A stretch of 50,366 nt of DNA. Origin: Pseudomonadota bacterium (GTDB lineage Bacteria > Pseudomonadota > Gammaproteobacteria > Pseudomonadales > Moraxellaceae). Under the pieces are notes generated by a model. The model ran no database searches. It saw only the letters and a list, made by a program, of their open reading frames with translations, and was not told the DNA's origin. Of the stretch, positions 1 to 50,366 are shown piece after piece; positions within the stretch are counted from its first letter, which is position 1, and every line of letters starts with the position of its first letter. A program made the translations under genes and the position numbers. Where the stretch lies: the NCBI GenBank assembly GCA_021781515.1, contig JAJXWR010000008.1:1-50366 (forward strand). The letters run 5' to 3'.

Positions 1-27
1 TTGCAGGCGTTACTGCTGGATTTGGCA
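1..27. repeat. 27-bp inverted copy of an internal argJ segment
   Basis: Bases 1-27 are the exact reverse complement of bases 466-492, which lie inside argJ and encode residues QALLLDLA. The match stops at base 28. An exact inverted copy of an internal gene segment placed at the very edge of the window is more like a fold-back chimera or an assembly-graph end than a biological repeat. Sequence left of base 28 should not be trusted for gene calling. Confidence 0.85.
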
Positions 28-71
28 GCAGCAACCACCCACAAGGCTCCCTCAGGAACGGTAATCTGCAT
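28..71 (-). CDS. Possible start of a MutT-like Nudix hydrolase (partial)
   Basis: On the minus strand an ATG at 71-69 inside the end of argJ opens a frame reading MQITVPEGALWVVAA before it meets the inverted edge repeat. A hydrophobic strand of the type WVVAA just after the start is common in MutT-like Nudix proteins, and mutT is a known neighbour of secA and argJ in gammaproteobacteria. A start overlapping the upstream stop by about 20 nt would fit operon coupling. Only about 15 codons are visible and the Nudix box is not present, so the call rests on context. Confidence 0.3.
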
Positions 72-1269
72 TTATTTTAACATACTCATAAGACAGGTCA
101 CAGGTGTACACCCGGTCCGTACACGGGCCTCGCCCCAGTTCCACACGTATCACGATGTCTTTGCGCCGCATCACCTCTGCCCCGGCCGCTTCCCGGTACT
201 CCGGATCCACCCCACCCCTCCAGCACACCCGCACTTCATCCAGCCAGATTTGCACATGACCAGGATCCAGATTCTCAAGCCCGGCTCGACCCACCGCCAT
301 CAATATACGTCCCCAGTTCGGATCACCGGCAAAAAAAGCGGTTTTCACCAATGGCGAATGCGCAATCGCATAGGCCACATCACAACATTCCCCGGTGGTG
401 GCCCCTCCATCCACCTGAACCGTAATAAATTTAGTCGCCCCTTCGCCGTCTCTGACGATTTGCTGTGCCAAATCCAGCAGTAACGCCTGCAAATGCTGAC
501 TTAATGCCAGCGCCTCTATCTGGTTTTTCTCCGTAACCAACGGCCCGGCCCCCCCCGTGGCGATCAGAACCGCACTGTCATTGGTGGAGGTGTCCCCATC
601 AATACTGATGCGGTTGAAAGAAACCGCCACCGCTGCTTCCAGTAATTGCTGCAACACATTCTGGGAAACCGCCATATCCGTTGCCACGAAGGCCAGCATG
701 GTAGCCATATTGGGCCGGATCATCCCGGCCCCCTTGGCAATGCCGGTCAGGGTATACGTATGTTCGGCAACCGTAAAACGCAATGAAGCGCCTTTAGGTC
801 GGGTATCTGAGGTCATGATGCCCGCTGCCGCTGCCGCCCAGCCTTCCTCCGTCAATTGTTGCAATGCCTGAGGGAGCGCATCAACAATCCGTTGTACTGG
901 CAGTTCCTCACCAATCACCCCGGTACTGAAGGGCAATACCGTCCACTCAGGCACCTCCGCCTGTCGGGCCAGAGCGGTACAGGTATGGCGACAATGGCTT
1001 AATCCCTGGTCGCCGGTACCGGCATTGGCATTCCCGGTATTGATCAACAGATACCGTGGTGCAGCCGATTGCAGATGATGCCGGGCGACGTGCACCGGTG
1101 CGGCGCAACAGGCATTGCGAGTAAATACAGCCGCTGTCTGGCTCCCTTCCTGAAGCTGCATCAATACCAGATCGGCCCGGTTCTTATAGCGGACACCGGC
1201 CTCCACCGTAGCCAGCCGTACGCCCGGAACGGGCCACAGCTGCTTCCACACCACCGCTGCATCAGACAT
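52..1269 (-). CDS. argJ: Bifunctional glutamate N-acetyltransferase / N-acetylglutamate synthase ArgJ
   Basis: The 405-residue product matches the usual length of ArgJ, which moves the acetyl group from N-acetylornithine to glutamate in the cyclic arginine pathway; bifunctional members also acetylate glutamate from acetyl-CoA. The self-cleavage site is visible as KGAGMIRPNMATMLAF, where the Thr after MA becomes the new N-terminus of the beta subunit and the catalytic nucleophile. The end, YVKINADYRS, is the standard ArgJ C-terminus. The ATG at 1269 lies 15 nt after the secA stop, so secA and argJ probably share a transcript, an order also known in Pseudomonas. Whether this copy is mono- or bifunctional cannot be read from sequence alone. 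Confidence 0.95.
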   Translation of the reverse strand: MSDAAVVWKQLWPVPGVRLATVEAGVRYKNRADLVLMQLQEGSQTAAVFTRNACCAAPVHVARHHLQSAAPRYLLINTGNANAGTGDQGLSHCRHTCTALARQAEVPEWTVLPFSTGVIGEELPVQRIVDALPQALQQLTEEGWAAAAAGIMTSDTRPKGASLRFTVAEHTYTLTGIAKGAGMIRPNMATMLAFVATDMAVSQNVLQQLLEAAVAVSFNRISIDGDTSTNDSAVLIATGGAGPLVTEKNQIEALALSQHLQALLLDLAQQIVRDGEGATKFITVQVDGGATTGECCDVAYAIAHSPLVKTAFFAGDPNWGRILMAVGRAGLENLDPGHVQIWLDEVRVCWRGGVDPEYREAAGAEVMRRKDIVIRVELGRGPCTDRVYTCDLSYEYVKINADYRS

Positions 1270-1284
1270 TAAATTACTCTCCGG

Positions 1285-4038
1285 TTAGCTGAGTTGCCCA
1301 TGACAGTGTTTGTATTTTTTACCCGATCCACAAGGGCAAGGTTCATTTCGCCCCACTTTAGGCCCGGTGCGCATTATTGTCTCCCGGTGCGCATCAGCGA
1401 TCATCTCCAGTGAGGCATCCGGCTCCATCTCTGTCTCCCCGTCTGTCTCCCCGGCGACCCCTTCAGCGACCGCAGGTGCCTGCTGATGCTGAAACAGCAA
1501 GTCCATCGCTGCTGCCTGCCGCTCACGTTCAGCTTCCAAGGCCTGAATTTCTTCTGGAGAATGGATTTCAATGCGGATCAATGTCTGCACTAACTCCAGT
1601 TTAATGGATTCCAGCATTTGCTCAAACAGCAAAAATGCCTCACGCTTATATTCCTGCTCCGGATTTTTCTGGGCATAGCCGCGCAAATGGATACCCTGAC
1701 GCAAATAGTCCATCGCCGACAAGTGCTCTTTCCAGTGTCGATCGAGAATCTGCAACATCAGTTGTTTTTCAACCTGATCCAACAATTCGACGCCAACCCG
1801 CAGCCGTTTATCCAGGTAACCCTGCACCATTTTCTCTGTGATACGCCGACGTAGCCCCGCTTCATCCAGGTGATGATCTTCCTCCAACCACTGACGCAAC
1901 GGCAGTGACAACAAGAAATCCGCCTGCAGTGCTTTTTCCAGGCCCTCGACATCCCACTGTTCATCCACCGTATTAGGCGGCACAAACTGACTAAAAATCA
2001 CTTCGGTAACATTTTCATGAATACGTTTAACCGCCGCATGAATATTAGCCGCTGCCATAATTTCATCACGTTGTTCATAAATGACTGAACGTTGATCATT
2101 GGCCACATCATCATATTTCAGCAGATTTTTACGAATATCAAAATTACGCTGCTCCACCTTGCGCTGTGCGTTTTCAATGGCGCGCGACACCCAGCGGTGC
2201 TCAATGGCTTCACCTGGCTGCATCCCCAGGCCGCGCATCATGCTTTTAATCCGGTCACTGGTGAAAATACGCATCAGATCATCTTCCAGCGACAGATAGA
2301 ACCGCGACAATCCCGGATCCCCCTGCCGTCCCGAGCGTCCACGCAACTGATTGTCAATCCGTCGAGACTCGTGCCGTTCTGAACCAATGATATGCAACCC
2401 TCCGGCACTCAACACCGTGGCATGCGACACTTCCCATGCCTGCTTCAGTGCCATTTCCTGTGCTGGTGTTGGCTCAGTGATTTTAGCCAGTTCAGCCTTC
2501 CAGTTCCCCCCGAGAATGATATCAGTCCCCCGGCCTGCCATATTGGTGGCAATCGTCACCGTTCCAGGTTTACCGGCCTGCGCCACAATTTCTGCTTCTT
2601 TTTCATGAAATTTGGCATTGAGCACAAAATGGGGAATTTCCGCCCGATGCAATAATGCCGACAGGTATTCACTGGTCTCGATCGTCGTAGTTCCCACCAG
2701 CACCGGAGCCCCCTGTGCCCGGAAAGAACGAATGGAATCGATAATAGCCGCAAATTTTTCTTCACGACTCAAATAAACCATATCGTCCATGTCTCGCCGG
2801 ATCATCGGCCGGTGTGTAGGGATCACCACCACATCCAGACCATAAATCTCACGGAATTCTCCGGCTTCAGTGTCTGCAGTCCCGGTCATCCCGGACAGTT
2901 TACGAAACAGCCGGAAGTAATTCTGAAACGTCGTTGTCGCCAGTGTATGGTTTTCTGCCTGAATCGGCACCCCTTCCTTGGCTTCGACCGCCTGGTGCAA
3001 CCCATCCGACCAACGACGCCCCGGCATGGTACGGCCGGTATGTTCGTCGACAATCACCACCTCGCGTTGCTGCACAATGTAGTGCACATCCCGCTGATAC
3101 AGCACATGCGCCCGCAAACCCGACTGTACATGGTGCAACAGACTGATATTGGCCGCTGAATACAGACTGTCACCTTCTTCGAGCAATCCGGCCTGCATCA
3201 GTAAACGTTCCACCTTTTCATGACCGGCTTCGGTCAGTTCCACCGTTCGATGCTTTTCATCAACCACATAGTCCTGCGGATTGTCTTCGCTTTTCTGCCG
3301 ATCAAGATAAGGAATAAACCGATTGACTTCCAGATACAGCCTGGAAGACTCTTCCGAAGCGCCAGAAATAATCAACGGCGTACGCGCCTCATCAATCAGA
3401 ATGGAATCCACTTCATCGACAATGGCAAAATTCAAAGGCCGCTGGTGTTTGTCTTCCAGGCGAAAGGCCATATTGTCACGCAGATAATCAAAACCAAATT
3501 CATTATTGGTTCCATACGTCACATCACACCGATAAGCCTGATGTTTTTCTTCAGCCGACTGAAAGGCCCGCACCACTCCCACCGTCATTCCAAGAAATTC
3601 AAATAACGGCAAATTCCAGGCGGCATCGCGGGCAGCCAGGTATTCATTGACCGTCACTACATGCACCCCATCACCTGACAGGGCATTTAAATACGCCGGC
3701 AGCGATGCGGTCAGTGTTTTCCCTTCGCCGGTGCGCATTTCCGCAATACGCCCTTCATGCAGGGTCATACCACCAATCAACTGCGCATCAAAATGCCGCA
3801 TTCCCAATACCCGTTTTGCGGCTTCCCGACACACGGCAAATGCTTCAGGCAACAAGTGATCCAGCGTCGTGCCTTCTTTATAGCGCTGCCGGAACGCATC
3901 CGTTTTTTCCTTCAGTTCCGTATCAGACAGCGCCTGTACAGAGACTTCCAGCGCATTGATTTCATCTACCGCATTCTGCATTCGTCGCAGCTCACGCTCG
4001 TTTTTGGTACCAAAAATAGCGCTGAAAAAATTTGCCAT
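1285..4038 (-). CDS. secA: Protein translocase ATPase SecA
   Basis: SecA is the ATPase that drives unfolded preproteins through SecYEG. The N-terminus ([20 protein letters not shown]) aligns with the family start, so the ATG at 4038 is preferred over an in-frame GTG two codons upstream. The nucleotide-binding region (MRTGEGKT, then the DEAD-type [16 protein letters not shown]), the preprotein cross-linking domain and the second motor domain ([27 protein letters not shown]) follow in order. The C-terminus holds the [12 protein letters not shown] zinc motif that binds SecB and lipids. At about 917 residues it is full length. It lies 15 nt upstream of argJ and behind the M23 gene's terminator, so it needs its own promoter between 4045 and 4110. 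Confidence 0.98.
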
Positions 4039-4112
4039 GGTCACATTACCTGATTCATCAATCTAACATTTTTAAAATTGTTACAAACACAAAAAAACAG
4101 TACTGGCAAAAC

Positions 4113-4138
4113 AAAAAGGCCCGGACTCTCGCCCGGGC
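4113..4138 (-). terminator. Intrinsic terminator of the M23 peptidase gene
   Basis: On the minus strand the stem GCCCGG / CCGGGC (4138-4133 with 4124-4119) with an 8-nt loop is followed directly by CTTTTTGTTTT. This is a textbook rho-independent terminator, about 40 nt past the stop of the peptidase gene at 4178. It separates that gene from secA, which lies further downstream on the same strand. Confidence 0.85.
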
Positions 4139-4177
4139 TATTATCGCAACTTAAGCATCCCTACAGTGTAGACGCTG

Positions 4178-5077
4178 TCACTTACCATTTAAGGCCAGAT
4201 AGGTCGCAGGATTAACCGGTGAACCATTCACCACGACTTCGTAATGCAGGTGCGGCCCGGTGGAGCGGCCTGTACTACCGATGTAAGCAATCAACTGACC
4301 GCCACTGACCACATCTCCCGTATGTACGACCAGAGCACTGCAATGTCCATAATGAGTAAACAAACCGCCACCATGATTGATTTCAACCATATTGCCATAG
4401 CCCGTACGTGGCCCGGCCCAAGTCACCACCCCACTGCCCGTCGCAAAAATACCCTGCCCTTCTGTGCCTGCAAAGTCAATTCCCGGATGAAAACTGATAT
4501 GGCCGTTAAAAGGATCCACCCGGTAACCAAAGCCCGACGTCTGTTCTGTTGAACGTAAAGGCGAATTTCCCAGAACCAGCTGCGGCGAACTGGACTGGCG
4601 TCCACGCAATATAGAATCCATCACTGCCAACTGATTTTCCCGGTTCTCGATTTCCTGACTCAATGCATCCAGCCGGGCAGACAGTTCTGTAGCACTGGAA
4701 ATTACACTCAAAGACGGCAACAACGGCCCTCCCATCGGTTTTTTACTAAAATCAAACTCCCGGCTTTTCAGGTTGTTGGTTTCCGCCAAGTGTTGTCCCA
4801 GCGCATCTAAGCGCACCATTCGCACCTGTAATTCCACCATACGGGCACTGATCGCTTTTAGTTGATCGCTGGCATCCGCATGCACTGAGGCCGCATTAAA
4901 CGTGGCCGGCAACACCACCGCGGAATGCCCCCGATAATGCTCCCAGACCAGCACCACACCGGCGCCCAGCAACGGCAACACCAGTAACGGCAGCAACAAC
5001 AGCCCGACAATTCTCGGCCTGAACACCAACATCAGCGGTTTACGCAGTCGCTCATGATTAAATATGATATGATTCAT
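4178..5077 (-). CDS. Membrane-anchored M23 family metallopeptidase
   Basis: The 299-residue protein starts at the ATG at 5077, preceded by GGAAG; the longer open frame reaches back across the divergent dciA start and is not credible. Residues about 22-45 form one strong membrane segment, followed by a helical, probably coiled-coil stretch (70-155) and a C-terminal M23 (LytM) domain. Zinc ligands H197 and D201 (HPGID) and the later HLHYE motif are present, so it should be an active peptidoglycan endopeptidase acting in the periplasm. A peptidase of this type sits between dciA and secA in pseudomonads. Its start is 65 nt from the divergent dciA start. The exact peptidoglycan substrate is not known. 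Confidence 0.9.
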   Translation of the reverse strand: MNHIIFNHERLRKPLMLVFRPRIVGLLLLPLLVLPLLGAGVVLVWEHYRGHSAVVLPATFNAASVHADASDQLKAISARMVELQVRMVRLDALGQHLAETNNLKSREFDFSKKPMGGPLLPSLSVISSATELSARLDALSQEIENRENQLAVMDSILRGRQSSSPQLVLGNSPLRSTEQTSGFGYRVDPFNGHISFHPGIDFAGTEGQGIFATGSGVVTWAGPRTGYGNMVEINHGGGLFTHYGHCSALVVHTGDVVSGGQLIAYIGSTGRSTGPHLHYEVVVNGSPVNPATYLALNGK

Positions 5078-5142
5078 AGCACTACTTCCACTAAATTCTA
5101 CTTTCAATAAATTACGCATGTAACACCACGGGGATCCGCCAG

Positions 5143-5595
5143 ATGGCACCAACCTTCCGTTCGCTGGACGATCTGTTACGATCTTCCGCATTACACAAAC
5201 TGATCGAACCACTGGATTCTGCCGCCCTGCTGGACCAGTCGTTTCGTACACTGATTCCTGCACCATTTTCCAGCCTGATTCACGTTATTCGTCGCCACAA
5301 GAATACCCTGATCATCGCCTGCACACACACGGCAGCCTTAAGCCAAGGGCGGTTTCTTGCGCAACAATGGCTCAACCTCCTGAACAATCATCCTCAATTT
5401 GCGGAGATTACTGAGCTCAAATTTGTATTGCATCGCACCCTGAAATCAGAGAACCTGAGCCAACGACGGCAAGCTTTACAGAAAAAAAATCTGCCCGACA
5501 CTTGCAGGCAAATCCTGCTGGACGCCGCCGAGGGCATCGACGATGAGGAGATTAGCCTAATCTGGCATGAAATGGCAACCCGCAGACCCGAATAA
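5143..5595 (+). CDS. dciA: DUF721 / DciA family protein, probable replicative helicase loader
   Basis: The 150-residue product has the DUF721 pattern: a basic N-terminal region starting FRSLDDLLRSSALHKL and a beta-rich, KH-like core (LTIPAPFSSLIHVI-like stretch, then NTLIIACTHTAALSQGRF). DciA is the ancestral loader or partner of the DnaB helicase in bacteria lacking the phage-derived DnaC. Position supports this: between lpxC and the M23 peptidase/secA, as in pseudomonads. It is divergent from the peptidase and convergent with lpxC (59 nt between stops). The ATG at 5143 has GGGGA eight bases upstream. Function is inferred from family and place; dnaB is not in the window. Confidence 0.8.
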   Translation: MAPTFRSLDDLLRSSALHKLIEPLDSAALLDQSFRTLIPAPFSSLIHVIRRHKNTLIIACTHTAALSQGRFLAQQWLNLLNNHPQFAEITELKFVLHRTLKSENLSQRRQALQKKNLPDTCRQILLDAAEGIDDEEISLIWHEMATRRPE

Positions 5596-5654
5596 CTCTG
5601 GATTTATTGACTCAGATCGCAGTTACCCAAGAAAATCCCGACAAAAAACCAGAC

Positions 5655-6569
5655 TCAGGCCGCCCGCACCCGAGGTTCCGCACCCACATAGGCCACCGCT
5701 GCATCGGTTCCTGGGAACGTGGCAATTTCCCAGCAATCCGGCTGTTGCAGCAGCGCCCGAATCAGCGCATTATTCAACGCATGCCCGGATTTGTAGGCTT
5801 CAAAATGCGCCAGCAGGGGATAACCCAACAAATAAAGATCACCAATCGCATCGAGAATCTTGTGGCGGACAAATTCATCCTCAAAGCGCAAGCCTTCAGC
5901 ATTGACCACGCCCTGTTCATCCACAACAATCGCATTGTCAACGCTCCCGCCTAACGCCAGATTTTTCGAGCGCAAATACTCGATATCTTTCATAAATCCG
6001 AAAGTTCTGGCCCGAGCGATTTCAAGAATATATGACGCCGTAGAGAATTCGATTTCCGCACTTTTGGTTTCTTCAGTAAACACCGGATGATCAAACTCGA
6101 TCGTAAAACTGACCCTGAATCCTTCATAGGGCAACAACTGCGCCCATTTATCTCCTTCAGAGACCCGTATGGGCTTCTTGATCCGCACAAATCGTTTCAA
6201 TGCAGCCTGCTCGACCATGCCTGCAGATTGCAAGAGAAAGACAAAGGGCCCCGCACTGCCATCCATAATAGGGATTTCCTGGGCACTGACTTCCACCAGT
6301 GCATTATCCACCCCAAGACCCGCCATGGCGGACATCAGATGCTCTACAGTAGCCACCTTGATCCCATCCTGAACCAGGGTAGAGGACATCACTGTCTCAC
6401 CAACAGCCAACGCCCGCGCAGGAATTTCAACGGGAGGCTGCAAATCGGTACGTTTAAACACAATTCCCGTATCGACCGGAGCCGGACGCACTGTCAGAAA
6501 GATCTTCTCTCCGCTGTGCAACCCTACCCCAGCCGCCCGGATCGTGTTTTTCAGTGTCCTCTGTCTCAT
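5655..6569 (-). CDS. lpxC: UDP-3-O-acyl-N-acetylglucosamine deacetylase LpxC
   Basis: LpxC carries out the committed, zinc-dependent step of lipid A synthesis. The start at the ATG at 6569 gives [20 protein letters not shown], which aligns with the family N-terminus and gives 304 residues, the usual length; longer starts (ATG 6587, TTG 6602) are possible but add nothing conserved. Zinc and catalytic motifs are visible: [16 protein letters not shown], then [14 protein letters not shown], and a late GHALNN histidine. In pseudomonads lpxC follows ftsZ; here the upstream side is an accessory block and no ftsZ is present, so synteny is broken at about 6.7 kb. Confidence 0.97.
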
Positions 6570-6617
6570 TGCAGGCAGTTTCTTCATAATAAATTGTTTC
6601 AAAATCTTTCAGAGTTT

Positions 6618-6647
6618 ATCTTAGCAAATCATCCTTATATTCTGCAA
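6618..6647 (-). promoter_or_regulatory. Candidate sigma-70 promoter for lpxC
   Basis: On the minus strand TTGCAG (6647-6642) and TAAGAT (6623-6618) are separated by 18 nt. This would start transcription near 6611, about 40 nt before the lpxC ATG. If used, lpxC no longer depends on the upstream cell-division operon that usually carries it. Inferred from consensus only. Confidence 0.5.
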
Positions 6648-6779
6648 CAAATCTACACACATATTTTGTTACATTTGCTGATTTTTCCGACGAACGCCAC
6701 CTTATAACCGCAATTGCCTGAAAAAAAGTGCTGCACCTGTATCCGCACCCTCTAGTCAACAATTGGTAAGAGTCTGCCC

Positions 6780-6834
6780 TTGGTCACTGGTAGGGTTGTG
6801 GTATACTCGTCGGCAAAACAAGTACAACTTGTTT
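6780..6834 (+). promoter_or_regulatory. Promoter with an inverted repeat over the start site
   Basis: TTGGTC (6780-6785) and TATACT (6802-6807), 16 nt apart with a G just before the -10, form a good sigma-70 promoter reading rightward. Directly after it is a perfect inverted repeat: AAACAAGT at 6816-6823 and ACTTGTTT at 6827-6834, with a 3-nt spacer. A repeat at +2 to +20 is a typical place for a repressor dimer such as a TetR or LacI protein, but no regulator gene is nearby. The first good gene downstream is the hydrolase at 7164, leaving a leader of about 350 nt. Confidence 0.55.
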
Positions 6835-6889
6835 ACCTTAGTGCGACTGAAAATCGTCCTGTTTTCTGTTATACCGAGGTTACACTGAA

Positions 6890-6919
6890 TTGACATCCTC
6901 CTCCCTCAGCCGATGGCTG
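6890..6919 (-). mobile_element. Possible end relic of an IS200/IS605-type element
   Basis: The segment starts TTGACATCCTCC and is followed by the hairpin CAGCC-GAT-GGCTG (6907-6919). A boundary of this form with an adjacent small hairpin is typical of the right ends of IS200/IS605-type elements that carry tnpB. No tnpB reading frame can be recognised next to it, and the small open frame at 6890-7150 has no family features. It lies in the long leader of the hydrolase gene. Identification is by pattern memory only. Confidence 0.35.
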
Positions 6920-7163
6920 CCGCTTACGCAAGGGTCCACTTTAAGTCAACCTGCAAATCATGCAGGAACGCTGGCCCGATATACGATTCAGCCAGACACG
7001 CAAACACCACAGTTAATGGACCAGGCTTGCTCAAGAAGGACTGGGTCTATTAGACTGTTCTATGTATTCTTGGCAAAGGGGCGTGGAATCAAAATATCCG
7101 AGCCCGTGAGGAATAGCACATCGCTTCAAACAGGTGCGTTTCAGAAATAAAAGAGGAATATTC

Positions 7164-8105
7164 ATGTCGCACATGCTCAAGCCCTTTAAGCAAATGCAGT
7201 TTAGCTCGGTGCCAGATACCCCACGACTACCCCACCCGTATTTTCGCGCAGAACAACGCCAAGTTACAGTGCACAGTGCGCACTTTGGCAAAGTAAAGAT
7301 GCATGTCAGCGTTTTTGGCGAGGGTCCGCCCTTATTGCTTCTGCACGGCCTAATGACAGCCAGCTATTCCTTCCGCTACGTGATGGACACGCTCGCCAAG
7401 CACTACACACTCTATATCCCTGATCTAATCGGTGGGGGACGATCCGACAAGCCCAACACCTCCTACAAACCCGACGACTTGGCGCATTCCGTTGGAGAAT
7501 TGTTGCTCGAACTCGGTATCTGGGGCGCCCCAGCCATCGGAAATTCGATGGGTGGCTACCTGCTAATGCGCCTCGTATTAATGGAGCCTACTGCCATAAG
7601 TCGGTTGGTAAATCTGCATAGTCCGGGTCTGCCAACGGCGCGCATGCACGCGTTGTCGCTTGTATCAGCATTCCCGTCCGCCTTCGAACTTGTCCTGGGA
7701 TCCTTGGTGCGCCTTAATCCTGAGCGCTGGGTACATACCAATGTGCACTATTACGACGAGACACTCAAATCACGTGAGGAACACCGAGAATATGCGAGCG
7801 CACTGACCTCGCCCAATGGAGTGATTGGGTTGGCACGTCACCTGTCCGATACACTGTCGGTACGTCAGATGCGCCGCTTTGAAGAAACACTCAAGAAACT
7901 AGACAGTTTCCCTGTCCCGCTGCTGCTGGTTTATGCGAGGCAGGACAAGATGGTTCCGCCCATCGTGGGCGAGCGTCTTGCGAAGCTCATTCCTGATGCA
8001 CGCATCGAGTGGCTGGAAGAGGCATCGCACTTTGCTCATGTAGATGCCCCGGAGGCCTTCCTAAAGGCGGCGATACCCTTTCTTACCGCAAAAGGGCAGT
8101 GCTAG
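7164..8105 (+). CDS. Alpha/beta-hydrolase fold protein
   Basis: The ATG at 7164 follows AGAGGA at ideal spacing and gives 313 residues. The fold is clear: the HG oxyanion motif (LLLLHGLMTASYSF), the strand and loop YIPDLIGGGRSDKP, the nucleophile elbow GNSMGG, the acidic stretch LLLVYARQDKMVPP, and the final histidine in EEASHFAHVDAPE. A complete Ser-Asp-His triad is therefore present. No signal peptide is seen, so it is probably cytoplasmic. The family includes esterases, haloalkane dehalogenases, epoxide hydrolases and C-C hydrolases; substrate cannot be assigned. It is the only clearly intact enzyme in an otherwise worn accessory block and has its own promoter and terminator. Confidence 0.85.
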   Translation: MSHMLKPFKQMQFSSVPDTPRLPHPYFRAEQRQVTVHSAHFGKVKMHVSVFGEGPPLLLLHGLMTASYSFRYVMDTLAKHYTLYIPDLIGGGRSDKPNTSYKPDDLAHSVGELLLELGIWGAPAIGNSMGGYLLMRLVLMEPTAISRLVNLHSPGLPTARMHALSLVSAFPSAFELVLGSLVRLNPERWVHTNVHYYDETLKSREEHREYASALTSPNGVIGLARHLSDTLSVRQMRRFEETLKKLDSFPVPLLLVYARQDKMVPPIVGERLAKLIPDARIEWLEEASHFAHVDAPEAFLKAAIPFLTAKGQC

Positions 8106-8117
8106 CTCTGCCCTTTT
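8090..8117 (+). terminator. Intrinsic terminator overlapping the hydrolase stop codon
   Basis: AAAAGGGCAG (8090-8099) pairs with CTGCCCTTTT (8108-8117) around an 8-nt loop that contains the hydrolase stop codon at 8103-8105. The run of T at the end serves the plus strand, and the symmetric run of A lets it work on the minus strand as well. The last codons of the gene thus form part of the terminator. Confidence 0.8.
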
Positions 8118-8423
8118 GTTAACAGCGACTCCATCGAAAAACGCTCATCCGCGAGCATGTCCGAGTCAATCAGCACTGCCCCGTCCGTATGTCCGCAGGA
8201 CTTTTCTTGCTGATCAACGGCCCCATTTTTGAAGATTTTAGCTGCAATCCTGTTGAAAAAATGAGCGGTTGATTCGAAAATCCGCTCTAACAGACACTGG
8301 TTTTCTCATTTGCGCTCGATTTTTATGCATTTTGCAAGCGCAGACCATGACAAAGTACGGACAACGGTCCGATCCGATGAAGCTAATCATTTTCAAATGG
8401 CTATCGGCAGATATAATATCCCG
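8106..8423. other. Gap between hydrolase and hipA fragment; open minus-strand frame
   Basis: No complete gene is seen. On the minus strand a stop-free frame of 67 codons runs from 8305 to a TAG at 8104-8102, inside the terminator loop. Its translation is protein-like (for example IAAKIFKNGAVDQQ near its middle), and it would share the bidirectional terminator. No start codon with a Shine-Dalgarno is evident, so it may be the tail of a gene removed by the same rearrangement that cut off hipA. Confidence 0.3.
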
Positions 8424-8855
8424 TCAGCAGACCGTCCCATGCTGAGATCCCATTGCTCGGTTTCCAACATAGAGCAGCCGCTGCACCGAGCTCATGGACT
8501 TATCTAATTCTCCACGTTCTTCGAAGTATTTTTTAATAATCAAGTTGCCGAAAGTATCAGGTAAAGAATCAGCCAGCACACCTGGCAAGCCCATAAAGGA
8601 TTCTTGATGTTGTAGGTCAGGAAATTCAAAAGTACGTGATTCGAGCGACAGAAATTTGGGAGAGATGGCGAAACCACCACTACGAATGTATTCGCTGTCA
8701 TAGGAAAAGCCAATTCGACCGTTTTCATATTCCATCACAGCGCCAACCATCTTTTCCCACAGATGGATATTGGCTTTGGCAATTATCTTTGGGCCGGTTC
8801 TGCGAACGCGTGACTTTGTTGAACTTGATTTAGTAGGTTTGTCTGTATCGGTCAT
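8424..8855 (-). pseudogene. hipA: HipA-like toxin kinase, N-terminal fragment
   Basis: The frame starts with a good Shine-Dalgarno (GAGGG, 7 nt before the ATG at 8855). It holds the N-terminal HipA subdomain, including VLADSLPDTFGNLIIKKYF and YVGNRAMG, a stretch that in full proteins continues into the kinase domain. Here homology ends right after GNRAMG (about 8440) and the frame stops six codons later. Full HipA proteins have about 400-440 residues with a Ser/Thr kinase core; all of that is missing, so no kinase activity is possible. The upstream hipB-type antitoxin gene is intact. The break suggests deletion or insertion followed by loss. Confidence 0.75.
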
Positions 8856-8894
8856 TGTCTAGCCCTCAAGCTTTGTTCGAGCTTTTCTTTAGAT

Positions 8895-9206
8895 TTATTT
8901 CGCAGCTAATCGGTAGGCGCGAACCCGGGGTTGCCCACGCGAGGAAAGGGCCTCGTTTCCGGGCAATGTGTCGGGGAGAGCCGTATTCAAGACGCCCAGC
9001 AAATGCATGGCTCGAAACACTTTGATGACAGTGGTCAGACGTACGTCGCGCCCAGCCTCTAGCTCCATGATTGTTTTGCGATTTAACCCAGTATTCCTTC
9101 CGAGCATTTCTATCGTGACATTACGCTCAAGCCGTCTTGAACGTATTCTGGCACCGAACTCCACCATATTTTCAGAGTCAGTCAAAAAATCCCCTATAGC
9201 GGCCAT
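8895..9206 (-). CDS. hipB: XRE-family antitoxin, HipB type
   Basis: The ATG at 9206 is preceded by GGAGG at perfect spacing and is preferred over an upstream in-frame ATG at 9245. The 103-residue product has a helix-turn-helix: FGARIRSRRLERNVTIEMLGRNTGLNRKTIMELEAGRDVRLTTVIKVFRAM. The closing region has low complexity. It lies 39 nt upstream of the hipA fragment on the same strand, the classical antitoxin-toxin order. HipB-type proteins bind their own operator and hold HipA inactive. With its toxin lost, it could persist as a stand-alone repressor or is decaying. Confidence 0.8.
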   Translation of the reverse strand: MAAIGDFLTDSENMVEFGARIRSRRLERNVTIEMLGRNTGLNRKTIMELEAGRDVRLTTVIKVFRAMHLLGVLNTALPDTLPGNEALSSRGQPRVRAYRLAAK

Positions 9207-9246
9207 ATCAAACCTCCTAATTTCACAAGAGCCACTATAGCGCACC

Positions 9247-9274
9247 TAACGAAATAATAAAATATTTCTCATTA
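9247..9274 (-). promoter_or_regulatory. Candidate autoregulatory operator of the hipB-type gene
   Basis: An imperfect inverted repeat, TAAC-GAAATA then TATTTC-TCATTA with a 6-nt A/T centre, lies 41-68 nt before the hipB ATG. XRE antitoxins commonly repress their own promoter through such repeats. A TATAGT sequence nearer the gene, at about 9233-9238 on the minus strand, could be the -10. Inference from position and symmetry. Confidence 0.4.
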
Positions 9275-9392
9275 GAACCTCTTTATTGGACTTATTGCAC
9301 AAAAATTACATAAAAAGTCCTCTATAACGGTATTATTGTAAAAGTTAATCGCCTAAAATGGATGCAAATTACGAAACGGGGATAACCTTTTT

Positions 9393-9497
9393 TTATGCCT
9401 GTCTCTGTTTCGGTCGCTTTCTCCTGAGCAGTTGATCATGCAAACCCGTTGCCTGCAAACCCGCATAAATACTGAAATCCCTGTTGTGAGTGCTCAC
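9393..9497 (-). CDS. Small open frame (34 residues) after a transposase relic
   Basis: A GTG at 9497 with GGGGAGG six bases upstream opens a 34-codon frame ending KRPKQRQA at a TAA. The GTG overlaps the stop of the preceding transposase-like fragment (GTGA). The strong ribosome site is the only support; the sequence resembles no family I recognise and the basic tail might be part of the mobile-element relic. It could equally be chance. Confidence 0.2.
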   Translation of the reverse strand: MSTHNRDFSIYAGLQATGLHDQLLRRKRPKQRQA

Positions 9498-9700
9498 GAG
9501 GCACCTCCCCGGAACATCGCCAAATCGTAATTGTTCAGTACCCCCCGCCGTGCAGATAGCGGCGGAAGCGTTGCACCGGTACGAGCAGCACGAATGACGC
9601 TAGCCATATAGGTGAAGGAAGAGGCACAGCGCAGGCGGCAAGTATCAATGACACTGGCCAGTAGCAGCCAGGGAACGGCTGCCGGTTTTCGTTTTAGTAC
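9494..9700 (-). mobile_element. Transposase C-terminal fragment, IS66-like
   Basis: On the minus strand a stop-free frame reads PWLLLASVIDTCRLRCASSF, then YMASVIRAARTGATLPPL, ending at a TGA at 9496-9494. Leucine-rich text of the form LLASVIDTCR...VIRAARKG..LPPLP closes a group of IS66-like transposases. The upstream part of the gene is absent: near 9700 it meets a different element (IS5-type) on the other strand. No inverted repeats were identified. The family name is from memory and moderately sure; that it is a relic is clearer. Confidence 0.4.
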
Positions 9701-9709
9701 CGTAGGAAA

Positions 9710-10053
9710 ATCGGCGGAACAAAGACCCCTAGACAGAGCGCCGAGATTACGCTGGCCATTCCGTTGATAGAAAGTATTGATACAAAGGCGTGTTTGGCAG
9801 ACAAAGGGTACGATTCAAATGAGTTTCGTGATTGGCTTCAGGTAAAAAAATCAAGGTCGTCATTCCTCCAAAATTGAACAGAAAATCACCTATACCCTGT
9901 GATTACTTGCATTACAAGGATTGCCATGTGGTAGAATGTACCTTCGGTGCTCTCAAATACTTTCGCCGCATTGCCTCTCGGTTTGAGAAAAAAGCAATAA
10001 ATTTCACGACAATACTGAACTTTTCAGCAGTTATACGGGGTTACGGTAACTGA
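9710..10053 (+). mobile_element. IS5-family transposase relic (3' part, frameshifted)
   Basis: Two adjoining frames together read as the C-terminal half of an IS5-type DDE transposase. The first contains LADKGYDSNEFRDWL (9798-9842), the second GKKIKVVIPPKLNRK and then ECTFGALKYFRRIASRFEKK, ending in VIRGYGN. The change of frame near 9840 shows a single-base indel. The 5' half and left end are missing. A shorter relic of the same family, with a similar right end, occurs at 43026-43136. No functional transposase is expected. Confidence 0.75.
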
Positions 10054-10077
10054 TGTGCTAAATGTCAACAGAGCCTG

Positions 10078-10236
10078 ATGCATCGGTATCCCTTGACACG
10101 TGCAGTCTGTTACGGCGTAACAAAACGAGCAGTTCTGGAATCCGTGCTTGCGGCTGCGATTTACGACGCAGAACACCACGCAATTGCCAAAACTGGGTCG
10201 GCTGTACAGGTCTGTATACGCATCAGTTGCAATTAG
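10078..10236 (+). CDS. Short open frame of unknown nature
   Basis: A 52-codon frame starts at an ATG at 10078, 25 nt after the IS5 relic, and contains the helix-like text TKRAVLESVLAAAIYDAEHH. Its composition is protein-like, but there is no clear Shine-Dalgarno and no recognised family. It may be the residue of a gene cut by the insertion event, or chance. Confidence 0.2.
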   Translation: MHRYPLTRAVCYGVTKRAVLESVLAAAIYDAEHHAIAKTGSAVQVCIRISCN

Positions 10237-10295
10237 ACAAGGATCTGTTACTAGATAGTGCCTGAACGAAAAGTCATAAAAACCAGAATAACACG

Positions 10296-10526
10296 TTGTA
10301 TTTTAATAAAAAATATCATTTCAGAGCTAAAGAAGATTCTTGGCAGTTTATAGAAACTGTTGAAAAACCGTTGTTGATTCAACAAGCTGCGATGGGTCAG
10401 TTTAATGATTATTGCAATTTTGTACATACGATGATCGGTCTTGAAAATCCTCGATGTGACAATTTGATTGATTTTTATTTAAAATCAACATATTATGAGT
10501 TTTCAGTCCGACACTACATAACATAA
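10296..10526 (+). CDS. AT-rich open frame of unknown function, possibly foreign
   Basis: A 76-codon frame (TTG start) runs through a patch that is much richer in A and T than its neighbours. Codon choice is coherent for an AT-rich genome and the product has normal composition (RAKEDSWQFIETVEKPLLIQ, CDNLIDFYLKSTYYEF). No domain is recognised and no Shine-Dalgarno stands before the TTG. It may be the 3' end of a gene from an AT-rich donor such as a phage or an intracellular bacterium, left between the IS relic and the dinJ-yafQ locus. Confidence 0.3.
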   Translation: MYFNKKYHFRAKEDSWQFIETVEKPLLIQQAAMGQFNDYCNFVHTMIGLENPRCDNLIDFYLKSTYYEFSVRHYIT

Positions 10527-10680
10527 GGACAGCCCAATTCAGATAGCCCATCAGGCTGAAAAAACACTTCGCCATGGCCGATATCATTTGTCTGGCAATC
10601 GGGTCCGACGACGAATTGAACGTGCCGACCAAGCCATATCAGACACTCCAGCAAAGAAGCCGGAACCGCCGAAAATTTCG
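10527..10680. other. Unassigned gap before yafQ
   Basis: No gene, repeat or regulatory site could be supported here. A short plus-strand frame (from about 10574) has no family features. Confidence 0.4.
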
Positions 10681-10961
10681 TCAACCGAATAGCTCGCTGT
10701 GCGAACCAAGGCGAGCCAGCCGCATGGTGTCGGAATCGGATGTGCGGTAGATCAGCAGCAGATCGGGCTTGATGTGACATTCACGGTAGCCTGCCCAATC
10801 GCCGGAAAGGTCGTGATCGCAGTAGCGCGCATCAAGGGGCTGATCAGTCATCAATGCGACCAATACCGACTTGAGTGCGCCAGCAAGCGTGGTGCGGTGA
10901 GTCCCTTGGCCTCGCGCTTGTAGTCGCGTTTGAACGCAGTGGATCGATCAATCGTCCGCAT
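10681..10961 (-). pseudogene. yafQ: YafQ-type mRNA interferase toxin, frameshifted
   Basis: Read in two frames, the locus gives a normal YafQ/RelE-fold toxin. The N-terminal part MRTIDRSTAFKRDYKREAKG starts at an ATG at 10961 that overlaps the dinJ gene by 14 nt; the C-terminal part contains LVALMTDQPLDARYCDHDLS, GDWAGYRECHIKPDLLLIYR and ends LARLGSHSELFG. The span is 281 nt, one short of a whole number of codons, and the frame changes at a CCC run near 10903. YafQ cleaves mRNA on the ribosome; its key histidines near the end (CHIKPD, GSHSELF) are still encoded, so the damage appears to be a single lost base. A sequencing error in the homopolymer is the alternative. Confidence 0.8.
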
Positions 10962-11214
10962 GCAAATCCGCCATCAGACCGTCCACGCTGGCGAACTTCT
11001 TGCCCTTGCCCGCTTCCAGTTCGGTAATAGCCTGTTTGGTCGTGGCGTTGGGCACCTTCACGTCGAACGGCAAACGGCGTTCATCTGCGATGCGTAGCAT
11101 CAGCAAGCGGATGGCATCAGAAATCGACAGGCCCATTGCTTCGAGCGCACTGGCTGCGCGCTCCTTGGTGTTGGTGTCAATGCGGGCGCGGACATAGGTA
11201 TCAGCGGCGCTCAT
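10948..11214 (-). CDS. dinJ: DinJ/RelB-type antitoxin
   Basis: The 88-residue protein begins MSAADTYVRARIDTNTKERA and has the ribbon-helix-helix DNA-binding pattern (ALEAMGLSISDAIRLLMLRI), then a toxin-binding tail. GGAG lies eight bases before the ATG. The gene overlaps the start of yafQ, the usual layout of dinJ-yafQ operons, in which the antitoxin dimer and the complex repress the promoter. A long palindrome over the promoter supports this. The toxin gene downstream is frameshifted, so the antitoxin may now be unpaired. Confidence 0.88.
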   Translation of the reverse strand: MSAADTYVRARIDTNTKERAASALEAMGLSISDAIRLLMLRIADERRLPFDVKVPNATTKQAITELEAGKGKKFASVDGLMADLHADD

Positions 11215-11248
11215 GGCAATTCTCCTTTAACTCTTCAGACACGCTTGC

Positions 11249-11277
11249 ATTGTAGTCGCAATGCGACCACAATACAA
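11249..11277 (-). promoter_or_regulatory. dinJ-yafQ promoter and palindromic operator
   Basis: On the minus strand TTGTAT (11277-11272) and TACAAT (11254-11249) are 17 nt apart, an excellent sigma-70 promoter 35 nt before dinJ. The same bases form a near-perfect 25-bp palindrome, 11249-11273: ATTGT, one base, GTCGCA, centre base, TGCGAC, one base, ACAAT. Overlap of -10, spacer and operator would let DinJ block RNA polymerase directly. Confidence 0.75.
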
Positions 11278-11628
11278 GGCGCATGTGGTGTCGCTAAACA
11301 TCCGTTTATCGGCGCACGAACCCAGCAACGAGCACATCCATGTCTGTAGGGGGTCGCCTCAGATTTCGGAAAACAAAGCACGCTAACAGCAGACCCGCAA
11401 GTTATAGGGATGATGTGCTTTGCCAATTTACCAGTTAGCCAAACCCTCGCCTGACGGCCCCTCTGAACGTCTCGAATATTTCTGCAGTGACTTTGATCCA
11501 CTCTATTTTGACCTTCAAAAAGTCAACAGGAAACTGCGTCATTGGCAAAAACAACAGCAATATCAGAATGATCCTGCTGCGCTTTTTCTTGGGGGGATAT
11601 CACTAGGTGACGCCCCCTGCGCCGACCT
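11278..11628. other. Gap between the dinJ promoter and the next core operon
   Basis: The gap holds a stem-loop at 11591-11617: GGGGG and CCCCC outer arms with an inner TCAC/GTGA stem, close to the end of the minus-strand gene at 11629. It lacks a T run, so it may be a weak terminator or RNA end. A plus-strand open frame (11420-11647) runs into the 3' end of that gene; it has no Shine-Dalgarno or recognisable domain and I do not call it. Confidence 0.4.
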
Positions 11629-12006
11629 TTACAAATGCATCAGGTAAACCCAGGTCACCACGGTCGCCAACACCGATGCCAGCACAATAATTCTGGCCCA
11701 GAATGGCAAACGCCGCTCCTCTTCTGCAAGGTCTGTTTCACTGGCCGTTGCCCCCGCCTCCCTGGAAATTAGCGGCTCTCCATCGAGGCATTCATCCGCC
11801 GGCACGTCAATCAACGGAAAATCTCCGTCAAGTACTGATTTCAGTAATCGCTGCCGTTCCTGGCGAAAATTCACCTCATCCATCAGGCGTTCCTGAAAAG
11901 AAAACGCCAGTTTCAGCAACTGTCGATTACATTGATCCAGTGTTTCCAGGCTAACCCCCCCAGAAACGGGCGAAAAATCCGCCGGTAATTCTGTCACTCC
12001 ACCCAT
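11629..12006 (-). CDS. Hypothetical protein with one C-terminal membrane segment
   Basis: The 125-residue product is acidic in its middle part and ends with a single hydrophobic helix (about residues 104-124, FWARIIVLASVLATVVTWVY), so it is a tail-anchored inner-membrane protein with its bulk in the cytoplasm. No family is recognised. It follows the PP2C phosphatase gene by 25 nt on the same strand and probably shares its transcript with lptG. The helical stretch QLLKLAFSFQERLMDEVNFR might mediate contacts. A link with phosphatase signalling is only suggested by position. Confidence 0.65.
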   Translation of the reverse strand: MGGVTELPADFSPVSGGVSLETLDQCNRQLLKLAFSFQERLMDEVNFRQERQRLLKSVLDGDFPLIDVPADECLDGEPLISREAGATASETDLAEEERRLPFWARIIVLASVLATVVTWVYLMHL

Positions 12007-12031
12007 AAAACCAACCGTATTGTCTATTGTA

Positions 12032-12757
12032 TTATTTTAATTCCGCCTGAATGACAATCAGACTGATATTGTCCCGCCCCCCATGCGTCAACGCAGCCGC
12101 CAGCAATGCCTCTTTAGCCTGTTCAACGCTGTCTCCCTGCATCAACTGTTCAATCATTGCATCCGGAATTTCCGTATACAACCCATCCGTACACAATAAA
12201 TAGCGATCGCCCACCTGTATATCCAGCAATTGCACATCCATGACCAGACGCGGATGCCCTCCTACCGCCCGGGTAATGACACTGCGCAGATCAGCCTGCT
12301 GTTGCAGCAACTCCTCGGCTCCCCCACGGTCTTTCAACTCCTGCCACATGGAATGATCACGGCTGATCTGTGCCAATTTTCCAGAACGTAAGCGATACAG
12401 ACGCGAATCTCCCACCCACAGGCACAACCCCCACACCTGAAAGACCAGCAGGGCAACCACCGTACTGCCCATAGTACGTCCGGCCAGAGAGTCCCGGGCA
12501 TAGTCACGTAACTGCGTATTGACATCAATCAAGGTGTCTTCAAACTGGATCAATCGTTCAGTCACCCCCCCCCGGAAATCCACCTGGGCCAGCGCATGCA
12601 CGATGGCCTTGCTGGCCAGGTCTCCAGCGTCATGCCCACCCATCCCGTCAGCTACCAGCCAGACCCCGGCATCTTCCCGACACAGCAAGGCATCTTCGTT
12701 GATGCGCCGACGTTTGCCCGTGTCAGTAGCCATCGCTACTTGCCAACACAAACTCAT
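12032..12757 (-). CDS. PP2C-family serine/threonine protein phosphatase
   Basis: The 241-residue protein is a complete, soluble bacterial PP2C (Stp/PppA type). Metal-binding and catalytic motifs are visible in order: RRINEDA (with D22), VADGMGGHDAG (D37), GSTVVALL, VGDSRLYRLR, LCTDGLYTEIPD and GGRDNISLIVI. The family removes phosphate from Ser/Thr residues with two Mn or Mg ions and commonly opposes Hanks-type kinases or works with FHA proteins, as in type VI secretion. No kinase gene is in the window, but an FHA-domain cyclase lies 6 kb away. It is followed by the membrane protein gene at 11629 and preceded by lptG (42 nt). Confidence 0.92.
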   Translation of the reverse strand: MSLCWQVAMATDTGKRRRINEDALLCREDAGVWLVADGMGGHDAGDLASKAIVHALAQVDFRGGVTERLIQFEDTLIDVNTQLRDYARDSLAGRTMGSTVVALLVFQVWGLCLWVGDSRLYRLRSGKLAQISRDHSMWQELKDRGGAEELLQQQADLRSVITRAVGGHPRLVMDVQLLDIQVGDRYLLCTDGLYTEIPDAMIEQLMQGDSVEQAKEALLAAALTHGGRDNISLIVIQAELK

Positions 12758-12799
12758 CCCACCCCCATACTTCTCACAAACACCATGACCCTGAATAAT

Positions 12800-13852
12800 T
12801 TATCGCACCCGCAACATAAATACCATTCCAGCACACAAGGCCAGCATTCCCGGCAGCGCAGCCCCCCAGAACGTCGAAAAATGATAAATCAGGCTGGCAA
12901 AACCAAAAAAGTCCTGACCATAACGAAACCCCAGCCCCACAAATACACCACTAATCAAACGCAAGCCCATGGTTACCGAACGTAGTGGTCCGAACAACAT
13001 CGTCGCTGCCAGCAACACCATTACCAGTGTCGCCAGAGGCTGCATCATTTTTTTCCAGAATTCCAGTTGCCAGGAGGCCGACTCCAGGCCCTGCCGCTGT
13101 AAGTAATGCGAATAAGCATACAATTGCGAGGGAGACTGCAATTCCGGTTCGACCGCCGCCATCTGTAAAAATTCCGGGGTCAAGCGGGTAGTCCACAGCG
13201 CCTGAGTCAGTTGTCGACTACTCACCCGCATTGAGGCCGCCACCTGACTCTCCTGCCAGTCGTTCAATTGCCACACCCCGTCATTAAAACGAGCGGTCTG
13301 CGCATGTCCAACAGAGATCAGTACATCTTGCGGATTATAACTATAGAAGTCGACTCCTTGTAACTGCTGCTGTGAACGTACCGCCACAACATGCACAAAC
13401 TGATTGCCCTCCCGGTGCCAGTAGCCACTGACAACGTGCTCTCCCAGCGCCAGGGATTTCAGTGCCTGGGCACGCCGTTCTGCCACCGGCACGACCCATT
13501 GGGCCAGCACCAGACAGGCCGCTGCGAAAAAAACCGCTGGAATGAAGGTATAAAGCACAATACGCAACGGCGACAGCCCGGCCGCACGCATCACCGTCAA
13601 TTCCGAGTGACTGGACAAAATGCCCAATCCCGTCAACACACCAATGAGACAGGCCACCGGAATCATTTCATAAACCGTTCCCGGGATATGCAACATGACC
13701 TGCAACAACGCATCTTTCATATGGTACTGAGCGGACAAGGAATCCAGTTCAGCCAGAAACGAAAACAACAAATCCAGTGCCAGCAGGGCCAGCAATACCC
13801 CAACGATGGCGGACAACACGGTCCATGCCACATAACGCGCCAGTCGATTCAC
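12800..13852 (-). CDS. lptG: LPS export ABC transporter permease LptG
   Basis: The 350-residue product has the YjgP/YjgQ family layout: two N-terminal membrane segments, a third and fourth around IPVACLIGVLTGLGILSSHSELTVMRAAG, a periplasmic beta-jellyroll (about 130-265), and two final segments starting with FGPLRSVTMGLRLISG. The last motif and the start MNRLARYVAWTVL fit LptG rather than LptF. LptG works with LptF and LptB2 to pull LPS from the inner membrane. The GTG start at 13852 has AGGA seven bases upstream, within the end of a small open frame. LptF normally sits directly upstream between lptG and divergent pepA; it is not there. Confidence 0.92.
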   Translation of the reverse strand: MNRLARYVAWTVLSAIVGVLLALLALDLLFSFLAELDSLSAQYHMKDALLQVMLHIPGTVYEMIPVACLIGVLTGLGILSSHSELTVMRAAGLSPLRIVLYTFIPAVFFAAACLVLAQWVVPVAERRAQALKSLALGEHVVSGYWHREGNQFVHVVAVRSQQQLQGVDFYSYNPQDVLISVGHAQTARFNDGVWQLNDWQESQVAASMRVSSRQLTQALWTTRLTPEFLQMAAVEPELQSPSQLYAYSHYLQRQGLESASWQLEFWKKMMQPLATLVMVLLAATMLFGPLRSVTMGLRLISGVFVGLGFRYGQDFFGFASLIYHFSTFWGAALPGMLALCAGMVFMLRVR

Positions 13853-13861
13853 TGCGGTTCC

Positions 13862-13990
13862 TCAGTCTCTGCGCAGGTTCAAATCTGCCAAAAATTCGCT
13901 CACTACCCTGTCATACATACCCTGTCCATAGACAACCCAGTATACAACAGAGCCACCTCCTGTCTCTGCCTGAATGCCATCAAAAATCAT
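13862..13990 (-). CDS. Small open frame just upstream of lptG
   Basis: An ATG at 13990 with GAGG seven bases upstream opens a 42-codon frame: MIFDGIQAETGGGSVVYWVV, then YGQGMYDRVVSEFLADLNLR and a short end. Its TGA (13864-13862) lies inside the Shine-Dalgarno region of lptG, so translation of this frame could expose or mask the lptG start. The product is protein-like but unrecognised. It occupies the place where lptF would end, yet it does not look like the LptF C-terminus. It may be a real leader peptide gene or a degraded gene end. Confidence 0.4.
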   Translation of the reverse strand: MIFDGIQAETGGGSVVYWVVYGQGMYDRVVSEFLADLNLRRD

Positions 13991-14102
13991 CACTAATCCT
14001 CACCAGAGCAGCGTTGGCTACTGTCGTATTTTCAACTCAATAACGGTGGCATTCAGTCGTTTATTCTGGGAAAAAAACCAGATCATGGTAAAATAACTGA
14101 AT

Positions 14103-14145
14103 CAGCCTGTCGCTGAACCTGTCATTGTCGTATGATAACAGGCTG
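14103..14145 (+). promoter_or_regulatory. Inverted repeat upstream of pepA
   Basis: CAGCCTGT (14103-14110) and ACAGGCTG (14138-14145) form a perfect 8-bp inverted repeat with a 27-nt spacer, 38 nt before the pepA start. It could be an operator with two half-sites or an RNA stem in the pepA leader. PepA of E. coli binds DNA and represses its own gene, so an operator is plausible, but nothing here proves it. Confidence 0.35.
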
Positions 14146-14182
14146 AAACCTATATAGCGTTGCCTATTTTTGAGGATCATTC

Positions 14183-15685
14183 ATGCATCTGCACTTGAAA
14201 CCAGTTTCCTTCCTGTCAGAAAAACAATCCGCACTGGTAGTTACCGTAGGCCCTGAACTGCAAATGGACAGCGCTGCCGAGCGCATGAATGAATTCAGCG
14301 ACGGGGCCTTGCTCCGTATCCTGCAAGACTCCGGGTTTGAAGGCAAAGCCGGGCAGACGCTCCCTTTGTATACGCTCCCTGGTCTGCCTTGTGAATGGCT
14401 GATTCTGGCCGGCCGCGGCCCCAGCCATGAATTCAGACGTTCGACACTGATCAAGGTGATTCAGGCCAGTTGCACCGCCCTCAAAGACCTGAAACGCCGC
14501 AGTGCCACCCTGGCGCTGTTCGACCTCTGCCCGGCGGATCTCAACCCCCTGGAAGCCTTTACCCTCAGCGCCCGCCTGACCCTGGAATCGTCATACCAGT
14601 TTCTCGAATGGAAATCCAAACCCACGCCCTCTGTTGCTTTACATGATCTGCACTTCATCATCAGCGACAAATCATTAATGACCAGTTGTAAACAGGCACT
14701 GGACTGGGCGCAGGCAGTCACCGCCGGGGTCACTCTCTGCCGGAACGTCGGCAATCAGCCGGCTAACCGCTGCACGCCCTCGTGGCTGGCTGAACAGGCG
14801 CTGTTGTTGGGTAAGTCCTCAAAAAAACTGAAAGTCAAAGTGCTGGGTGAAGCACAACTGGAAAAACTGGGGGCCGGAGCCTTCCTTGCTGTCACCCGCG
14901 GCAGTGAAGAGGAAGGAAAACTGATCCTCCTGGAGTACCGGGGAGCAGCCGCTGCCCGCTCAAAATCAGTGGATGTTGCACTGGTCGGTAAAGGCATCAC
15001 GTTTGACAGCGGTGGCATTTCTATAAAACCTGCCGCCTCGATGGATGAAATGAAATTTGATATGTGCGGTGCCGCCACCGTGCTCGGGGTTATGCAAACC
15101 CTGATCCGCGCCGAATTGCCTGTCAATGTTGTTGGTGTTCTGGCCTGTGCGGAGAACATGCCTTCGGGCAAAGCCACACGCCCCGGTGATATTGTAACGA
15201 CCCTGTCGGGTAAAACCGTCGAAATTTTAAACACCGATGCCGAAGGTCGACTGGTGCTTTGCGATGCCCTGACCTACACCTTGCAACACTATCAGCCGGA
15301 AAAAATTATCGATATTGCCACACTCACAGGCGCTTGTGTCGTGGCACTCGGCAAAGTCACCACTGGCTTGTTCAGTGATGACGATCTGCTGGCCGAAGAA
15401 CTGACGGAAGCCGGACGTCTGGCACAGGATCCGGCCTGGCGCCTGCCTTTAGGCGGGGATTACCAGGAACTGCTGGACTCTCCCTGTGCGGACATGGCCA
15501 ATATCGGTGGCCCGACGGCCGGTGCCATTACCGCCGCCTCGTTCCTGTCCCGCTTCACGGAAGGAAGTCGCTGGGCGCATTTGGATATTGCCGGTACCGC
15601 CTGGATCAGCGGCGCAAAAAAAACGGCGACGGGTCGCCCCGTTCCCCTGTTGACTGAATTTCTGAAACGCCAGACTCATGCCTGA
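14183..15685 (+). CDS. pepA: Leucyl aminopeptidase (M17), PepA
   Basis: The 500-residue product is a full-length M17 aminopeptidase that releases N-terminal residues from peptides using two Zn or Mn ions; the E. coli homologue also acts as a DNA-binding protein in XerCD recombination and carAB control. The active-site block is visible: VGKGITFDSGGISIKPAASM, then MKFDMCGAATVLG, and NTDAEGRLVLCDALTY with the bicarbonate-binding arginine. The N-terminal macro-like domain spans about residues 1-170. GAGG lies eight bases before the ATG at 14183. It is divergent from lptG and overlaps holC, the standard gammaproteobacterial order pepA-holC-valS. Confidence 0.97.
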   Translation: MHLHLKPVSFLSEKQSALVVTVGPELQMDSAAERMNEFSDGALLRILQDSGFEGKAGQTLPLYTLPGLPCEWLILAGRGPSHEFRRSTLIKVIQASCTALKDLKRRSATLALFDLCPADLNPLEAFTLSARLTLESSYQFLEWKSKPTPSVALHDLHFIISDKSLMTSCKQALDWAQAVTAGVTLCRNVGNQPANRCTPSWLAEQALLLGKSSKKLKVKVLGEAQLEKLGAGAFLAVTRGSEEEGKLILLEYRGAAAARSKSVDVALVGKGITFDSGGISIKPAASMDEMKFDMCGAATVLGVMQTLIRAELPVNVVGVLACAENMPSGKATRPGDIVTTLSGKTVEILNTDAEGRLVLCDALTYTLQHYQPEKIIDIATLTGACVVALGKVTTGLFSDDDLLAEELTEAGRLAQDPAWRLPLGGDYQELLDSPCADMANIGGPTAGAITAASFLSRFTEGSRWAHLDIAGTAWISGAKKTATGRPVPLLTEFLKRQTHA

Positions 15686-16133
15686 AACCTGGTTTTATAT
15701 TCTCGGCCCGGCAACTTCTACCGATCAGGTCTTCATTAGCCTGGCGGAGAAGGCTTGGAAAAAATACAGCAGTCTGTGCATCTGGGCCGATCATCGGCAA
15801 TCCGCCCAGCAGCTTGATGAACTGCTCTGGTCATGGAACCCTGAACTTTTCATCCCGCACAGCCTGTTGGATCAGGATTATCCGCCCAAAAACCCGCCGG
15901 CACTACTTGGCTGGCCCGGTTTGATGCCCCCGGACTGTGCGGTGTTCATCAATATGAGCCAGCACCACTGCCCGGAGTCCTTGCGTTGTACCAGGCTCAT
16001 TGAACTGGTTCCCGACGAGCCGGTGGCACGTACCCGCAAACGTCAGGCATGGACGCTCTACCGGCAACGCGGCTGGCCCGTCGTCAGCCATGAACTGCAC
16101 AACAACCCATCGCCCCCCCCTGCTGGAGTATAA
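15678..16133 (+). CDS. holC: DNA polymerase III subunit chi
   Basis: The 151-residue product matches the chi subunit, which bridges the clamp loader (through psi) and single-strand-binding protein. Typical elements are present: an N-terminal strand ETWFYILG, helix [36 protein letters not shown], and the strand CAVFINMS. The C-terminal basic stretch [20 protein letters not shown] carries the YRQRGW helix common in chi. The start overlaps the pepA stop by 8 nt and valS follows at once, the canonical arrangement. Confidence 0.93.
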
Positions 16134-16140
16134 AAACCGT

Positions 16141-18957
16141 ATGGAATCTGCCTACGATCCGCACACCCTGGAACAATCCCTTTATGCACACTGGGAGCAA
16201 TCGGGCTATTTTCAGCCAGTCGGCACCGGCGATCCTTACTGCATCATGATCCCTCCCCCGAATGTCACCGGCTCTTTGCACATGGGACACGGTTTCAACA
16301 ATACCATTATGGATGCACTGATCCGCTATCAGCGTATGCGTGGCCGACAAACGCTCTGGCAGCCCGGCACCGATCATGCCGGCATTGCCACGCAAATGGT
16401 CGTTGAACGTCAGTTGGCCAGTGCCGGACTGTCCCGCCATGCCATGGGACGCGATGCCTTTTTGCAACGCATCTGGGAATGGAAAGCCACTTCCGGAGGC
16501 ACGATTACCCAACAAATCCGCCGCCTGGGCTCTTCGGTGGACTGGTCCCGGGAACGCTTTACCATGGACGAAGGCTTATCCGCTGCCGTTCGTGAAGCCT
16601 TTGTCCGCTTACATGAAGAAGGACTGATTTACCGTGGCAAACGTCTGGTGAACTGGGATCCGGGTTTACTCACGGCCATTTCCGATCTGGAAGTAGAGTC
16701 CGTTGAAATCCAGGGATCGCTTTGGCACCTGCGCTACCCACTGGCCGATGCTTCCGGTGCCTTGACCGTCGCCACCACCCGTCCGGAAACCATGCTGGGT
16801 GATGTTGCCGTTGCGGTGCACCCGGAGGATACACGTTATCAGCGTTTTATTGGCCAACTGCTTCGTCTGCCACTGACCGGACGCCTTATTCCGGTGATTG
16901 CCGATGCACTGGTGGATCCAGCCTTTGGCACGGGCTGTGTCAAGATTACCCCGGCCCACGATTTCAATGATTATGACATGGGACAGCGACATCAATTGCC
17001 GCTGATCAATATCCTGGATCAACATGCGCACATCCTGCCTGCATTTGAGTGTTTTACCTGGCAAGGACAGGCACAGGGACAAGAACCCGCTCCCGAGAGC
17101 CTGGCAGGACTGGAGCGTATGCAAGCCCGCAAAACGCTGCTCAGTCTGGCAGAAGCCGCCGGATGGCTGGTGCATACGGAAGCGCATGTGCTCAAAGTCC
17201 CCAAAGGCGACCGCTCCCAGGTGATTGTTGAACCCTGGCTCACGGATCAGTGGTACGTTCGCACCGCCCCAATGGCTCAGGTGGCGCTTCGCGCCGTTGA
17301 AGAGGGACGAATTCGCTTTGTACCCTCCTCTTATCAAAACATGTATTTCGCCTGGATGCGCGATATCAAGGACTGGTGTATCTCCCGGCAATTGTGGTGG
17401 GGACACCGCATTCCGGCCTGGTATGACGACGCCGGCCACGTCTGGGTAGGCCACGATGAAGCGTCCGTGCGTCAACGGTATCAGTTACCCGACACCCTGT
17501 CACTTCGGCAGGATCCTGACGTCCTTGATACTTGGTTCAGTTCGGGATTATGGACTTTCTCTACCTTGGGATGGCCTGAGTCCACACCAGAACTGCAAAA
17601 ATTTCATCCCACCCAGGTACTGGTGACCGGGTTCGATATCATTTTTTTCTGGGTTACCCGCATGATCATGTTTGGCATGCATTTTTTACGTGACGCAGAC
17701 GGCCGGCCACAAGTCCCCTTTGAAGTCGTTTACGTTCATGGACTGGTCAGGGACAGTGAAGGTCAGAAAATGTCCAAATCCAAAGGCAATGTCCTGGACC
17801 CTCTGGATTTCATTGATGGTATTGATCTACCTACCCTGATTGCCAAACGCACCCAGAACCTGATGCGTCCACAGGACGCCCTGCGCATTGAAAAAACCAC
17901 CCGCCGTGATTACCCTGAAGGTATCGCCGCCTACGGCACTGATGCCTTGCGTTTCACTTTTGCCGCACTCGCCTCAACCGGCCGCGATATCCGCTTCGAT
18001 TTAAAGCGCGTCGAAGGCTACCGCAATTTTTGTAATAAAATCTGGAATGCCAGCCGGTTTATCCTGACCCATCTGCAACAGCGCCAGCCTGATGTGGCGA
18101 TGGCTCCGCCCAACGCTGCTGATAGCTGGATCAGCGCTCAGATCCACTTCCTCTGTGAACGTACTGAACAGTGCTTTAATGAATTTCGTTTTGATCTACT
18201 GGCCCAGTCGCTCTATGAATTCTTCTGGAATGACTTGTGCGACTGGTATCTGGAACTCTGTAAACCCCTGCTCGTCGATACCAATGAACCACAACGACAA
18301 CGCACCCTGTATACCTTAAGCAAGGTACTGGATACAGCCCTGCGCCTGCTGCACCCGATTATGCCTTTCATTACCGAGAGCATCTGGCTGCGACTGCGCC
18401 CTTGGCTCGATCCACAGACCCCCGCCAGCCTCATGCTCGCCCCCTGGCCCACTGCCCTGGACTGGCCCGTGGATGCACTGGCACAAGCACAAATATCCTG
18501 GCTACGCTCAATACTCACTGCACTGCGCACCCTGCGCAGTGAATTACAACTCAACCCCGGACAAGCCATCCCCTTATGGCTAAGAAAAGGCACCCCCGAA
18601 GATCATCAGCGTATTGATGCCTGTATGCAGTGGATCAGCGTCATCGCCAGAATCTCAAGCCTGCAATGGCAGGATGAAGATACCGGTCAGGCGACCGCCA
18701 CGGCCGTGGTTGGTGTTCTGGAATTACATATTCCCCTGGCCGGACTCATCGACATTCATGCAGAAACCCAACGTCTGGAAAAAACCCTGATGAAACTGGA
18801 CCAGGAAATTCAGCGCTTACAAGAAAAACTCGGTTCTGCAACCTTTACAGCGAAAGCCCCAGCGGCAGTCGTTGCAAAAGAACAAGCCAAACTGACCGAC
18901 TATCAACAGCAGAAACAGCCCCTGTACCACCAGTTGCAACGGCTACGCCACACATGA
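16141..18957 (+). CDS. valS: Valine--tRNA ligase
   Basis: ValS charges tRNA(Val) and edits mis-attached threonine. The ATG at 16141 gives [20 protein letters not shown], the expected N-terminus, and 938 residues; an upstream ATG at 16090 lies inside holC and adds non-conserved text. Class I motifs are visible: HIGH as [15 protein letters not shown] near residue 40 and KMSKS as [14 protein letters not shown]. The editing domain carries [10 protein letters not shown]. The C-terminus forms the coiled-coil arm ([20 protein letters not shown]). It overlaps the cyclase gene by 4 nt (ATGA). Confidence 0.97.
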
Positions 18958-19823
18958 CCACCCGGGCACTCATCTTTGTTGATCTGGCGGGAAGTACCCG
19001 CCTCTATGAACAACTGGGAGACCAGCAGGCGCTGCGTGTGGTGCAGCAAGCCTTGGGACGCTTCTGTCAGACCGTGATTGAACACCGGGGTAGCGTGATT
19101 AAAACCATGGGGGACGGTCTGTTTGCAGCGTTCAAGGAAGCCTCGGACGCTGTCCAGGCCTGTCGCAGCATGCAACAACAACTTAAACTCAGTTCCACAG
19201 GCCCGCACCCTTTAAAATTGCGGGCCGGCATCCACTGGGGATCCGTTCTGACCGACCCCCAGGGCGACTTGTTTGGTGACGCCGTTAATGTCTCAGCCCG
19301 ACTGTGTGACTTTGCTCAGCCGGGGCAGCTACTGATCAGCAATGACCTGCAAGAGCGCCTGCCCGATCACCTGCACCTGGTTCTGCGACCCTGCCCGACG
19401 CTCCAGTTACGCGGACGCCAACAACCCTTGACAGTAACTGAAGTGTTGAATGACAGCGAAGACGCCACGGTACTAATGTCTGGAATCAAACTGGAACCCG
19501 GTTTTGTTCTGCTGCGTCTCGAACTGCAGCAGTGCGAGCGCAAAACCCAGTTACAGATGGGTGACAGCCTGACGCTCGGTCGAGCACCAGATTGTGACTG
19601 GGTGTTAAACGGCGCACGCATCTCCAGGCACCACGCCCGCATTGAATCACGACACGGACAATTTTTCTGGATTGACATCAGTACCAATGGCTCTCTGGTA
19701 CAAACCCCAGAATCCCTGTTGATTCATGGGCGTTCCTGGCCCATTGAAGGTCAGGGACAAATCTGGCCAGGCGGCGACACCGGTAGCGAATCCACCCGCA
19801 TCGACTTCCGGATTTGCACATAA
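18954..19823 (+). CDS. Class III nucleotide cyclase domain fused to an FHA domain
   Basis: The 289-residue soluble protein starts with a class III cyclase domain (about 1-170): metal ligand D10 in [18 protein letters not shown]50 and D54 in [12 protein letters not shown], and the [18 protein letters not shown] block with the catalytic Asn and Arg. An FHA phosphothreonine-binding domain follows (about 205-280): [26 protein letters not shown], then STNGSLV. The likely product is cAMP from ATP, gated by binding of a phosphorylated partner; cGMP cannot be excluded. The ATG overlaps the valS stop. A PP2C phosphatase lies nearby, which would be the natural eraser of an FHA ligand, but the partner kinase is not in the window. 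Confidence 0.88.
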
Positions 19824-19845
19824 CCCCAACACCGCCAGTTTGCCC

Positions 19846-21516
19846 CTAATGCACCAGCACGGCCCGTACCAGTTTTACCAGAATCATCCCGGCAGCCACC
19901 ACCAGATACAAACGCAATACCCCCATCCACACCCGATCCAGCACCGTCAGTTGATTGGGTTGCAATACCGACACCGGTGGCATCCGCCAACTGGATTTAT
20001 CCTCTGCCGAAGTCGCCAGCAAAAGTTCCAGATTGACTCTTGTATGTCGATGACGGCGGTCATAGAGGTGCGCACCCACCGACAGCACAATCGCCAGAAC
20101 AATACACCCCAACAAAATACCGATAATCTGCTGATCCGTCATATCGGGAAACAGCACTGCCGCCGTCAGAATGACCGACAGCATGACCAGCACCGCAATG
20201 ACCAACGCCGTAAACACATTGGTAAATGTGGTGTTGACCCAGGGCCCCAGCACCTGTCGATCATTACACAACAACAGCAGAAAAACCGTCGCACTCGGTA
20301 ATAACACGCCCGCCAGACTTTGCACCAGATTGGTCAACAACCCCAACGGCACCCCTGGAGTCAGCACCAGTGCTGCCGCCAGCACGACCAGGAAACTGTA
20401 AAACAGATAAAAGCCTTTGGCTTCAGCCGGTTTACGGTGCAATGAATGCCGGACAGAAAAAACATCTCCCAGTGCATAGGCTGTCGAAAGCGAGACGGCC
20501 GCCGCCCCAATGATACAGGCATCAATCAATGCCAACGCAAAAAGCACACCGGCCGTAGGGCCCGCAAAACGCTGTAACCCTCGGGCCACCGCTGTCACAT
20601 CCTGAAAATGCCCCGCTTCCGGATGACCGGCAAAGGCCTGTGCAGAAAACCCCATCATGGCCGCTGCTCCCAGCACCACAATAAAAATCCCCAGCCAGAG
20701 ATCGGCAATTTCATATTTCATGAACGCTGGGGTAATCCGCTTGTCAATCACATAACTTTGCTGAAAAAACAATTGCCATGGCGCAATGGTGGTTCCCACG
20801 ATGGCAATAATCAGCAACATGATATCACTGAGCTTACCCTGGGGTAACTGCGGCATCAGCAAATACCGTCCCAGACTCAGCAACGGCGGATGCACCATGA
20901 CAAACAATGGCACCAGTAACAGACTCCCGCCGACCAGTAACAAGGCGAAACGTTCAAAACGCCGAAAACTGCCTGTACTCACCGCCAGCAATAACACGAC
21001 CACTGCCAAGGTCACTCCCATGGGTCTGGAAATCCCCAGATAATCCAGACCCATGGTAATACCGATAAACTCCGTCACCAACGTCAGTGCATTAAGCACA
21101 AACAGATCAATGACGCTAAAAGCCCCCCAGAACCGACCAAACCGTTCAAAAATCAGCCGCGCATGCCCAACACCGGTCACCACGCCTAGACGCAACACCA
21201 TTTCCTGATTTACATAAAGCACTGGAACCAGAAACAACAGCGTCCACAACAAAGAGATGCCATAATCCTGACCCGCCTGGGTATAGGTACTGAAAGCTCC
21301 GGCATCATTATCACCGACCATCACAATCAGCCCCGGCCCCACAATCGCCAGCAAGGTTTTCAGGCGCTGCATAGACGAACGCCGAATCTGCCCGGACTGC
21401 AAGGGAATCGAACCAAAGGCCCCGTGAATATCCCCTATGTGCGCCTCATCGAGAACCGCTGTCGAATGCGCAACCACCGCGTCTACTGTCTTGATTTCAT
21501 GGGCATTCATGCTCAT
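19846..21516 (-). CDS. NRAMP-related divalent metal transporter, atypical motif group
   Basis: The 556-residue protein has about eleven membrane segments after an unusual soluble N-terminus of about 55 residues. In the first segment the canonical DPGN metal-binding motif is replaced by GDNDAG (D69, N70, D71), and in the sixth the MPHN motif is replaced by GTTIAPWQLFFQQSY, with no metal-binding methionine. Loss of that methionine is known from NRAMP-related magnesium transporters, so Mg or another hard cation is a better guess than Mn or Fe. About 70 extra residues at the C-terminus carry two more hydrophobic stretches. A small gene lies 10 nt upstream. It converges with the cyclase gene. Confidence 0.85.
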   Translation of the reverse strand: MSMNAHEIKTVDAVVAHSTAVLDEAHIGDIHGAFGSIPLQSGQIRRSSMQRLKTLLAIVGPGLIVMVGDNDAGAFSTYTQAGQDYGISLLWTLLFLVPVLYVNQEMVLRLGVVTGVGHARLIFERFGRFWGAFSVIDLFVLNALTLVTEFIGITMGLDYLGISRPMGVTLAVVVLLLAVSTGSFRRFERFALLLVGGSLLLVPLFVMVHPPLLSLGRYLLMPQLPQGKLSDIMLLIIAIVGTTIAPWQLFFQQSYVIDKRITPAFMKYEIADLWLGIFIVVLGAAAMMGFSAQAFAGHPEAGHFQDVTAVARGLQRFAGPTAGVLFALALIDACIIGAAAVSLSTAYALGDVFSVRHSLHRKPAEAKGFYLFYSFLVVLAAALVLTPGVPLGLLTNLVQSLAGVLLPSATVFLLLLCNDRQVLGPWVNTTFTNVFTALVIAVLVMLSVILTAAVLFPDMTDQQIIGILLGCIVLAIVLSVGAHLYDRRHRHTRVNLELLLATSAEDKSSWRMPPVSVLQPNQLTVLDRVWMGVLRLYLVVAAGMILVKLVRAVLVH

Positions 21517-21526
21517 ACCACTCCCA

Positions 21527-21757
21527 TTACTGCCTTAAAAAGGACTGCGCTGTGACATTCATCCCCAGGTCACACCGACACACCACACTGCCACTCAATC
21601 CCTTTTCAGGCAAGAAGCCAACATCAACTGCATCGCCGTCGCATACCCCACTCGCCATTCCTTCCTGATGACTCACTACCTGCACCGCTGGGTAGTGACC
21701 TGACCAAAACGACACCAGTGCCCCCGACGTATCACGCACCCAATGAACATGAACCAT
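21527..21757 (-). CDS. Small hypothetical protein ahead of the NRAMP-like gene
   Basis: The ATG at 21757 follows GGAGG at near-ideal spacing, and the stop lies 10 nt before the transporter start, so a two-gene operon is likely. The 76-residue product starts MVHVHWVRDTSGALVSFWSG and contains the pattern CDGDAVDVGFLPEKGLSGSVVCRC; the His, Asp and three Cys residues might bind metal. There is no membrane segment and no recognised family. It may be a metal-handling accessory of the transporter, but this is only context. Confidence 0.55.
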   Translation of the reverse strand: MVHVHWVRDTSGALVSFWSGHYPAVQVVSHQEGMASGVCDGDAVDVGFLPEKGLSGSVVCRCDLGMNVTAQSFLRQ

Positions 21758-22275
21758 GCTACACCTCCACCATGCTCAAAAACACAGCGTAACGCTCGGC
21801 ACAACACAGACTCTCTCTTCATTCCTGAACAAAAAACAGGAACAGAAAAACATCCATATTTCACCGAGACGCACACTACAAAAAACAGGGCAGAACAAAA
21901 TGATCGGACTGCCGCCTCGTTATTCCTCCAACGAGACAACATCCGCAAGGGAATTAATGACTCATCAGAAGAAAATCGCTACTGTACTACGCTTAACCAA
22001 CCAACAATGACTGTCCAAGATAGGACCTCTTTCCACCTAGATAAATGAATTCTAGCCCTTCGTCACCATAAACTCAACACATTATTCCCGAAATTTTACA
22101 TTCTCCTTCCACAATTCAACACAATAGCATTGGCTTTTCAAGTAACCATTCACCTGCAACAGGGCCAAAATTTTTCAATGAATATCCGACTATAATTGAC
22201 ACCTTCTGCGTTGATTCGTGGATAATAAACCACTCGACCGTTCCCATCGCTCCTTAGGTTCTGGTACCCCTTAAC
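21758..22275. other. 518-bp divergent intergenic region
   Basis: This region separates the transporter operon (minus) from xseA (plus). Seen here: a short stem on the minus strand, TTCCTG/CAGGAA with a T-rich loop, near 21822-21842; a TATAAT at 22191-22196; and a promoter for xseA. Small open frames on both strands lack ribosome sites. I looked for metal riboswitch signatures in front of the transporter operon and could not recognise any by eye. Confidence 0.5.
22196..22224 (+). promoter_or_regulatory. Candidate promoter of xseA
   Basis: A consensus TTGACA (22196-22201) lies 17 nt before TGGATA (22219-22224), placing the start near 22231 and leaving a 45-nt leader before xseA. A TATAAT at 22191-22196 just upstream could be an alternative -10 but has a poor -35. 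Confidence 0.5.
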
Positions 22276-23679
22276 ATGCAACTTCCCGTCACCGCATTAA
22301 GTATCACCGCTTTAAACCACATGGCACGGGAACTCCTGGAAGCCCAGCTTCCCCTATTGCTTATCGAAGGCGAAATTTCCAACCTGGTACGCGCCAGTTC
22401 TGGACACCTGTATTTCAGCCTCAAGGATGCGCATTCGCAGATTCGTGCCGTGATGTTCAAAACACAGGCAATGGGGATACGCTTCAAAGTGGCTGATGGC
22501 CTTCTGGTCACTGTGCGTGCCCGTCTCAGTGTTTATACGGCTCGGGGTGACATGCAACTGATCGTGCAACAAATGGACAAAGCCGGTGCCGGCGAACTAC
22601 AGGCAGCGTTCTTGCGTTTGAAAGAACGTTTAAACAGCGAAGGTCTGTTTGCCAATAACCGCCCCCTCCCGACATTATGTACGCACCTGCTGGTCATTAC
22701 CTCGCCGCAGGGAGCCGTCCTGCAGGATGTCACTGGCATTCTGCGTCGCCGCTACCCGGCACTGCCAGTGACCGTACTCCCCGCCGCCGTACAAGGCGAA
22801 AAAGCAGCGCATGAGTTAAGAATGGCGCTTACACAGATTCATAAAGTACCCGATGCGGACGTTGTATTGATCTGTCGGGGCGGCGGTTCCGTCGAAGACT
22901 TATGGGCTTTCAATGACGAAGCACTGGCACGGGCTATTTTTTCCTGTCCTTTGCCGGTCATCTCTGCGGTCGGCCATGAGACAGATTTCACCATTGCGGA
23001 TTTTGTCGCCGATATCCGCGCCGCAACGCCCTCTGCGGCAGCAGAACTGGTCAGTGAATCGGCGATTCGCTGCCGACAGCAACTGGATACCCGACTGCAT
23101 CAACTGCACCGGGCCTTGCAACACCATTTACCGGAACTGCAACGCATCGATCAGTTACAACTGCGACTCGAACAACTCGTGCAGCACTACCTGCGCAGCA
23201 AACAGGAACTCCTGCGAACGACCCAGAAACGTTTACGCCCACCGCAACAGCAAGAACGCTGGCAACTGCCACTGCATAACAGCCAGCAATCACTGCTTCG
23301 ACTCATGCAGTTACACCTGAAGTCGTATCAACAGACACTGAATCAGCGCAGTCAGTTACTTGAACAACAAAATCCCCGGCAACGCCTGCGCCTGATGCAA
23401 CTACGTTTTCAGGATCTGCAGCAACGTCTGCAACAAAGCCTCTCCACCTTGCTGCAACGTCAACACGATGCCCTGACTTTTCTGGCACATCGGGCGCATT
23501 CCAGCAGCCCGCTACAAACCATGGAGCGTGGCTATTCACTGTTATTCAAGCAAGAGACCCTGATTCGCCATAGTCGCCAACTTCATCCCGGTGACCTGCT
23601 GAACGCTCGACTGCGGGATGGTAGCGCCGAGCTTAGCGTGTTACGGGTACATTCCACAGATGAAAATGCGGATTCCTGA
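22276..23679 (+). CDS. xseA: Exodeoxyribonuclease VII large subunit
   Basis: The 467-residue protein is the catalytic large subunit of exonuclease VII, which with several XseB copies degrades single-stranded DNA from both ends. The N-terminal OB-fold is visible (LLIEGEISNLVRASSGHLYFSLKD), followed by the conserved catalytic core (ITSPQGAVLQDVTGILRRRYP; ICRGGGSVEDLWAFNDEALA; AVGHETDFTIADFVADIRAATPSAAAE). The C-terminal third is a very glutamine- and leucine-rich coiled coil that binds XseB, ending with the usual MERGYSLL motif. xseB is not adjacent. The ATG at 22276 matches the family start. Confidence 0.96.
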   Translation: MQLPVTALSITALNHMARELLEAQLPLLLIEGEISNLVRASSGHLYFSLKDAHSQIRAVMFKTQAMGIRFKVADGLLVTVRARLSVYTARGDMQLIVQQMDKAGAGELQAAFLRLKERLNSEGLFANNRPLPTLCTHLLVITSPQGAVLQDVTGILRRRYPALPVTVLPAAVQGEKAAHELRMALTQIHKVPDADVVLICRGGGSVEDLWAFNDEALARAIFSCPLPVISAVGHETDFTIADFVADIRAATPSAAAELVSESAIRCRQQLDTRLHQLHRALQHHLPELQRIDQLQLRLEQLVQHYLRSKQELLRTTQKRLRPPQQQERWQLPLHNSQQSLLRLMQLHLKSYQQTLNQRSQLLEQQNPRQRLRLMQLRFQDLQQRLQQSLSTLLQRQHDALTFLAHRAHSSSPLQTMERGYSLLFKQETLIRHSRQLHPGDLLNARLRDGSAELSVLRVHSTDENADS

Positions 23680-23807
23680 ATGCTGAATGTTCAAAATACT
23701 CACCCGCAGTGTGGCCGCAGCAAATTATTCATCCACAATCCCTGCTGAACCCAGTAAAATACTCCCCTTGTATTTTTCCTTTTATAATTGACGGGAGTAC
23801 TTCGTCC

Positions 23808-24659
23808 TTGAGTAACCTGCCGCATCGACTGCGCTTTTTCGGATACAGCCTGCTGCTGCATAGCCTGTACTGCTCGGCATTAACCGCCGACCCCGTCAAT
23901 GGGGGCATCGCCCTGATTGACTTGCCTGTGCAAGACACGGCCCCACAAGTGCAATACCACGGTTCACCCGTGCTGCTCCTGAAAACTGCCGGGCATTGGC
24001 AGGCCGTGGTGGGAATAGCGGTTCACACCCCCCCGGGCAGTGAACATCTTACCCTGCTGCCTTCAGGCCAACTCATTGAATTCAACGTTGGCCACCGTAA
24101 CTACCCTGAACAGCATATTCACCTGAAAAATCAGCAACAGGTGTCTCCGAATAGCGCCACGCTGCAACGCATTAACCAGGAACTTTCCGAAGAAATCCGG
24201 CTGTTTGCCACTTTCGATGCCTCCCTCAGCCCCAATGCCCTGAACATGACCCGACTTCCCGTCAGTTCGCACCAGGTGCTCAGTGAATTTGGCTTACAAC
24301 GATTTTTTAATGGAGAACCACGTGCGCCACACTCAGGACTGGATCTCAAGGCTAGCGAAGGCGAACCTATCTACAGTCCGGTCGCCGGACGGGTTTTAAT
24401 GAGTAAGAAGCTGTTTTTTAATGGCAATACAGTAATGCTCGACGAAGGTCAGGGCGTTGTCAGTATGTTCTGTCATTTGAGCAAAATAGAGGTCTACCCC
24501 GGCCAACACCTCAATGCCGGGGCATTACTCGGTTATGCAGGCCATACCGGACGCGCCACTGGGCCGCATTTACACTGGTCGGTCAGTCTCAATGGCGTTC
24601 GGGTCAATCCGCGTCTGCTGCTTGACCCGTCGCTCAATAATCAACTGGAACCTCACTGA
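23808..24659 (+). CDS. Exported M23 family metallopeptidase
   Basis: The frame is open from 23709, but the best start is a TTG at 23808 preceded by GGGAG, giving a 283-residue product with a signal-peptide-like start (hydrophobic FFGYSLLLHSLYCSALTADP). A beta-rich N-terminal region precedes an M23 (LytM) domain with zinc motif HSGLD and the later GPHLHW. It should be a periplasmic peptidoglycan hydrolase or an activator. It follows xseA by 128 nt on the same strand and its end overlaps the convergent DUF445 gene by 7 nt. It is a different subgroup from the membrane-anchored M23 protein at 4178-5077. Confidence 0.88.
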   Translation: MSNLPHRLRFFGYSLLLHSLYCSALTADPVNGGIALIDLPVQDTAPQVQYHGSPVLLLKTAGHWQAVVGIAVHTPPGSEHLTLLPSGQLIEFNVGHRNYPEQHIHLKNQQQVSPNSATLQRINQELSEEIRLFATFDASLSPNALNMTRLPVSSHQVLSEFGLQRFFNGEPRAPHSGLDLKASEGEPIYSPVAGRVLMSKKLFFNGNTVMLDEGQGVVSMFCHLSKIEVYPGQHLNAGALLGYAGHTGRATGPHLHWSVSLNGVRVNPRLLLDPSLNNQLEPH

Positions 24660-25897
24660 AAACCGACTATAAACTGAATCCAGCCGGCCACAAAACCAAA
24701 CAGACCACCCAGCACAATAATAATCCACTCGTCTTCCTGGAAAGCCGGACGTAACAGATCCTGAAACTCTGCCGAAGACATCTGTTTCATGCGAGTTGAA
24801 AAAATCCGGGCAATCACTTTGGCCCGGTCTTTATTAAAGCCAGGATCCTGCAAGGGTTCGAGCGATTTGATCGTTGCCTTATCGACGACCGTACGTTTGA
24901 GGTCGGCATAACCTTGCGGACCAACCGTCAACTGAATGGCTGTGCGCACCACTCCCGTATCCAGCAACGGCGAGAGATGGCGTTTCACCATGGCACGGGT
25001 TCGGTCTGAACGTTTACCCGTCATCATCTCGGTCATGATATGACCGATGGTCATCATTTCTTCCGTCGATAACTGGGAGAATTTTTCTGCCACTTCATTC
25101 TGGCGTTTGAGGAAAACACCCTGCAATTTCCAGGGGCCAATATACACCGGATTCAGCGGACGAAACACCATGTTAATCGCCACCCAGTTCGTCAGATACC
25201 CCAAAGCGGCTCCATACAGTGGCAGGCCCCAGCGGTAAGGCCAAAAGTGCCAGCACGCCATCTGCACGACGCCAAAGGTAAAGCCAATCCACATGGACGA
25301 ATTAACCACAAAAGCAATTTCATGATCCCCCACTTCCTGAAAAGTGCGCACCATCAACCCTTTGTCGGCTTCCAGGCGGGTAACGACCATGTGCTTCAGA
25401 TCCATCAGATCTTCAATATTTTCGCTCATGTCCTTTACCAGACTGTCCATAACCGCTGGCAGTTGCCGACGCACCCGGGCATACACCCGTTTTTTAATGG
25501 CATTCGGCAAGTTTTCCCACAAGACATGATTTTTATCATTCATGATTTCATCAATAAAGTCTTCCACATTATTAAGCATGACATTACTGATGTGTTTGGC
25601 AATAACCTCCGGCTCCATTTCCCGGAACACTTCATCCAAGGTTCCCAACTTCGCCAGGGTATTATCCACCGTAATCGCCGCCATTTTCCCGGCCTTGCGC
25701 GGCACAATACCCTGCCAACCCAACCAGGGTTTCCAGATTCCCACAAACTCCAAGGGATAAAACACCATCTTCATGGCAAACCAGACATGTACCCACGTCA
25801 CGATCGCTGCCACAAAAGGGATGCTGAGAAACGCCCACAACTCATGCTGATGATGCAGGTAAATACTATGCCCTACTGCCTGGAGACTATCCCACAT
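24653..25897 (-). CDS. DUF445 family membrane protein
   Basis: The 414-residue product fits DUF445 (YheB/YjiN-like). Hydrophobic segments lie at about residues 20-50 (FLSIPFVAAIVTWVHVWFAM) and 200-260, and a final one (IIIVLGGLFGFVAGWIQFIVGF) ends the protein. The repeated text TNWVAINMVFRPL near 250 and VTWVHVWFAMKMVFYPLEF near the start are the two half-repeats typical of the family. Amphipathic helical stretches lie between them. The function is unknown; it may organise membranes. Its upstream region carries two identical perfect palindromes, suggesting specific regulation. It overlaps the convergent M23 gene by 7 nt. Confidence 0.82.
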   Translation of the reverse strand: MWDSLQAVGHSIYLHHQHELWAFLSIPFVAAIVTWVHVWFAMKMVFYPLEFVGIWKPWLGWQGIVPRKAGKMAAITVDNTLAKLGTLDEVFREMEPEVIAKHISNVMLNNVEDFIDEIMNDKNHVLWENLPNAIKKRVYARVRRQLPAVMDSLVKDMSENIEDLMDLKHMVVTRLEADKGLMVRTFQEVGDHEIAFVVNSSMWIGFTFGVVQMACWHFWPYRWGLPLYGAALGYLTNWVAINMVFRPLNPVYIGPWKLQGVFLKRQNEVAEKFSQLSTEEMMTIGHIMTEMMTGKRSDRTRAMVKRHLSPLLDTGVVRTAIQLTVGPQGYADLKRTVVDKATIKSLEPLQDPGFNKDRAKVIARIFSTRMKQMSSAEFQDLLRPAFQEDEWIIIVLGGLFGFVAGWIQFIVGFQ

Positions 25898-25927
25898 GAT
25901 ATTCCATCAACCACAGATTCATTTCTA

Positions 25928-25977
25928 TCAGGATAGCTATCCTGACGCCCTCTATTCTGTCAGGATAGCTATCCTGA
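25928..25977. promoter_or_regulatory. Two identical perfect 18-bp palindromes, probable operator pair
   Basis: TCAGGATAGCTATCCTGA occurs at 25928-25945 and again at 25960-25977, 32 bp apart centre to centre, about three DNA turns, so both face the same side of the helix. They lie 31-80 bp before the DUF445 start and after der. Perfect dyad symmetry without a loop favours a dimeric DNA-binding protein over a terminator; if transcribed each could form a 7-bp stem with an AGCT loop. No regulator gene is adjacent. Confidence 0.75.
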
Positions 25978-26066
25978 CGCTCTCTACAGACTGTAAATTC
26001 TAGCTGATCTGCCAGAACAGGTCGGGCTTTTTCTGTATTTATATGCTTTCTGTCCTGATCTGGTCA

Positions 26067-27452
26067 TTATCTTTTAACAAATTGCAGCAAACGCCTTTTT
26101 TTTCTGACCTGTCGCGTCGTCAACTCCTGTTTCGGTTTGTCTTTGAAAGGATTATCCCCGGTACGAAATTCCAGGCGAATAGGCGTAGCCTCCAGCTTGA
26201 AGGTTTTCCTGAAGAGATTTTCCAGAAAACGCCGGTAAGCGGCCGGCGTATCGGCTGTCTGATTGCCATGAATGATAAAGGTGGGGGGGAAATTTCCACC
26301 CATATGTCCATAACGAAATTTGATGCGTCGTCCACCGACTAATGGAGGCTGATGCATCTTGACGGCTTCTTCCAGTAATCCAGTGACTTCGGAGGCGGCT
26401 ACCCGACAGGAGGCAGCGGCAAACGCCCGGTGAATCGAGGGGTACAGTTCCCCAACTCCGGTACCGTGGCGAGCCGAGATAAAATGAATTTTTATAAACC
26501 GGGCAAAATCCAGGCGCCGGTCTAGTTCATCGCGCAGCCGCTGCCGCTCATAATCGCTCATCCCGTCCCACTTGTTAATAGCCAGTATCAGCGCCCGCCC
26601 GGCCTCCAGCGCATAACCCAACAGATGCAAATCCTGATCCACCAAGCCTTCCCGGGCATCCAGCACCAACACGACCACCTGTGCTTCTTTGATGGCCTGC
26701 AAGGTTTTTACAATGGAAAATTTTTCTACCAGTGCCTCTACCTTGCCACGCCGACGGATACCCGCAGTGTCGACCAGCGTATAGGCCTTGCCATGCCGCT
26801 CAAAAGGAATGGCAATGGCATCGCGGGTCGTCCCCGGGCTGTCAAACACCACCACCCGGTCTTCTCCAAGCATTCGGTTGACCAGTGTGGACTTGCCTAC
26901 ATTGGGACGTCCGACAATCGCAATACGGATGCCTTTTTCTTCCTGCACGACCGCTTCAGTTTCCGGCACATCGGCCAGCACCTCACTGATCAGCTGAAAG
27001 ACCCCCCGTCCATGGCTAGCGGCAATGGTAAAATGTTCAGGCAAACCCAAGGCAAAAAATTCAGCCACGGCGGTATGTTCATCCACCCCATCAATTTTAT
27101 TGATCACCAGAACAATGCGTTTCTGACTCAGCCGCAGTTCGTGCGCCAGCGATTGATCTGCCGCTGTCAGCCCTGCCCGGGCATCCACCATAAAAAACAC
27201 GATCTGCGATTCAGCAATGGCCAGCCGCGACTGCTCGGCCATTGTCACTTCCACGCCCGCCTCGCCCTCACCCAAACCACCCGTATCAATGACTATAAAC
27301 TGTCGGCCTTCTACCGATGCATCACCGTACAAACGATCGCGGGTCAAGCCTGGAAAATCAGCGACCAGCGCATTGCGAGTACGGGTTAACTGATTAAATA
27401 ACGTTGATTTGCCGACGTTAGGACGGCCTACAAGTGCTATTACTGGACGCAT
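26067..27452 (-). CDS. der: Ribosome biogenesis GTPase Der (EngA)
   Basis: Der is an essential GTPase for 50S subunit maturation. Both GTPase domains are present: GRPNVGKST at residues about 8-16 and again near 186, each with switch and NKxD motifs (VINKIDG; AINKWDG) and a DTGG/DTAG box. The KH-like domain follows ([20 protein letters not shown]). The 461-residue length is typical. It lies 3 nt after bamB on the same strand, the usual bamB-der order. The basic C-terminus ends [12 protein letters not shown]. Confidence 0.97.
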
Positions 27453-27455
27453 GGT

Positions 27456-28637
27456 TCAGCCTTTGGCCTCAAGACGCAAGGCAATCACCCGACCATCGAC
27501 TGACTGCAGAAAAACTTCATTACCCGAGGCCTGCGGCGGAGCCAGAAAGCCTCCGGTCCGGAAAAAATGCTCCCGGCCCAGCCAATGCCCGTCCTCCACC
27601 GACAACACATGCACCCAGCCCTTAAAATCACCCACCACCAGAAAATGATCAAGAAATACGGGTGCTGAAATACGTCGTCCGCGTAAATCAGCCTGTTTCC
27701 AAGCAGATTTTCCAGACGAGGCATCCCAATCTTCAATCGTACTGTCTTCATAGACGATATAGACGCTACCCAACCCCAGTGCCAGTCCCTGCCAAGACGA
27801 GGCGGTATTCTCCCAGCGGTGTTTCCCGGTATCCTGATCCATCGCTGCCAGTCCCCCATGATAGCTGGCGACATACAAGGTATCGGCATCAGCCACCATG
27901 TCTGCATCCACATCGTTCATCCGTTCCAGTTCAGTACGGCCCTGACTGTCCATGACCCGTGATTCCCACACCGGATCTCCGGAATCTGACTTGAAGGCCT
28001 GCACCCGACCATCCCCTGTGCCAACAATCAACAGGTCATTGAGTAGCAACGGTTTAGACATGCCGCGCAACGAGAGTCGCGGCACGGAGGTTTCAGCCGT
28101 CCAGCGCTGTTTTCCGGTTTGCCGATCCAGCGCATAGAGGGTGCCGTCATTGGCCGAGACATACACCAGCGCAGCACTGAGCAATGGTTCAGACATTGGC
28201 GTACTGCCGAGCATCGTCGACCAGAGTTGATGGCCATCCTGAATCCGATAGCTGATAACCCGGCCGTCGGTGGTACCCACCACCACCTGCCCATAGCCGG
28301 CTTCGACGCCCACGGAGACGCTGGTGGGGCAATGAATCCGCCACAACCGTTTCCCATGCAGCCGCTCATGCGCTTCCAGAACGCCATCGGCCGATACCGC
28401 AAACACCCGTGAAGCCGTCACCGCCGGACGCAATAACAAAAACTGCTTCTGGTTGCCGTGGCCGATGTGAAACGACCATAACCGAGTCAACCGCTCCTGG
28501 GTTTTACTCAATTTCGGCAGAGGATTGGGTTTGATTTCCTTGGGCTTGTCCGAACTGCAGGCCCACAGTACACCCAGCAACCCCAGCAGCCAGCACAGTC
28601 TGTACATCCGCTGCCAACGGTACGGGCTCCAGGGCAT
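27456..28637 (-). CDS. bamB: Outer membrane protein assembly lipoprotein BamB
   Basis: BamB is the beta-propeller lipoprotein of the BAM complex that inserts outer-membrane proteins. A lipoprotein signal (LLGLLGVLWACSS) puts the lipid on the Cys, and Asp is absent right after it, so sorting to the outer membrane is expected. PQQ-like propeller blades recur (VSANDGTLYALDRQTGKQRW; YVASYHGGLAAMDQDTGKHRW). The start is uncertain: ATG at 28637, a GTG at 28643, or an ATG at 28607 that would place the signal peptide at once. It follows yfgM directly and precedes der. Confidence 0.93.
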   Translation of the reverse strand: MPWSPYRWQRMYRLCWLLGLLGVLWACSSDKPKEIKPNPLPKLSKTQERLTRLWSFHIGHGNQKQFLLLRPAVTASRVFAVSADGVLEAHERLHGKRLWRIHCPTSVSVGVEAGYGQVVVGTTDGRVISYRIQDGHQLWSTMLGSTPMSEPLLSAALVYVSANDGTLYALDRQTGKQRWTAETSVPRLSLRGMSKPLLLNDLLIVGTGDGRVQAFKSDSGDPVWESRVMDSQGRTELERMNDVDADMVADADTLYVASYHGGLAAMDQDTGKHRWENTASSWQGLALGLGSVYIVYEDSTIEDWDASSGKSAWKQADLRGRRISAPVFLDHFLVVGDFKGWVHVLSVEDGHWLGREHFFRTGGFLAPPQASGNEVFLQSVDGRVIALRLEAKG

Positions 28638-28639
28638 CC

Positions 28640-29341
28640 TCACGAAGCAGGCACTCCCGGAGCAGTAGCCACCGGAGGATCTACTGGTTTGACACCTAAA
28701 TCAGCCATCTTCATATTCAGCAAAGGCCGTTGCGGCAACTGCGCCGACTCCATGGCATCGCGTGCCTGGGTATAGGCAGTTTTTGCCTGATCCGGCTTGT
28801 GCTCTGCCATCCAGGCATCACCCTCCAGTTCAAGTCGACTGGCCTGGTACGCCTTGTCAGTGACCGCCTTCAGCTGCACAATAGCCTCTGGTGCCTTACC
28901 GGCCGCTATATCCACCTGCGCCAGGCGCAGATGCGTCAACGCCGCCATCTGTGCCTCTGTTTTATGCGCCAGCACGGCTTGCAACTGCCGGGTCGCTTCC
29001 TGCAGATCCCCGTGGCCGACCGCCACCCGCGCCAACACCCAACGGGTCATGTCGGCATAGGCACATTGCGGATCCATGGCAATCAGTTTCTGCGCATCTG
29101 CCTGCAACGCCGTATTTAATCCCGGATCGGTCTTGCCCTGAGCGCGTTGATAATCCATCATCACCTGCTGAAAATGCAGTGACATTTCCTCATGGTGCTG
29201 ACGCTGATGCACCTGCCAGTACCGCCACCCGGCGAAGGCCATTGATGCCGCCAGTACGGCAGTCAGTATAAAATTACCATAATCTTCCCAAAACGCCTTT
29301 AGCGCTACGATCTGTTCTTCTTCGGATGAATTCTGACTCAC
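28640..29341 (-). CDS. yfgM: YfgM family tetratricopeptide protein
   Basis: The 233-residue product starts at a GTG at 29341 with GGGAG seven bases upstream. It has a short cytoplasmic tail, one membrane segment (about 23-42, NFILTAVLAASMAFAGWRYW) and a periplasmic TPR-like region (GDLQEATRQLQAVLAHKTEA and following helices). YfgM partners the PpiD chaperone at the Sec translocon and helps outer-membrane protein traffic, which fits its place just ahead of bamB. The order hisS-yfgM-bamB-der is conserved. Confidence 0.92.
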   Translation of the reverse strand: MSQNSSEEEQIVALKAFWEDYGNFILTAVLAASMAFAGWRYWQVHQRQHHEEMSLHFQQVMMDYQRAQGKTDPGLNTALQADAQKLIAMDPQCAYADMTRWVLARVAVGHGDLQEATRQLQAVLAHKTEAQMAALTHLRLAQVDIAAGKAPEAIVQLKAVTDKAYQASRLELEGDAWMAEHKPDQAKTAYTQARDAMESAQLPQRPLLNMKMADLGVKPVDPPVATAPGVPAS

Positions 29342-29390
29342 CTTTTTACTCCCTCATCAGCCTTGCTCACTAAATCCGCCCTGAACTGCC

Positions 29391-30656
29391 TTAACCCATT
29401 AACTCGCTCACCACTACCGCCTGGCTGACGACTTTTTGTTCCTTTTCTTCGCGCAGCCACTTGATAGCCACCTGTTGCTGGCGAAGTTCTTCTTCCCCCA
29501 GAATCAGCGCCCAGCGTGCCCCGCTCCGGTCGGCCCGGCGAAACTGACTTTTAAAACTCCCACCTTCCAGCAGCGTCAGTACCTTCCAGGCTGAATTCGC
29601 AGTACGCACAGTTTCTGCCAACCGCAGCGCCTGGGATGCATAGCCGTCTCCCTGACCCAGAATGATGAGATCCGCTGCCGGAGGTCCCTGATGGTTCAGG
29701 TGTTGCTGCATCAGCAGTACCAAACGTTCCATGCCCAACGCCATCCCGACAGCCGGTGTCGTTTCTCCTCCCAGCTGCGCCACCAGTCCATCATAACGTC
29801 CGCCGGCACACACCGTGCCTTGCGCACCCAGTGCCTCAGTCACCCACTCAAACACCGTATGGTTGTAATAATCCAGGCCGCGCACCAGGTGCGGGTTCAT
29901 CTGATAACTCACCCCGGCGTTGGTCAGACAGGCCTGAATCTCCCGCAAATGCCACTGGGAATCTGCCTCCAGGTACTGATCCAGTTGTGGAGCGCCTTGC
30001 AACACGGCACGCGTGCCAGGATCCTTGGAATCGAGAATGCGTAAGGGATTGGTCAGCAGCCGACGCTGGCTGTCCGCATCCAGATCGCCCTGATGCTGCT
30101 GCAAATAAGCCACCAGCGCCATCCGATAACGTTGTCGACAGTCTGAATTCCCCAGGCTGTTGATTTCCAGGCGCACCAGTGAACTTAGGCCTAACTGCTG
30201 CCAAATCCGGGCACTCAGCAACATCAGTTCTGCATCCGTATAGGGATCAGGAAACCCCAATGCCTCGAACCCAAATTGATGAAACTGACGATATCGGCCT
30301 TTTTGTGGACGTTCATACCGAAACATCGGACCACTGTAAAACAACTTGGCCGTCTGGTGATGCAGCAACCCATGCTCCAGGGCAGCGCGCACACAACCCG
30401 CCGTACCTTCCGGACGCAAACTCAGGGAATCGCCCCCACGGTCCGTAAAACTATACATTTCTTTTTCAACAATATCGGTTACTTCCCCAATAGCCCGGGT
30501 ATACAGGGCGGTCTGTTCGACCAAGGGCATACGAATTTCGGAAAAACCATAGGCCTGCGCCGTTGTCATCAATACCTGTTCTATATGCTGCCACAACCAG
30601 GTGTGTTCCGGCAGCAAATCCCCCATACCGCGGATGGCTTTCACTGAGGCACTCAT
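29391..30656 (-). CDS. hisS: Histidine--tRNA ligase
   Basis: HisS is a class II tRNA synthetase of 421 residues. Motif 1 is in the N-terminal part ([20 protein letters not shown]), motif 2 is in [18 protein letters not shown], and the histidine-specific motifs follow ([24 protein letters not shown]). Motif 3 is seen as [10 protein letters not shown], and the C-terminal anticodon-binding domain ends the protein. The ATG overlaps the ispG stop by 4 nt, indicating coupling. Confidence 0.97.
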
Positions 30657-31777
30657 TGGCTTGCCGTTCTCACAATCAATAACGCATCCTGTTCCTGACG
30701 TTGCTGAATCAGGGCACGTACCTGACGCTCCACCTCATCAACAATTTTATCAGTATCAATCAAATGGCTTTTTTCACCCCCCAGATACACCAGGCTTCTG
30801 GGACTGGCCCCACAGATACCAATATCTGCTTCTTTCGCCTCTCCGGGACCATTGACCTTACAACCAATGACGGCCACATCCATCGCCTGCGTCACCGCTT
30901 CCAGACGCGCTTCCAGGCTATTCATCACCTTGATGACATCAAATTCCTGGCGGGAGCAGCTGGGACAGGCAATAAAATTAATGCCTTTACTGCGCAATCC
31001 CAGTGCTTTCAACAGATCAAAGCCCACTTTCACTTCATCTTCCGGGGGAGCCGCCAGCGAAATTCTCAAGGTATCGCCGATCCCTTCCAGCAGCAAGGCA
31101 CCCAAGGCTACAGCCGATTTAACCGTACCCGAGCGAAACACCCCGGCTTCCGTCACCCCGAGGTGTAGCGGCTGCTCAATCTGCCGGGACAATAGCCGAT
31201 AGGCATCCAGCGTCAGGAACACATTGGATGCTTTGACACTGACTTTAAATTCCTGGAAATTCATGCGATCCAGAATATCGATATGGCGCATGGCCGATTC
31301 CACCAATGCCGCTCCAGTCGGCTCGCCATATTTTTTTTGCAACTCTTTTTCCAGAGAACCGGCATTCACCCCAATACGCAGCGATATTCCCCGGTCTTTA
31401 GCACAATCCACCACTTCCCGTATTTTCTGATCGTTGCCGATATTTCCCGGATTGATGCGCAAACAATCCGCACCCGCCGCCGCAACAGCCAAGGCAATTC
31501 GATGGTCAAAATGAATATCCGCAATCAACGGCACCTGAACCCGTGGCCGTAATAGCGCAAATGCCGCCGCCGCCTCCATGCTGGGCACAGAAATACGCAC
31601 CATATCCGCCCCGGCAGCGACACAACGGTTAATCTGGGCTTCCGTGGCCACCACATCACAGGTATCGGTGTTGGTCATGGTCTGAACGGTAATCGGCGCA
31701 TCGCCCCCCACCCAGACTGACCCCACGCGCACCTTGCGGGTTTTGCGGCGCTGAATAGTTGAGGTTACTGTCATCAT
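30653..31777 (-). CDS. ispG: 4-hydroxy-3-methylbut-2-enyl diphosphate synthase IspG
   Basis: IspG is the 4Fe-4S enzyme of the seventh step of the MEP isoprenoid pathway, using flavodoxin or ferredoxin as electron donor. The start is at two adjacent ATGs (31777 or 31774); GGAG sits closer to ideal spacing for the second. The cluster-binding cysteines are visible in [11 protein letters not shown] and [12 protein letters not shown], with the conserved Glu after the last Cys. The TIM-barrel N-terminus reads [20 protein letters not shown]. Length is about 374. It follows rodZ by 15 nt and overlaps hisS, an order conserved in gammaproteobacteria; its need for Fe-S clusters fits the isc genes upstream. 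Confidence 0.97.
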
Positions 31778-31791
31778 CACTCCATCCTGGC

Positions 31792-32709
31792 TCAAAGGCG
31801 AACCTGCAGATCCGCCACGTTGTTCCGGGTATAGGCCGAAAGATCCAGCGTCTTGCCCTGTACCAGCACTTCTACCTGCCCGGCATTGCCGAGGCGGATA
31901 TGCCAAGGGGCCTGACCGGCCAGATCAAGATTTTCTCCGGCATGATGCATTCCCACGGCCAGTACGGCTCCCGTCGCATCCTGTACCCGGATCCATGCAT
32001 CGCCGCTCAGTTTAATCACCAAGGGAGTTCCGCCACTACTGTCGAGCGGCAAGGCTAACGCCGCTGTTCCGCTATTGTTTTCAGCGACCACCGGTGTGTT
32101 TTCAGTAGCCACCGGCGGCAATGGCGTTGTGCTCACAGGAAGCGCACTGCTGCTTTTTACTGCCAGTGCGCCATGAACCGCCGACACGGCGGGGGGAGCG
32201 ACCGGAACCGGTCGTACGCTGGCCTGCACTTCCGGGGCCGGCCCTGGATTGAAGGTTTCATGAAAAGCCCAGACGAAACCTCCGGCAAACATGCAGACAC
32301 TGACCACCAACGCCAGTACCCGGGACAACCGGGACAGATTCCAGTGCGGATGTTCATGAAAATTACCCAGCATCCGCATGGGGTTATGAACTTCCACCGG
32401 ATCGCTCTGTCTGACCTCAATCGCCTGTTCAAATTTAACGACGACATCATTTTCATCCAGTTGCATCAATCGGGCATAAGAACGGATATAGCCGCGCGCA
32501 AAGGTAACCCCCGGTAGCAGATCATAATGATCATTTTCAATGGCTTCAATAAATCTCAGCGACAGGTTCATACTTTGCGCCACTTTTTCACGAGTCCAGC
32601 CCTGCAGCTCACGCGCCCGCTTCAGGCGCTGTCCCGGCATAAAATTAAGAAAATCTTCAGTCTGGTCGCGGGCAACGGATTCATGAAGCTGATTTTCTGT
32701 CATTGGCAT
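31792..32709 (-). CDS. rodZ: Cytoskeletal protein RodZ
   Basis: RodZ links the MreB cytoskeleton to the cell-wall machinery and sets rod shape. The 305-residue product has an N-terminal helix-turn-helix domain (about 27-90, [20 protein letters not shown] to [13 protein letters not shown]), a membrane segment (about 131-151, [18 protein letters not shown]), a proline- and alanine-rich linker, and a C-terminal DUF4115 beta domain ([20 protein letters not shown]). It sits between pilW and ispG, as in most relatives. Confidence 0.93.
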
Positions 32710-32738
32710 GTTCCCTTAACTTAAGTTCGGTACTGAAT

Positions 32739-33593
32739 TCAGTGCCGGGTTGGTGTTTCCGAGGCTGGAGAGGCGGCTACCGGTGCCATCCCCATGACCT
32801 TGCGGTATTCCCTGTACTCCGGGCTGTCTGGGTACAGCACACGAAGTTTCAATGCTAAATCGATTTGTGCCTGGCGATTACCATGCCACAACGCCAGGCG
32901 CCACCCTAACCATAAGGCCCTTGCCGATAACGGCTTGTCGCCCATGAGACGCAGATACCCTTCATACCCGGATTGCGCCCGGGCATATTCTTTCTGATCA
33001 AAAAAAATCTCGGAAAGTTCCAGTGTCGATACCGCCAGATGATCATTCATCTTCAGTGCGCGGATAAATGCGGCCTCTGCCGGTTCAATCATGCCTCGTT
33101 GTGCATAGCATAAGCCAAGGTTCTCAAACGCAATGGCCCGGTTAGCATACAGCACATTCTGACTGGCCTGCGAGAAATGCTCACAGGCCTCCGGCAGTTT
33201 TCCCTGATGGAACAAAAAGGCACCATAATCCGTTTGCGCCTGCCCATTATTAACATCCAGTTTCAACGCCCGCCTGAAATTGGCTTCCGCCCGTTTCAGA
33301 TCCCCTTCCTGCGAATACACCAGCCCCAGACCGTTATAGGTTTCGGCCAAATCCGGATCCAGTTGCCGGGCATGCTCCAGTTCCATCTGTGCCCGTTCAA
33401 TATCCCCCATCTGCAGGCATTCCATGCCGATCCTGTTCCGGGTCAAGGCCGCCTGAGTAAGATCCAGTTTTGTATTGACCGGTGTTTTGATTTCATGCAC
33501 ACAACCCGTCAATGTCGCCATTATAAGCACAATCCAGCCCATTGTGCGCCGACATCCCCAGACAATTCGCTTCAAATTGCTCAATACAGGCAT
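32739..33593 (-). CDS. pilW: Type IV pilus biogenesis lipoprotein PilW (PilF)
   Basis: This TPR lipoprotein is the pilotin that places and assembles the PilQ secretin in the outer membrane. The signal peptide ends in the lipobox LTGC. Six or so TPR units follow (AETYNGLGLVYSQEGDLKRA; GQAQTDYGAFLFHQGKLPEA). The ATG at 33593 overlaps the rlmN stop (TGATG), with GGAG seven bases upstream. The order rlmN-pilW-rodZ-ispG is conserved. At 284 residues it is somewhat longer than usual; the end is rich in Pro, Ala and Ser. Confidence 0.9.
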   Translation of the reverse strand: MPVLSNLKRIVWGCRRTMGWIVLIMATLTGCVHEIKTPVNTKLDLTQAALTRNRIGMECLQMGDIERAQMELEHARQLDPDLAETYNGLGLVYSQEGDLKRAEANFRRALKLDVNNGQAQTDYGAFLFHQGKLPEACEHFSQASQNVLYANRAIAFENLGLCYAQRGMIEPAEAAFIRALKMNDHLAVSTLELSEIFFDQKEYARAQSGYEGYLRLMGDKPLSARALWLGWRLALWHGNRQAQIDLALKLRVLYPDSPEYREYRKVMGMAPVAASPASETPTRH

Positions 33594-34807
33594 CACTGCA
33601 CACTCCGGATAATTTCACGGTCCGCCGCCACCGAAGTTTTCCAGCGATCTGCACGTCGGGTGCGATCCTGTACCTGCCCAATCAGCTGCCCACAGGCCGC
33701 ATCAATCTCATCGCCGCGGGTCGTCCGGATGGTGCAGGTGTATTGTGCATCCAGCAAGATTTTCTGAAATGCCAGCACCGTTTCCCGTTTCGGTCGCTGA
33801 TACGGGGCATGCGGGAACGGATTGAATGGAATCAGGTTGATTTTACTCGGCACATGGCGTAACAGTCGCACCAAGGCCCGGGCATGCGACGGCTGATCAT
33901 TGACCCCGGCCAGTAGCACATATTCCATGGTGATGCGCCGACGCCCCTGTTCATGACTCTGATGCCGCTGCAGATAACGCTGACAGGCACGCATTAGTTC
34001 CGATAACGGATAGCGTTTATTGACCGGTACCAATTCATCACGCAATTGATCCTCCGGTGCATGCAAAGAGACCGCCAATGCCACATCCAGGGTTTCCCCC
34101 AGCCGATCCATCAACGGAACCAGACCAGACGTAGACACCGTCACCCGTCGTTTGGAGAGGCCATAAGCCCGATCATCCAGCATCAGTTCCACCGCTGCGG
34201 TCACGGCGGTAAAATTCAGCAACGGCTCCCCCATTCCCATCATCACCACATTGCTAACGGCCCGTGGTGCCCCTTGCGGATCGGTCAGGCTGGCCAGAAA
34301 CACTTGGCCAATAATTTCAGCAGCGGTCAAATCCCGCTGAAATCCCTGCTTGCCCGTCGAACAAAAGGTACAGCCCAGAGCACACCCCACCTGCGACGAC
34401 ACGCACAGCGTCCGCCGATCCCCATCGGGAATCAGCACCGCCTCAACCTGCGCACCATCTTCTAGTTGTACCACCCATTTACGCGTCCCATCGGCAGCCA
34501 CATGTTCATGCGCCACCTGTGGAACACGCACTTCCGCCAGTTCATGCAACTGCACCCGCAACGTCCGGGCTATATCCGTCATCTGCTCGAAATCGGTCAC
34601 CTTACGCTGGTGAATCCATTTCAACACCTGCGTGGCCCGAAAACGTGCCTGACCAATAGACGCAAAAAAAGCTTCCATCTGCGGCAAAGTCAGCCCCAAC
34701 AGATTCACTTTTCTGAGGTTGTTTTTCTGATCCTGATTCAGGCCAGACGCCTGCGCTCCGGCAGATGGCCGGGTGTCTTCAATAGATTCCATAGACTGTA
34801 TTTTCAT
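33593..34807 (-). CDS. rlmN: Dual-specificity RNA methyltransferase RlmN
   Basis: RlmN is a radical SAM enzyme that makes 2-methyladenosine in 23S rRNA (A2503) and some tRNAs. The CxxxCxxC cluster motif is visible as [12 protein letters not shown], and the C-terminal region has the catalytic Cys in ACGQLIGQ. The start is placed at the ATG at 34807 (404 residues); the first 30 residues are poorly conserved and a later Met (34792) cannot be excluded. It follows ndk with a 117-nt gap containing a long hairpin and overlaps pilW. Confidence 0.96.
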
Positions 34808-34854
34808 ATCGACCGGTTGCAACACCTGTTATGTCGAAAATCCTGCAGGAGAAC

Positions 34855-34893
34855 ACCGCCGTACCAGAGTGTCATTCAGTGGTCTACGGCGGT
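34855..34893 (-). promoter_or_regulatory. Long hairpin between ndk and rlmN
   Basis: ACCGCCGTA (34855-34863) pairs perfectly with TACGGCGGT (34885-34893); CCA/TGG pairs can extend the stem inward with a small bulge. There is no T run on either strand, so it is not a classical terminator. It lies after the ndk stop and about 50 nt before rlmN, a suitable place for an mRNA processing or stabilising element. Confidence 0.5.
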
Positions 34894-34924
34894 ATAGGCT
34901 CTGCGGCGCTTTAAAAGGAGCCGA

Positions 34925-35356
34925 TCAACGCACCCGTGCACACAGTTCTGTTGCACTGAAAAAATAAGCGATTTCCCGTGCAGCCGAGACCTGGGAATCT
35001 GAACCATGCACCGCATTTTCATCAATGCTCTGGGCAAAATCGGCACGAATCGTCCCTGCTGCCGCCTTTTTCGGATCCGTCGCTCCCATCAAATCGCGGT
35101 TTACTGACACCGCATTCTCTCCTTGCAGTACCTGAATCAGCACCGGGCCTGAGGTCATAAAGGCCACTAGATCGGGGAAAAACGGGCGTGCCGCATGTTC
35201 TGCATAAAATCCTTCTGCATCTGCCCGACTCAACTGCCGCATCTTGCAGGCCACCACCGCCAGCCCGGCCTGTTCAAAACGTGACAACACGGCACCAATC
35301 ACATTTTTAGCGACCGCATCAGGTTTGATAATAGAAAGTGTACGTTCAATAGCCAT
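34925..35356 (-). CDS. ndk: Nucleoside-diphosphate kinase
   Basis: Ndk equalises nucleoside triphosphate pools by phosphate transfer through a histidine. The 143-residue product matches the family throughout: [18 protein letters not shown] at the start, [20 protein letters not shown], and the active-site NAVHGSDS with its His. It lies between the isc operon and rlmN and has a likely promoter of its own, so it may be expressed independently of Fe-S regulation. Confidence 0.97.
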
Positions 35357-35401
35357 GGTTCAATTCTCACCGTTCTGCTGATACTGCAAAATTGCGATGG
35401 G

Positions 35402-35407
35402 ATTATA
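35402..35407 (-). promoter_or_regulatory. Candidate -10 element of an ndk promoter
   Basis: A consensus TATAAT is read on the minus strand at 35407-35402, 46 nt before the ndk start. The -35 region is weak (TGTTCA-like at 17 nt). The upstream side holds a hairpin at 35445-35464 that could end part of the isc transcript. Confidence 0.4.
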
Positions 35408-35444
35408 CGCAGACACCGTGCCACTGAACAGTACTGAAATGCGC

Positions 35445-35464
35445 TTGCGGCGCAAAAGCCGCAA
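35445..35464 (-). terminator. Hairpin after iscX, possible transcript end
   Basis: TTGCGGC (35445-35451) and GCCGCAA (35458-35464) form a 7-bp GC-rich stem with a 6-nt loop, 20 nt after the iscX stop. On the minus strand the T run precedes the hairpin rather than follows it, so it may slow or trim RNA rather than act as a full terminator. Confidence 0.35.
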
Positions 35465-35484
35465 AAATTAGCTGATTTTAGTGC

Positions 35485-35682
35485 TCAATCCTCATATTCT
35501 TCCATCCAGGCCAGCTGAATTGCTTCCAGAAGGCGTTCCCCGCAATGCGCTGGCTGATCATCAAACCCAGGCAATTCCAGCACCCACTGACGCAGTTGGG
35601 TAAACCGCAGTGTTTTTGGATCTTGCTCCGGCCGTAATTGCCACAGGGCCAAGGCAATTTCCCGACTATCGCTCCATTTCAT
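35485..35682 (-). CDS. iscX: Fe-S assembly protein IscX
   Basis: The 65-residue acidic protein starts MKWSDSREIALALWQLRPEQ and ends AIQLAWMEEYED, the standard IscX form (YfhJ). IscX binds IscS and iron and tunes cluster assembly. The ATG at 35682 has AGGAG eight bases upstream; the longer frame upstream is only a shadow of fdx. It closes the isc operon, 5 nt after fdx. Confidence 0.95.
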   Translation of the reverse strand: MKWSDSREIALALWQLRPEQDPKTLRFTQLRQWVLELPGFDDQPAHCGERLLEAIQLAWMEEYED

Positions 35683-35687
35683 GCCGT

Positions 35688-36020
35688 TCACTCCTTGGCG
35701 TGGTTGATGCTGTAACGAGGAATCTCGACCACCAGATCCGTCTGTGCCACGACCGCCTGACAGGACAGTCGGGATTCCATTTCCAGCCCCCAAGCCTGGT
35801 CCAACAAATCGGATTCCAGTTCATCCATCGCTGATAACGAGGCAAAACCCTCCCGAACAATGACATGGCAGGTCGTACAGGCGCAAGCACAGCCACAGGC
35901 ATGCTCCAGTTCCACCTGTTGCCGCAAGGCGGCCTGACAAATGGTTTCACCGGGTTGCGCCTGAATCACCGCCCCCTCCGGACAAATGTCTGGATGCGGC
36001 AAAAACACAATTTCAGTCAT
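35688..36020 (-). CDS. fdx: ISC-type [2Fe-2S] ferredoxin
   Basis: The 110-residue ferredoxin provides electrons for cluster assembly on IscU. The cluster ligands follow the adrenodoxin pattern: the cysteines in EHACGCACACTTCHVI and the final one in RLSCQAVVAQTDLVVEIPRY. The start reads TEIVFLPHPDICPEGAVI, which is typical of Isc ferredoxins. It overlaps the end of hscA by 8 nt. Confidence 0.96.
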   Translation of the reverse strand: MTEIVFLPHPDICPEGAVIQAQPGETICQAALRQQVELEHACGCACACTTCHVIVREGFASLSAMDELESDLLDQAWGLEMESRLSCQAVVAQTDLVVEIPRYSINHAKE

Positions 36021-37881
36021 GAATTTTGTCCTCTTCTACCGCATCCACGGACCGGCCTTCCAGTATTTTCTGGATACCGGCATTCATTCTCCGTGCAGCA
36101 AACTCCTGACTCTGTACTTCCAACTGCTGCATGAGACGACCAATGCCCGACGATTCATCACGTTCCAGAGCCAGTTGCAGGGCTTGCATCATTTGCTGCA
36201 ATTGCCTGAACTGACTGGATTCCAGTAACCGTTCACCATCCTGCCGCAAAGCGGCGTCAAGTGCCAACAACAAACGTTGCGCTTCTACCCGGTGCTCCAG
36301 TTGTTGTCGCTCGGCCTTGTCCTGAGCGGCCCGTTCGTAGGCCGCCCGCAACATGGCAGTAATGGTTTCTTCACTCAAGCCATAAGAGGGCCTGACCTGA
36401 ATTTCATTACGTACCCCCGATTCCGGCTCATGCGCCGACACCGACAGCAGCCCATCGGCATCCACCTGAAAACAAACATTGATTTTCAGGGCACCGGCCA
36501 CTTTAGGCGGCAGATCACGTAATTCAAACCGTGCCAGCGAACGGCAGTCGCTGACCTTTTCCCGTTCACCTTGTACAACATGCAGCGCCAGAGCACGCTG
36601 TCCGTCTTTAAACGTCGTAAACTGCTGGCTCAGACTCGCCGGAATCGGTGTATTTCTTGGTATTATTTTCTCAACCAAGCCCCCCATCGTTTCCAGTCCC
36701 AACGACAACGGTAAAACATCCAGCAACAACATATCCACTTCCGGACGATTGCCCGCCAGTACATCCGCCTGCAAGGCCGCCCCCAGAGCCACCACGCAAT
36801 CGGGATCAATCTGCTGTAATAAGGGGCGACCAAACAAGGTTTTTAATTGTTGTCGCACCAGGGGGATGCGCGTTGATCCACCGACCAGTACCACTTCACG
36901 GATATCCTGAGGTGTTACCCCGGCATCACGCAACGCCCGGCGCACACAACGCAAACTACGTTCGACCCAGGGCATGGCGAGTTTTTCAAAGTCCGTACGG
37001 TGAATTACGCCACTCCAGCCTGAAAACTCAATGGCAACGGATTCTTCCTGACTCAGACGGTGTTTGATCTGCCTGGCAAACGTACGTAAAGCAAATATGG
37101 AACTGCTCTCTTCAGGATGCTGACCCGACTGCGCCTCTAACCAGTGCGCCAGTGCTAAATCAAGGTCATCGCCGCCCAAGGCGGTATCACCGGCGGTCGC
37201 CAATACCTCAAAAACACCGCGTTGCAAACGCAACACCGACACATCCAGGGTACCGCCCCCTAAGTCATAGACCAGATGCAGGCCTTCGGCCCCATAATCC
37301 AGACCATAAGCGACGGCAGCTGCCGTCGGTTCGCTCAGCAGCCGCAGTACCCGTATACCCGCCAGACGTGCCGCATCACGAGTGGCCTGGCGTTGTGCGT
37401 CATCAAAATAGGCAGGAACGGTAATCACCGCACCTACCAGTGCGTCACCACTGTGTTGTGTCGCCCGCTGTACCAGTGTACGCAGGATATGGGCCGACAA
37501 TTCCACCGGCGATACCCAGCCCTGACGGGTATGCAACACCACACTCCCCTCTTTGGCTCCCAGTGGCTGTAACCAGCGCCGTTCATCTTCAACATCAGAG
37601 AGGCTGCGCCCCATCAGACGTTTCACCGAAGTTACCAACTGCTCGGCCTCTTGCAACCCGGCTGTTAATGCCGGTTGACCGACCAGCACCTCGCCTTGCG
37701 GACTAAAGTAAACGGCGGAGGGTAACAAAGACGCTCCCTCTGCATCCGCCAACACCACGGGACGTCCGTCTTGCACCAGCGCCACCAGCGAATGGGTGGT
37801 CCCCAGATCAATGCCTATTGCCCATTTAGGCTGAGGTGCCGGGCGCTGCGATCCGGGCTCCGCAATTTGCAGCAGTGTCAT
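36013..37881 (-). CDS. hscA: Fe-S protein assembly chaperone HscA (Hsp70 type)
   Basis: HscA is the specialised Hsp70 that, with HscB, helps release clusters from IscU. The 622-residue protein has the actin-like ATPase domain (AIGIDLGTTHSLVALV; YDLGGGTLDVSVLRL; VVLVGGSTRIPLVRQQL) and a substrate-binding domain (LLLDVLPLSLGLETMGG). It lacks the EEVD-type tail of general DnaK. The start overlaps the hscB stop by 4 nt. Confidence 0.97.
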   Translation of the reverse strand: MTLLQIAEPGSQRPAPQPKWAIGIDLGTTHSLVALVQDGRPVVLADAEGASLLPSAVYFSPQGEVLVGQPALTAGLQEAEQLVTSVKRLMGRSLSDVEDERRWLQPLGAKEGSVVLHTRQGWVSPVELSAHILRTLVQRATQHSGDALVGAVITVPAYFDDAQRQATRDAARLAGIRVLRLLSEPTAAAVAYGLDYGAEGLHLVYDLGGGTLDVSVLRLQRGVFEVLATAGDTALGGDDLDLALAHWLEAQSGQHPEESSSIFALRTFARQIKHRLSQEESVAIEFSGWSGVIHRTDFEKLAMPWVERSLRCVRRALRDAGVTPQDIREVVLVGGSTRIPLVRQQLKTLFGRPLLQQIDPDCVVALGAALQADVLAGNRPEVDMLLLDVLPLSLGLETMGGLVEKIIPRNTPIPASLSQQFTTFKDGQRALALHVVQGEREKVSDCRSLARFELRDLPPKVAGALKINVCFQVDADGLLSVSAHEPESGVRNEIQVRPSYGLSEETITAMLRAAYERAAQDKAERQQLEHRVEAQRLLLALDAALRQDGERLLESSQFRQLQQMMQALQLALERDESSGIGRLMQQLEVQSQEFAARRMNAGIQKILEGRSVDAVEEDKIHD

Positions 37882-38396
37882 TGCTTCTCCTCATCCAGTC
37901 GCTCCAGCCGAGCCAGCGATTCCTCGCAGAGCCGTTGAAAAAACTGCATATATGCATGATACAATCGCGCCTCAGTCCATTCCTGACGTTGCAGTGCCGC
38001 AGCGAACTTTTCTCCTTCCTCTGCCAGACGTTGCAAGGTACTCTGCTGTATTTGCAGCAGCGCCGACTCACTGGCGGCCGCTTCCAGTTGTTCCCGCCAG
38101 TCAATCTGTTCCAGCAAAAATGCCGCCGCCAGCACCACGCCCGATGTCTCTACCTGCCCGGTATGAATTTCCAGCAAATGCCCGGCCCGCTCCACAGGTG
38201 AACGTAACACTTTCCAGCCCCGGTTAACCTCCGATGCCATCAGTAAGGTACGGTGTTGCTCCTCTGCCGGTTTGCCCACGTGCCGATCCGGATGATACTG
38301 ATTCTGCAACCGTTGATAGGCCTGACTCAATGCCGTCGCATCCACCTGATACGACTCAGGTAAACTGAATAAGTGAAAATAATTCAACATGAACAA
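37878..38396 (-). CDS. hscB: Fe-S cluster assembly co-chaperone HscB
   Basis: The 172-residue J-protein has the DnaJ signature HPD in LQNQYHPDRHVGKPAEEQH and a C-terminal helical bundle that binds IscU (EQIDWREQLEAAASESALLQ). It delivers IscU to HscA and stimulates ATP hydrolysis. The start MFMLNYFHLFSLPESYQVD is typical. It lies 5 nt after iscA. Confidence 0.95.
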   Translation of the reverse strand: MFMLNYFHLFSLPESYQVDATALSQAYQRLQNQYHPDRHVGKPAEEQHRTLLMASEVNRGWKVLRSPVERAGHLLEIHTGQVETSGVVLAAAFLLEQIDWREQLEAAASESALLQIQQSTLQRLAEEGEKFAAALQRQEWTEARLYHAYMQFFQRLCEESLARLERLDEEKQ

Positions 38397-38401
38397 CTGA
38401 C

Positions 38402-38728
38402 CTATACCGTAAAGCTTTCACCACACCCGCATTCGCCGGTTTTATTGGGGTTATTGAATTTGAACCCCGAGTTTAAACCTTCCTGAACAAAATCCAGTTC
38501 GGTGCCTTCCAGATAAACCAGGCTTTTCGGATCGACAATCACCTTCACCCCCTGAGACTCGAAAACATGGTCAACAGCCTCAGTATCATCAACAAATTCA
38601 AGTACATACGCCAATCCTGAACAACCACTGGTACGTACTCCCACTCGCACACCCTGACCCTTGCCCCGAGCTTTCAAAGAATGGGCGATATGCTGTGCGG
38701 CTGCTGCGGTTACCGTTACGCTCATCAT
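38402..38728 (-). CDS. iscA: Fe-S cluster assembly protein IscA
   Basis: The 108-residue A-type carrier has the three family cysteines: one in [14 protein letters not shown] and two in the C-terminal [11 protein letters not shown]. It passes clusters to 4Fe-4S targets such as IspG. The start is [16 protein letters not shown]; either of the first two Met codons could be used. It lies 12 nt after iscU. Confidence 0.96.
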
Positions 38729-38740
38729 GACCCTCCGGAT

Positions 38741-39127
38741 TCAAGAAGCCTGCTGTTTTTGCCGATAATCGGCAATCGCCGCCTTGATTGCGTCTTCTGC
38801 CAGAACCGAACAGTGAATCTTCACCGGTGGCAACGCCAGTTCTTCAGCAATTTGCGTATTACGAATGGTCATTGCCTCCTCCAGCGATTTTCCCTTAACC
38901 CACTCCGTCACCAGCGAACTGGAAGCAATGGCAGAACCACACCCATAAGTTTTGAAACGGGCTTCTTCGATGATGCCCTCTTCACTGACCCGGATCTGCA
39001 AACGCATGACATCTCCACAGGCCGGTGCGCCGACCATACCCGTTCCCACCTGAGCATCATTTTGCGCCAGCGATCCTACATTCCTAGGATTTTCATAGTG
39101 ATCCAACACTTTTTCACTATAAGCCAT
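38741..39127 (-). CDS. iscU: Fe-S cluster scaffold IscU
   Basis: The ATG at 39127 gives MAYSEKVLDHYENPRNVGSL, the universal IscU start, and 128 residues. The three scaffold cysteines are visible in APACGDVMRLQI, YGCGSAIASSSLVTEW and IHCSVLAEDAIKAA, with the HscA-recognised LPPVK just before the last. The longer open frame upstream runs through the iscS end and is not used. It lies 38 nt after iscS. Confidence 0.97.
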   Translation of the reverse strand: MAYSEKVLDHYENPRNVGSLAQNDAQVGTGMVGAPACGDVMRLQIRVSEEGIIEEARFKTYGCGSAIASSSLVTEWVKGKSLEEAMTIRNTQIAEELALPPVKIHCSVLAEDAIKAAIADYRQKQQAS

Positions 39128-39165
39128 GACCGTTCTCCTGTAATTCACTACCGCTGCGGTAACGC

Positions 39166-40386
39166 CTAGTGTGCCGCCCAAGTCACCGACTTGAGATCCA
39201 CACCCTCTTTGTACATATCCCATAGTGGTGATAATTCACGCAGGCGCTCCACGGCATGCCTGACTTTGACTATCACCTGCGCAATATCGGCTTCAGTGGT
39301 AAAGCGCCCAAGACTGAAGCGTAGCGAACTGTGGGCCAGTTCATCCGGTAGCCCAATGGCACGCAGAACGTAGGAAGGCTCCAGGCTGGCGGAAGTACAG
39401 GCCGAACCGGAAGACACCGCCAGTTCCTTCAGTGCCATGATCAGCGATTCACCTTCTACATAATTGAAACTGACATTGAGCAGGCCGGCAATCCGCTGTT
39501 CCGCATGCCCATTGAGAGTGACCTGTTCCAGCGATTCCAGTCCCTGCCACAGTTGCTGACGCAACCCTAGCAGCCGCCGCTGCTCGGCCTGCATTTCCTC
39601 AGCCGCCAGACGAAAGGCCTCACCCATACCCACCAGTTGATGCGTCGGCAACGTTCCCGAACGCATCCCTCGTTCATGGCCGCCACCATGGATCTGTGCC
39701 TCAATACGCACTTTGGGTTTACGACGCACATAGAGTGCACCCACCCCCTTGGGCCCATAGGTCTTATGTGCCGAAAAACTCATGAGATCCACCGGCAACG
39801 TGCGCAGATCAATGTCCACCTTGCCGGTGGCCTGCGCTGCATCCACATGCAGCAGAACGCCACGCTCCCGGGTCAATGCCCCCACCGCTGCAATATCCGT
39901 CAGTGTGCCGATTTCATTATTAACCAGCATCAGCGACACCAGAATGGTCTCAGGTCGCAGCGCTTCAGCCACTGCCTCAGGATGAATCAATCCTGTTTCC
40001 GGCTCAGGTTCCAGCCAGGTTACTGCAAAACCTTCGCGCTCTAATTGCCTACAGGTATCCAGCACCGCCTTGTGCTCAATCCGGGAGGTAATAATATGCT
40101 TGCCCTTGTTCTGATAAAAGTGGGCAGCCCCTTTAATGGCCAGATTATCCGCTTCGGTAGCACCCGACGTCCAGACAATTTCCCGTGGATCTGCATGCAC
40201 CAGTGCCGCCACCTGATCACGCGCAATTTCGACCGCTTCCTCCGCTTTCCAGCCGAACACATGTGACCTAGAGGCCGGATTACCAAAATTACCGGACATC
40301 GTCAGGCACTGCAGCATTTTTTCTGCCACCCGCGGATCCACCGGTGTCGTGGCCGCATAATCCAGATAAATGGGCAACATCGACAT
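39166..40386 (-). CDS. iscS: Cysteine desulfurase IscS
   Basis: IscS releases sulfur from cysteine with PLP and supplies it to IscU and tRNA thiolation. The 406-residue protein has the PLP lysine in [17 protein letters not shown] and the mobile catalytic Cys in [17 protein letters not shown]. The start [20 protein letters not shown] and the end [19 protein letters not shown] are typical of proteobacterial IscS. cysE, which makes the cysteine precursor O-acetylserine, is encoded just upstream of iscR. Confidence 0.98.
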
Positions 40387-40457
40387 ATTACTCTCCAGAA
40401 AAATTACGCTTATTGCCTGCTCACTACCCGCTAATGAAGCATTAGATGATCAGCACG

Positions 40458-40976
40458 TCATGCCTGCACTAGATTAAGACGAGCACCTGATTCCACAGCC
40501 GTCTGCTCTGGCAAGATTATGTCTGCAACACCACCTTCTACTCGCTGCGCCTGTCTTTCAGCAACCGCCTGCACCTCACGGTTGTTCATCAAATGTTGCA
40601 GACTAATGGCCGAAAGAAACCCGTGAATCTGCGCACTCAGATCAGACCATAATTCATGCGTCAGACAGGTCAACCCCTCCTGACAGTCTCCCTGCCCGCC
40701 ACAACGGGTTGCATCCACTGATTCATTAACAGCATCAATAATCTGAGCAATAAAAATATCGGCAGAGGGACGACTCAGCAAATAGCCTCCTCCCGGCCCG
40801 CGCACACTGCTTACCAGATCACTGCGCCGCAGCCTGGCAAATAATTGTTCCAGATAGGATACAGAAATCGACTGACGTCTGGAAATATCACCCAGACTCA
40901 CCGGCCCCGTTTGACTGTACAACGCCAGATCCAGCATTGCGGTTACGGCATAACGCCCCTTGGTCGTTAAACGCAT
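40458..40976 (-). CDS. iscR: Fe-S sensing transcription regulator IscR
   Basis: The 172-residue Rrf2-family regulator has an N-terminal winged helix ([40 protein letters not shown]) and the cluster-binding cysteines in [20 protein letters not shown], spaced five residues apart. With a bound 2Fe-2S cluster it represses the isc operon. It heads the operon, 71 nt before iscS. A type 1 IscR box lies upstream of its start at 41020-41044. Confidence 0.97.
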
Positions 40977-41019
40977 TTTACACCACCCATCACGTCACCT
41001 TATTTCAGGATATTTTTGC

Positions 41020-41044
41020 ATAACCAAGTAAATTAGTCAAGTTT
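41020..41044 (-). promoter_or_regulatory. Type 1 IscR-binding site, overlapping the cysE stop
   Basis: Read on the minus strand from 41044, the sequence starts AAACTTGACTAATTTACTTG and ends GTTAT. It matches the type 1 IscR consensus closely in the left half (CTTGACTAATTTA) and partly in the right half (ACTTGGTTAT). TTGACT inside it can serve as the -35 of the iscR promoter, so bound IscR would block polymerase. The cysE stop codon (41035-41033) is inside the site, so the operator is built on the end of a gene. Confidence 0.7.
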
Positions 41045-41824
41045 AGAATCAGGGGGAATTTCTTCAACAATCACCCCAAAATCTTCCGCTTTCAGCGCCG
41101 GTGTCTCAGCGTCCTTAAAACTGCTGGTCAATTCATGCAATGCCTTGCACATCCCATTCATCCGCCGATCAGTGGCCTGCATATGATCCAGTAACGCCCG
41201 AATCGCCACCAGTACCGGATCCGGCCCATCGTCCCGACTAGTGCCATACGCATCAAATCCCATACGCCGGGCAATATCTTTTTTGGCTTCTTCATGCGGA
41301 TCAATGCCTTTGGCCACAATCCGGGCCGGATTCCCCACCATCGTCGCCCCTGCAGGAACTGCCCGGGTCACCACTGAATTAGAACCGATTCTGGCGCCCG
41401 CCCCCACGACAATCGGTCCAAGAATTTTTGCACCCGCACCCACCACCACGCCATTTTCCAGTGTCGGATGACGCTTGCCCTTATACCAGCTCGTTCCTCC
41501 CAGGGTAACACCATGATATAACGTCACATCATCAGCAATCTCGGCGGTTTCACCAATAACCACCCCCATACCGTGATCAATAAAAAAACGCCGTCCAATC
41601 TGCGCCCCGGGATGAATTTCAATCCCCGTCAAAAAACGGGAGACCGTGGACATCCAGCGCGCCAGACCAAACCATTGCGCCAACCAAAGCCGGTGCGCCA
41701 GACGATGCAGAATCAACGCATGAATCCCCGGATAGGTCAGCACAATTTCCCACGTCGTCCGCGCCGCCGGATCCCGAGCAAACACCGAACGGATATCCTC
41801 ACGCAATTCATTCCAGAAACTCAT
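41033..41824 (-). CDS. cysE: Serine O-acetyltransferase
   Basis: CysE makes O-acetylserine from serine and acetyl-CoA, the first step to cysteine. The ATG at 41824 gives [20 protein letters not shown] and 263 residues, the short form often found next to iscR; the open frame extends 14 codons further but without support. The left-handed beta-helix with hexapeptide repeats is clear ([40 protein letters not shown]), including the catalytic Asp and His. It follows trmJ on the same strand and probably feeds cysteine for IscS. Confidence 0.95.
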
Positions 41825-41886
41825 GACACAAAGCACCCCAATCAACCATACCAGCCACACCGCCACTCTTCAGTTATCAGTATTGC

Positions 41887-42660
41887 TCAAGGATTCTCCT
41901 CCCGGTGCGCCAAGGATTGCAGTATATCTTTAAAGAATCCACGCAAGAGATTATATTCCAGACGGTCCATACGCATCCGTTGAAACAGCCGACGTACCCG
42001 GGTCACCACCTGCCGGGGATTGGCAACATCAAGAAAACCAACCGCCGTCATGGCCTGCTCCAAATGTTCATAGAAACCCGGCATCGCCTCATGGGGCACC
42101 AATTCCTCATCCCATACCGTCTCCGGCCATGGCATGAACACCGGACAGCCCCCGACCGCCGCCATTCCTCCTGCCTGTAGATAAGCCATACGCAACTCAT
42201 AACAGACCACCTGCATGGCCGCCGCCACATTCAATACGCCGTAATCCGGATTCGTTGGGATTTCCAGATGCACATGACATTGATGCAACTCTTCATTGGT
42301 CAGCCCCCGATCCTCTCGACCAAACACCACCGCCACTTCGTGCTGCGCTGCCTCCTGCACCAGCATCTCCCCGCCGTGACGCGCATTCACCCGAGGCCAG
42401 GGAATATGCCGCTGCCGGGCACTGGTACCTACAACCAGATGGACACCGGCCAATGCGGAGCCCAGATCAGGAACTACCTGAGCAGATTCCAGTAAATCCG
42501 CTGCTCCTGAAGCCAGCGCCGTCGCCTCTGCATGGGGAAATAACAAAGGTTGCACCAGCACCAGCCGGGACAACCCCATCGTTTTCATGGCACGTGCCGC
42601 CGAACCTATATTTCCCGGGTGCGTTGTATGCACCATAACAATTCGAATCCGGTCTAACAT
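41887..42660 (-). CDS. trmJ: tRNA (cytidine/uridine-2'-O-)-methyltransferase TrmJ
   Basis: TrmJ methylates the ribose of nucleotide 32 in several tRNAs. The 257-residue SPOUT protein has the family start IRIVMVHTTHPGNIGSAARA and the knotted SAM-binding motifs (VVFGREDRGLTNEEL; IPTNPDYGVLNVAAAMQVVC). It lies 62 nt before cysE, as in many gammaproteobacteria. Upstream (right) the core cluster ends and an accessory stretch begins. Confidence 0.95.
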   Translation of the reverse strand: MLDRIRIVMVHTTHPGNIGSAARAMKTMGLSRLVLVQPLLFPHAEATALASGAADLLESAQVVPDLGSALAGVHLVVGTSARQRHIPWPRVNARHGGEMLVQEAAQHEVAVVFGREDRGLTNEELHQCHVHLEIPTNPDYGVLNVAAAMQVVCYELRMAYLQAGGMAAVGGCPVFMPWPETVWDEELVPHEAMPGFYEHLEQAMTAVGFLDVANPRQVVTRVRRLFQRMRMDRLEYNLLRGFFKDILQSLAHREENP

Positions 42661-42748
42661 AACATCCCGATCATTTATTACCTACACAGTGCATATCCAG
42701 AAGCTCAGCCTCTTTTTACCCACCACAATACTGCACGCTGAAATACCC

Positions 42749-43024
42749 CTATACTACACTACGTTGGCCTCGTTTGCGGATACTTAAGTGGCATCCACAG
42801 GGTAAATTTGTTCTATCACTCAGCGCCACCTGCACAATAAACCCCACCACTAAACCTCCCCCATGCCTAAAGGCATAGGTTCTAAGAGCGAATCTGTTGG
42901 GGAATCCTGACTCTCGTCTTTCGACTACAGCATCCCGACCATGATCAGCAGCAAGCCCTCTTTTACAAACGACCTGCTCTAACAGTGCTGCCACCGTGAT
43001 TTTGACTGAAGGCTCAATCTTCAC
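42749..43024 (-). mobile_element. IS200/IS605-type relic: TnpB C-terminal fragment and end hairpin
   Basis: On the minus strand a frame from 43024 reads like a TnpB tail (KIEPSVKITVAALLEQVVCK; GLAADHGRDAVVERRESGF; FALRTYAFRHGGG). Directly after it lies the hairpin ATGCCT-AA-AGGCAT (42863-42876) with flanking G/C-rich arms, the right-end structure typical of these elements and the scaffold part of their guide RNA. The 5' part of tnpB is missing, so the element is dead. A IS5 relic adjoins it on the right. Confidence 0.5.
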
Positions 43025-43025
43025 A

Positions 43026-43136
43026 GGTTCGGAATTTTCGCCGTATTGCTACTCGGTGAGAAAAAAGCAAAAAATTTCCTGGCAATACTGAACTTTGTAG
43101 CAGTTATGCCTAGGTTACGGAGACTGATGGGCTAAA
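43026..43136 (+). mobile_element. Second IS5-family transposase relic (extreme 3' end)
   Basis: RNFRRIATR is read in one frame up to about 43056, then EKKAKNFLAILNFVAVMPRL in another, ending at TAA (43134-43136). Together they match the last 35 residues of the IS5-type relic at 9710-10053, and the DNA stays similar for about 25 bases past the stop. A small deletion between the two frames shows decay. Confidence 0.65.
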
Positions 43137-43215
43137 TATCAACAGCGTCTGGTACGCAGACACCGAACTGCGTAAGAAACGCAACAGGATAGTCGATACC
43201 CTGATTAGGAGAGGA

Positions 43216-43368
43216 TCATTGGTTACCCGGAGAGTGCGTTTTAAGCCAGTCCTTTAATGCTGCCTGCTCAACAGCATGAAACGTCTGTCCACCGACCCGA
43301 TTCGCCTCAAAGAAATCAGCAAGCTGCTGGTTTAAATCAGTGGATAAATGAGGTAATTAAACTGCCAT
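43216..43368 (-). pseudogene. Small gene with a nonsense codon near its start
   Basis: From an ATG at 43368 the frame reads MAV, a TAA, then LPHLSTDLNQQLADFFEANR, VGGQTFHAVEQAALKDWLKT and a short end before a TGA at 43218-43216. The text after the TAA is clearly protein-like and amphipathic, and a single C-to-T change in a CAA codon would explain the stop. The intact protein would have 50 residues. Its family is unknown; the size and helical pattern would suit an antitoxin or small regulator. It may also be the end of a longer lost gene. Confidence 0.35.
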
Positions 43369-43397
43369 GAGCGAATCGGTTTCTAAACCGAACAACA

Positions 43398-43424
43398 ATG
43401 GCGGGAATACGATACTCCCGCCAT
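43398..43424 (-). terminator. Hairpin downstream of the TRL-like lipoprotein gene
   Basis: ATGGCGGGA (43398-43406) and TCCCGCCAT (43416-43424) form a perfect 9-bp stem with a 9-nt loop. On the minus strand it is followed by TGTTGTTC, a weak T-rich run. It lies about 100 nt after the stop of the lipoprotein gene and is a plausible terminator for it. Confidence 0.6.
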
Positions 43425-43460
43425 CACATCAAAACATTCTACGGAACAATCTACCTACGG

Positions 43461-43497
43461 AACAATGCAACTAAACAATGCAACTAAACAATGCAAC
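43461..43497. repeat. Short tandem repeat, unit of 13 bp, almost three copies
   Basis: AACAATGCAACTA occurs at 43461-43473 and 43474-43486, followed by 11 bases of a third copy. Just upstream, CTACGGAACAAT is also duplicated. The array lies in the 3' untranslated part of the lipoprotein gene and may reflect slippage. Confidence 0.8.
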
Positions 43498-43525
43498 AGA
43501 TGCACTTATTACCGTCACGTTCTGA

Positions 43526-43843
43526 TTATTCGCCACAGACTATAGTGGTTGTCTGTCCATAAAGCCCCAGAATGCTGGTATAGGAAGTATCGACACTTCC
43601 CACTTTAGTAATTCCACCAGCACGCTTCGCAGCATCAATACTTGAATCGCCCTGGGCAACCAGACCCAGAATATTCATTTCAGTGGATTCCCCTTTTTTA
43701 TTGCAGGCAGTCGCATTGTCGCGCACCGCCAACGGTATTGTATGCTGTGAGTATAAAAAACCACCCTGGTAAGGCATGTAAGAACAACCCGACAAAGAAG
43801 CAGCCACCATTGCCGATAAAGCTAACGAAATTTTTAAACGCAT
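43526..43843 (-). CDS. TRL-like family lipoprotein
   Basis: The 105-residue product has a signal peptide with lipobox LSGC near residue 20. The mature part fits the TRL-like family: GGFLYSQHTIPLAVRDNATA, then ILGLVAQGDSSIDAAKRAGG, KVGSVDTSYTSILGLYGQTT. Family members are small envelope lipoproteins of unknown role, often found near tRNA genes or mobile DNA. It has a good promoter and a terminator-like hairpin of its own, so it is a one-gene unit. Confidence 0.78.
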   Translation of the reverse strand: MRLKISLALSAMVAASLSGCSYMPYQGGFLYSQHTIPLAVRDNATACNKKGESTEMNILGLVAQGDSSIDAAKRAGGITKVGSVDTSYTSILGLYGQTTTIVCGE

Positions 43844-43868
43844 GAAGTCAATTCCTGAAAAATACCAG

Positions 43869-43897
43869 ATAATATAATGTGTTTTATCACACTACAA
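43869..43897 (-). promoter_or_regulatory. Promoter of the TRL-like lipoprotein gene
   Basis: On the minus strand TTGTAG (43897-43892) and TATTAT (43874-43869) are 17 nt apart, 26 nt before the gene. Between them lies TGTGATAAAACACA, partly symmetric, which resembles a CRP half-site pair but with too short a spacer. Confidence 0.55.
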
Positions 43898-44077
43898 TTC
43901 CTTGGCTGACACGTCGATCAGCAACGGGAGTATAGTGCATATCCTGCACAAATGCACCTATTGCCCCAGGATTGTTGCCTCAATTCACTAAAACCTGTTT
44001 GATCTCAGCGAATTACCCGCTCGCCATACTGTGAAATTTTAGCAGTAACCGCCTGTATGCATCTATTCTTTCTATTT

Positions 44078-44105
44078 TTGCAACGTCTTCCACATGAACT
44101 ATACT
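44078..44105 (+). promoter_or_regulatory. Promoter of the DUF3015-DUF4105 pair
   Basis: TTGCAA (44078-44083) and TATACT (44100-44105) are 16 nt apart, placing the start near 44112 and a 34-nt leader before the DUF3015 gene, whose AGGA ribosome site lies seven bases before the ATG. Confidence 0.55.
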
Positions 44106-44145
44106 GGATGCGCTTCAAACAACCATTTAACTTCAGGATAACCTT

Positions 44146-44625
44146 ATGATCAAACTATTTGTAGCAGCAACCGTTTCGGCGGTTTTGGCGTTACCGGTAC
44201 TGGCGGATCAGGATACCGGTTGTGGAGCAGGTACTGCCTTATGGGCCGGCCAATCCGGCGTAGTCCCGAAGGTACTGGCCGTAACCACCAATGGAACCTT
44301 CGGTAATCAGACCTTTGGTATCACTACCGGCACCCTGGGATGTTCTCCGAACGGCACCATTACCTCTAAGGTACGCTTAACCGAGTTTACTGGTTCCAAT
44401 CTGGATCAACTGGCCTATGACATGTCAGTGGGTCAGGGCGAAACCTTAAACACCATGGCTGATCTACTGAAAATCCCAACCCCCCTTAAAGCCCATTTCT
44501 TTGCTGTTACCCAATCGCATTACCGGGATATTTTCCCCCAACCTCAACAAAATGCCGGCAATGTCGTACAAGTACTGGAAAACTTGTTGCGTCAGGATCA
44601 ACAACTGGCCCCTTACGCCAGTTGA
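44146..44625 (+). CDS. DUF3015 family exported protein
   Basis: The 159-residue product has a signal peptide (LFVAATVSAVLALPVLA) and the DUF3015 pattern: DTGCGAGTALWAGQSGVVPK, then SPNGTITSKVRLTEFTGSNL and the helical end HYRDIFPQPQQNAGNVVQVL. Two cysteines could form a disulfide (CGAG and LGCSPN). Function of the family is unknown; it is common in marine and environmental gammaproteobacteria, and often linked to DUF4105 genes, as here, where the DUF4105 gene starts 60 nt downstream. Confidence 0.85.
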   Translation: MIKLFVAATVSAVLALPVLADQDTGCGAGTALWAGQSGVVPKVLAVTTNGTFGNQTFGITTGTLGCSPNGTITSKVRLTEFTGSNLDQLAYDMSVGQGETLNTMADLLKIPTPLKAHFFAVTQSHYRDIFPQPQQNAGNVVQVLENLLRQDQQLAPYAS

Positions 44626-44649
44626 TACGGCGTCGCACCGATCGATCTT

Positions 44650-44681
44650 CCTCACACTCCACCTCAACGGTGGAGGTGAGG
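44650..44681 (+). promoter_or_regulatory. Hairpin covering the Shine-Dalgarno of the DUF4105 gene
   Basis: CCTCACACTCCACC (44650-44663) pairs with GGTGGAGGTGAGG (44669-44681) over 13 bp with one bulged A and a 5-nt loop. The right arm contains GGAGGTGA, the ribosome-binding site for the TTG start at 44685. Folded, it would block initiation; ribosomes finishing DUF3015 stop at 44625, 25 nt before it. It lacks a T run, so a translational switch is more likely than a terminator. Confidence 0.65.
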
Positions 44682-44684
44682 ATC

Positions 44685-46589
44685 TTGTTCGTCTCAACAC
44701 CACTGCTGTTTTTTTTTCTGCTGCTGTATTCCTTTGTGCCTACCCCAGCCTGTGCCAGTCTGACCGAGGCTCTGGATCAGGCACAACGGATGGATTTAGC
44801 GCACCACCCCTACTGGTTGCGTCTGCTACATTACCCGGCCTCCAGGCATCGGCGAACCCTCGCAGGCAGCAAAGCGCAGGGTTCGCTGTTTTTTCTGGCC
44901 AGCACCGGAGCAAAGTCTCCAACTGCGGAACTGGTAGCGGATCTGCAAGGCTTCTACACCCCTCTTCCTGAGGGCGACAATCACCCACAATGCCGTCTGC
45001 CGGCTCGGCTGAACTGGCTCAGAGAGCAACTGGGATCACGGCTGCACGATTTACCCATTGTTCCTTGTAATCAGTACAACAAGTGGCGCGCTGCCTTGGC
45101 GACCCAACATATTAGCCTGATTTTTGCCAGTGATTACACGAACAACCCTTCTTCCATGTTTGGCCACACCTTTTTGAGACTGGATTCCGTCTGGCCCACT
45201 CCAGACCCCTTACTCAGCTATGCCATCAGCTATGCCGCCGCCACCCGCGAAACCAATGGGATTATTTTTGCCATCAAAGGCCTGAGTGGTGGTTATCCGG
45301 GGCAGTACAGCCTGATGCCCTACTATGAAAAAGTCAATCAGTACATTGCTATTGAAGACCGGGATCTCTGGGAGTACAGCCTGAACCTCAGTACGACAGA
45401 CATTGATCGCTTGTTGGCACATGTATGGGAATTGCAGGACGTGACCTTTCCCTACTATTTTTTTACCGATAATTGCGCCAATGAACTGCTGCGTTTGCTG
45501 GAAACGGCCAACCCGGCACTGCATCTTTCGTCTGGATTTAACACCTATGCCATCCCTGCCGACACCATCCGTTATGTAGTACATCACTCCCCTCTCGTCA
45601 GTTCAGTCTATTTCCGGCCGGCACACGCCACTCAGGTCCAGTACCGGATTGCCACCAATCCACCTGCCGTCAATAAGTGCGCCGCTGTCTTGTTGGCGGG
45701 GCATCCGCTGGCCAACTGCGTTTCAGTCTTGTCTAGTGCCGATGCAGCCGCCGCACTGGAAACGGCCAGTGGACTACTGGGACTGGTTCATGACACCCCC
45801 CTTGTTGATCAACCACGTCAGCACACGCTGCAACTCAGTCTGCTGCAACAGCGAGCAGCACTGGGACAGCAGATAGCTCCGGCACCAATGCCTTGGCCAA
45901 CCACCAATCCCGCTCAAGGACATGACAGTGCCGGATTCTACGCACTTACTGGCCTGCGTCAGGGCCACCCCATCCTCAATGCTGGAGGACACCCAGCCTA
46001 TCATACCGACGCAGAAGATAGCCGAGGCTACCGCCCCGGTGCCAGTATTGATTTTCTGGATCTAGAGGCACAGTACCGGGAACAGGACCGCCACCTGCAC
46101 CTGAATTCATTCACACTACTGGACATACAGTCCTATGCCGCCCGCTCCGCTTTACAGCATCCCCTGTCCTGGCAATTGCATCTGGGTGCTGAAGATATGC
46201 CGATTCAACATCAGCAACTGGATGCGGTACATACCCATGTCGTAGAAAGTGTCAGCGCCGGGATGGGGATGGCCTGGTCGACGCCCTCTCAAAACCAGAT
46301 CGTTCATGGTCTGCTTGAAACCATCAACTGGCTGGGCCCCAGTGTTACTGGAGCGGCCACCGGCGTCGGCCTGAATTTGGGTCTCACGCAACAAATAGAC
46401 AACACCCATACCCAGCTGTCCATCGAACCGTTGTGCATGACGCAATCGTTGGGGTGCTGGTGGCGTACTCAGGCCAGCTGGAACCAGACGCTGTTACGCA
46501 ACCTCAGTTTGCGCTGCGAATGGCAACGCTGGCAAAAAAACTCCAAGTCTCTGAATACACTGTCGATGGGCGTCTATCATTTTTACTGA
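44685..46589 (+). CDS. DUF4105 domain envelope protein
   Basis: The best start is a TTG at 44685, with GGAGGT seven bases upstream and a signal peptide directly after it (FVSTPLLFFFLLLYSFVPTPACA). A TTG at 44622 overlapping the DUF3015 stop would add 21 unlikely residues. The 634-residue exported protein has a DUF4105 domain (about 120-330: SLIFASDYTNNPSSMFGHTF; FPYYFFTDNCANELLRLLET) with the His and the DNCA cysteine typical of NlpC/P60-like folds, so it may be a cysteine hydrolase. A beta-rich C-terminal region, ending LNTLSMGVYHFY, could form a membrane barrel. Confidence 0.85.
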   Translation: MFVSTPLLFFFLLLYSFVPTPACASLTEALDQAQRMDLAHHPYWLRLLHYPASRHRRTLAGSKAQGSLFFLASTGAKSPTAELVADLQGFYTPLPEGDNHPQCRLPARLNWLREQLGSRLHDLPIVPCNQYNKWRAALATQHISLIFASDYTNNPSSMFGHTFLRLDSVWPTPDPLLSYAISYAAATRETNGIIFAIKGLSGGYPGQYSLMPYYEKVNQYIAIEDRDLWEYSLNLSTTDIDRLLAHVWELQDVTFPYYFFTDNCANELLRLLETANPALHLSSGFNTYAIPADTIRYVVHHSPLVSSVYFRPAHATQVQYRIATNPPAVNKCAAVLLAGHPLANCVSVLSSADAAAALETASGLLGLVHDTPLVDQPRQHTLQLSLLQQRAALGQQIAPAPMPWPTTNPAQGHDSAGFYALTGLRQGHPILNAGGHPAYHTDAEDSRGYRPGASIDFLDLEAQYREQDRHLHLNSFTLLDIQSYAARSALQHPLSWQLHLGAEDMPIQHQQLDAVHTHVVESVSAGMGMAWSTPSQNQIVHGLLETINWLGPSVTGAATGVGLNLGLTQQIDNTHTQLSIEPLCMTQSLGCWWRTQASWNQTLLRNLSLRCEWQRWQKNSKSLNTLSMGVYHFY

Positions 46590-46664
46590 GTAATGCCGGT
46601 CAATCAGCACATAGCCATGCGCAAATTGCACGCTTTGGTCATACTGATTCGCTGCGATGTTGCA

Positions 46665-47645
46665 TCAGGTGCTTTTCTGTAACCCCGTGCGAGCAGCAAT
46701 CGCTGTCACCAGCGCTGAAAAGTCATCATGGCATTGTTGCACATTGGTTTGATACGCACCGATTGCTCCATCAGCATTGGTCAAACTAAACATCGGTTTG
46801 CGAGCTTCCATAGCCATCGGCATCAAGCTGCGGTAATGTTTGAGGCGATGAATCTGGTGGTCATTAGACTCGGCAGCCTCTTCCCCTGAAACGCTGGTGC
46901 GATAGGCTATCGGCAACTGCGTCTGCCACTTGGTGTATGCCCTGGCAGAATTCCCAAAACGCTCGACTTGTTGCATCAATACATAGCCTAGCGGAGACAT
47001 ATCGCCCAGTGGCATTTCCCCAAGAGTACCGGGGGCGTATGGAAGTGCCGCCGCCCATGCGCTGCGCCACTTGCGCAACATAGGCCCCAGATTTTTCAGA
47101 CCTTGCAGCGACAGCAAATCTGGTGCTACCGGCATCAGCACATGACTGGATGCCACAAATGCAGAACGGTTGATGGCCCCCAGATTCGGGCCAACGTCCA
47201 ACAACACCACATCGGCTTGATACCGTTTTGCCGCTTCGTGAATCACTCGCCAGAACGCAGTGGTAACACGAAACGTACGTTCACACCCATCAAGGCAGCG
47301 TGGCCATCCGGTAGAAAGCGCCTCTTCGATCGGTGAAAGTGCCGGGTTCCCCACCAGCAACCCCAAGAGATCGCCTAATGGCTCTATATGTACCGGACAC
47401 ACATCGCCAGTACCGTTAAACAAGGGAGCCACTGCACCATACATCGTGAGAGCATGCTCATCATCGAGCCACAACGCCTCAAGCCTCGATTCGTCCAGCG
47501 CCATGCTTGACAAACTGGATTGCGGATCGAGATCCACTGCCAAAACACGAAACCCCTTTTCCGCAAACATGAAAGCACTGTGATAAACGAGTGACGTTTT
47601 GCCCACCCCCCCTCTGTTATTAAAAAATGTGATGTGCGCCGTCAT
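46665..47645 (-). CDS. ParA/MinD-like ATPase
   Basis: The 326-residue product is a deviant Walker-A ATPase: FFNNRGGVGKTSLVYHSAFM at residues 7-26, with Arg where the signature Lys usually stands, RVLAVDLDPQSSLSSMAL, and VVLLDVGPNLGAINRSAFVA. No ParB is encoded nearby and no helix-turn-helix precedes the ATPase, so plasmid partition is only one option. The ATG overlaps the stop of the upstream AlbA_2 gene by 4 nt, so the two proteins probably act together. The DNA lies in an accessory stretch next to an interrupted mntA gene. Confidence 0.85.
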   Translation of the reverse strand: MTAHITFFNNRGGVGKTSLVYHSAFMFAEKGFRVLAVDLDPQSSLSSMALDESRLEALWLDDEHALTMYGAVAPLFNGTGDVCPVHIEPLGDLLGLLVGNPALSPIEEALSTGWPRCLDGCERTFRVTTAFWRVIHEAAKRYQADVVLLDVGPNLGAINRSAFVASSHVLMPVAPDLLSLQGLKNLGPMLRKWRSAWAAALPYAPGTLGEMPLGDMSPLGYVLMQQVERFGNSARAYTKWQTQLPIAYRTSVSGEEAAESNDHQIHRLKHYRSLMPMAMEARKPMFSLTNADGAIGAYQTNVQQCHDDFSALVTAIAARTGLQKST

Positions 47646-48844
47646 GTCTCGTCCCCTTTAATGAATGCAGCCACCATGCCGGGCTGTACCTCAAAGCGCA
47701 ACCGCTGACCCAGCGCTTTGCGCGCTATGGCAATTCCGGCACCAAAGCGCTGCACATAGCCCAAGGCACGCATCGCCTCGGCCAGATCAGGATTACGATA
47801 GTCGGTAATGCCGGGTTGACCAAAGTTCTCTGGGGTTACGCAACCGAAGGAACCACCGGGATTGTGAATCTCAATGCGGTCATCAAACCAGTACACTCTC
47901 ACTGGAGTGTTCGTTGCCTCATAGCTTCTGTGCATAAAAGCATTACGTACTAACTGCCGCAAGGCATTCATTGGATACGTTTCACGGCGATCTTCTGTGG
48001 CAACATCGCTGAACCGCACACCACGAAAATTATGTGCAGCAAGCTTTTCTTCCAGCCGCCGAATCTGGTCGGCCACCGTGCCATGAATCGGTTCATCATC
48101 CATCACTGGTGCGGTCAGATCACCACCTGCCAGCCGCAGAAATTGTGCATAGGCCCCAGGTAACCATTCCGAGGGCGATTTGCCGATAATTAGCAACCCC
48201 AATGTAGTCGGCGTCGGTTCTTCTTCTCCAATCACCATTTTGGTTGCAGCCAACCTTTGTTCATAGCTTCGGCCATTTGCCTCCAACACGTCACGTGCAA
48301 CAAGCGATGGCAAATATTCCTGCTCGAAGCGTAGCCGATTGAGATCCGAAAGGTCAGCACCACGCACCGGCTGCACATCGAAAGGCCGATCGCGATGACG
48401 GCGACGCTCGTTGAGTAGGCGCTCGTCCTGTGCCGTCGCGAGACCCCTGCGAGGCCCCCATCGTACATGAATTCGCCCTTGGTAACGCACGGGAGGTGTA
48501 TCGCAAGGTAAGACGGTGATTACCGCCACCCGGCTACCACGCAATAATTTTTTTTCCACAAATAATGTCGGTGGCGGCACGATATTTCCGTCGGTCTTGA
48601 TACTGGCAAGGCTCAACAACAGTTCATCACTTACAACAAAATCGGGAATAATTGTTCCATCGTCGTGTACACCGATCAAAAGCACGCCAGGCACACCATG
48701 TCCTGCCAGATCATTAGCAAATGCACAGACAGCCTCTCGCACTTTTCTTGGGAAATCTCCCTGAAAAGACTGTTTGCGCTCCACACAATCTGACTCCAGG
48801 TCAGCCATCATGGCTTCCAGTTGTATGTCGCTGTAATAACTCAT
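47642..48844 (-). CDS. AlbA_2 (Schlafen-like) domain ATP-binding protein
   Basis: The ATG at 48844 with AGGTG upstream gives a 400-residue product; the frame extends 42 codons further without support. An AlbA_2-type domain lies at about 10-130 (ESDCVERKQSF; AVCAFANDLAGHGVPGVLLI). A C-terminal GHKL-like ATP-binding part and winged helix follow (MNALRQLVRNAFMHRSYEAT; DDRIEIHNPGGSFG). This is the layout of the COG2865-type putative regulators, some of which serve in defence or toxin-antitoxin systems. It is translationally coupled to the ParA-like gene. Confidence 0.82.
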   Translation of the reverse strand: MSYYSDIQLEAMMADLESDCVERKQSFQGDFPRKVREAVCAFANDLAGHGVPGVLLIGVHDDGTIIPDFVVSDELLLSLASIKTDGNIVPPPTLFVEKKLLRGSRVAVITVLPCDTPPVRYQGRIHVRWGPRRGLATAQDERLLNERRRHRDRPFDVQPVRGADLSDLNRLRFEQEYLPSLVARDVLEANGRSYEQRLAATKMVIGEEEPTPTTLGLLIIGKSPSEWLPGAYAQFLRLAGGDLTAPVMDDEPIHGTVADQIRRLEEKLAAHNFRGVRFSDVATEDRRETYPMNALRQLVRNAFMHRSYEATNTPVRVYWFDDRIEIHNPGGSFGCVTPENFGQPGITDYRNPDLAEAMRALGYVQRFGAGIAIARKALGQRLRFEVQPGMVAAFIKGDET

Positions 48845-49076
48845 TACACCTACTGTTCCTAAAATAGTTACACCTAGCTGCGCATAAGATTGATCCGCAT
48901 TTGGTTGATATCGGTACGAAGAAAACCGCAACGCCCCAGCAACCTTGACATCAAGGTTTTTATGAGTCACTGTACGTTCGCAGATCGTCCGCTCCTACTG
49001 GTCGATATGGCAACTATCCATGTGGATAATACAGCGAAATAATAGTAAAAATTCATGGGTATTCGGAAATACTTGA

Positions 49077-49105
49077 TTGATTCCTCCCCGTTGTGTGAGT
49101 ATAGT
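49077..49105 (+). promoter_or_regulatory. Promoter of the MNT nucleotidyltransferase gene
   Basis: TTGATT (49077-49082) and TATAGT (49100-49105) are exactly 17 nt apart, putting the start near 49112 and the ATG 25 nt later. It is divergent from the AlbA_2/ParA pair, whose start is about 230 nt to the left. Confidence 0.6.
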
Positions 49106-49136
49106 CAAGTCGGATAATTTGATTGATAGGCGCACC

Positions 49137-49418
49137 ATGCACACCCTTGCAAATCATCCGCTCGATGCAGCAACCACACAGACGGTACTGGCCTTTCTTG
49201 AACGCGTAGCAGCAGTTTTTCCGGTGCGCAGTGCCATTCTGTTCGGCAGTCGTGCGCGAGGTGAGTTTCATCGCGATAGCGATGTGGATGTGGCGGTTTT
49301 ACTTTCCGGCCATAGCGATCAATTCATGGCAGCGAAAATAGCAATGTCTGACATGGCTTTCGATCTGACACTCCCCATGGCTAAAGCCAGGGGGTTCTCT
49401 GTTTATCTTGGGGCATAG
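49137..49418 (+). pseudogene. mntA: MNT-domain nucleotidyltransferase (MntA-like antitoxin), truncated
   Basis: From the ATG at 49137 (AGG seven bases upstream) the product shows the minimal nucleotidyltransferase fold: G37-S38 in LFGSRARGEFHRDSDVDVAV, with D49 and D51 as the metal ligands in the GSx10DxD pattern. Such proteins are antitoxins that AMPylate HEPN toxins. True homology ends at DMAFDL (about 49366), where the end of an IS200/IS605-like element begins; the last 17 codons are read from the element. The missing part and any HEPN gene would lie beyond the right edge. Confidence 0.8.
49366..49393 (-). mobile_element. Right end hairpin of an IS200/IS605-like element
   Basis: The segment starting TGACACTCCCC is followed by the stem TGGCT-AA-AGCCA (49378-49389), extended by CCCC/GGGG with one bulge. 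On the minus strand this follows the TnpB-like gene, as expected for the right end, which also forms the scaffold of the guide RNA. The element boundary coincides with the break in mntA. Confidence 0.65.
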
Positions 49419-49428
49419 GATATTACTC

Positions 49429-50366
49429 CTACTCAGACCAAGCAGAGAACTTTTGACGCAAACTGCTCCAAGGACTCGACGTTCCTCCCTTTGGCGACCC
49501 ATTGAGTGTCCCTTTTTGCAAAGAAGCGGCTCGACGACAACGGTGCCAAACGGGTTTGCAGTTTATCGGCTGACACGGGTTCGCGCCAAGGCGTGTGCGG
49601 GGCCTGTGGGTACTCGTGCTCATCACGCCGTCTCTCGGTACAAACAGTTGTTTCTCCCGAAGCGATGGCGCAAGGAGCTGCCATGCCACTTCTAACACTT
49701 CAGGATCATGCGACCAACGCTCAACGACGTTGCCATCCACTCTGGCGGTAGACCGCACGGCATTTTTTGCTAAAAATGCCGAGTAAATATCACGGTCTAC
49801 TTTTCCACGTCCATCTCCAAAGATATGGACGCGTACACGCAGACTTTTCTTGGTATAGGTCTGCGTGCTGTGGTCGTATTGGGAGGTCTTCAACTGCCGG
49901 ACGTTTACTGCGATGGTATCCCCGCAGGCTCTTTCAGCCTTCCGTTTCAACTCGCTCATAAATCGTCCTGGGGCGCGTATACTCACACTACGCCCATAGT
50001 TCTTTTGTAGCGATAACACACTCACATTATCGTGCCGCCATGTTCTGGCAACACTGAGTAAGTCATTAATGTCTGCGCCATGTGAATTGGCTCGGCACTT
50101 CGTTGCCTGCGCCTGCAAGGCAGCAATCATGTGCTGTGTCTTCTGCTGTGCCACAGATTGCTTCCATTGCTTCCTGCCCTTGATCACCGTTCCCAAGGCC
50201 ACCACTGTCTTGTTCCCTTGGCGTTTAAGCACGTCAGCCTTGAAGTTGTCTGGATTATTGGCTCGCAGCTGCCGAGACAGGCGACGTTGCAGACGTTCAA
50301 TTTTTTGGGCTGGATTGTTCACCTGTTCGCAGAAATTAAATATCCCTGCTGTATGTTCTGTAACCC
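49429..50366 (-). CDS. tnpB: TnpB-like nuclease/transposase, runs off the window edge
   Basis: The frame is open to the right edge and reads FCEQVNNPAQKIERLQRRLS, the conserved helix RQLRANNPDNF, GRKQWKQSVAQQKTQHMIAA, the strand NVSVLSLQKNYGRSVSIRAP, and RDIYSAFLAKN with the final catalytic Asp. The zinc-ribbon cysteines usually found between LKTSQYDH and VHIFGDG are absent, as in one TnpB subgroup. Near 49620-49690 the better-looking tail (REPVSADKLQ... ESLEQFASKVLCLV, ending at 49433) is in another frame, so a frameshift is likely. The N-terminal part is outside the window. With the end hairpin at 49366 it forms one element. Confidence 0.7.
   Translation of the reverse strand, partial: VTEHTAGIFNFCEQVNNPAQKIERLQRRLSRQLRANNPDNFKADVLKRQGNKTVVALGTVIKGRKQWKQSVAQQKTQHMIAALQAQATKCRANSHGADINDLLSVARTWRHDNVSVLSLQKNYGRSVSIRAPGRFMSELKRKAERACGDTIAVNVRQLKTSQYDHSTQTYTKKSLRVRVHIFGDGRGKVDRDIYSAFLAKNAVRSTARVDGNVVERWSHDPEVLEVAWQLLAPSLREKQLFVPRDGVMSTSTHRPRTRLGANPCQPINCKPVWHRCRRAASLQKGTLNGSPKGGTSSPWSSLRQKFSAWSE

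Follow-up and report, generated by a model that had tools for sequence, protein, structure and literature searches.

A recurrent gene pair of a predicted Schlafen-type RNase and a ParA-like ATPase, with effector exchange between related ParA clades

In a 50,366-nucleotide stretch of Moraxellaceae DNA (the whole of which we call the window), two overlapping genes encode a Schlafen/AlbA_2 protein with its own GHKL-type ATPase domain (SLFN) and a ParA-like ATPase. We find that the two genes form an operon that is spread across many genomes, that the predicted catalytic residues of the effector are conserved, and that related ParAs exchange this partner, clade by clade, for other enzymes. On balance, we lean towards a model in which the pair is a two-gene shutdown module, a Schlafen-type RNase being set by a ParA nucleotide switch and the effector being exchanged between ParA clades. 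That a widespread cassette has related ParAs coupled to three further kinds of shutdown enzyme suggests a little-studied modular system of anti-virus defence or self-restraint.

Two overlapping genes and their products

Both genes lie on the reverse strand. The effector gene (47642-48844) encodes 400 aa; its longest frame opens at a GTG at 48970, and relatives align from the ATG at 48844, which gives the 400-residue product. This protein matches Pfam SLFN_AlbA_2 (PF04326; 1.4e-10, 42.1 bits against a cut-off of 25.3) and HATPase_c_4 (1.6e-13), and the second match identifies its 'ATP-binding' part as a GHKL-type domain. The conserved partner gene (46665-47645) begins with ATG and encodes a 326-aa protein matching AAA_31 (7.4e-22) and CbiA (1.6e-12). 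As an earlier sequence-only reading had reported, the two frames share 4 nt, an ATGA at 47642-47645 on the reverse strand, an arrangement indicative of translational coupling. Comparison with the homologous pair at locus L029 gave dN/dS values of 0.079 for SLFN and 0.149 for ParA, with dS above 1, showing that both genes are under purifying selection. Existing model collections do not describe them: an NCBIfam scan returned no match for SLFN and only sub-threshold generic matches for ParA, and no PADLOC model covers either gene (best match 2.9e-7 over 50 residues for ParA; 9.1e-15, part of a pAgo-associated model, for SLFN). The SIR2- and HEPN-type ParAs described below are likewise uncovered by PADLOC, while one SIR2 enzyme scanned against it matched Thoeris and Dsr models.

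The AlphaFold model of SLFN (pLDDT 92.9, pTM 0.75) supersedes a poor earlier one built from 8 sequences (pLDDT 64.6). At full length its nearest solved fold is 3lmm. Residues 1-153 superpose on the SAMD9 tRNase 9o0d (Z 9.4, rmsd 3.9 over 144 residues), and Foldseek paired the N-terminus with SLFN13 (5yd0) and SLFN11 (7fex) at probability 1.00 but with E values of only ~1e-3. The folds nearest to the C-terminus are SpoIIAB and histidine kinases. In an alignment of 95 relatives, Glu17 (codon at 48794-48796, reverse strand) is present in 94 and Glu22 (48779-48781, reverse strand) in all 95, and the GHKL residues N301 and H305 are invariant (95/95). Because the E-x4-E spacing is, as we take it, that of SLFN11/13, we place E17 and E22 at a putative active site. 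A likely third acidic residue, Asp61 (48662-48664, reverse strand), is D in 83 relatives, N in 11 and E in 1; the Asn in 11 of the 95 counts against the shutdown-module reading. Collectively, we predict that the window protein is an RNA-cutting enzyme acting on tRNA or other RNA.

The P-loop of the window ParA, NNRGGVGKT (47595-47621, reverse strand), carries Arg11 (codon AGA at 47613-47615) where the ParA signature has Lys. The sequence-only reading had singled out this substitution, which is real in the window but is not a trait of the system: among 105 family ParAs, residue 11 is Lys in 102, Arg only in the window, Asn in a second copy from the same genome, and Ala in one. We therefore discarded the Arg as a defining feature. 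The window copy (RGGVGKT) departs from KGGxGK[ST] with its signature Lys, while the family conforms to it, and because of the Arg its ATP cycle may differ. K16, D38, D40 and D150 occur in 42 of 42 aligned ParAs, and the family profile matches solved structure 3pg5 (2.3e-76, profile positions 1-323 of 328) more strongly than the segregation protein 1wcv (1.2e-24). By these residues and the 3pg5 match, the window protein has the Walker A Lys and the conserved Asp residues and is assigned the ParA fold.

The pair recurs well beyond the window genome. The same ParA gene lies directly downstream in 66 of 80 SLFN loci, with its start codon at the same 4-nt overlap in 57. Among 274 genomes of the class (own included), 8 others have this ParA, 7 of them with the SLFN gene directly upstream. 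As the junction is exactly -4 nt in 76 of 85 full pairs, adjacency is far beyond chance, and the earlier suggestion of a two-gene system is borne out. SLFN and ParA distances correlate over 84 pairs (Mantel r 0.638, with 0 of 999 permutations as high), as expected from joint inheritance. The distribution of the family ParA is nevertheless patchy (34/398, own included, 18/296 and 27/194 sampled genomes). In the second copy within the window genome, the SLFN gene is frameshifted and the ParA frame intact.

Partner enzymes exchanged, lost and broken across the ParA family

Family ParAs that fall outside the window clade and have no SLFN gene are paired with SIR2, HEPN or RelA/SpoT genes, all 22 junctions falling between -44 and +13 nt (longest start used). 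Effector type tracks ParA clade, SIR2 occupying 7 rows with support of 99 and HEPN 12 rows with support of 89, in a tree made by a 'quick' method (67 rows, the SLFN type thinned to 36 of 103, L148 and L169 outside) that has three distant ParAs as outgroup and the RelA row on a long branch. Searching the 1.5-kb flanks recovered one of the four effector types for 62 of 69 sampled family ParAs and for 0 of 30 generic AAA_31 ParAs; some of these loci had also supplied the SIR2, HEPN and RelA profiles, and the generic set is mostly the best AAA_31 match per genome, probably chromosomal Soj.

The exchanged partners keep the motifs of their families. R-x4-H is present in 12 of 12 HEPN partners, which score best as HEPN_RiboL-PSP (up to 1.9e-16); the MAE_28990/18760-like model was matched only below its cut-off, by 2 of 7 scanned. 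All 8 SIR2 partners have GxGxS and [ST]xN[FY]D, and 4 of the 8 have the His motif as written. ParA matches were present in 29 plasmid records, of which 8 were looked at: SIR2 adjoins the ParA in three and HEPN in one, three have no recognised partner (H1, H20, H28) and one has no annotation (H5). Escherichia coli was rejected as a source for the ParA-SIR2 pair: none of its 20,395 records matched the version found in Salmonella.

Operon structure and phylogeny both link a single ParA family to four enzyme families that are unrelated to one another and known as toxins or immune effectors. Since the same family works with other shutdown enzymes, we propose that ParA would be the common switch, and that the SIR2 NADase, HEPN RNase, RelA/SpoT nucleotide synthetase or SLFN would be the exchangeable part. 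For the window pair, the first gene would supply a Schlafen-type RNase, with tRNA or another RNA as its predicted substrate, that carries a regulatory GHKL ATP-binding domain of its own, and the second, translationally coupled gene a ParA ATPase that may bind the enzyme or the enzyme's target DNA complex. The ATP state of ParA would decide whether the enzyme is held or fired, and a trigger, most likely invasion by a phage or plasmid, would shift that state so that translation stops. If ParA is such a switch, many annotations reading 'ParA family protein' or 'AAA family ATPase' hide immune or toxin-antitoxin modules. A bolder version, which we put forward tentatively and with some doubt, is that one ParA family controls a whole class of shutdown modules with at least four effectors, its DNA-bound dimers sensing replicating or condensed foreign DNA and releasing or activating the coupled enzyme; lone phage ParAs (Pf1 and P22-like SE1) would then be versions for superinfection control or antidotes.

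If the pair were instead a classical toxin-antitoxin system, the SLFN RNase would always be toxic, ParA would be its antitoxin, and loss of ParA or of the cassette would free the toxin. The same logic is in print for HEPN with ParA/Soj, in the available text of PMC3710099, and several broken copies fit it: besides the frameshifted second copy with its intact ParA, SLFN is broken or cut short next to an open ParA frame in L121, L126 and L135, although the L135 P-loop itself reads GGVGTTS. The opposite losses speak against it. SLFN stands without ParA in 14 of 80 loci, and a search of those 14 genomes, mostly drafts, for a family ParA at another site came back empty for 11. A minimum of 6 changes on the SLFN tree, which includes 11 of the 14 loci, is needed to produce this pattern; the enzyme is therefore able to persist without the switch, which also counts against the shutdown-module reading. 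In L085, L105 and L164, a full SLFN frame adjoins a ParA that is truncated or interrupted by a stop, and the SLFN type has the enzyme gene first and ParA second. We consider the toxin-antitoxin reading unlikely, and, because ParA was lost repeatedly with the SLFN gene intact, the data lean against ParA as an obligate or essential antitoxin. Also against the shutdown-module reading, seven family ParAs have no recognised partner (L113, L116, L137, L172, L173, L183, L187), and distant ones are carried by phages Pf1 and SE1 (24-27% identity).

Genomic surroundings

A ParA protein is commonly interpreted as a motor for DNA partition, and a ParA standing alone as the trace of a former plasmid. Applied to the window, this would make the pair a maintenance device, in which ParA would transport or place DNA while AlbA_2 stood in for ParB as the DNA-binding adaptor. 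The ParA fold and P-loop suit such a role, the window pair has a broken MNT gene and a TnpB-like fragment for neighbours, and a Cupriavidus necator plasmid carries one such pair (L083). As noted earlier from sequence, however, no ParB partner adjoins ParA; its neighbour is SLFN in the window and its relatives, and enzymes (SIR2, HEPN, RelA/SpoT) replace it in sister clades. We found 0 direct repeat families of at least 14 nt in 46400-49440, and, that one plasmid pair aside, plasmids offered little: an SLFN match at E <= 1e-20 is present in only 1 of 72,556 PLSDB records, at 28.6% identity. The window genome also has other ParA genes, one of them a strong AAA_31 match on contig C135. Given the partner swaps, the lack of direct repeats and the few plasmid matches, we set aside plasmid partition or maintenance as the main reading, and with it the earlier idea of mobile-element maintenance; a partition role is unlikely, and the adaptor scheme is very hard to credit.

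The two neighbours of the pair are included here as neighbours only. A truncated MNT-type nucleotidyltransferase gene (49137-49418, forward strand; NTP_transf_2 3.2e-10, PDC-S09 4.6e-25) covers only positions 4-76 of the 114 in the PDC-S09 model and ends next to the TnpB-like transposon fragment at the contig end (49429-50322, reverse strand; it matches NF040570 weakly, at 20.7 bits where the cut-off is 100). The earlier description of the MNT-type gene as broken therefore stands, and no HEPN gene was recognised between the truncated gene and the contig end. Four ORFs scanned near the pair yielded no recognisable helicase, DNA methylase or DUF499 ATPase before the contig ends at 50366.

Elsewhere, some pairs do occur inside BREX-related or Hma operons. 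The L049 operon runs HmaA-SLFN-ParA-HmaB-HmaC, in L035 the pair is embedded among the overlapping genes of a BREX-related-looking operon, in L092 it is surrounded by an HKD-SNF2 helicase and a type IIG R-M gene, and on an Azotobacter plasmid an SLFN gene lies between brxC and pglX. Such placements would suit an accessory regulator-effector pair of BREX-related or Hma systems that depends on their methylase and helicase to act. Genes of these systems scored at least 150 bits in 13 of 80 SLFN loci, four of which (L035, L049, L070, L092) were the source of the queries, versus 0 of 20 control regions with a match at 1e-15. Fifteen loci matched in all; L029 and L090 were set aside, as their best matches were 90 and 146 bits and to helicases only. 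The L029 helicase-like ORF is presumably a housekeeping RapA. Against an accessory role, 67 of the 80 loci have no such genes at that threshold in the available stretch (14 of the 80 stretches being shorter than 9 kb), 3 of the 13 positive loci (L033, L036, L102) have SLFN without ParA, and many of the sampled pairs listed sit among what we take, from ORF starts, to be housekeeping genes. We regard this reading as quite improbable.

Those housekeeping surroundings would suit a transcriptional autoregulator with an ATPase and no conflict role, in which a COG2865-type DNA-binding protein regulates ParA for housekeeping, and AlbA_2 plus GHKL proteins are frequently annotated as regulators. The patchy occurrence of the family ParA, the pairing of sister ParAs with toxic enzyme families and the conserved acidic residues, as expected for a nuclease, all argue the other way, and leave this explanation with little to recommend it.

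Against the shutdown-module reading, a matched control showed no general enrichment in defence islands: PADLOC families at 1e-20 numbered 49 for 120 neighbour proteins from 19 loci (18 with the pair, while L214 has a family ParA and lacks SLFN) versus 56 for 120 control proteins, taken from 122 picked in 18 control regions. The tally is of families rather than proteins, with just the first 25 named, and generic helicases and kinases swell it for neighbours and controls alike, which makes the test a weak one whichever way it is read. We dropped general defence-island placement as a claim. The earlier proposal of a defence cassette keeps its plausibility through the partner swaps and the BREX-related or Hma operons, and the pair may act in defence.

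Comparison with known systems

The nearest published relative is the ParA-HEPN dyad, which the available text of Anantharaman et al. 2013 (PMC3710099) predicts to be a toxin-antitoxin system. Like the window pair, that dyad (ParA/Soj with HEPN, MAE_18760) is a two-gene operon of a ParA/Soj ATPase and a toxic RNase, and its ParA/Soj was proposed to set RNase activity through nucleotide-driven shape change or phosphorylation (PMC3710099). The window differs in having Schlafen/AlbA_2-GHKL as its effector where the dyad has HEPN, and in placing the effector gene ahead of ParA. Our set of relatives also includes ParAs linked to HEPN, which may correspond to the published dyad. The sequence-only reading had not recognised the cassette as described; this holds for the Schlafen version, which has no PADLOC model, but not for the ParA-HEPN dyad, already proposed in 2013. 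In the literature searched, we found no description of Schlafen-, SIR2- or RelA-type ParA modules.

Schlafen RNases that carry a minimal histidine kinase have been described in close linkage with BREX and BREX-related loci, in 1017 taxa or more (available text of Rakesh and Krishnan 2026, PMC12839542). Those effectors are the same kind of protein as ours and share some operons with it (Hma corresponding to the DUF499-centred systems); the difference is that the 67 of 80 loci counted above have no such genes in the available stretch. ParA and MinD do not occur as whole words in the main text of PMC12839542. PARIS, an OLD-ABC ATPase with a TOPRIM tRNase (as given in the available text of PMC12839542), likewise joins an ATPase switch and a toxic nuclease in one operon, but draws on different ATPase and nuclease families. 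With ParABS systems (Soj, ParF, plasmid ParA) the window ParA shares its fold and P-loop; unlike them, it has neither a ParB partner nor direct repeats found beside it, and its closest structure is 3pg5 rather than 1wcv.

Finally, the predicted fold of SLFN residues 1-153 and its E-x4-E pair resemble the N-domain of vertebrate SLFN11/13 and the SAMD9 tRNase. The window protein differs from these in being bacterial, with a C-terminal GHKL domain, a ParA partner and an RNase activity that is predicted. The likeness would join the antiviral Schlafen nucleases of animals to a regulated bacterial form encoded by two genes.

The gene pair and its recurrence

On the minus strand of the window, two genes overlap by 4 nt, stop with start. 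The first (SLFN; 47642-48844) encodes 400 residues, with SLFN_AlbA_2 in the N-terminal part and HATPase_c_4 in the C-terminal part; the second (46665-47645) encodes a 326-residue ParA-like ATPase with an AAA_31 domain. The longest SLFN frame begins at 48970, yet homologues align from the ATG at 48844. Upstream of the pair, a truncated MNT-type gene lies right beside a TnpB-like transposon fragment (both within 49137-50322), with the contig end beyond; no HEPN partner for it was recognised in the window. Purifying selection persists on both genes of the pair, with dN/dS against the related locus L029 of 0.079 (SLFN) and 0.149 (ParA), values that are approximate since dS exceeds 1. The same genome carries a second pair (L007 9626-11844, contig C135), in which a frameshift breaks the SLFN gene and the ParA frame is intact, 52% identical to the window ParA, with Asn at the position of the signature Lys of the Walker A motif.

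The sequence-only reading had proposed a two-gene system here, and counting the adjacency across genomes showed that it is real. Window-type ParAs (E <= 1e-40) occur in 8 further genomes among 274 of the class (own included); SLFN lies directly upstream in 7 of these 8, and in the exception (L024) ParA is adjoined by a type ISP-like methylase. We also scanned an SLFN alignment against genome contigs and examined the best 80 of at least 531 confirmed relatives. A ParA gene follows directly on the same strand in 66 of these 80 loci, shortened or at a contig end in three (L039, L085, L105), and a start codon sits at the 4-nt overlap in 57 of the 66; the other 14 loci gave no match to ParA at 1e-8 over the stretch examined. 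The junction is exactly -4 nt in 76 of the 85 full pairs collected, and record titles place the pairs in 16 named phyla. One pair is on a Cupriavidus necator plasmid (L083), and SLFN relatives occur on four viral contigs, with ParA alongside on one. SLFN and ParA distance matrices are correlated (r 0.638 over 84 pairs; 0 of 999 permutations as high), as joint inheritance would predict. Taken together, the recurrence, the -4 nt junctions, the spread over phyla and the correlated distances show an old adjacency under constraint.

The predicted effector and the putative ParA switch

The structure model of the 400-residue SLFN protein is confident (pLDDT 92.9, pTM 0.75) and resembles, over its full length, the uncharacterised Corynebacterium diphtheriae protein 3lmm (Foldseek 2.9e-19). 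Compared by VIA, the two give a Z of 22 with an rmsd of 14.5, so their domain arrangement differs despite the high Z. The N-terminal part of SLFN resembles the SAMD9 tRNase domain (Z 9.4) and, less strongly by Foldseek, SLFN11/13; its C-terminal part resembles SpoIIAB and histidine kinases, with Z near 10. Acidic residues E17, E22 and D61 are retained in 94, 95 and 83 of 95 SLFN relatives, and all 95 keep N301 and H305 of the GHKL domain. The natural reading is a predicted RNase that carries an ATP-binding domain for its own control.

Positions 1-323 of the 328 in the ParA family profile align with the solved structure 3pg5 (2.3e-76), a far stronger match than that to the segregation protein 1wcv (1.2e-24). 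An Arg in place of the signature Lys had been remarked on in the sequence-only reading; it is indeed present (NNRGGVGKT) but is no trait of the system. Because 102 of 105 family ParAs have Lys and both window genes are under purifying selection, the Arg is, on sequence grounds, a local oddity, one that may alter the ATP cycle. In the HEPN-type ParA clade, L115, L116, L143, L144 and L146 share a clade-specific Walker A variant, KGGVSKT rather than KGGVGKT.

Other partners of the ParA family

Weaker ParA relatives on plasmids of Vibrio ponticus, Salmonella and Spirosoma are followed immediately by a SIR2 gene, with 4-nt overlaps, and one on a Burkholderia glumae plasmid by a HEPN gene, with a 1-nt overlap; three further plasmid relatives inspected had no recognised partner and one more was unannotated. 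Among genomes sampled from the phyla of the window, of a 'Bacteroidetes' record and of a Synechococcus record, family ParAs were present in 34/398 (own genome included), 18/296 and 27/194, and 30, 20 and 20 loci were returned; the first set includes the window genome's own second copy (L124), and L168 and L175 in the second are two pieces of one locus. Counting broken copies, SLFN lies upstream of ParA in 20/30, 14/20 and 11/20 loci. Downstream we find SIR2 (4/30, 1/20, 0/20), HEPN (3/30, 1/20, 7/20) or RelA/SpoT (1/30, 1/20, 0/20); a recognised partner is absent from 1/30, 2/20 and 2/20, and a contig end accounts for 1/30, 1/20 and 0/20.

The ParA-linked proteins match Pfam RelA_SpoT (2.7e-14, 5.3e-17), SIR2_2 (6e-19 to 8.9e-28, four scanned) and HEPN_RiboL-PSP (3.9e-7 to 1.9e-16, seven scanned). 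HEPN proteins retain R-x4-H in 12/12 cases; SIR2 proteins retain GxGxS and [ST]xN[FY]D in 8/8 and the His motif as written in 4/8. In these three types ParA precedes the effector, with junctions of -44 to +13 nt in 22/22. Within ParA flanks of up to 1.5 kb, one of four effector profiles matches 62/69 family-ParA loci, from which the SIR2, HEPN and RelA profiles were partly built, versus 0/30 generic AAA_31 ParA loci, mostly each genome's best match and probably chromosomal Soj. Because SIR2-linked (7 rows, support 99), HEPN-linked (12 rows, support 89) and SLFN-linked rows (support 99, including two without SLFN) each form one group on a 67-row ParA tree, partner choice is inherited by ParA clade, with few changes.

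The ParAs of L116, L172 and L173 are sister to the HEPN-linked group and lack a recognised partner; downstream of the L172 copy comes a 346-aa ORF that matches no Pfam family. A 183-aa gene of unclear family (L145 917-1465) sits immediately before a ParA-RelA/SpoT pair and shares 4 nt with ParA; in L228 the pair has a gene of similar size (193 aa) in front of it. Lone ParAs that are distant relatives, at 24-27% identity, occur in phages Pf1 (L254 2579-3532), near att2 and annotated as a putative regulatory protein, and SE1 (L255 3001-4074), in the immunity region near a CI-like repressor with a superinfection-exclusion gene not far off. A superinfection-control role is possible for both.

Restraint, defence context and known systems

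A 2013 paper proposed a ParA/Soj ATPase beside a HEPN gene as the antitoxin of HEPN (PMC3710099). For the SLFN type, the data on such a role are mixed. SLFN is broken beside an open ParA frame in the window genome's second copy, L121, L126 and L135 (where the ParA P-loop is itself altered), as expected if SLFN is toxic and ParA harmless. On the other hand, 11 of the 14 ParA-less SLFN genes are on a 95-row tree, nested among ParA-bearing ones (at least 6 changes), and these 11 retain the acidic residues except in L074 (D61 to N) and L080 (E17 to G). A family ParA lies elsewhere in 3 of the 14 genomes and was not found elsewhere in the other 11, mostly drafts. Given these ParA-less SLFN genes, ParA is unlikely to be an antitoxin that the enzyme cannot do without; a licenser or sensor, or a protein partly redundant with the GHKL domain, fits better.

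Placement in defence islands, also raised from sequence alone, holds for some pairs, which lie inside known defence operons, but PADLOC matches were no more frequent among 120 neighbour proteins than among 120 control proteins. L049 reads HmaA-SLFN-ParA-HmaB-HmaC (Hma genes 642, 370 and 357 bits), an HKD-SNF2 helicase and a type IIG enzyme flank the pair in L092, and in L035 it sits in an operon that looks BREX-related, whose genes mostly overlap and whose DUF499-like and PglZ-like matches are weak. By tblastn, such neighbours reach at least 150 bits in 13/80 SLFN loci, four of which supplied the queries, versus 0/20 control regions. Among the sampled loci listed, the pair is often among what we take, from ORF starts, to be housekeeping genes. 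In L033-L036, a conserved 166-171 aa protein beside BREX-related genes follows the ParA gene, or SLFN where ParA is absent; the L035 copy has no NCBIfam or PADLOC match. An SLFN-type protein also lies between brxC and pglX in a BREX type 1 operon on an Azotobacter salinestris plasmid (L119 3989-5452).

We suggest that the pair is best described as a putative shutdown module in which a Schlafen-type effector is coupled to ParA. It would be one branch of a ParA family whose other branches work with SIR2, HEPN and RelA/SpoT effectors; what the module does, what sets it off and whether ParA restrains or licenses the enzyme are matters of inference. According to a 2026 survey, Schlafen RNases that have a minimal histidine kinase are linked to BREX and BREX-related loci in >1000 taxa; the word ParA is absent from its main text (PMC12839542). 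We found no description of the Schlafen, SIR2 and RelA branches with ParA in the literature searched, whose scope left out most subscription journals; the HEPN branch had already been predicted as a toxin-antitoxin dyad (PMC3710099).
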